From a virus, in the IMG/VR virus record IMGVR_UViG_3300047548_000434, positions 1 to 23,399 of that record: 23,399 nucleotides of DNA; one strand, 5' to 3'. How positions within the stretch are numbered: position 1 is the first letter of the stretch; each line of letters opens with the position of its first letter. This document shows positions 1 through 23,399 of the stretch, one piece after another. The translations under genes and the position numbers were made by a program. The notes beneath the pieces were generated by a model that saw only the letters and a list, made by a program, of their open reading frames with translations, was not told the DNA's origin and made no database searches.

Positions 1-71
1 CTCACTGCGACTATGAACAAGAAAAGATGGCTATGCCCATTGGTGTAGGATTTTTTTGGCCTGGGGTCTGA
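1..71 (+). CDS. C-terminal end of a T4 gp26-like baseplate hub protein (5' partial)
   Basis: Only the last 22 codons are inside the window, read from base 3 to the TGA at 69-71. The tail reads HCDYEQEKMAMPIGVGFFWPGV. A cysteine-containing C-terminal stretch followed by a hydrophobic end with FF is what I recall from the ends of T4 gp26-type baseplate hub proteins, and the following tail genes fit. The last codons hold a run of seven T (51-57) and a GGGG run (63-66). An open, protein-like frame starts right after in the +1 frame, so this stop may be bypassed by frameshifting. Family assignment from such a short tail is inference. Confidence 0.5.
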   Translation, partial: HCDYEQEKMAMPIGVGFFWPGV

Positions 72-106
72 GTACAGGCCCATTCTGCAGGATCAAATAT
101 TTGATC
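60..106 (+). promoter_or_regulatory. Candidate +1 recoding site with downstream palindrome
   Basis: In the upstream frame the codons are CCT GGG GTC TGA (60-71). A glycyl-tRNA on GGG 63-65 could re-pair with GGG 64-66, giving WPG-SEYRP in the +1 frame and avoiding the stop. About 25 nt further on lies a perfect 16-bp palindrome, GATCAAATATTTGATC (91-106), able to form an RNA hairpin of about six pairs. Programmed frameshifting is well known in phage tail-assembly chaperone genes. This particular site is inference, and a one-base sequence error in GGGG or T7 would look the same. Confidence 0.4.
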
Positions 107-108
107 TT

Positions 109-264
109 ATGTATTATGGAAAGATGGGATGGACGTATACTGAACTATATAATCTACCCACACATCTTCGAAGATACTTTTATCTCAAACTGGCTGATAT
201 CCGTAAAAAGGAAAATGAAGCAGAACAAGCTGCTTATAATAAAGCCAAATCAGGACGACGATAG
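109..264 (+). CDS. Small tail/baseplate assembly protein, possibly the frameshifted extension of the upstream gene
   Basis: Starting at the first ATG (109) this gives a 51-aa protein, MYYGKMGWTYTELYNLPTHL then a Tyr/Arg-rich helix and a charged Lys/Glu tail ending at TAG 262-264. The pattern YYG..W...YNLP..LR.(F)Y...L...K..E resembles short assembly proteins of T4-like phages in the gp51/tail-assembly-chaperone class. The same frame is open back to base 49 and its upstream residues (SEYRPILQDQIFDL) also look like real protein. The product may therefore be made as an extension of the gp26-like protein through a +1 shift at GGGG 63-66, instead of from ATG 109. A longer overlapping frame from 56 to 313 has no recognisable composition and runs through the terminator, so it was not chosen. 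Confidence 0.55.
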   Translation: MYYGKMGWTYTELYNLPTHLRRYFYLKLADIRKKENEAEQAAYNKAKSGRR

Positions 265-268
265 AAAC

Positions 269-296
269 AAGCCAACTAAGCGTTGGCTTTCTTTTT
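269..296 (+). terminator. Rho-independent terminator
   Basis: AAGCCAAC (269-276) pairs perfectly with GTTGGCTT (282-289) around a 5-nt loop and is followed by TCTTTTT. It sits directly after the TAG at 262-264 and before the promoter-like TATTTATA at 303-310, so it separates the gp26-like transcript from the next one. Confidence 0.85.
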
Positions 297-302
297 GTGA
301 GA

Positions 303-310
303 TATTTATA
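303..310 (+). promoter_or_regulatory. Candidate phage (late-type) promoter, TATTTATA
   Basis: ATATTTATA lies 21 nt (from its first T) before the ATG at 324 and right after a terminator. It matches the core of a motif (CTATTTATTA) found at similar distances before several other genes here. This copy has A instead of the leading C. Confidence 0.45.
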
Positions 311-323
311 TGAAAAACAAAGC

Positions 324-803
324 ATGAAGTCTGACGTTCAAAGATTGCGTGAAGCGGTTCGTTCTTACGTTCGAAAGATACTAAAAGAAAACGACAAAGC
401 TGACATTAAATGGGCTGTTGATAAGGTTGCAACTGCACTGGATGCAGCTGCGAGTAAGAAAAAGGACTATCAACTGGCAGCAGCACATGATAGCGATCTG
501 TTTAAACAGTTAGCTCAAGATATAAGAGATGGAGAGCAATCGGACCATTCACCAGAAGATCAACAGCTAATGGAGACGTTCTTCGATTGGTTGGCTAGAG
601 GTGCTCAAAAGTACGTACATGGGATTATTGACAGAAGAGCAGGATATCTTAAGCAGGCCGTTGCATCTGATCCAAAGTTAGCCCAAATGGCTAAAAACTC
701 AGGAATGAGTCCAGGTGACTTTGAAAATAGAGTTTATACTCTAATGAAGAGCGATAAGAAATTTTTACAAGCACTAGCTACGCAGCGATACATTAGAAGG
801 TAG
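324..803 (+). CDS. Probable virion protein, 160 aa, unknown function
   Basis: I do not recognise a named family. The protein is helical and charged, beginning MKSDVQRLREAVRSYVRKIL, with a later Met/Ser/Asp-containing helical C-terminus ending in RYIRR. The start at ATG 324 was preferred to GTG 297 because the GTG lies inside the terminator tail and its frame runs through the promoter-like TATTTATA. The N-terminal Lys/Arg-rich amphipathic helix ending in (L)KEN resembles the N-termini of the 9937 and 17497 genes and of the MKL(T)..QLR..IREE type seen on structural proteins of marine T4-like phages. It is followed after 4 nt by the tape measure gene, so a tail or internal virion role is likely but unproven. 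Confidence 0.7.
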   Translation: MKSDVQRLREAVRSYVRKILKENDKADIKWAVDKVATALDAAASKKKDYQLAAAHDSDLFKQLAQDIRDGEQSDHSPEDQQLMETFFDWLARGAQKYVHGIIDRRAGYLKQAVASDPKLAQMAKNSGMSPGDFENRVYTLMKSDKKFLQALATQRYIRR

Positions 804-807
804 ATAA

Positions 808-3585
808 ATGGCAGAAAGTCCAAACACAGATCCAAATGCAGGGAAAGGTCTAAGAGACAACCTAAAGGCATCGGAGATTGCCGCTAGAGAGCTTGGCAAG
901 GACTTAGCCTATGCTTTAGAAAACCTTGCCGAGTCTACTAAAATATTAGACAAGCAGGCAAGAGTCTACAAGGACCTAGCTGGAAGTAGTCAACTACTCA
1001 ACTACACAGCTAAAGATAATGTGCAGGTAGCTAAGGATCTTACAGCTTTATACGAGAGTGAGCTGCAGGCATCAAATGATCTAGTACTAAAGCGCAATAT
1101 GGTTGCAACTGGTTTGAGAGGAGAGTATGCACAACTCCTTACAACCTACATGCTAGAAAACGACATCGTAGATGTTAACGATAGCAAAGTTCAACTACTA
1201 GCAAAGCAACTACATAAGAGACAACAGATAAGCGATAAGCTTGAGGAAGAACGAAGCCTTAACGAGGAGATAGCTAACTCACTTCTTGAAATCCAAGAGG
1301 AGACGGAAAGTTGGAAAAAAGGATTCGATAAGATCAAAGCAACAGCACAAGCAATAGCTAACGACCCTAAGACACTAGCTTTTTTCCTATTCAATGAAGG
1401 AGTAAAGAATCTTGAAAAGATGCATGGCACCTTCGAAGAGATGCATCATATGGGGCTCAGTGCAGGACAAGCTATGGAAGCTACCTTTAACCAGATGGAT
1501 ATTACCAGCATGGATTGGTGGTTGGGTCTCTCTGACACTAAAGGTGTGATGCAAGGAATTGTATCTGAATATGGTAATGTCAACGCTCTGAGTAAGGAGA
1601 CCGTTAGTCAGCTAGGTAAGATGGCTACTTCGTTTGGAATATCAGGAGAGGAGGCTGCAAAAATAAATGCATCCCTATCCCAGATGCCAGGAGAAACTTC
1701 TGAAACCGCAGCTGCTGCGATGGAGACTGTGGGTAGTTTTGCCAAGATGCAAGGTATTGCTCCTGGAAAGATAATGAAAGACATGGCTCAAAATACAGAA
1801 GCAGTAGCTTTGTATGGTAGCAAGGGAGCTGTTGAGTTTGGAAAGTCCGTTGTTGAGTTACATAAGATGGGGGTTGAAGTGGCTACTGCGTCAAAGATGG
1901 CAGAAGGTCTACTGGACTTTGAGAATAGCATTAATAAGCAGATGGAGGCATCTGTATTGTTGGGTAAGGAGATAAACCTAGACAAAGCTAGAGAGTTAGC
2001 TTTATCGGGAGATCTTGCTGGATCAACTGCAGAAGTGCTTAAAAATATCGGAGGCTCTGCTGAGTTCGAAAAAATGAACGTCATGCAGAAGAAAGCCCTA
2101 GCAGAGGCTGCAGGGATGACTGTCGAGGAGTTGCAGAAGTCAATCGACGCCCAGGAGGAGTCTAATAAGTACTTTGGTGAAGGTACGAGTATGGGTATGA
2201 ATGCGATGGGGTATATGATGCAGTACGGAGGAGCAGCAGCAGGTTTCTTTAAGGAAAATGGAATGCTCCTTATGACTTCTGTACAATTTATGTCCCAATT
2301 CGGTCTTCTGCAAAAACTCTCAAACGGACTAACTGCAGCAGGAAACTTCCTTTTAAGTAATAGATACGTTGCAGCAATGGGATTTTGGGTTAAGGAGAAA
2401 GCTCAGTGGGCTGCAGAGAAAGCGCACATGCTATGGAAAGCTACTACTGAACGATTAGGTTTTGCCCAAAAATCAGCACAACAAGCAGCCAGCGCCGCAT
2501 CAACGGCAACTAGTGCAGCGGGTTCTGCAGCAAGTGGAGCGGGAGCTGCGGCAGGTCTTACCGGACTTGCAACCGGATTGTCAGCAATGGGAACTCCTGC
2601 AGTATTATTTGGAGCTCTCAACCTTGTTGCAGCAGTACCAGGATTAGTGTTAATGGTTGCAGCAATACCATTCTTAACTTTTATTGCTTTTGGAGGAATA
2701 GCTGCAGGAGCAGGATTATCGGCACTGGGTGGAGGATTGACAGCAATGGCTAACCCAATGCTAGCTATGGCCGGAGTTAACTTGATGGCATTTGCATTAG
2801 CGTCCGTAGTAGGTGTTGCAGGTATTCCATTCTTAGCGATGATAGCTTTGGTAGGTATTCCGGCAGGGGCAGGATTGTCAGCGCTCGGTGCAGGATTATC
2901 TGCAATGGCCAATCCAGCAGTCGCTATTGGTGCTGCAATCTTGAGTGGCTTAGCAATCTCACTCGGAGCTAGCATCTTAATGATGGGTGTAGGTATTGGA
3001 ATAGCGGCAGCAGGATTGTCTTTGCTGTTTGCAGAATTAGCAAAAATGCCAATCGAAAGTATGCTACTATTGCCAGTGGCATTAGGGGGTATAGCAGTCG
3101 GATTAGGAGCGTTAGCTGTTTCTTCGTTCTTTGCATTCCCAGGATTAATGTTAGCATCTTTTGCTTTAGGTTCTTTTGCAGCAGTGCTAGCAATAATGCA
3201 ACCAATAATGGAGATGGGCGGATTATTAGCACTGGCAGAAGGATTAACAGCCTTAGCATCAAGTGCAGGTGGATTGTCAGAGGTTAGTGCAGCCGTCTTA
3301 GGAATTGGAGGTGGTTTAGGAATGATGGCATTAGCAGGTCTAGCTGCACTCCCAATAATAGGAGCACTAGTTGGATTAGCAGCTGTTGCTCCGGCACTAT
3401 CATCACTAGGAAGCATGTTCGGTGGAGGTGAAGGTGGCGGAAAAGAAGAAGATAAGATGCAGCTTATAGCTGACAAGTTGGATCAACTTATTGCGGTTGC
3501 ATCCAAAGGTGGTGAAGTTAATATGGATGGTAAGAAGGTTGGACAGATAATTAAGTTGGGTCTCAACTCATCAAACGTAAGATAG
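808..3585 (+). CDS. Tail tape measure protein, 925 aa
   Basis: By size, composition and position this is the tape measure that sets tail length and spans the tube lumen. Residues 1-200 are helical and charged, likely coiled coil. Residues about 200-480 contain Met/Ala-rich helical segments typical of tape measure cores (GLSAGQAMEATF, GISGEEAAKI, ASVLLGKEINLDKARELALSG). Residues about 595-870 are extremely hydrophobic, Gly/Ala/Leu-rich and could cross a membrane several times, with a 53-aa repeat inside. The C-terminus is hydrophilic, with a Gly-rich linker and KLDQLIAVASKGGEVNMDGK, a common tape measure ending. It lies between small tail genes and the tube-cap gene, with 1 nt before the latter. 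A 357-aa open frame on the opposite strand is a shadow of the repetitive Gly/Ala region. Confidence 0.85.
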   Translation: MAESPNTDPNAGKGLRDNLKASEIAARELGKDLAYALENLAESTKILDKQARVYKDLAGSSQLLNYTAKDNVQVAKDLTALYESELQASNDLVLKRNMVATGLRGEYAQLLTTYMLENDIVDVNDSKVQLLAKQLHKRQQISDKLEEERSLNEEIANSLLEIQEETESWKKGFDKIKATAQAIANDPKTLAFFLFNEGVKNLEKMHGTFEEMHHMGLSAGQAMEATFNQMDITSMDWWLGLSDTKGVMQGIVSEYGNVNALSKETVSQLGKMATSFGISGEEAAKINASLSQMPGETSETAAAAMETVGSFAKMQGIAPGKIMKDMAQNTEAVALYGSKGAVEFGKSVVELHKMGVEVATASKMAEGLLDFENSINKQMEASVLLGKEINLDKARELALSGDLAGSTAEVLKNIGGSAEFEKMNVMQKKALAEAAGMTVEELQKSIDAQEESNKYFGEGTSMGMNAMGYMMQYGGAAAGFFKENGMLLMTSVQFMSQFGLLQKLSNGLTAAGNFLLSNRYVAAMGFWVKEKAQWAAEKAHMLWKATTERLGFAQKSAQQAASAASTATSAAGSAASGAGAAAGLTGLATGLSAMGTPAVLFGALNLVAAVPGLVLMVAAIPFLTFIAFGGIAAGAGLSALGGGLTAMANPMLAMAGVNLMAFALASVVGVAGIPFLAMIALVGIPAGAGLSALGAGLSAMANPAVAIGAAILSGLAISLGASILMMGVGIGIAAAGLSLLFAELAKMPIESMLLLPVALGGIAVGLGALAVSSFFAFPGLMLASFALGSFAAVLAIMQPIMEMGGLLALAEGLTALASSAGGLSEVSAAVLGIGGGLGMMALAGLAALPIIGALVGLAAVAPALSSLGSMFGGGEGGGKEEDKMQLIADKLDQLIAVASKGGEVNMDGKKVGQIIKLGLNSSNVR
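2660..2920 (+). repeat. Diverged in-gene tandem repeat in the tape measure (period about 159 bp)
   Basis: Protein block IPFLTFIAFGGIAAGAGLSA followed by LGGGLTAMANP recurs as IPFLAMIALVGIPAGAGLSA followed by LGAGLSAMANP. The shared CAGGATTATC/CAGGATTGTC words lie at 2711 and 2870, 159 bp or 53 codons apart. A third, weaker copy is near 3011. The repeats lie in the hydrophobic part of the protein. Confidence 0.7.
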
Positions 3586-3586
3586 T

Positions 3587-5611
3587 ATGGCTAAATTATT
3601 CAAAGCAATTAGTTTAACCGAAAGACTGGAAAACAGTGAATACGGTAAGGCTCCAGTAAAGCCACCACTATCTGTTGATCAGGGTGGAGCTAACAATGAT
3701 CCAATCAAATCTACGTCTAAGTTGAACCAAGGCAGTATCGACCTAAAGCAACAAGTTGATTTTAGAAAAACAGAACCGATTGAACTCAAAAGAGTAGAGG
3801 ATGCTAGAAAGAGAAATGCAGAGATGATCAAACTAATCAGATCTAGCCGACCAGACTATGCACCACCCATTCCTAGTCCATTCACCACTCAACCATTAGC
3901 ATCGTTTATTCTACCAAAACCCTTGAGTGGGTTCGCGTCTACAATGCAGCTTGAGGATAGATTGAAGCAGTCAAATAAAGTACAATCCACAAGACACCTA
4001 CCTCACTTCTTTTTGTCTGACATATACACGGATTATATTACGATAACTAAGTTTGGTATATTTAATCACGAAAGTGATGTGCAGATAGCTACTTTTAATA
4101 TTAATCCTGTGCAAGGAGAGACTACCGTAACTCCTACAGAGTTTGACTCTCTTATACGCCAAGGTACGAGATTCAAGAATGGTCAATACATATCGCTGAC
4201 ACCAATCTACAGACCAGTTGAAACGGTGTTAGTACAACAAGGTACATTTTTCTCTAACGGAGCTTACGTCTCTAGAGCTACAATAGGAGTGCCTATTTCA
4301 GACAACAACAACTTCCTAAGACAAGGAGGTACGTTGGTGCGAGATAACTATCAGTCGGTGATTCAAGTAGAGCAGCCAATTGGAGAGCAGAATCAAGGAG
4401 GACTTAATCCAATAAAGGCTATAAGTCCACTTCTTACTAGATTACTTCAGGGTTTATTTATTGACAATGCAGGAGAGCTACGAAGCTTTATTGTACCACA
4501 AGAACCTATACAGCTAGGAGATCCAGCTATCCAAACACCATTATTACAAAGACCTAGCTTTGCTACTGAGACTTTCAATCAAGGTACCATAGTACTATCA
4601 ACAAGCGAGTACCAGGCGGATAGATCATTGTCTATATTGCTACCACGAATTAAGCATGGAAGTGCTACTTTGCAGCGAATAAACTTTACAAATGAAGTAT
4701 TTGAGCAAGGTGGGGTTGTGTTACCAATTGAAGATTTTCAAAACATAAACTTTAACAACCAATCTCTTACGAGAGCTCAGGGGGATAATTACTTTGAACT
4801 CAATCAACCAGCGCAAAATTTACCACCTTTAGTGGAGTTGCTGAGTAGCGAGCAAATAGATCAAGCACGTGCTAAAACGCTAATTCAAAATACTCTGACC
4901 TCCATGAGGTATGAGAGAGCTGGTACAAGACAGGTAGATTCAAATTATGGGATTCAGGGATTAGGGCCAGACAACTTCAAGAGTAAAATAGAGGCAAGAG
5001 TAATCTCAACACCACAAACGCCCGTTACATGGGATAGTAATACTAATACACCAAAGCCGGGAAGGACGGAGAGACGAGCTCTTGGAGTCACCCCAGATGG
5101 AGATGGAAGTGACTTTATTACACTATCAATACAAAGCATGACACAGGATGGTTCAGTGAGCTTCAAGGCTTTAATCACATCGCTTAGCGATAGCTTTAGT
5201 CCAGCTTGGAATGATTATAATTACGTGGGAAGGCAGGATACGGTAAAAGCTTTCAAAGGAATTACTCGCAGCGTCAGCGTTGGGTTTAAGGCTGTTGCTT
5301 GGGGTAATCGAGAAACAGCTAAGACTTTGTTTAAGAAACTCGAGACCTTAGCTAAGTACACCACTGTGGGGATTCCTAATTCAGCTGGATATATCGAAGG
5401 TCCTCTTATTAGAGTGACGATCGGAAACATACTAGTGGGCACTCTGTGTGCGTGTACATCTCTAAAGTATGACTTTAATCCGGCAGAGTATACATGGGAT
5501 ACTAACGCTAAACTGCCAATGTTGGCAGATGTGTCTATGGACTTTGCGGTGCTAGCATCAAACAATCAAAAACTGTTTAACGCAAGAACAAACACTTATT
5601 ACAATACGTAA
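3587..5611 (+). CDS. Baseplate/tail-tube cap protein (gp48/gp54-like C-terminus), 674 aa
   Basis: The last about 180 residues carry the recognisable part: DFITLSIQSM, SLSDSFSPAWNDYNYVGRQD, then FKGITRSVSVGFKAVAWG, GPLIRVTIGNILVGTLCACT and KLPMLADVSMDFAVL. This resembles the tube-fold domain of phage tail-tube initiator/cap proteins (gp48/gp54 class), which sit on the baseplate hub and start the tube. T4 gp48 and gp54 are about 320-365 aa, so this protein is roughly twice as long. The extra length is an N-terminal half with a degenerate QG(G/T) repeat between residues about 190 and 376. The gene starts 1 nt after the tape measure and is followed 3 nt later by the LysM gene, consistent with a baseplate operon. 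The exact T4 equivalent is uncertain. Confidence 0.65.
   Translation: MAKLFKAISLTERLENSEYGKAPVKPPLSVDQGGANNDPIKSTSKLNQGSIDLKQQVDFRKTEPIELKRVEDARKRNAEMIKLIRSSRPDYAPPIPSPFTTQPLASFILPKPLSGFASTMQLEDRLKQSNKVQSTRHLPHFFLSDIYTDYITITKFGIFNHESDVQIATFNINPVQGETTVTPTEFDSLIRQGTRFKNGQYISLTPIYRPVETVLVQQGTFFSNGAYVSRATIGVPISDNNNFLRQGGTLVRDNYQSVIQVEQPIGEQNQGGLNPIKAISPLLTRLLQGLFIDNAGELRSFIVPQEPIQLGDPAIQTPLLQRPSFATETFNQGTIVLSTSEYQADRSLSILLPRIKHGSATLQRINFTNEVFEQGGVVLPIEDFQNINFNNQSLTRAQGDNYFELNQPAQNLPPLVELLSSEQIDQARAKTLIQNTLTSMRYERAGTRQVDSNYGIQGLGPDNFKSKIEARVISTPQTPVTWDSNTNTPKPGRTERRALGVTPDGDGSDFITLSIQSMTQDGSVSFKALITSLSDSFSPAWNDYNYVGRQDTVKAFKGITRSVSVGFKAVAWGNRETAKTLFKKLETLAKYTTVGIPNSAGYIEGPLIRVTIGNILVGTLCACTSLKYDFNPAEYTWDTNAKLPMLADVSMDFAVLASNNQKLFNARTNTYYNT
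4150..4740 (+). repeat. Degenerate QG(G/T) protein repeat region inside the tube-cap gene
   Basis: A short unit with Gln-Gly followed by Gly or Thr and then a beta-strand ending in Tyr or Phe recurs: RQGTRFKNGQYIS, QQGTFFSNGAYVS, RQGGTLVRDNYQS, NQGG, NQGTIVLSTSEYQ and EQGGVVLPIEDFQ. The Gln residues are at about 192, 218, 246, 270, 332 and 374, and the DNA word CAAGG marks each unit. The first four units are 24-28 residues apart. The pattern looks like a solenoid or fibre-like insertion. Confidence 0.6.
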
Positions 5612-5614
5612 GCA

Positions 5615-5908
5615 ATGAGATACGATAACATTCCAAATAAGTTGAGTGAAAACAAAAAACGAGTTACTCGATCAGTAATCTACCCACCAATTCCAAGAAA
5701 GCAGTCGGACATATATGTGCGTACAGCTGTAGGAGATCGTGTTGAGATGCTGGCATTTAAGTATTACGGAGATGTTAGTATGTGGTGGTTGATAGCAGAA
5801 GCAAACGCAGTAGGGAAAGGTAGTTTCGCTATTGCTCCTGGAACATTGTTAAGAATACCAATAGATAATCAGGATGTTTTAGATGAGTATGCAAGATTAA
5901 ATCAATAA
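5615..5908 (+). CDS. LysM-type baseplate wedge protein (gp53-like), 97 aa
   Basis: Residues 32-83 form a LysM-like module: DIYVRTAVGDRVEMLAFKYY, then GDVSMWWLIAEAN and PGTLLRIP. This fits the small LysM proteins of phage baseplates (T4 gp53, P2 gpX), which hold the wedge and tube region together. The start ATG follows the tube-cap stop by 3 nt and the stop precedes the hub gene by 7 nt. No Shine-Dalgarno sequence is visible. The module is clear; equivalence to gp53 is inferred from size, module and neighbours. Confidence 0.8.
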   Translation: MRYDNIPNKLSENKKRVTRSVIYPPIPRKQSDIYVRTAVGDRVEMLAFKYYGDVSMWWLIAEANAVGKGSFAIAPGTLLRIPIDNQDVLDEYARLNQ

Positions 5909-5915
5909 GTAAGTT

Positions 5916-7880
5916 ATGGGAAATTTATTCAGCCTAAAGGCTGTGCCTGATGGTGTCAGATCCGAATTAAACGCAAGGAGTACGGTAAAAGGAGTAGAAT
6001 GGGTTGCAAAGCGTTTCCCGTGGATTCGTGTATCGTCTATGAGTAGTGCGTGTACCAAGTACGGAATACTACATAGTGCTACAAATGGAACAATTGGAAT
6101 GAGCTATTCTGGAGAAGAAGGATATAGACCGCAACCAGTTGTGGATTCGGTATCAGTAAAGAAGCAAGGTGAATTGGGTACAACTAGAACGTGTACAGTA
6201 TCTATAAAAGCGTTTACTGACGCACAACTTGTAGAACTCCAAAAATGCTTCTTCATTCCTGGAATGACTGTAAGAGTCCAGTGGGGATGGTCTGTAGCTG
6301 CTACTGGAGCAAAGTCACCAAGCCCAGTTGATGGCCCTTTACCGGATTCTCAGGCTGTCTGCCAAATGCAAAAGACAGCGGGGAGTAGTGCCATATACGA
6401 TGGCATGCAGGGATTGGTTACCAACTTCAGCTACAAGTTAGCTGCAGACGGATATTGGGATTGTAGTTTTGAAATGGTTGCCGCAACTGAGGCTGTTGGT
6501 GGTGGAAAGGTGGCTACATACAACGAGGAGTGTGACTGTACGCGTACGTTTAAAGTGCAAGGAGAAGACGGCGAGAGTAAGGATGCAACAGAAAAGAAGA
6601 GCTTATTGCATACGTTCTTCTTTGACGTAAATGCAGACGCTTCTGAAGGAGACTCCTCCTTTTCTATATATAAGTCAAAGCTAGCTAGCTCCTTAGATTC
6701 TAGATTCGGTCAACCGGTGATAGCTGGTGGAAACTATGAAGGAGAGGATAGAGATGCATCTGGAGGATCTGCTCAATCTGCATGGTCACTAGGCAACTAT
6801 GATACTACAGAAGGATATATTTCGTGGAGAACCTTGGAAGCAGCTATCAACAGATACGCATTACCAACGAATGGGGGTAAGTACATTTTAGGACGAGTTG
6901 CCAGTCAAGATTTGTTAGTAAAAGGACATCCTAAACTAGAATCAGGAGATCCTCGGATATGTGTAATTCCAGGATCACCCGAACTCTCAGCTGCAATCGG
7001 AGCAGGAAACTGGATCTGGAGAGGGACACCACCTAGTGTGTGGAATGCGAGTGAGTTTGACTTTGGAGGTATTATGCTCAACTGCATATTCCTAATGCAG
7101 GAACTTAAAGCAGTCGAGGATGGAGATAACAAGATTCACACCTTCTTAACAAACGTTTTAAAAAAAGTAAGCAACGCTTGTGGTGGGTATTTTACAGACA
7201 TGCTAGAGATTGTCAGCACTACTGAAGACTGCGCTAATCCAGTAGACGTTCCTACAATATCAATAATAGATTTGCGCAAGTATAAGGCAGTCGAGACTTA
7301 TCGAGTTCCATCCAAGCCAGGAAATTCAGTCATTCGAGATTTAAAACTCGACATGCAGCTAACTGGAGCGATGAAAACGCAAGCACTCTACTCCAATGGA
7401 AAAAAGCAAAACGCAAAAGGAGCAAAGTGTGATACAATAGGATTCAAACCTTTTGGATTAGCTGATGACGGCTCTATAAGAGATAGGGCCAAACTAAAGG
7501 CCAATACTCCACCACCCTGTGATTGTGAAGAAACACCACAACAAGGAAAGTCAGAGAAAAAATCCCAGTCAGAGATTTTTGAAGAAATGTACGCCTGCGT
7601 GGATAATGGAACCACAGGAGCTGCAGTGTCCAGCGTGGCGGATGAAGTAAACGGAGGTGATGATGTAACAGAAAAATGTGCAGGTGTTCCTTTACCCTTT
7701 GACTTTGGCTTTACGTGTGATGGTGTAGGAGGCTTAGCGTTTGGACAAACAATATCTTCAGACAGAATACCATCTGAAATTGCCAGTAAGTTTGATTTTC
7801 AAATAACAACAGTTGAGCACGAAATAAATGTACAAGATTGGACAACTTCAGTAAGTACTGTTGCAAGATTTAAGGCCTAA
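5916..7880 (+). CDS. Baseplate hub structural protein (gp27-like), 654 aa
   Basis: Two regions support a hub-type tail protein. Residues about 75-126 (VVDSVSVKKQGELGTTRTCT, then IKAFT...LQKCFFIPGMTVRVQWGWS) match the pattern of gp27-like hub proteins of marine myoviruses. The end (FGQTISSDRIPSEIASKFDF, QITTVEHEINVQDWTTSVST) matches the C-terminal domain of phage hub proteins that close the ring above the spike. A long, variable middle part (about 220-560) has many Gly, Asp and Cys residues, including CDCEE and ECDC clusters that might bind metal. The start ATG 5916 is in a row of tightly spaced baseplate genes. Hub function is a family inference. Confidence 0.7.
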   Translation: MGNLFSLKAVPDGVRSELNARSTVKGVEWVAKRFPWIRVSSMSSACTKYGILHSATNGTIGMSYSGEEGYRPQPVVDSVSVKKQGELGTTRTCTVSIKAFTDAQLVELQKCFFIPGMTVRVQWGWSVAATGAKSPSPVDGPLPDSQAVCQMQKTAGSSAIYDGMQGLVTNFSYKLAADGYWDCSFEMVAATEAVGGGKVATYNEECDCTRTFKVQGEDGESKDATEKKSLLHTFFFDVNADASEGDSSFSIYKSKLASSLDSRFGQPVIAGGNYEGEDRDASGGSAQSAWSLGNYDTTEGYISWRTLEAAINRYALPTNGGKYILGRVASQDLLVKGHPKLESGDPRICVIPGSPELSAAIGAGNWIWRGTPPSVWNASEFDFGGIMLNCIFLMQELKAVEDGDNKIHTFLTNVLKKVSNACGGYFTDMLEIVSTTEDCANPVDVPTISIIDLRKYKAVETYRVPSKPGNSVIRDLKLDMQLTGAMKTQALYSNGKKQNAKGAKCDTIGFKPFGLADDGSIRDRAKLKANTPPPCDCEETPQQGKSEKKSQSEIFEEMYACVDNGTTGAAVSSVADEVNGGDDVTEKCAGVPLPFDFGFTCDGVGGLAFGQTISSDRIPSEIASKFDFQITTVEHEINVQDWTTSVSTVARFKA

Positions 7881-7883
7881 CAA

Positions 7884-7891
7884 TATTTATT
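7884..7891 (+). promoter_or_regulatory. Candidate phage (late-type) promoter, TATTTATT
   Basis: AATATTTATTGATATATGG: the core lies only 13 nt before ATG 7897, in a 16-nt gap that otherwise has no function. It is the most closely spaced member of the CTATTTATTA set and has A instead of the leading C. Confidence 0.4.
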
Positions 7892-7896
7892 GATAT

Positions 7897-8571
7897 ATGG
7901 CAATTAAGTTTAAAAAGAAAAACAGATCCGGTAATGTGAGTGGGTTTTCACCTCGTAAGAGGGTCCGCACACACCTTTATACAAAAGGAGGTGAATATAG
8001 CTTGGATGGTGTTGAGTATGTCGGCGAATACTATGTGGAAGAGGGAACTGCACGCACAGGTCCAAAACCTCCGGTAGACACTGACGAAGTTAATTCCGTA
8101 GGAGATCCAACGCTACTAAACCCTAAAGTAAGGTTATTCACACAGAAGACAGCTGAATGGGGTCGTGAGCTGAGAAGACTATATCCAAACCAATCACAAT
8201 ATCAGTACGAAAAGTTGAAGGACTTTAACGTAAAGGTGCAGCAGTTTATAGAACCTACTCCACACATATACGAACCCAAGGAGTCAGCATACAGTATGGG
8301 ATATGATGAGAGATTCTTTGTTCAGAAGAGAGGCAATGATTCTAGCTATGCAATAGAGATTGATAGCTCTCAGTGGGAGTTGATAGGTTATCCTCGAGGA
8401 ATTGACGATGGACTTTATGCCTACGTTAGCGTTGTGTGGAGATTAACCGGTGCTTACGATTACATAGCACAACAAAATGAGCTGGCATTATTTAGAGCGC
8501 AAAGAGTTGTACCTAGTATTTTATACTCTGTAAGAAACTTTACTGAGTATGCTCGCTTCACTAGATTTTGA
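7897..8571 (+). CDS. Phage structural protein, 224 aa
   Basis: A basic N-terminus (MAIKFKKKNRSGNVSG) is followed by YTKGGEYSLDGVEYVGEYYV, then a proline-rich linker and a C-terminal half with FVQKRGNDSSYAIEIDSSQW and GYPRGIDDGLYAYVSVVWRL. I recall similar proteins of unknown role next to baseplate genes in T4-like marine phages. No enzymatic motif is visible. It is the last gene of the tail block, since the next gene is the DNA polymerase. A baseplate or neck role is plausible but not shown. Confidence 0.65.
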   Translation: MAIKFKKKNRSGNVSGFSPRKRVRTHLYTKGGEYSLDGVEYVGEYYVEEGTARTGPKPPVDTDEVNSVGDPTLLNPKVRLFTQKTAEWGRELRRLYPNQSQYQYEKLKDFNVKVQQFIEPTPHIYEPKESAYSMGYDERFFVQKRGNDSSYAIEIDSSQWELIGYPRGIDDGLYAYVSVVWRLTGAYDYIAQQNELALFRAQRVVPSILYSVRNFTEYARFTRF

Positions 8572-8598
8572 TTATCGAAAATAAGTTCGTATATTCTG
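8567..8598 (+). promoter_or_regulatory. Host-type promoter for the DNA polymerase gene, likely leaderless
   Basis: TTTG (8567-8570), a 19-nt spacer and TATATTCTG (8590-8598) match the Bacteroidota -33 TTTG / -7 TAnnTTTG consensus. The first T of the -7 box is 12 nt before the A of ATG 8602, so transcription would begin at or very near the start codon. Confidence 0.6.
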
Positions 8599-8601
8599 TC
8601 T

Positions 8602-9906
8602 ATGATTGTAGACAGCGCACAGCAGCTTGAGTCCCTTTATGGCCGTAGCTTTTTTGTTTATCCAGTATTGCAGGATAGCAGAAGGCACAGGGTTTCTAGT
8701 GAGATCATAGCAGTGGTGTTGGTTGATTTACAGAGCAAGCAAACATACTCCGTAGCAAAGAGCCATCCCGATGCGGTATTTCAAGTTGAGGATTATTCGT
8801 TCCTCGATAGGTGTTCAGTATACAGCTACGATACAATTCTATTCAAGTATGCAGGGTATGATACGAGTAAGTTTATAGATGCACAACTTCAGTACTATCT
8901 CAAAACAAACCAATCATGCAACTTCGAAACACCAACAATCCTCAATCACTATGCTCGCTTCTTTACTGATTGCACTATCCTAGGTTCATTAGTAAGCCTA
9001 CCAAAGCACGAAAGTATCGCTTATAGTTTGTGTGAGAAGGTTTACGTACCGGAACCACAACCAGGCCTAGAATTTTACCAGCATAAACTACTAGACTCAT
9101 TTTACAATATCGAAAAGAATGGTATCAAGGTTGATGAGTCTCTTTTTGTGGAGAGATTTGGTAAAACATTTGCACTGGAGCAGTCAAGATGTTACACGCA
9201 ATATAATTACTACACGACCACAGGAAGGCCTAGTAACCGTTTTGGAGGAATTAACTTTGCTGCATTGAATAAGGAGGATGGAACAAGAGAATGCTTTGTG
9301 AGTGGTTATAAAGGTGGTGAGCTTGTGGAGATAGATTTTAATTCATACCATCCGAGGTTGATCGCATCATTAGTAGGCTACGACTTTGGTTCAGAGGATG
9401 TATACGAGCATCTAGCTAAGCACTACCATAATACACAAACACCTTCCAAGAGTCAGATTCTACAAGCAAAAGAGGCTACGTTTAGGCAAATTTATGGAGG
9501 GATTAATAAGCAGTATCTTCACGTACCTTTCTTTAAAGCTGTCAATGATCTTGCATACCAGTTGTGGAATTATGCTCAGGAACATGGGTACATCCAAAGT
9601 CCAATATCAGGCAGAAAGCTTATATTAGCCAATTATCAGGATATAACCTTATACACACTATTCAACTACTTTATTCAAATGTACGAGACAGAGTTTAATG
9701 TGTTAATGTTGGAGGTCCTATTGGCAAAGTTGAAGGACAAGAGATCCAAAGCAATCCTATACACATACGATAGTGTTCTGTTTGATGTTCCAGCAGATGA
9801 GCGTGACTATTTATTAAAGGACGTAATATCCACTGCCATAGATACTAGTAAGTTTCCGATTAAGACAAAAGCCGGAATCAACTATGGTAGTTTGGCTGTT
9901 TGCTAG
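8602..9906 (+). CDS. Family A DNA polymerase, minimal, 434 aa
   Basis: This is a Pol I-type replicative polymerase. Seen: TTTGRPSNRFGGINFAAL (205-222, TGR block), motif A EIDFNSYHPRL (243-253, Asp245), O-helix K290...F294...Y298-G299, NYFIQ (355-359, the N...Q motif) and motif C YTYDSVLFD (387-395, Asp390). Both catalytic Asp residues are present. Odd points: the O-helix Arg four residues before Lys290 is Ile, the motif A Glu is His, and motif C has YD instead of HD. The N-terminal about 150 residues look like a degenerate 3'-5' exonuclease: DLQ replaces DxE around Asp42, and FIDAQLQYY recalls DTQL. At 434 aa it is far shorter than E. coli Pol I (928 aa). Proofreading must come from elsewhere or be absent. 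Confidence 0.85.
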   Translation: MIVDSAQQLESLYGRSFFVYPVLQDSRRHRVSSEIIAVVLVDLQSKQTYSVAKSHPDAVFQVEDYSFLDRCSVYSYDTILFKYAGYDTSKFIDAQLQYYLKTNQSCNFETPTILNHYARFFTDCTILGSLVSLPKHESIAYSLCEKVYVPEPQPGLEFYQHKLLDSFYNIEKNGIKVDESLFVERFGKTFALEQSRCYTQYNYYTTTGRPSNRFGGINFAALNKEDGTRECFVSGYKGGELVEIDFNSYHPRLIASLVGYDFGSEDVYEHLAKHYHNTQTPSKSQILQAKEATFRQIYGGINKQYLHVPFFKAVNDLAYQLWNYAQEHGYIQSPISGRKLILANYQDITLYTLFNYFIQMYETEFNVLMLEVLLAKLKDKRSKAILYTYDSVLFDVPADERDYLLKDVISTAIDTSKFPIKTKAGINYGSLAVC

Positions 9907-9915
9907 TTTTTCATA

Positions 9916-9925
9916 CTATTTATTA
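9916..9925 (+). promoter_or_regulatory. Candidate phage (late-type) promoter, CTATTTATTA
   Basis: ACTATTTATTA (9915-9925) lies in the 30-nt gap before ATG 9937, 20 nt from its first core T to the start. The same 11-mer recurs at 17181-17191. A further identical 11-mer at 9806-9816 is inside the polymerase gene and may be chance or a second start. Confidence 0.55.
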
Positions 9926-9936
9926 AAAACATTCAG

Positions 9937-10182
9937 ATGAAGAAAGTATCTATTTCTGATTTCATTAGAGCTGAGATCGAAACATATTTGCGAGAGAATA
10001 AGATTAGATTCAAGCGAAAAAAGAAATCTCTGAAAGAGCTAGAAAGCACAGCTAACGCTGCAGATGACCAAAAGGTATCTCAGCTTAAGCAACAAAAAGC
10101 AGATAAAGAAAAACAAGCCGCTAAAATGGACGGAGAGATTGCTAAGATTAAACAGCAAATCGACGCGATTGAGAAGAAATAA
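9937..10182 (+). CDS. Small coiled-coil protein with virion-type N-terminus, 81 aa
   Basis: MKKVSISDFIRAEIETYLRE is followed by a basic stretch (RFKRKKKSLKELE) and a long Lys/Gln/Glu helix (residues 45-81) that is a clear coiled coil. No family recognised. The N-terminus resembles those of the 324 and 17497 genes, and like the 324 gene it has its own CTATTTATTA-type promoter. This suggests a late virion or assembly protein that sits inside the replication region. Its stop codon TAATG overlaps the next start by 1 nt, which suggests coupled translation. Confidence 0.65.
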   Translation: MKKVSISDFIRAEIETYLRENKIRFKRKKKSLKELESTANAADDQKVSQLKQQKADKEKQAAKMDGEIAKIKQQIDAIEKK

Positions 10183-10562
10183 TGAGACCACAATTACTTT
10201 GTACTTTTACATATATTGACAGACTACCTCACTGCTTAGGTGAGATTTACAAGACTTATTCTGTAGAGTCTGTTTCTAATGTAAAGTGTTATTCCTACGT
10301 AGAAGAGGAAAACAACGTTGTGTGCATTTACAATGTAGAAAGCAGTACAAAGAGAATGAAGGATACCATCTCCATCAACAGAAAGAAAGAATCAAATACC
10401 TTTTATAGTATAAATGCTCTAAACGCTTTGATAAGAACACTCAACAATGGGGTTCTCGATAAGACGTATAGAGTGGACTGGTCTCACTACCAGGACATGC
10501 TTTTGCTGTCGGACAGTGAATATAATTGCAGAGCAATTAAAATAAAAGAGCTATCGCGTTAA
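10182..10562 (+). CDS. Conserved-looking phage protein of unknown function, 126 aa
   Basis: MRPQLLCTFTYIDRLPHCLG is followed by a strand-rich middle (VKCYSYVEEENNVVCIYNVE), then DTISINRKKESNTFYSINAL, NALIRTLNNG and YRVDWSHYQDMLLL. The FYSINALNALI and VDWS.Y...LLL segments look like a compact conserved phage fold, but I cannot name it. It overlaps the previous gene by 1 nt (TAATG) and precedes the gp32 leader, so it may serve replication or be coupled to the coiled-coil protein. Four cysteines, no CxxC pair. Confidence 0.6.
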   Translation: MRPQLLCTFTYIDRLPHCLGEIYKTYSVESVSNVKCYSYVEEENNVVCIYNVESSTKRMKDTISINRKKESNTFYSINALNALIRTLNNGVLDKTYRVDWSHYQDMLLLSDSEYNCRAIKIKELSR

Positions 10563-10564
10563 GC

Positions 10565-10595
10565 GTTGCCAAGAGAAGAAAAAAGTAGTATAGTA
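10565..10595 (+). promoter_or_regulatory. Host-type promoter for the gp32 gene
   Basis: GTTG (10565-10568), 20 nt, TATAGTA (10589-10595). The layout is the same as the promoters before the polymerase, helicase and dUTPase operon. Counting 12 nt from the first T predicts a start near 10601, leaving a 68-nt leader before ATG 10669. Confidence 0.45.
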
Positions 10596-10600
10596 AGAGT

Positions 10601-10668
10601 AAGGCCAGTGAAGGATGTAGATTCCTAGGTAGGGCCAGTTTAATGTTTAACTAAATAAAAAAAGCAAA
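10601..10668 (+). promoter_or_regulatory. Structured leader before gp32, candidate autoregulatory site
   Basis: The 106-nt gap 10563-10668 is the longest non-coding stretch of the window. The part after the predicted start has a GGCCAGT direct repeat (10603-10609, 10633-10639). Its self-complementary GGCC ends could close a stem around an inner AGGA/TCCT stem (10612-10615/10623-10626). The last 20 nt before ATG are almost pure A/T and unstructured. T4 gene 32 mRNA is autorepressed by gp32 binding to an A/U-rich leader next to a pseudoknot. A similar role here is inference. Confidence 0.35.
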
Positions 10669-11448
10669 ATGGCGATTAATTTAGACGCGATTAAAGCAAA
10701 GCTGCAAGCGATGCAGCAGTCCAGCAATGGAGGTGGTAACAGAGCAAATGACCACATTTGGAAACCACCAGTAGGAAAATCTCAAGTACGTATCGTACCC
10801 TACGCATTCGACAAAAACAATCCTTTTATTGAATTGTACTTCCACTACGAGATTGGAAAACGTACAATGGTATCTCCTCAATCATTCGGTCGTCCTGACC
10901 CAATTGTAGAGTTTGCTGAAAAGTTGAAGAAGTCTGGAGACAAGGATGACTGGAAACTTGGTAAAAAGATCGAACCTAAATTCCGTGTATATGCTCCAGT
11001 AATTGTACGTGGTGCAGAACACGAAGGTGTAAAGTTCTGGTCTTTCGGTAAGCAAATCTATACTGAGTTGTTGAGTGTGATTGCAGATCCTGATTACGGA
11101 GATATCACAGATCTTATGAATGGACGTGACATCACTGTAGAGCATATCGCTCCAGAGAAAGAGGGTGCATTCCCATCATTCACAGTACGTGTGAAACCAA
11201 ACACAACTCCTGCAACAACAGATAAGGAGATTGCTGAAACAATCGTAAACGGTCAGAAAAACATCTCAGAATTGTTCACTGAACCAACTTATGAAGAAAT
11301 GACAGAAGTTCTTGGAAAGTGGTTAGATCCATCAAGCGATGCTGACGCTCAAGGTACAAAGCCTGCAGCTAAGGTAATCACTGGAGCTACTACAGCTACA
11401 AGCACTGACGATATTTCTTCAGCATTCGATTCACTTTTTAATTCTTAA
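10669..11448 (+). CDS. 32: Single-stranded DNA-binding protein, T4 gp32-like, 259 aa
   Basis: Coats ssDNA during replication and recombination and interacts with polymerase, helicase and UvsX. Seen: basic N-terminus (INLDAIKAKLQAM), a core starting HIWKPPVGKSQVRIVPYAFD, FIELYFHYEIGKRTMVSP, FRVYAPVIVRG, VKFWSFGKQIYTELLSVI and DYGDITDLMNGRDITVE, and an acidic C-terminal tail ending DDISSAFDSLFNS. This order (basic arm, OB core, acidic tail) and the core motifs match gp32-like proteins. There is no cysteine at all, so the zinc site of T4 gp32 (three Cys, one His) is missing. It has its own promoter and leader and is followed 5 nt later by uvsX. Confidence 0.92.
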   Translation: MAINLDAIKAKLQAMQQSSNGGGNRANDHIWKPPVGKSQVRIVPYAFDKNNPFIELYFHYEIGKRTMVSPQSFGRPDPIVEFAEKLKKSGDKDDWKLGKKIEPKFRVYAPVIVRGAEHEGVKFWSFGKQIYTELLSVIADPDYGDITDLMNGRDITVEHIAPEKEGAFPSFTVRVKPNTTPATTDKEIAETIVNGQKNISELFTEPTYEEMTEVLGKWLDPSSDADAQGTKPAAKVITGATTATSTDDISSAFDSLFNS

Positions 11449-11453
11449 TCCTA

Positions 11454-12599
11454 ATGGCAAAGCAGAAGGTTACACCCGATGAAATTTCGGGAAGGGATGA
11501 ACTCGCCTCAGTGTTGGCTGACAATCTAAACAAGAAGTTTAAGGACTTCAAAGCAGCTCATTTTTTGAATGGGGAAGAAGATACGCCAACAGACTTGACC
11601 GAGTGGATTTCAACTGGATCTTCTCTGCTAGACCTAGCAATCTCAAACCGACCGAACGGAGGCTTCCCAGTAGGTCGGATTGTTGAACTCCAAGGTATGG
11701 AGGCATCTGGTAAGAGTTTGATCGTAGCACACACACTAGCGAATACTCAGAAGAAGGGTGGACTTGCAGTCTACATTGATACTGAGAACGCTTTAAGTGA
11801 AGAGTTTCTTCGAGCAGTAGGAGTTGACGTGAGTAACATGCTATACGTTCCTCTTGAAACTATTGAAGATTCGTTTGATGCAATCGAAAACATTATCGAG
11901 ACTGTTCGCAAGAGTAGTAGAGATAGATTGGTTACAATTGCATTGGATTCCGTATCAGCAGCTACTACTAAGATTGAGCAGGATGCTGATTACGACAAAG
12001 ATGGTTGGGCAACTTCAAAAGCGATCTTGATGTCAAAGGCTATGCGTAAGATTACAAACATCATCGGTAAGCAGCGAGTATTGTTGTTATGTACTTCACA
12101 GCTTCGTGAGAAGATGGGTGTAATGTTTGGAGACAAGTACACAACCTCTGGAGGTAAAGCTTTAGGTTTCCATGCTAGTTGTAGAGTTCGACTAAAGGGA
12201 GTTGGTAAGTTGAAGAGCGGATCAGGTAAGACTGAACAGATTATTGGTGTTCAGACAGAAGCTCAGATTATCAAGAATCGTATGGGTCCTCCATTCAAGA
12301 AGGCCACATTTGATATCTACTTCAGCTCAGGAATTGATGACTATAATAGCTGGTTGACTCTTATGAAAGACTACGGTGCAGTAAAAGCTGGAGGAGCTTG
12401 GTACACCTTAGTGAATGAGGAGACTGGTGAAGAGCATCGCTTCCAATCCAAAGACTGGAAAGGTATGCTAGATTCAGATGAAGAATTAAAGCAGTATTGT
12501 TACAAAAAGATCTGTGACATCTACGTTATGAAGTACAGAAGTCAGGATGAAATAGATCCGGATGATATTTCAGTAGATGAAGGAGAGCTAGAAGATTAA
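11454..12599 (+). CDS. uvsX: UvsX/RecA-type recombinase, 381 aa
   Basis: ATP-dependent strand-exchange protein for recombination-dependent replication and repair. Walker A GMEASGKS is at 81-88, the YIDTEN acidic motif at 107-112 and Walker B LVTIALDS at 159-166, followed by the loop regions (LCTSQLREKMG, YTTSGGKALGF). The tail from about residue 365 is strongly acidic (DEIDPDDISVDEGELED), as in RecA proteins. The length is close to T4 UvsX (391 aa). It lies 5 nt after gp32 and 4 nt before the 5' exonuclease gene. Confidence 0.93.
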   Translation: MAKQKVTPDEISGRDELASVLADNLNKKFKDFKAAHFLNGEEDTPTDLTEWISTGSSLLDLAISNRPNGGFPVGRIVELQGMEASGKSLIVAHTLANTQKKGGLAVYIDTENALSEEFLRAVGVDVSNMLYVPLETIEDSFDAIENIIETVRKSSRDRLVTIALDSVSAATTKIEQDADYDKDGWATSKAILMSKAMRKITNIIGKQRVLLLCTSQLREKMGVMFGDKYTTSGGKALGFHASCRVRLKGVGKLKSGSGKTEQIIGVQTEAQIIKNRMGPPFKKATFDIYFSSGIDDYNSWLTLMKDYGAVKAGGAWYTLVNEETGEEHRFQSKDWKGMLDSDEELKQYCYKKICDIYVMKYRSQDEIDPDDISVDEGELED

Positions 12600-12603
12600 G
12601 GTT

Positions 12604-13656
12604 ATGAAAGGAAAGTATCAAGCATACTTTAATGAAATCAAACTGAAAGGTGAGGGGGCTGTTGACGAGAACACTAAAGATTCAAGAGTGTTAGTTGTTG
12701 ACGGCCTCAACACTTTCATTAGAGCATATGCAGCAAGTCCAACTACAAACATTAACGGGGAGCATATCGGAGGAATTTCAGGATTCCTACTAAGTGTGGG
12801 TCATGCTATAAAAGCAATCAATCCAACTCGTGTGATTGTAGTTTTTGACGGAAAGGATGGATCAGCAAAGAGGCGTCAACTGTTTCCAGAGTACAAAGCA
12901 CATCGCAAGTTTAAGATTAGGCTAAATCGAGCTGAAACGGTAGATAAAGAGGATAACCAGCGAGAGCAGTTGATGAGGTTAGTTGAATACCTAGACGTAC
13001 TTCCTTTTTCTGTTATTGTATCGGATGGGGTTGAAGCTGATGACGTCATTGCGTACATCGCTGAGGATTATATGAAAGAGCGTGCCTCACAGGTATTCAT
13101 CATGTCTTCGGATAAGGATTTTATGCAATTAGTCAACGAGCGCATTCACATCTGGAGTCCGACAAAAAAGCAACTATACTATACGAACGATGTGTATGAA
13201 CAGTTTGGTTTTATGCCTCACAACTTCGCTCTGTATCGAGCCCTAATGGGAGACGACAGTGACAACATACCTGGAATAACTGGATTGGGTACAAAGACAA
13301 TTCTCAGCAGACTACCAAAGGTGGCCGAGAAGGAGTTGATGACAGTCGACCAGTTTGTCGAGTATGTTAAGGAGCTGAGAGGTGAGCACCCTAAGGTAAA
13401 GCTCTACAGCAAAGTGCTGGAGCAGGAAAAGGAGCTCAGACTGTACCACCAAATAATGCAACTCTCTGAGAGTGGTATTCCTGGTCACACCAAGCTCAAA
13501 ATAATCGATCAACTAGGAACAAAGGTTGATAGATTAGCTAAGATTAAGTTTCACCAGATGCTCTATGAAGATGGTATGACAAATGCTATCAAGAATGTAG
13601 AGATGTGGGTGAAAGAAGTTACACAAAAATTAGATCAATTTGCTTTGCAAGATTGA
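12604..13656 (+). CDS. 5'-3' exonuclease / RNase H-flap endonuclease, 350 aa
   Basis: Metal-dependent FEN-family nuclease that removes RNA primers and flaps, the role of T4 rnh. Conserved acidic residues are visible: VVDGLNTFIRAY (Asp33), VVFDGKDGSAKRRQ (Asp82), DGVEADDVIAY (Glu144, Asp146, Asp147), IMSSDKDFMQL (Asp170, Asp172) and the helix-hairpin motif MGDDSDNIPGITGLGTKT (215-231). All residues needed for two-metal catalysis seem present. The size is close to T4 RNase H (305 aa), with a longer C-terminus. It sits between uvsX and the replicative helicase. Confidence 0.9.
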   Translation: MKGKYQAYFNEIKLKGEGAVDENTKDSRVLVVDGLNTFIRAYAASPTTNINGEHIGGISGFLLSVGHAIKAINPTRVIVVFDGKDGSAKRRQLFPEYKAHRKFKIRLNRAETVDKEDNQREQLMRLVEYLDVLPFSVIVSDGVEADDVIAYIAEDYMKERASQVFIMSSDKDFMQLVNERIHIWSPTKKQLYYTNDVYEQFGFMPHNFALYRALMGDDSDNIPGITGLGTKTILSRLPKVAEKELMTVDQFVEYVKELRGEHPKVKLYSKVLEQEKELRLYHQIMQLSESGIPGHTKLKIIDQLGTKVDRLAKIKFHQMLYEDGMTNAIKNVEMWVKEVTQKLDQFALQD

Positions 13657-13674
13657 AATAAATTAGTTATGTTA
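13644..13674 (+). promoter_or_regulatory. Host-type promoter for the helicase gene, likely leaderless
   Basis: TTTG (13644-13647), 20 nt, TATGTTA (13668-13674), then exactly 5 nt to ATG 13680. The distance from -7 box to start codon is the same as for the polymerase gene, which predicts transcription beginning at the start codon. The TTTG lies inside the end of the upstream gene. Confidence 0.45.
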
Positions 13675-13679
13675 TCTAC

Positions 13680-15050
13680 ATGCAAACACACGATACGCTA
13701 CAATTTTACGGTACTGGATTTCAAAACAAAGTACTAGCTGTTTTGATGAAGGATAGAGTGTATCTACAGCAGATACATGACATCATTGATCCGAAATATT
13801 TTTCTTCAGAGTCCGCTCAGTGGATAGCAAAAACTTTACTTGAGTACTTCAATCAATACAAAGCTCCACCAACACTAGAAGCGTTAAGAGTTCAACTAGA
13901 TGAGGTAACAGAGCCAATAATGAAGACAGCCATAGTAGAGAATCTCAAAGAGGTTGTCAGATATGCAGACTCTACTGACCTAGACTTTACAAAGGATAAG
14001 ACGTTAGAGTTTTGCAAGAACCAAAAGATCAAAGGAGCTATTCTTCAATCAGTCCAGTTGCTGCAAGTTGGTAAGTATGATGATATCAAGTCGACGATCG
14101 ATGAAGCTATGAAAGCTGGAACAGATCGAAACATAGGTCACGAATATCTTGATGATGTTGCTGCTCGCTTCGTAGAGAATAAACGAAATACCATTCCGAC
14201 ACCTTGGGATGTCATCAACGAAATAATGGATGGTGGTTTAGGAAGTGGAGAGATGGGCGTATTCGTAGCACCTGCTGGTATTGGTAAATCTATGGCATTA
14301 GTTAACATAGCAGCAAATGCTGTTAAGAGAGGTCTTAATGTTATCTACTACACTCTCGAGTTGTCGGAGACTTATGTTGGAGCTCGATTCGATTCACACT
14401 ACACAGGAATACCTTCTCAGGATCTCAAGTTCCATCAAGAAGAGGTGATGGAGAAGATACAGAAGCTGCCAGGTAAGTTGATCATAAAGTACTATCCAAC
14501 AAAGACGGCAACAGTAACAATGATCTCAGCTCACATCGATAAGTGTATTATGCAGGGATTCACTCCCGATTTGATACTTGTCGACTATGCTGACTTATTA
14601 AGAGACACTAGCTCTAAAGGTGCTGTTCGTAATGATATCATGCTTGGTAACATATACGAGGACTTGCGAGGAATGGCTGGTACATATCAAATTCCAGTCT
14701 ACACAGCTTCGCAGGCAAATAGATCAGCTTTGGAAGAGGACATTATCGAGGCAGATAAGATTGCTGAGTCTTATTCTAAGGTCATGGTTGCTGACTTCGT
14801 AGTATCACTTTCGCGTAAGGTTGCAGATAAGATTAGTGGTACTGGTAGATGGCACGTTATCAAGAATCGATTTGGACCAGATGGTCTCACGTTCCCAAGT
14901 AAGATGAATATGTCTGCATCTAAGATTGACATCTATGCAGAGAATACGGTCTTAGGTAAGGAAGCGAAGACTCTTATGCAAAATGACTCTGAGGTCGTAC
15001 GGAAGGCTTTAGCAAATAAATTTTCAGAATTAAACACTTTATCCAAGTAA
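13680..15050 (+). CDS. Replicative DNA helicase, DnaB/gp41-type, 456 aa
   Basis: Ring helicase that unwinds the fork ahead of the polymerase. An N-terminal all-helical domain (1-150, FQNKVLAVLMKDRVYLQQIH) has the DnaB-N look, followed by a linker and the RecA-type motor. Walker A APAGIGKS is at 197-204, the H1a region YYTLELSE at 223-230 and Walker B LILVDYADLL at 298-307, followed by YQIPVYTASQANRSALEED (H3 region). The length is close to T4 gp41 (475 aa). No separate primase domain is present, and no gp61-like primase is in this window. Confidence 0.9.
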   Translation: MQTHDTLQFYGTGFQNKVLAVLMKDRVYLQQIHDIIDPKYFSSESAQWIAKTLLEYFNQYKAPPTLEALRVQLDEVTEPIMKTAIVENLKEVVRYADSTDLDFTKDKTLEFCKNQKIKGAILQSVQLLQVGKYDDIKSTIDEAMKAGTDRNIGHEYLDDVAARFVENKRNTIPTPWDVINEIMDGGLGSGEMGVFVAPAGIGKSMALVNIAANAVKRGLNVIYYTLELSETYVGARFDSHYTGIPSQDLKFHQEEVMEKIQKLPGKLIIKYYPTKTATVTMISAHIDKCIMQGFTPDLILVDYADLLRDTSSKGAVRNDIMLGNIYEDLRGMAGTYQIPVYTASQANRSALEEDIIEADKIAESYSKVMVADFVVSLSRKVADKISGTGRWHVIKNRFGPDGLTFPSKMNMSASKIDIYAENTVLGKEAKTLMQNDSEVVRKALANKFSELNTLSK

Positions 15051-15065
15051 AGAGATGTTGAGAAA

Positions 15066-15074
15066 CTATTTATA
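15066..15074 (+). promoter_or_regulatory. Candidate phage (late-type) promoter, CTATTTATA
   Basis: ACTATTTATATTC lies in the 63-nt gap between helicase and RNR genes, 47 nt (from the first core T) before ATG 15114, farther than in the other copies. It overlaps TATATTC (15071-15077), but no TTTG-like box is found 19-20 nt upstream. Confidence 0.35.
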
Positions 15075-15113
15075 TTCACATCCCTATTACAAACTTAATA
15101 AAAACAATCTACA

Positions 15114-16970
15114 ATGACACTTTCGAATGAAATCCTAAGCGACATCACTGTCTTTATGAAGTACGCCAAGTACATTCCTGAATTGCAGCGACGCGAGACA
15201 TGGCAAGAGCTAGTAACACGTAATCGCGATATGCACATCAAGAAGTACCCGCAGCTGAAAGAAGAGATTGAAAAAGCTTACGAGTATGTTTATGACAAAA
15301 AGGTTTTACCATCTATGCGTAGTATGCAGTTTGCAGGTAAGCCTATTGAAATTTCACCTAACCGTATTTACAACTGTGCCTACTTACCAATCGACGATAT
15401 TCGAGCTTTTGGTGAAGCAATGTTCCTATTGTTAGGAGGAACTGGAGTGGGTTACTCAGTACAAGCACATCACGTAGAAAGCCTACCTGAGCTCAGAAAG
15501 CCGAATCCAAAAAGAAAGCGTCGATTCCTTATTGCTGACTCAATCGAGGGATGGGCAGATGCAGTTAAGGCTTTAATCAAGTCTTATACAACTGGAGGAT
15601 CTACTTTGGACTTCGACTTCTCAGACATTAGACCAAAAGGAGCTCGTCTTGTTACTTCTGGAGGAAAGGCTCCAGGTCCACAACCATTAAAAGAATGTTT
15701 GATTAAATTACAAGGGATTTTAGATTCGAAAGAAGATGGAGACAAACTTTCACCAATTGAAGTCCACGATATGGTATGTCACATTGCAGATGCTGTGTTG
15801 GCAGGCGGTATTCGTAGAGCAGCTCTTATTAGCTTGTTTAGCGCTGATGATGAGGATATGATTGCGTGCAAGTCCGGTAATTGGTGGGAAACTAATCCAC
15901 AACGAGGACGTGCAAACAACTCAGCTGTGTTGATGAGACACAAGCTTACTAAAGAATTCTTCATGGATCTTTGGAAGCGTGTAGAGTTGTCAGGAGCAGG
16001 AGAGCCTGGAATCTACCTAACTAACGATAAGGATTGGGGAACAAACCCGTGCTGCGAGATTGCACTACGTCCTTTCCAATTCTGCAATCTTTGTGAAGTA
16101 AACGTTTCAGATATTGCGAGTCAGGAGGATTTCGAAAATCGAGTACGAGTAGCTTCGTTCATCGGAACATTACAAGCAGGATACACAAACTTCCACTATC
16201 TACGTGACGTATGGAAGCGTACAACTGAGAAAGATGCATTGATTGGAATTTCAATGACTGGTATTGGATCTGGAACAGTATTAGGATACGACATGAAAGC
16301 AGCTGCAAAGGTTGTTAAGGCTGAGAATGAAAGAGTTGCTGCTCTTTTAGGAATAAACAAGTCAGCACGTACAACTACAGTTAAGCCGGCAGGAACGACA
16401 TCACTAACATTAGGAACTTCGTCTGGAATCCATGCATGGCACAATGACTACTACATTCGTCGAATCCGTGTAGGAAAGAATGAAGCAATTTACACTTACC
16501 TAGCTATTAACCACCCAGAGTTGGTTGAGGACGAGTACTTCCGTCCACACGATACAGCAGTAATCTCTATTCCACAAAAAGCACCAGAGGGAGCAATCCT
16601 AAGAACGGAATCACCATTCCAGTTGTTGGATCGAATTAAGAAAGTACACTTGGAGTGGGTTAAACCAGGTCACAGATCAGGAAACAACACTCACAACGTA
16701 TCTGCAACCGTTTCTTTAAGAGACGAGGAGTGGGATCTAGCAGGGGAGTGGATGTGGGAGAATCGCGATCACTATAACGGATTGTCAGTACTTCCTTACA
16801 ATGGGGGAACTTATACACAAGCTCCTTTCGAGGACATCACAGAAGAGCAATATGAAACTATGATGAAATCGCTTCACAGCATTGATTTAAGTAAAGTTGT
16901 AGAATTGGACGATTCAACAGATCTTAAAGGAGAGGCTGCATGTGCAGGAGGTGCATGTGAAATTGTTTAA
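15114..16970 (+). CDS. nrdJ: Adenosylcobalamin-dependent (class II) ribonucleotide reductase, 618 aa
   Basis: Makes deoxynucleotides with a B12-derived radical. Seen: RIYNCAYLPIDD (Cys88, first of the active-site disulfide pair), LLLGGTGVGYSVQ, LDFDFSDIRPKG, LAGGIRRAALISLF, NPCCEIALRPFQFCNLCEVN (thiyl Cys313, Glu315, Cys324), GISMTGIGSG, KPAGTTSLTLGTSSGIHAW and VKPGHRSGNNTHNVSATVSL. The C-terminus ends CAGGACEIV with the shuttle pair Cys610-x4-Cys615. It resembles the monomeric RTPR type of Lactobacillus (739 aa) but is about 120 aa shorter. The usual G after the thiyl Cys is Cys314 here. A B12 enzyme needs no separate radical subunit, which suits a phage. It needs cobalamin from the host cell. 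Confidence 0.93.
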   Translation: MTLSNEILSDITVFMKYAKYIPELQRRETWQELVTRNRDMHIKKYPQLKEEIEKAYEYVYDKKVLPSMRSMQFAGKPIEISPNRIYNCAYLPIDDIRAFGEAMFLLLGGTGVGYSVQAHHVESLPELRKPNPKRKRRFLIADSIEGWADAVKALIKSYTTGGSTLDFDFSDIRPKGARLVTSGGKAPGPQPLKECLIKLQGILDSKEDGDKLSPIEVHDMVCHIADAVLAGGIRRAALISLFSADDEDMIACKSGNWWETNPQRGRANNSAVLMRHKLTKEFFMDLWKRVELSGAGEPGIYLTNDKDWGTNPCCEIALRPFQFCNLCEVNVSDIASQEDFENRVRVASFIGTLQAGYTNFHYLRDVWKRTTEKDALIGISMTGIGSGTVLGYDMKAAAKVVKAENERVAALLGINKSARTTTVKPAGTTSLTLGTSSGIHAWHNDYYIRRIRVGKNEAIYTYLAINHPELVEDEYFRPHDTAVISIPQKAPEGAILRTESPFQLLDRIKKVHLEWVKPGHRSGNNTHNVSATVSLRDEEWDLAGEWMWENRDHYNGLSVLPYNGGTYTQAPFEDITEEQYETMMKSLHSIDLSKVVELDDSTDLKGEAACAGGACEIV

Positions 16971-16973
16971 GCC

Positions 16974-17177
16974 ATGATAAGAAACCCATCTCAAGATTGG
17001 ATATTTCAACAGTACGTGAAGGAGCTTAGTAAACCAAAGCTCCTTCCTACTGACTTTTACTATGATGATGATGGTAAGATGGTTCTTACCGAGGAGTATC
17101 ATAAGCGTAGAGGAAAGTGTTGTGGTAATGGCTGCAAGCACTGTCCTTACGGTCATCAGAACGTAAACAAAGATTAG
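16974..17177 (+). CDS. Small cysteine-rich DUF5522-like protein, 67 aa
   Basis: The end matches the DUF5522 pattern: DFYYDDDGKMVLTEEYHKRR followed by GKCCGNGCKHCPYGHQ, with Cys49, 50, 54 and 57 able to bind a metal or an iron-sulfur cluster. The function of this family is unknown to me. Family members are short proteins of bacteria, many of them Bacteroidota, and of eukaryotes. It starts 3 nt after the RNR stop, which suggests co-transcription with nrdJ and perhaps a role in redox or metal supply. A phage copy is unusual in my experience. Confidence 0.75.
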   Translation: MIRNPSQDWIFQQYVKELSKPKLLPTDFYYDDDGKMVLTEEYHKRRGKCCGNGCKHCPYGHQNVNKD

Positions 17178-17181
17178 CGTA

Positions 17182-17191
17182 CTATTTATTA
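17182..17191 (+). promoter_or_regulatory. Candidate phage (late-type) promoter, CTATTTATTA
   Basis: ACTATTTATTA (17181-17191) lies in the 26-nt gap before ATG 17204, 21 nt from core T to start, the same distance as before the 324 and 22292 genes. Confidence 0.55.
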
Positions 17192-17203
17192 GAAACTACT
17201 AAT

Positions 17204-17506
17204 ATGATACTAGATTTAGGAGATAAAGGACCGCAAGTTGTTGAACTGCAAACCAAATTAGGAGTAGAAGCAACTGGTACGTTTGATAATACAACACGCA
17301 TTGCTGTAATTGGATTGCAACTCAATAATGGATTACCAGCACACGGAGCCGCTACGGAAGTAGAGTGGGACTTACTAGGATGCAAACTTACTGAGGCTAA
17401 GCCAGCCTTCAAGCCTAATGCAAAAGATGGTGATAAGGATGGTAAGGTTCAAGATAGCACACCATACGAACGACCAACAGAACAAACTGATGACAAATGC
17501 AACTAA
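17204..17506 (+). CDS. Peptidoglycan-binding-domain protein, probably virion-associated, 100 aa
   Basis: Residues 3-60 look like a PG_binding_1 fold: LGDKGPQVVELQTKLGVEAT, GTFDNTTRIAVIGLQLNNGL and EVEWDLLG. Such domains bind cell-wall peptidoglycan and occur in phage lysins and baseplate proteins. No catalytic domain follows. Instead there is a short acidic tail with DGDKDGKVQD (75-84), a calcium-loop-like motif, then STPYERPTE. The gene overlaps the next by 10 nt. Because it has a CTATTTATTA promoter and heads a putative structural cluster, a virion role is more likely than a free lysin. Confidence 0.7.
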   Translation: MILDLGDKGPQVVELQTKLGVEATGTFDNTTRIAVIGLQLNNGLPAHGAATEVEWDLLGCKLTEAKPAFKPNAKDGDKDGKVQDSTPYERPTEQTDDKCN

Positions 17507-18384
17507 CGAAGAGAAGACTAATGGAGATGGCAGGATTGGCCATCAATGAGAGTGCAATTCAATCTGCCTATCAGTTTGAAAAAACATGGGAAAAGGCTTA
17601 CAATAATCTAAAACCTTATAGGTTCACTTATATATCCGATATACAAACCGTAGTACTAAATCTTTTAGGAAAGTTTTCAGCAGCTAGTATCTCAAAAATT
17701 CAACAAAAAGTTAGCAGTGGAAAGGAGTTGGTACCATTAGTGTGTAAAAGCCTTTTTGGTGATGGGTCGGTTGAAATTCCTAAAAGCGATCTTCTTAATA
17801 AAGAATCCGCAAAAAGCCCATCGATGATCCTTACTGTGACAGACTACCAATGGGGGGGCTTTTTGGAAACAGCGTATCGACAGTTTCGTGAAGCATTAGA
17901 GTCGGGTGATGTTAAATCACTAAAGCAGTACCCATCTGCAAGTAAGCTATTTACTAAAGTAGGTAGTGAAGGAGAGGAAGAGCTTGCTAATACGTTTAGA
18001 GAAGTGTTCGTGGCAGCTGTAGATATCTTTAATACAAGTTTTCCGGAATACGTTAAGAATGAAGCAAAGAAAATGAATTTTCCAAAAAAACCTGAGGAAA
18101 AGTTCAAACCTTCATACAATCCTAACAACGCTACTGCAAAGAAGGCTCTGGAGGCTTTCAAAAAAGATATAAGCTTGAAGCAAGACTTTGAGCAGTGGCT
18201 TGTCGATGAACTAGAGGGAGGTGACTACGGTGACAGAGAGGATCTAGTCAATGACTTTGGTCCTAAATTAGATCCTGACGATCTCGATATGGATGACATA
18301 GTGTATAACATCATAAACAAAAAGAAATACCAAAATAGTCTTGGTGAATTTTTTTCAGAATTTGAAGCTACAAATGGCAAATAA
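17497..18384 (+). CDS. Probable virion protein of unknown function, 295 aa
   Basis: No family recognised. It begins MQLTKRRLMEMAGLAINESA, a Lys/Arg-rich helix ending in Asn-Glu-Ser that resembles the N-termini of structural proteins of T4-like marine phages. The middle is mixed helix with SPSMILTVTDYQWGGFLETA, and the C-terminal third is strongly acidic (DYGDREDLVNDFGPKLDPDD, then DLDMDDIVYNI). It overlaps its upstream neighbour (start ATG 17497) and its downstream neighbour (11 nt at 18374-18384), so the three genes are one translational unit. I infer a virion or internal protein role. Confidence 0.65.
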   Translation: MQLTKRRLMEMAGLAINESAIQSAYQFEKTWEKAYNNLKPYRFTYISDIQTVVLNLLGKFSAASISKIQQKVSSGKELVPLVCKSLFGDGSVEIPKSDLLNKESAKSPSMILTVTDYQWGGFLETAYRQFREALESGDVKSLKQYPSASKLFTKVGSEGEEELANTFREVFVAAVDIFNTSFPEYVKNEAKKMNFPKKPEEKFKPSYNPNNATAKKALEAFKKDISLKQDFEQWLVDELEGGDYGDREDLVNDFGPKLDPDDLDMDDIVYNIINKKKYQNSLGEFFSEFEATNGK

Positions 18385-19648
18385 GATCAATTGGGACGAC
18401 ATATTAGTTGAGTGGTCATATAGGTTGCCAAAGGGCTATCCTACAATGAAGGATGGTCAATTTGTGAACAAGAAAGAGCTTGCAATACTTCAGGAGATTT
18501 TAGCTGAATACGGACTTGAAGAATTACCAACAAGCAAGACTCCAGATTCGCCTATACTTGAAAAGGAAGAGGATGTAACAATTACGGCAACAGACTTGGT
18601 GAAGCTTCTGAATAATCCTGATTCAAACTTTTCTCAAAAAACACTTGACCGTGTAGCTTCCCTACTAAAGAGACAAGGTGACTACGAGAAGATTATAGAG
18701 CAGAAGGTCGCGGAGTTTTTAGGACCAGATGCAAAGCATGTGGATAAGATGTATGCAGGTGAAACAGACCAGATGAAGCTAGCTGCGTATTTGTCAGATC
18801 GTTCAATTTCTTATACAGAGTTTCTCAACAAGGTAGCTAGCATAAAAGGAGTGTTTCAACCAGCCACTGGTTTATCGGATCAAGCGTTTGATGAGCTAGT
18901 AGTTTACAAATGGCAAGATACACCTGCTCTAGGTATTGTTGAAGTCTTACTTGCAATGCTCTTAAAAGGAGGTTCCCGACCAACTGGAATGGGTGACTTG
19001 GCGGTAGACGGAAAGCCTTTTGAAGTAGGAGGAGTTAATAAAAGACTTAGAGGTCAGAAAGGCTTTGGTACAGCAAAAGGATTTCGCGAAGGTCTACTAA
19101 AAGGGTACACTGCACTTGCAAATGATCTAGGTTTGGGTACGATATTGCTCTCTGGTGGCGCCAAAGAGAAGGAGGGTGTTAAAATTCCAACCGAGGTATC
19201 ACGATATGGTAACTCCCAGACAACTGGATGGCCAACAGTAATAGAAGAAGTCAATAAGCAGTTTTTTGATCTAGGAGCAAGTCCAGATCCCCAAGAACTA
19301 GCTCAAGCTATTGGACGGGCATTTGTTGGCTTGTTCGAAAAAACCAGTATTACTGATTACAATTGGATTGCCAAATATATCAACGAAGATGGATCACTGC
19401 AGCGTGAGGGATTCTACAAGGAGTTGGTAGCATTTAACTTTGATTACTATATGTCTCAAGGAGGCGATGAAGGTGGAGCTGGTGTAGGTCCGGAGCACTT
19501 TGTACTAGCCAATAGAGATAACATATTAATCCTACCTGCTGATGGGTCTAGCTTGATAGGCTTTTATGATAACCTAAAAGTGGTTTTACCATCCTTCACA
19601 GACGGCTCTGGTTTGCAGGGAGTTGTTGTCGGATTGACGTTAAAATAA
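18374..19648 (+). CDS. Phage protein with PD-(D/E)XK-like region, probable virion component, 424 aa
   Basis: The N-terminus (INWDDILVEWSYRLPKGYPT, MKDGQFVNKKELAILQEILA) resembles a domain I recall from T4-like marine phage structural proteins. ATG 18374 was chosen over GTG 18341 because it gives this conserved-looking start and a normal 11-nt overlap. Residues about 200-240 (VEVLLAMLLKGGSRPTGMGD, LAVDGKPFEVGGVNKRLRGQ) have the GD...ExK spacing of PD-(D/E)XK nucleases, but the Lys is Gly (EVGG), so the site may be inactive or use another Lys. The C-terminus (GPEHFVLANRDNILILP) is strand-rich. A terminator closes the gene. Function unknown; nuclease relation is a motif-level guess. Confidence 0.6.
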   Translation: MANKINWDDILVEWSYRLPKGYPTMKDGQFVNKKELAILQEILAEYGLEELPTSKTPDSPILEKEEDVTITATDLVKLLNNPDSNFSQKTLDRVASLLKRQGDYEKIIEQKVAEFLGPDAKHVDKMYAGETDQMKLAAYLSDRSISYTEFLNKVASIKGVFQPATGLSDQAFDELVVYKWQDTPALGIVEVLLAMLLKGGSRPTGMGDLAVDGKPFEVGGVNKRLRGQKGFGTAKGFREGLLKGYTALANDLGLGTILLSGGAKEKEGVKIPTEVSRYGNSQTTGWPTVIEEVNKQFFDLGASPDPQELAQAIGRAFVGLFEKTSITDYNWIAKYINEDGSLQREGFYKELVAFNFDYYMSQGGDEGGAGVGPEHFVLANRDNILILPADGSSLIGFYDNLKVVLPSFTDGSGLQGVVVGLTLK

Positions 19649-19653
19649 AAAAC

Positions 19654-19681
19654 AAAAGGCTTGCAATTGTGAGCCTTTTTG
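19654..19681 (+). terminator. Rho-independent terminator after the 18374 gene
   Basis: AAAAGGCT (19654-19661) pairs with AGCCTTTT (19672-19679) around a 10-nt loop, ending in a T-run (19676-19680). It starts 5 nt after the stop codon and overlaps the -33 region of the next promoter. Confidence 0.85.
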
Positions 19682-19690
19682 CTTATAGTT
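19660..19690 (+). promoter_or_regulatory. Host-type promoter for the dUTPase/que operon, likely leaderless
   Basis: CTTG (19660-19663), 20 nt, TATAGTT (19684-19690), then 5 nt to ATG 19696. Spacing is the same as for the polymerase, helicase and 23000 genes. The -33 box is part of the terminator hairpin. Confidence 0.4.
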
Positions 19691-19695
19691 ACCTT

Positions 19696-19896
19696 ATGTC
19701 ATTTAACAAACAAGTTATACACTTTAACGACCACTACTACCTAGTACACAGAACTTTCAAAGATCATCCAGACTTCCCAACAGCGGAAGCGAAGGAATAT
19801 TTTAATTGTGATACTGTTCTCAAAAAGGAAGGAATTTTGTATATTTGCAGACAAATTCAAGAAGCACAAGTTATAGAAGAACATGGGAAAGTTTAA
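19696..19896 (+). CDS. Small protein of unknown function, 66 aa
   Basis: MSFNKQVIHFNDHYYLVHRT starts a compact protein with several aromatic residues and two Cys. ATG 19696 was chosen over the GTG at 19669 because that GTG lies inside the terminator stem, and because the promoter-like box sits the usual distance before 19696. It overlaps the next gene by 14 nt. Nothing recognisable in it. Confidence 0.6.
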   Translation: MSFNKQVIHFNDHYYLVHRTFKDHPDFPTAEAKEYFNCDTVLKKEGILYICRQIQEAQVIEEHGKV

Positions 19897-20353
19897 TTGG
19901 TGGAGACGTCAACGTCCAAAAGCAAAGTTAGATAGAAAGAAAGCAAAGCTAGGTGTTCCATTTATATTACAGCAGATTGAGCACGGAGACTTTGATCATT
20001 CAGATTTCAAGAGACAAGCTGAGCAAGAGTTGGTTTTATGCGAACAAACACTTGCAACCTTTGTAAAGAACTACAAAGGCTCTGCACCTACCTTAGATGA
20101 TCGTTATCTTGAGATAGAGCGAAAGTTTCGTAAAAGATATAACAAGCTTATGGAGGATTACCATAAGGAGGAGGTTGCTACTTTGATGGAACTTAGAGTA
20201 GCTTTAATCAAACACTTCGAAGTAGATGTGTGGGATGAAACTGTACAAGAAGCTTTCAAAAGAGACACAATCGGTGCTAAAGACTTTTATTTTTTGTATA
20301 ATGAATTAACAAACAAATATAATGCAAGTACGAGTAAAGAAGTTACACCCTAA
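19883..20353 (+). CDS. Unknown charged protein, 156 aa
   Basis: A basic N-terminus (MGKFNWWRRQRPKAKLDRKK) is followed by a helical, charged body (QQIEHGDFDHSDFKRQAEQE, ERKFRKRYNKLMEDYHKEEV) and ends ELTNKYNASTSKEVTP. The N-terminal WW/RR stretch could touch nucleic acid or a membrane. No family recognised. Its 3' end overlaps the dUTPase gene by 32 nt, so the two are made from one mRNA. Confidence 0.65.
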   Translation: MGKFNWWRRQRPKAKLDRKKAKLGVPFILQQIEHGDFDHSDFKRQAEQELVLCEQTLATFVKNYKGSAPTLDDRYLEIERKFRKRYNKLMEDYHKEEVATLMELRVALIKHFEVDVWDETVQEAFKRDTIGAKDFYFLYNELTNKYNASTSKEVTP

Positions 20354-20750
20354 CGCAGTAATACCACAATATGCAGTAGAGGGGGATGCTGGGTTGGATT
20401 TAACAGCAATCTCAGCTGAAAAAGATGGTTACGGAAATGTAGTGTATGGTACGGGTCTTTCGATTGAGATTCCGCAAGGATATGTCGGATTAATCTTTCC
20501 TAGATCATCTAACAGCAAGACTGATCTATACTTAACAAACCATGTAGGAGTCATCGATTCAGGTTATAGAGGAGAAATTGTATTTAAGTTTCGTGCAATC
20601 AGTGGATTGTGGGATGCAAGAATCCATCGCACTGGTGATCGAGTAGGTCAATTAATAATAATACCATACCCTCAGATTGAATTAGTAGAGTCGGATGAGT
20701 TGTCAGATTCTCAGAGAGGTGAGGGTGGTTTTGGTTCAACAGGTAAATAA
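20322..20750 (+). CDS. dut: dUTPase (trimeric Dut type), 142 aa
   Basis: Hydrolyses dUTP to dUMP and PPi, keeping uracil out of DNA and feeding dTMP synthesis. All five motifs are present: GDAGLDL (21-27), PRSSNSK (60-66), GVIDSGYRGEI (76-86) with the catalytic Asp79, GDRVGQLIIIPYP (105-117) and the C-terminal lid RGEGGFGSTGK (132-142). The length is normal for the trimeric family (about 140-150 aa). Its ATG is inside the end of the preceding gene, and 11 nt separate it from the QueD-like gene. Confidence 0.95.
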   Translation: MQVRVKKLHPNAVIPQYAVEGDAGLDLTAISAEKDGYGNVVYGTGLSIEIPQGYVGLIFPRSSNSKTDLYLTNHVGVIDSGYRGEIVFKFRAISGLWDARIHRTGDRVGQLIIIPYPQIELVESDELSDSQRGEGGFGSTGK

Positions 20751-20761
20751 ATAAAACAAAT

Positions 20762-21238
20762 ATGGGAAGATACATTTCAACAAAACTTTTCGACAACTAC
20801 TCAGTAGCAATTAGACAATGGAAAGCCTCGCATTCACATTGTGAGTTACTTCATGGGTATGCTTTAAAGTTCAAAGTATGGTTTGCATCAAACGAACCAC
20901 TAGAAGAGAATCAACTAGATGACATGAATTGGATCGTCGACTATGGAGGCTTCAAGGATGCACCAGTGGGTAATGGATTAAAGGCGTGGATGGATCATAT
21001 GTGGGACCACACTTTATTGATTCAGAAGGATGATCCGTATGCAGACATCTTTGAACAGCTAGGACAGATGGGATTAGCCAAAGTACACTTCTTAGAGAAG
21101 ATGGGAGCTGAGTCTTGTGCTAAGTTAGTATTCGATAAGTTTAACGACGTACTATCGAAGACGGATGCAGGACGATGTAAGTGCATTAAAGTGGAGTGTT
21201 TTGAAAACGATAAAAACTCAAGTATCTATGAAGAGTGA
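20762..21238 (+). CDS. queD: QueD-like 6-carboxytetrahydropterin synthase / PTPS family, 158 aa
   Basis: QueD converts dihydroneopterin triphosphate to 6-carboxy-tetrahydropterin on the way to preQ0. Matches to the family: Cys27-x3-His31 (HCELLHGYALKFKVW), WIVDYGGFKD (57-66), a DH pair (WDHTLLI, 81-87) and VECFE near the end. Two of three usual zinc histidines are changed. The position aligning with E. coli QueD His16 is Ile17, and His33 is Tyr33 (HGY for HGH). Nearby His24 and His26 (SHSHC) might replace them. It lies in an operon with dUTPase upstream and QueE downstream, which supports the pathway assignment. Overlaps the next gene by 11 nt. Confidence 0.8.
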   Translation: MGRYISTKLFDNYSVAIRQWKASHSHCELLHGYALKFKVWFASNEPLEENQLDDMNWIVDYGGFKDAPVGNGLKAWMDHMWDHTLLIQKDDPYADIFEQLGQMGLAKVHFLEKMGAESCAKLVFDKFNDVLSKTDAGRCKCIKVECFENDKNSSIYEE

Positions 21239-21446
21239 AAGTAAAGAAGAGGTGTACAAATCGCTCTACGAATACCTAGGAAGGGCAGCAGGGTCTGAGC
21301 TAGGTAAGAAAGTAGCAGCAGCTGCATCAGCGAAGAAAGTTAAACTAACTACTCAAGAGGTTAGTAACCCTAAGTACTCTGGAACAGTAATGATGTACCC
21401 AGTTAGTTTCTTAGATGAATACTTTGAAAACGAATTACCATTCTAA
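21228..21446 (+). CDS. Small conserved-looking protein between queD and queE, 72 aa
   Basis: MKSESKEEVYKSLYEYLGRA, then AGSELGKKVAAAASAKKVKL and a strand part TTQEVSNPKYSGTVMMYPVS followed by FLDEYFENELPF. I recall similar short phage proteins but know no function. ATG 21228 was used instead of the earlier in-frame ATG 21165 because the 21 extra residues overlap queD and look like its shadow. It overlaps queD by 11 nt and queE follows 1 nt later. The position between two que genes suggests, but does not prove, a role in the same pathway. Confidence 0.7.
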   Translation: MKSESKEEVYKSLYEYLGRAAGSELGKKVAAAASAKKVKLTTQEVSNPKYSGTVMMYPVSFLDEYFENELPF

Positions 21447-21447
21447 T

Positions 21448-22224
21448 ATGAAGCCAGGAAGAATAACAGACTACAACAAAGTCTTACCAATTGTTGAATT
21501 ATATAGATGCGTGCAGAGTGAAGGTTCTCGCTTTGGAAGACCTACAATAGCAGTACGCACTACCGGATGTACTCACCGATGTTATTTTGGAGAGGGAGGG
21601 TGGTGTGACTCCTGGTACACGAGTATCCATCCTGAGAAAGGAACATTCACTTTTAACGATATTATTGCTATTTATGATGAGAACCCTCACATTAAAGAAA
21701 TGATGTTAACGGGAGGTTCTCCCACAATGCATCCAGCATTGGTTAACGAGTTGACACATTTTGCAAATGAAAGAGGTATTCTTATTACTATTGAAACTGA
21801 AGGTTCGCATTTTATTGAGACTGATTATCCTATTGGGCTTATCTCTCTTAGCCCTAAGTTTAGCAATAGCGTTCCCGTTGTGGGTGTTGCTACGCCGCAA
21901 GGCTCGATTACGGATGAGAAAATGGTTACGCAACATAACAAATTTCGCTTAAACTACACAGCGATTAACGCAATGATATCCTATCATGCAGATTACCATT
22001 ACAAACCAGTCTGGGACGGAACAGAAGATAATCTTCGAGAAATTGAAGAAGCTCGTTTGTTTTTAGGAATCCCGAAGGAAAAGACGTATATTATGCCAGC
22101 GGGTGATACTCGTGAGGAGCTGATCAAGATGTACCCTATCGTATTTGATATGTGTGCAGAAAGAGGTTACAATATGACAGGAAGAGACCATATAATCGCG
22201 TTCGACCAGAGACGTGGAGTTTGA
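21448..22224 (+). CDS. queE: QueE-like 7-carboxy-7-deazaguanine synthase, radical SAM, 258 aa
   Basis: QueE turns 6-carboxy-tetrahydropterin into 7-carboxy-7-deazaguanine with SAM and a 4Fe-4S cluster. Seen: CVQSEG (21-26, like QueE QGEG), the cluster motif Cys41-x3-Cys45-x7-Cys53 in GCTHRCYFGEGGWCDSWY, MLTGGSPTMHP (86-96, the GGEP-type SAM motif with Ser for Glu), ITIETEGS (113-120), ISLSPKF (132-138) and IMPAGDTREEL. Canonical QueE has Cx3Cx2C, so this one has a five-residue insertion between the last two Cys. The start at ATG 21448 follows the previous stop by one base; the ATG at 21415 lies inside the previous gene. Confidence 0.85.
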   Translation: MKPGRITDYNKVLPIVELYRCVQSEGSRFGRPTIAVRTTGCTHRCYFGEGGWCDSWYTSIHPEKGTFTFNDIIAIYDENPHIKEMMLTGGSPTMHPALVNELTHFANERGILITIETEGSHFIETDYPIGLISLSPKFSNSVPVVGVATPQGSITDEKMVTQHNKFRLNYTAINAMISYHADYHYKPVWDGTEDNLREIEEARLFLGIPKEKTYIMPAGDTREELIKMYPIVFDMCAERGYNMTGRDHIIAFDQRRGV

Positions 22225-22242
22225 TGCTTTAGATAATAGTCG

Positions 22243-22271
22243 AGGGGTATAGTTTGGAAGATCTTGCCCCT
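22243..22271 (+). terminator. Weak possible terminator between queE and the HNH gene
   Basis: AGGGG (22243-22247) could pair with CCCCT (22267-22271) around a 19-nt loop, followed by ATTTATTAT. The stem is short, the loop large and there is no clean U-tract, so this is only a candidate. It abuts the CTATTTATTA box. Confidence 0.25.
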
Positions 22272-22279
22272 ATTTATTA
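22270..22279 (+). promoter_or_regulatory. Candidate phage (late-type) promoter, CTATTTATTA
   Basis: CTATTTATTA lies 21 nt (from core T) before ATG 22292 in the 67-nt gap after queE. Same sequence and distance as before the 17204 gene. Confidence 0.55.
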
Positions 22280-22291
22280 TCAAAAGAAGTC

Positions 22292-22981
22292 ATGACCTAC
22301 GTGAGGACAGATAAAATAAACGGAAAGTATAAGTACATACATAAGTTGGAATGCAAGCAATGCAGTGTTTTGTATGAAAGAGTGTCAGGTAACAAATCAC
22401 CGCTCAAGCGAGGATGGTGTTCTGAGAATTGTCGAAAGGATTGGTTTAAGGATCAATGCTGGACAAAGCAGCGATGTGAGAGCTGCAATGAAAAGTTTGA
22501 CATGCCCAACCATCAGCAGTATAGGTTTTGTTCTTACAAATGCTACCACCAGGATATGAAGAACCACCCAGAAAGATACAATCTCTATGAAAAAGCAGCA
22601 AACGCGCAAGCTAACGCTAACACACCAGAGACCATTCAGAAGATGAAAGAAACTAAGTTAGCAAACGGAAACATTATAGATTGGAAAGATGCTACCTGGA
22701 AGCAGTACTGGAAGAAGTGTGATGAGCTGACCCGCAAGATGAGAGCTCAGCTATTGGAGGGATGGGATGGATTAGATTACATAAGTGGTGAGTACATAGA
22801 GAACAATCTCACACTACACTACTCCCACGGAGACTATCCAACACTCGATCACGTAATACCAAGGAGCGAGTGCTACAAGCAAGGTCTAACTCCAGAGCAA
22901 GCTTGCTCAGCTGAAAATCTAAGATGGACTACAAGGAGGAATAATTCTTCAAAGTACAATAGAGTTGCAAATACAAAATAA
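22292..22981 (+). CDS. HNH endonuclease with two zinc-finger-like modules, 229 aa
   Basis: The C-terminal HNH nuclease reads YPTLDHVIPRSECYKQGLTP then ACSAENLRWTTRRNNSSK, with His187, Asn209 and Asn218 as the likely core. Two Cys4 modules are N-terminal: Cys21/24 with Cys43/47 and Cys62/65 with Cys80/84, probably for DNA binding. A short NUMOD-like segment (TPETIQKMKETKLANG, 111-126) lies between. This is the make-up of free-standing phage homing endonucleases, which cut related genomes lacking them. It sits as a separate unit between queE and the dCTP deaminase segment and has its own late-type box, as homing endonucleases in T4 often do. Confidence 0.88.
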   Translation: MTYVRTDKINGKYKYIHKLECKQCSVLYERVSGNKSPLKRGWCSENCRKDWFKDQCWTKQRCESCNEKFDMPNHQQYRFCSYKCYHQDMKNHPERYNLYEKAANAQANANTPETIQKMKETKLANGNIIDWKDATWKQYWKKCDELTRKMRAQLLEGWDGLDYISGEYIENNLTLHYSHGDYPTLDHVIPRSECYKQGLTPEQACSAENLRWTTRRNNSSKYNRVANTK

Positions 22982-22994
22982 AAACAATATATTC
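22964..22994 (+). promoter_or_regulatory. Host-type promoter before the 55-aa ORF and dCTP deaminase-like gene
   Basis: GTTG (22964-22967), 20 nt, TATATTC (22988-22994), then 5 nt to ATG 23000. The -7 box is the same 7-mer as in front of the DNA polymerase gene and has the same distance to the start codon. Confidence 0.45.
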
Positions 22995-22999
22995 AATTC

Positions 23000-23167
23000 A
23001 TGCACGAAATGTTACACATCATTGGACTATGTCCAGACAGTTTCACTCATACTAGCTTGATTGAAACGGTAGTTATGAATTACCAAGCAGTTATTGAAAT
23101 TTTAAACACAAACATCAAAGGTTATGTTACTAAACGCAGATGGAGTCGCTCAACTACTTCAAACTAA
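23000..23167 (+). CDS. Small phage protein of unknown function, 55 aa
   Basis: ATG 23000 to TAA 23165-23167 encodes MHEMLHIIGLCPDSFTHTSL, IETVVMNYQAVIEILNTNIK and a basic end. The HxxG(L)CxDS..H pattern recalls small conserved phage proteins of unknown function. It has a promoter-like box at the usual distance and overlaps the next gene by 44 nt in another frame, a large overlap for this genome. That could mean the last 15 codons are not under selection, or that the two are translationally coupled. Confidence 0.55.
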   Translation: MHEMLHIIGLCPDSFTHTSLIETVVMNYQAVIEILNTNIKGYVTKRRWSRSTTSN

Positions 23168-23399
23168 CGACAAAGGAGCAAAAGCACAGGTAGGTTATGA
23201 TTTAACCTTAAAAGCAGTTAAGAAAATCAAAGGTGGAATGGTCTTGAAAGATAAGACCATCGTTGAAGACTATGAAGATGTACCACCAACTCTAACACCA
23301 ACTGGAAAGTACTTATTCCATTTACAACCAGGTTCATACTCGATAACCTTCGATCAGGGATGTAAGCTTCCAGCAGATAAGACTGCATTCATTCGACAT
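23124..23399 (+). CDS. dCTP deaminase-like / dUTPase-fold protein (3' partial)
   Basis: The window holds the first 92 codons, starting MLLNADGVAQLLQTNDKGAK, then QVGYDLTLKAVKKIKGG, PTGKYLFHLQPGSYSITFDQ and CKLPADKTAFIRH, cut by the window edge. GYDLTL, the LxPGSY segment and the beginning RH of an (I)RHRSS-type motif fit the dCTP deaminase/dUTPase superfamily. dCTP deaminase makes dUTP, which the dUTPase at 20322 would convert to dUMP. The catalytic segment lies outside the window, so deaminase rather than dUTPase activity cannot be confirmed. Confidence 0.75.
   Translation, partial: MLLNADGVAQLLQTNDKGAKAQVGYDLTLKAVKKIKGGMVLKDKTIVEDYEDVPPTLTPTGKYLFHLQPGSYSITFDQGCKLPADKTAFIRH

Follow-up and report, generated by a model that had tools for sequence, protein, structure and literature searches.

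Phage systems that modify DNA with 7-deazaguanines have been described as a set of synthesis enzymes together with the transglycosylase DpdA, with no account of how this enzyme can swap the guanines of a replicating genome quickly enough for the phage to evade restriction. In the DpdA systems of phages 9g, CAjan, Rosebush, and nt-1, each virus encodes homologues of FolE, QueD, and QueE and a TGT-fold transglycosylase (Hutinet et al. 2019, PMC6884629). The locus analyzed here is likewise equipped for 7-deazaguanine synthesis, with queD and queE present and folE found in its relatives. It differs from the four systems in that its lineage lacks queC, and from the DpdA systems of that study (PMC6884629) in an extra family of 72-aa proteins, of which we found no description in the literature covered. 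What is new here is the 72-aa protein family, hereafter orf72.

Two other phages resemble the locus. Flavobacterium phage immuto (NC_055915), a 160-kb phage, has the same early gene order and a queD-69aa-queE arrangement with the same overlaps, and it encodes an orf72 member (gp025), an annotated DpdA (gp206), QueC, and QueF. It is, however, of the QueC type: gp025 is found close to queC, and gp215, the 69-aa protein in the queD-queE slot, was considered as a candidate member and is unrelated to the family. Cellulophaga phage phiST (NC_020842) has the pathway genotype of our locus' relatives, with folE, queD, queE, a PTPS-like gene (CGPG_00067), a kinase (CGPG_00066), and a DpdA of the class I defined below (CGPG_00065), and without queC; it differs in being another type of virus in which no orf72 member was found. 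We read our locus as the queC-less queD-orf72-queE part of a 7-deazaguanine module in which orf72 would be a tip-docking accessory of DpdA, a reading to which we assign a probability of roughly one half.

The queD-orf72-queE operon

The stretch of DNA analyzed (the window) is a complete IMG/VR record of 23,399 bases, classed as a linear fragment. The relevant features are:

20322-20750, + strand: dut (PHROG dUTPase, E 8e-48)
20762-21238, + strand: queD-like gene, 6-carboxytetrahydropterin synthase family, 158 aa (Pfam PTPS, E 2e-11; PHROG QueD-like, E 3e-32)
21228-21446, + strand: 72-aa ORF of the orf72 family, identified by family homologues; begins 11 nt inside queD, stop 1 nt before queE
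21255-21428, + strand: conserved core of orf72, ..YxSLYEYLGxAAGxxLGxxV..SNPKYxGxVxxYPxxFLDxYF.., from family alignments
21429-21443, + strand: SSB-tip-like C terminus of orf72; the coordinates cover N-E-L-P-F, the preceding E being the last codon of the core
21448-22224, + strand: queE-like radical-SAM gene, 7-carboxy-7-deazaguanine synthase family, 258 aa (PHROG QueE-like, E 3e-48)
23124-23399, + strand: 5' part of a dCTP-deaminase/dUTPase-fold gene, truncated at the right end of the window (homologue at 10903-11385 of locus L038: Pfam DCD, E 9e-11)

An earlier note, made from the sequence alone, had placed the four ORFs dut, queD, 72-aa, and queE at these positions, with the 72-aa ORF overlapping queD and ending 1 nt from queE, and both the ORF coordinates and the profile searches bear this out. 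The Pfam Radical_SAM model matches the queE product at E 5e-6, slightly short of the Pfam cut-off. Alternative upstream starts exist at 21165 for the 72-aa ORF and at 21415 for queE; the family alignments favor the short starts. That the 72-aa ORF is a genuine gene is clear from the more than 150 distinct homologues with invariant residues in related viruses. The remaining genes of the window encode T4-like baseplate proteins, a DNA polymerase, an ssDNA-binding protein, UvsX, an exonuclease, DnaB, and ribonucleotide reductase, and it is the order of the window's genes that matches the early genes of immuto. The note had also described a compact operon and tied the pathway to DNA precursors through the dUTPase. 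Of this, the queD-72aa-queE unit is conserved in relatives, but dut is not part of it: the closest relatives have dut elsewhere, or none was found nearby, and its neighborhood to the pathway is incidental.

Three genotypes among the relatives

We fetched 80 IMG/VR loci by QueE alone and mapped them with profiles built for this analysis, and three genotypes could be distinguished. Class I is the clade of the window (L038/L039, L001, L021, L066, L071, and L078), the QueD of L038/L039 being 98% identical to that of the window; here the genes after queD-orf72-queE encode, in order, a dCTP-deaminase-like protein, a PTPS-like protein, a kinase, FolE, and a transglycosylase of 264 aa. Class II has the order folE-queD-orf72-queE, with a TGT-like protein of 416-432 aa encoded 5-8.5 kb downstream. 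Class III carries dpdA-orf72-queC, either joined to queD-queE-folE or up to 30 kb away from these genes. A second set consisted of the 10 loci that were fetched by class I DpdA alone and had sufficient neighborhood sequence. The order queD-orf72-queE-PTPS-like-folE-dpdA is found in nine of them, L038/L039 included; as for oddities in this set, the PTPS-like gene lies upstream of queE in L337, and L336 has no orf72.

Neither folE nor dpdA was found within the 23.4-kb window. In the relatives (L038 and the DpdA-centered loci), the PTPS-like gene, folE, and dpdA come after the dCTP-deaminase-like gene, and dpdA lies ~3 kb 3' of queE in all near relatives with enough sequence. Since the window stops inside the dCTP-deaminase-like gene, its folE and dpdA are predicted just past the right end, no more than ~3.5 kb from it, and judging from the relatives the genome of this virus is expected to carry both. 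The earlier note had suggested that queC, folE, and a DpdA-type enzyme, not being in the window, may lie elsewhere or come from the host. The relatives have folE and dpdA in this operon beyond the point where the window ends; queC was not found in the clade. Its broader claim, 7-deazaguanine modification of the DNA, is well supported by genome content, the nearest relatives carrying folE and a TGT-fold transglycosylase downstream of queE; on this ground the DNA of this virus is likely modified.

The QueD and QueE sequences have several unusual features. In an alignment with the E. coli and phage 9g proteins, and in what we take to be the residue numbering of E. coli QueD, the window QueD keeps Cys27 (an invariant column), His31, the D-H pair (within D-H-T), and a late Glu. 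Only His31 is left of the zinc triad His16/His31/His33, with Ile in place of His16 and Tyr in place of His33, and HGY is found in 135 of the 140 distinct QueD homologues of the virus group. As two of the three canonical zinc histidines are missing in the QueD of the whole group, the activity of this QueD is uncertain. The three cluster cysteines of the window QueE align with those of the E. coli and 9g proteins, with the spacing CX3CX7C versus CX3CX2C; this length, with five extra residues between cysteines 2 and 3, is common to most of the 138 QueE homologues. Since these oddities are common to QueC and non-QueC classes, they do not explain the split between them, but on their account the activity of neither enzyme can be taken for granted.

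A PTPS-like gene in the place of queC

We found no match to queC in the window, in the 160-kb and 169-kb class II contigs, or in a 127-kb class I contig, of which the 169-kb contig is probably complete (end overlap of 929 nt, 881 identical) and the window and class I contigs are fragments. Among the QueE-centered loci, 18 have queC and 42 have the PTPS-like gene, and none has both; taking all fetched loci together, queC is present in 0 of the 63 that carry the PTPS-like gene. Several unrelated hosts are represented among the cultured phages in which this gene lies beside folE, queD, queE and/or a gene resembling a transglycosylase. queC is missing in nine of the 10 such genomes examined, phiST included, and the tenth (D479) has a partial queC match. 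In Vibrio phage Bakedbeans, a larger protein that carries a TGT-like nucleophile motif has the PTPS-like domain at its C terminus. The relation to PTPS is weak and is based on the motifs H..P, HRH, SCE, and ED..NGA and on a weak hhalign match (probability 65%); a Pfam search with the protein gave no match.

Because queC and the PTPS-like gene never occur together in these loci, the lineage of the window probably makes 7-carboxy- or 7-deazaguanine, unless a host QueC serves; the identity of the modified base is in this sense what we infer from gene content. Synthesis toward preQ0, which the presence of QueD and QueE had been thought to indicate, is doubtful in this lineage, with no queC found in the clade and the PTPS-like gene standing in its place. 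Work on Cellulophaga phages by Cui and colleagues (2023, in NAR) reportedly found dCDG and dDG and is said to have proposed a CDG decarboxylase, DpdL. The PTPS-like gene, which excludes queC and adjoins the transglycosylase, might be this putative CDG decarboxylase; we take this context as a lead only. The strict alternation of the two genes would make the type of base, preQ0-derived or CDG/7-deazaguanine, predictable from metagenomic contigs. The gene set, of which the window holds a part, probably serves large Bacteroidota phages to replace DNA guanine by a 7-deazaguanine.

It could be argued that the pathway serves tRNA queuosine, or leads to preQ0 by way of the host's QueC, and not to a CDG/7-deazaguanine base in DNA. 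The phage lineage has no QueC and most bacteria have one, as the control genomes indicate, and phages lacking DpdA have been suggested to boost tRNA Q (PMC6884629). Nevertheless, the nearest relatives have a TGT-fold DpdA in the same operon, and in unrelated phages as well it is the PTPS-like gene that stands in for queC, which makes this reading quite improbable.

The transglycosylase of the relatives

The class I and III proteins gave no match to the Pfam TGT model, and their PHROG matches were to unnamed families only. The class III protein of immuto was annotated as DpdA by its depositors, and class III relatives at 35% identity occur in Campylobacter phages, a group for which Hutinet et al. 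cite extensive modification with dADG (PMC6884629). For class I, we obtained an AlphaFold2 model of DpdA alone, apart from orf72 (mean pLDDT 80.5). Foldseek against the PDB returned Zymomonas TGT for all of the top 50 matches (E 2e-7 to 6e-6, TM 0.61-0.66), and by this predicted structure the class I DpdA of the relatives is of TGT fold. Two motifs, D-N and S-x-D-S/T-x-x-P, are conserved, and we read them as the places of the general-acid and nucleophile aspartates of TGT. The class II protein gives a weak match to the TGT profile but contains DSGGFQ; compared with phage 9g DpdA, it shows no sequence match beyond the DSG motif.

The orf72 family and its association with dpdA

The orf72 family has more than 150 distinct members and is a phage family. 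Collection scans, for which an 11-row subset of the 62-row family alignment was used, found 283 stretches encoding relatives in viral contigs and a single one in 84,980 cellular genomes, on a MAG contig and beside dpdA. Searches of Pfam, PHROG, NCBIfam, and the PDB sequences gave nothing significant; a resemblance to ribosomal L18 (E 0.6) was taken as chance. The AlphaFold2 model of orf72 (pLDDT 82.5) has a small, confidently predicted alpha/beta fold, beta-alpha-alpha-beta-beta-alpha in the core, for which Foldseek found no PDB match below E 0.3.

An orf72 gene is present in 55 of the 56 QueE-centered loci having more than 6 kb upstream. Its position differs between genotypes: without queC it lies between queD and queE, and with queC it is next to dpdA, directly 3' of it in most QueC-type loci that carry orf72. 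The earlier note had taken the 72-aa protein for an unknown partner and asked whether it always accompanies queE. The family is real and is found in nearly all of these QueE loci, but it tracks the modification module and not strictly queE, as its place beside dpdA in QueC-type phages and the lack of a detectable member in the cultured phages phiST and MA9V-3 indicate. Among the 79 loci fetched with the DpdA-orf72 fusion described below, 29 have orf72 no more than 1.2 kb from dpdA, often 3 nt past its end or overlapping it; in the other 50 DpdA-III loci, some of them incomplete, no orf72 was detectable nearby. Given these 50 loci together with phiST and MA9V-3, orf72 is dispensable for modification as such.

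Three loci (L197/L198/L199) encode dpdA and orf72 as one ORF of 359 aa, with DpdA at 1-264 and orf72 at 259-359; they are identical in the fusion region and thus represent one virus and one fusion event. Moreover, in G001 and G002, orf72 is found with dpdA-queC although queD/queE are 30 kb distant. The fusion, the adjacency, and the way orf72 remains near dpdA even where queD/queE are distant suggest that orf72 most likely acts with DpdA, and from this context and the one fusion we infer that it binds DpdA. Counter-evidence comes from the window's own clade, in which orf72 adjoins queD/queE and not dpdA. Its place there, and in class II, between queD and queE, overlapping the one and 1 nt from the other, would suit an assembly or channeling factor for these two enzymes, or for QueC in QueC-type phages, where queC usually comes after orf72; closeness to dpdA would then reflect operon order. 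We regard this as unlikely: orf72 keeps with dpdA and queC when queD/queE are far off, the partner to which it is fused is DpdA, neither QueC nor QueE, and the SSB-like tip described below makes no obvious sense on a base-synthesis enzyme.

Fusion and adjacency to DpdA are also what one would expect if orf72 were a subunit of DpdA that binds DNA to confer specificity or to open the strands, with the LPF tip secondary. Fold comparisons with a viral structure library gave sub-threshold similarity to Bro-N, antirepressor, and HTH proteins, in line with such a subunit. However, none of the solved DNA-binding folds gave a significant match, and the orf72 of the window is not basic (calculated pI 6.2), so that we give this role, too, little credence.

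An SSB-like C-terminal tip

The orf72 of the window ends in ENELPF, and the family consensus is D-D-(D/E)-L-P-F. An LPF end is found in 76 distinct members, mostly as DDDLPF or DDELPF; of the other ORFs of at least 60 aa in these genomes, 4 of 2,599 end in LPF, including a gp32-like SSB with DDDLPF. The codons of the tip change synonymously and its residues are constant, and by this pattern the tip is under selection at the protein level. We considered that the DDDLPF codons might aid the initiation of queE translation, and rejected this, since the codons vary synonymously and the tip is also present away from queE. Of the 54 distinct members located at queD/queE, 46 have the tip; the share is about a third among members next to dpdA and about half overall. 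The fused DpdA-orf72 protein has no LPF tip.

The conserved hexapeptide DDDIPF of SSB docks on DnaG and on other replication and repair proteins (PMC5872125). About half of the orf72 family resembles the bacterial SSB tip (DDDIPF/DDDLPF) in its six C-terminal residues. Unlike bacterial SSB, the family gave no match to an OB-fold or to Pfam SSB and has no SSB homology, its core being a different small fold. Because about half of the members are without the tip, it cannot be the whole function of orf72; and because it is the tip alone that points to a replication tether, we put forward the tether, that is, docking on replication proteins as proposed from the motif, as a hypothesis.

The similarity to the SSB hexapeptide (PMC5872125) would equally be expected of a decoy that fills the SSB-tip pockets of host nucleases or helicases, its position in the operon reflecting a shared early-gene location. 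The gp32-like SSB of the phages themselves has such a tip in only one of 36 distinct cases, as would suit a decoy. But a decoy leaves unexplained the constant association with 7-deazaguanine genes, the fusion to DpdA, and the members without a tip, and we consider it very improbable.

A proposed model for tip-coupled base exchange

Under our preferred reading, in which orf72 is an accessory of DpdA, FolE, QueD, and QueE would convert GTP to 7-carboxy-7-deazaguanine (CDG). The PTPS-like protein would replace QueC, most likely by releasing 7-deazaguanine or by otherwise preparing CDG, and DpdA, with its TGT fold, would swap guanine in phage DNA for a 7-deazaguanine-type base, which would shield the phage DNA from restriction. 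The orf72 core would bind DpdA as an accessory subunit of the exchange step, and the SSB-like tip, in those members that have one, would dock in the pocket by which replication or repair proteins bind the SSB tip, such that base exchange follows DNA synthesis. Members without a tip would have to act through the core or through another contact. Extended to the whole family, the proposal is that orf72 is a replisome-tethering subunit of DpdA, whose core binds the enzyme and whose mimic of the SSB tip couples exchange to DNA synthesis; this we advance tentatively, as a possibility with odds of perhaps one against two. If true, a small dedicated partner with an SSB-like tip would physically couple base exchange to replication.

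Further observations on the orf72 family

The 70-aa protein that MA9V-3 encodes in the slot between queD and queE was considered as a family member and is unrelated. An outlying orf72 sits on a 64-kb contig away from genes of this kind, and the same contig encodes QueE. The 344-aa protein A0A6J5M071 is 42% identical over the orf72 fold and is a candidate for a second dpdA-orf72 fusion. One locus (L007) has both positional types of orf72 together, and another (L202) has two copies in tandem.

Genes flanking and within the queD-queE region

Directly downstream of queE, the window carries an endonuclease-like gene:

22292-22981, HNH endonuclease-like gene

When viral loci were compared, HNH-like genes were found at a near-identical position after queE in L028, L029, L053, L055, L067, L083 and L091, and the loci with this arrangement span class II (folE-queD-orf72-queE) and class III (dpdA-orf72-queC). 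Because such genes recur at nearly the same place across both classes, the site downstream of queE looks as if it were a recurrent insertion site for them.

QueE itself (21448-22224) has the cluster motif CX3CX7C, five residues longer than that of Escherichia coli or phage 9g and found in most of 138 homologues. Throughout the virus group, QueD (20762-21238) has two of its three zinc histidines replaced (HGH has become HGY, and the first His is lost) and retains the catalytic Cys.

Other genes of the window and related loci

18341-19648, window, 435-aa protein

A Pfam search with this protein gave nothing above the cut-off; relatives keep it at 28-77% identity.

Small P-loop kinase (Pfam AAA_18) adjoining the PTPS-like gene, or a protein resembling it:
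L038 (the window's own clade), 11678-12199
L108, 16382-16882
L342, 9333-9803

This neighbor is common to the window's clade and Cellulophaga phage phiST, and a GEICSGKTTF protein resembling it occupies the equivalent position in the cultured phage MA9V-3.

L344 (Vibrio phage Bakedbeans), 4221-5372, PTPS-like fusion protein
L145 (class III phage), 4940-5767, gp32-like SSB

In the Bakedbeans fusion, an N-terminal part with the TGT-like nucleophile motif SADTSSP is joined to a PTPS-like domain. The gp32-like SSB of the single phage L145 ends in DDDLPF; its other 35 distinct relatives have different C-terminal residues, mostly LFN or FNS.
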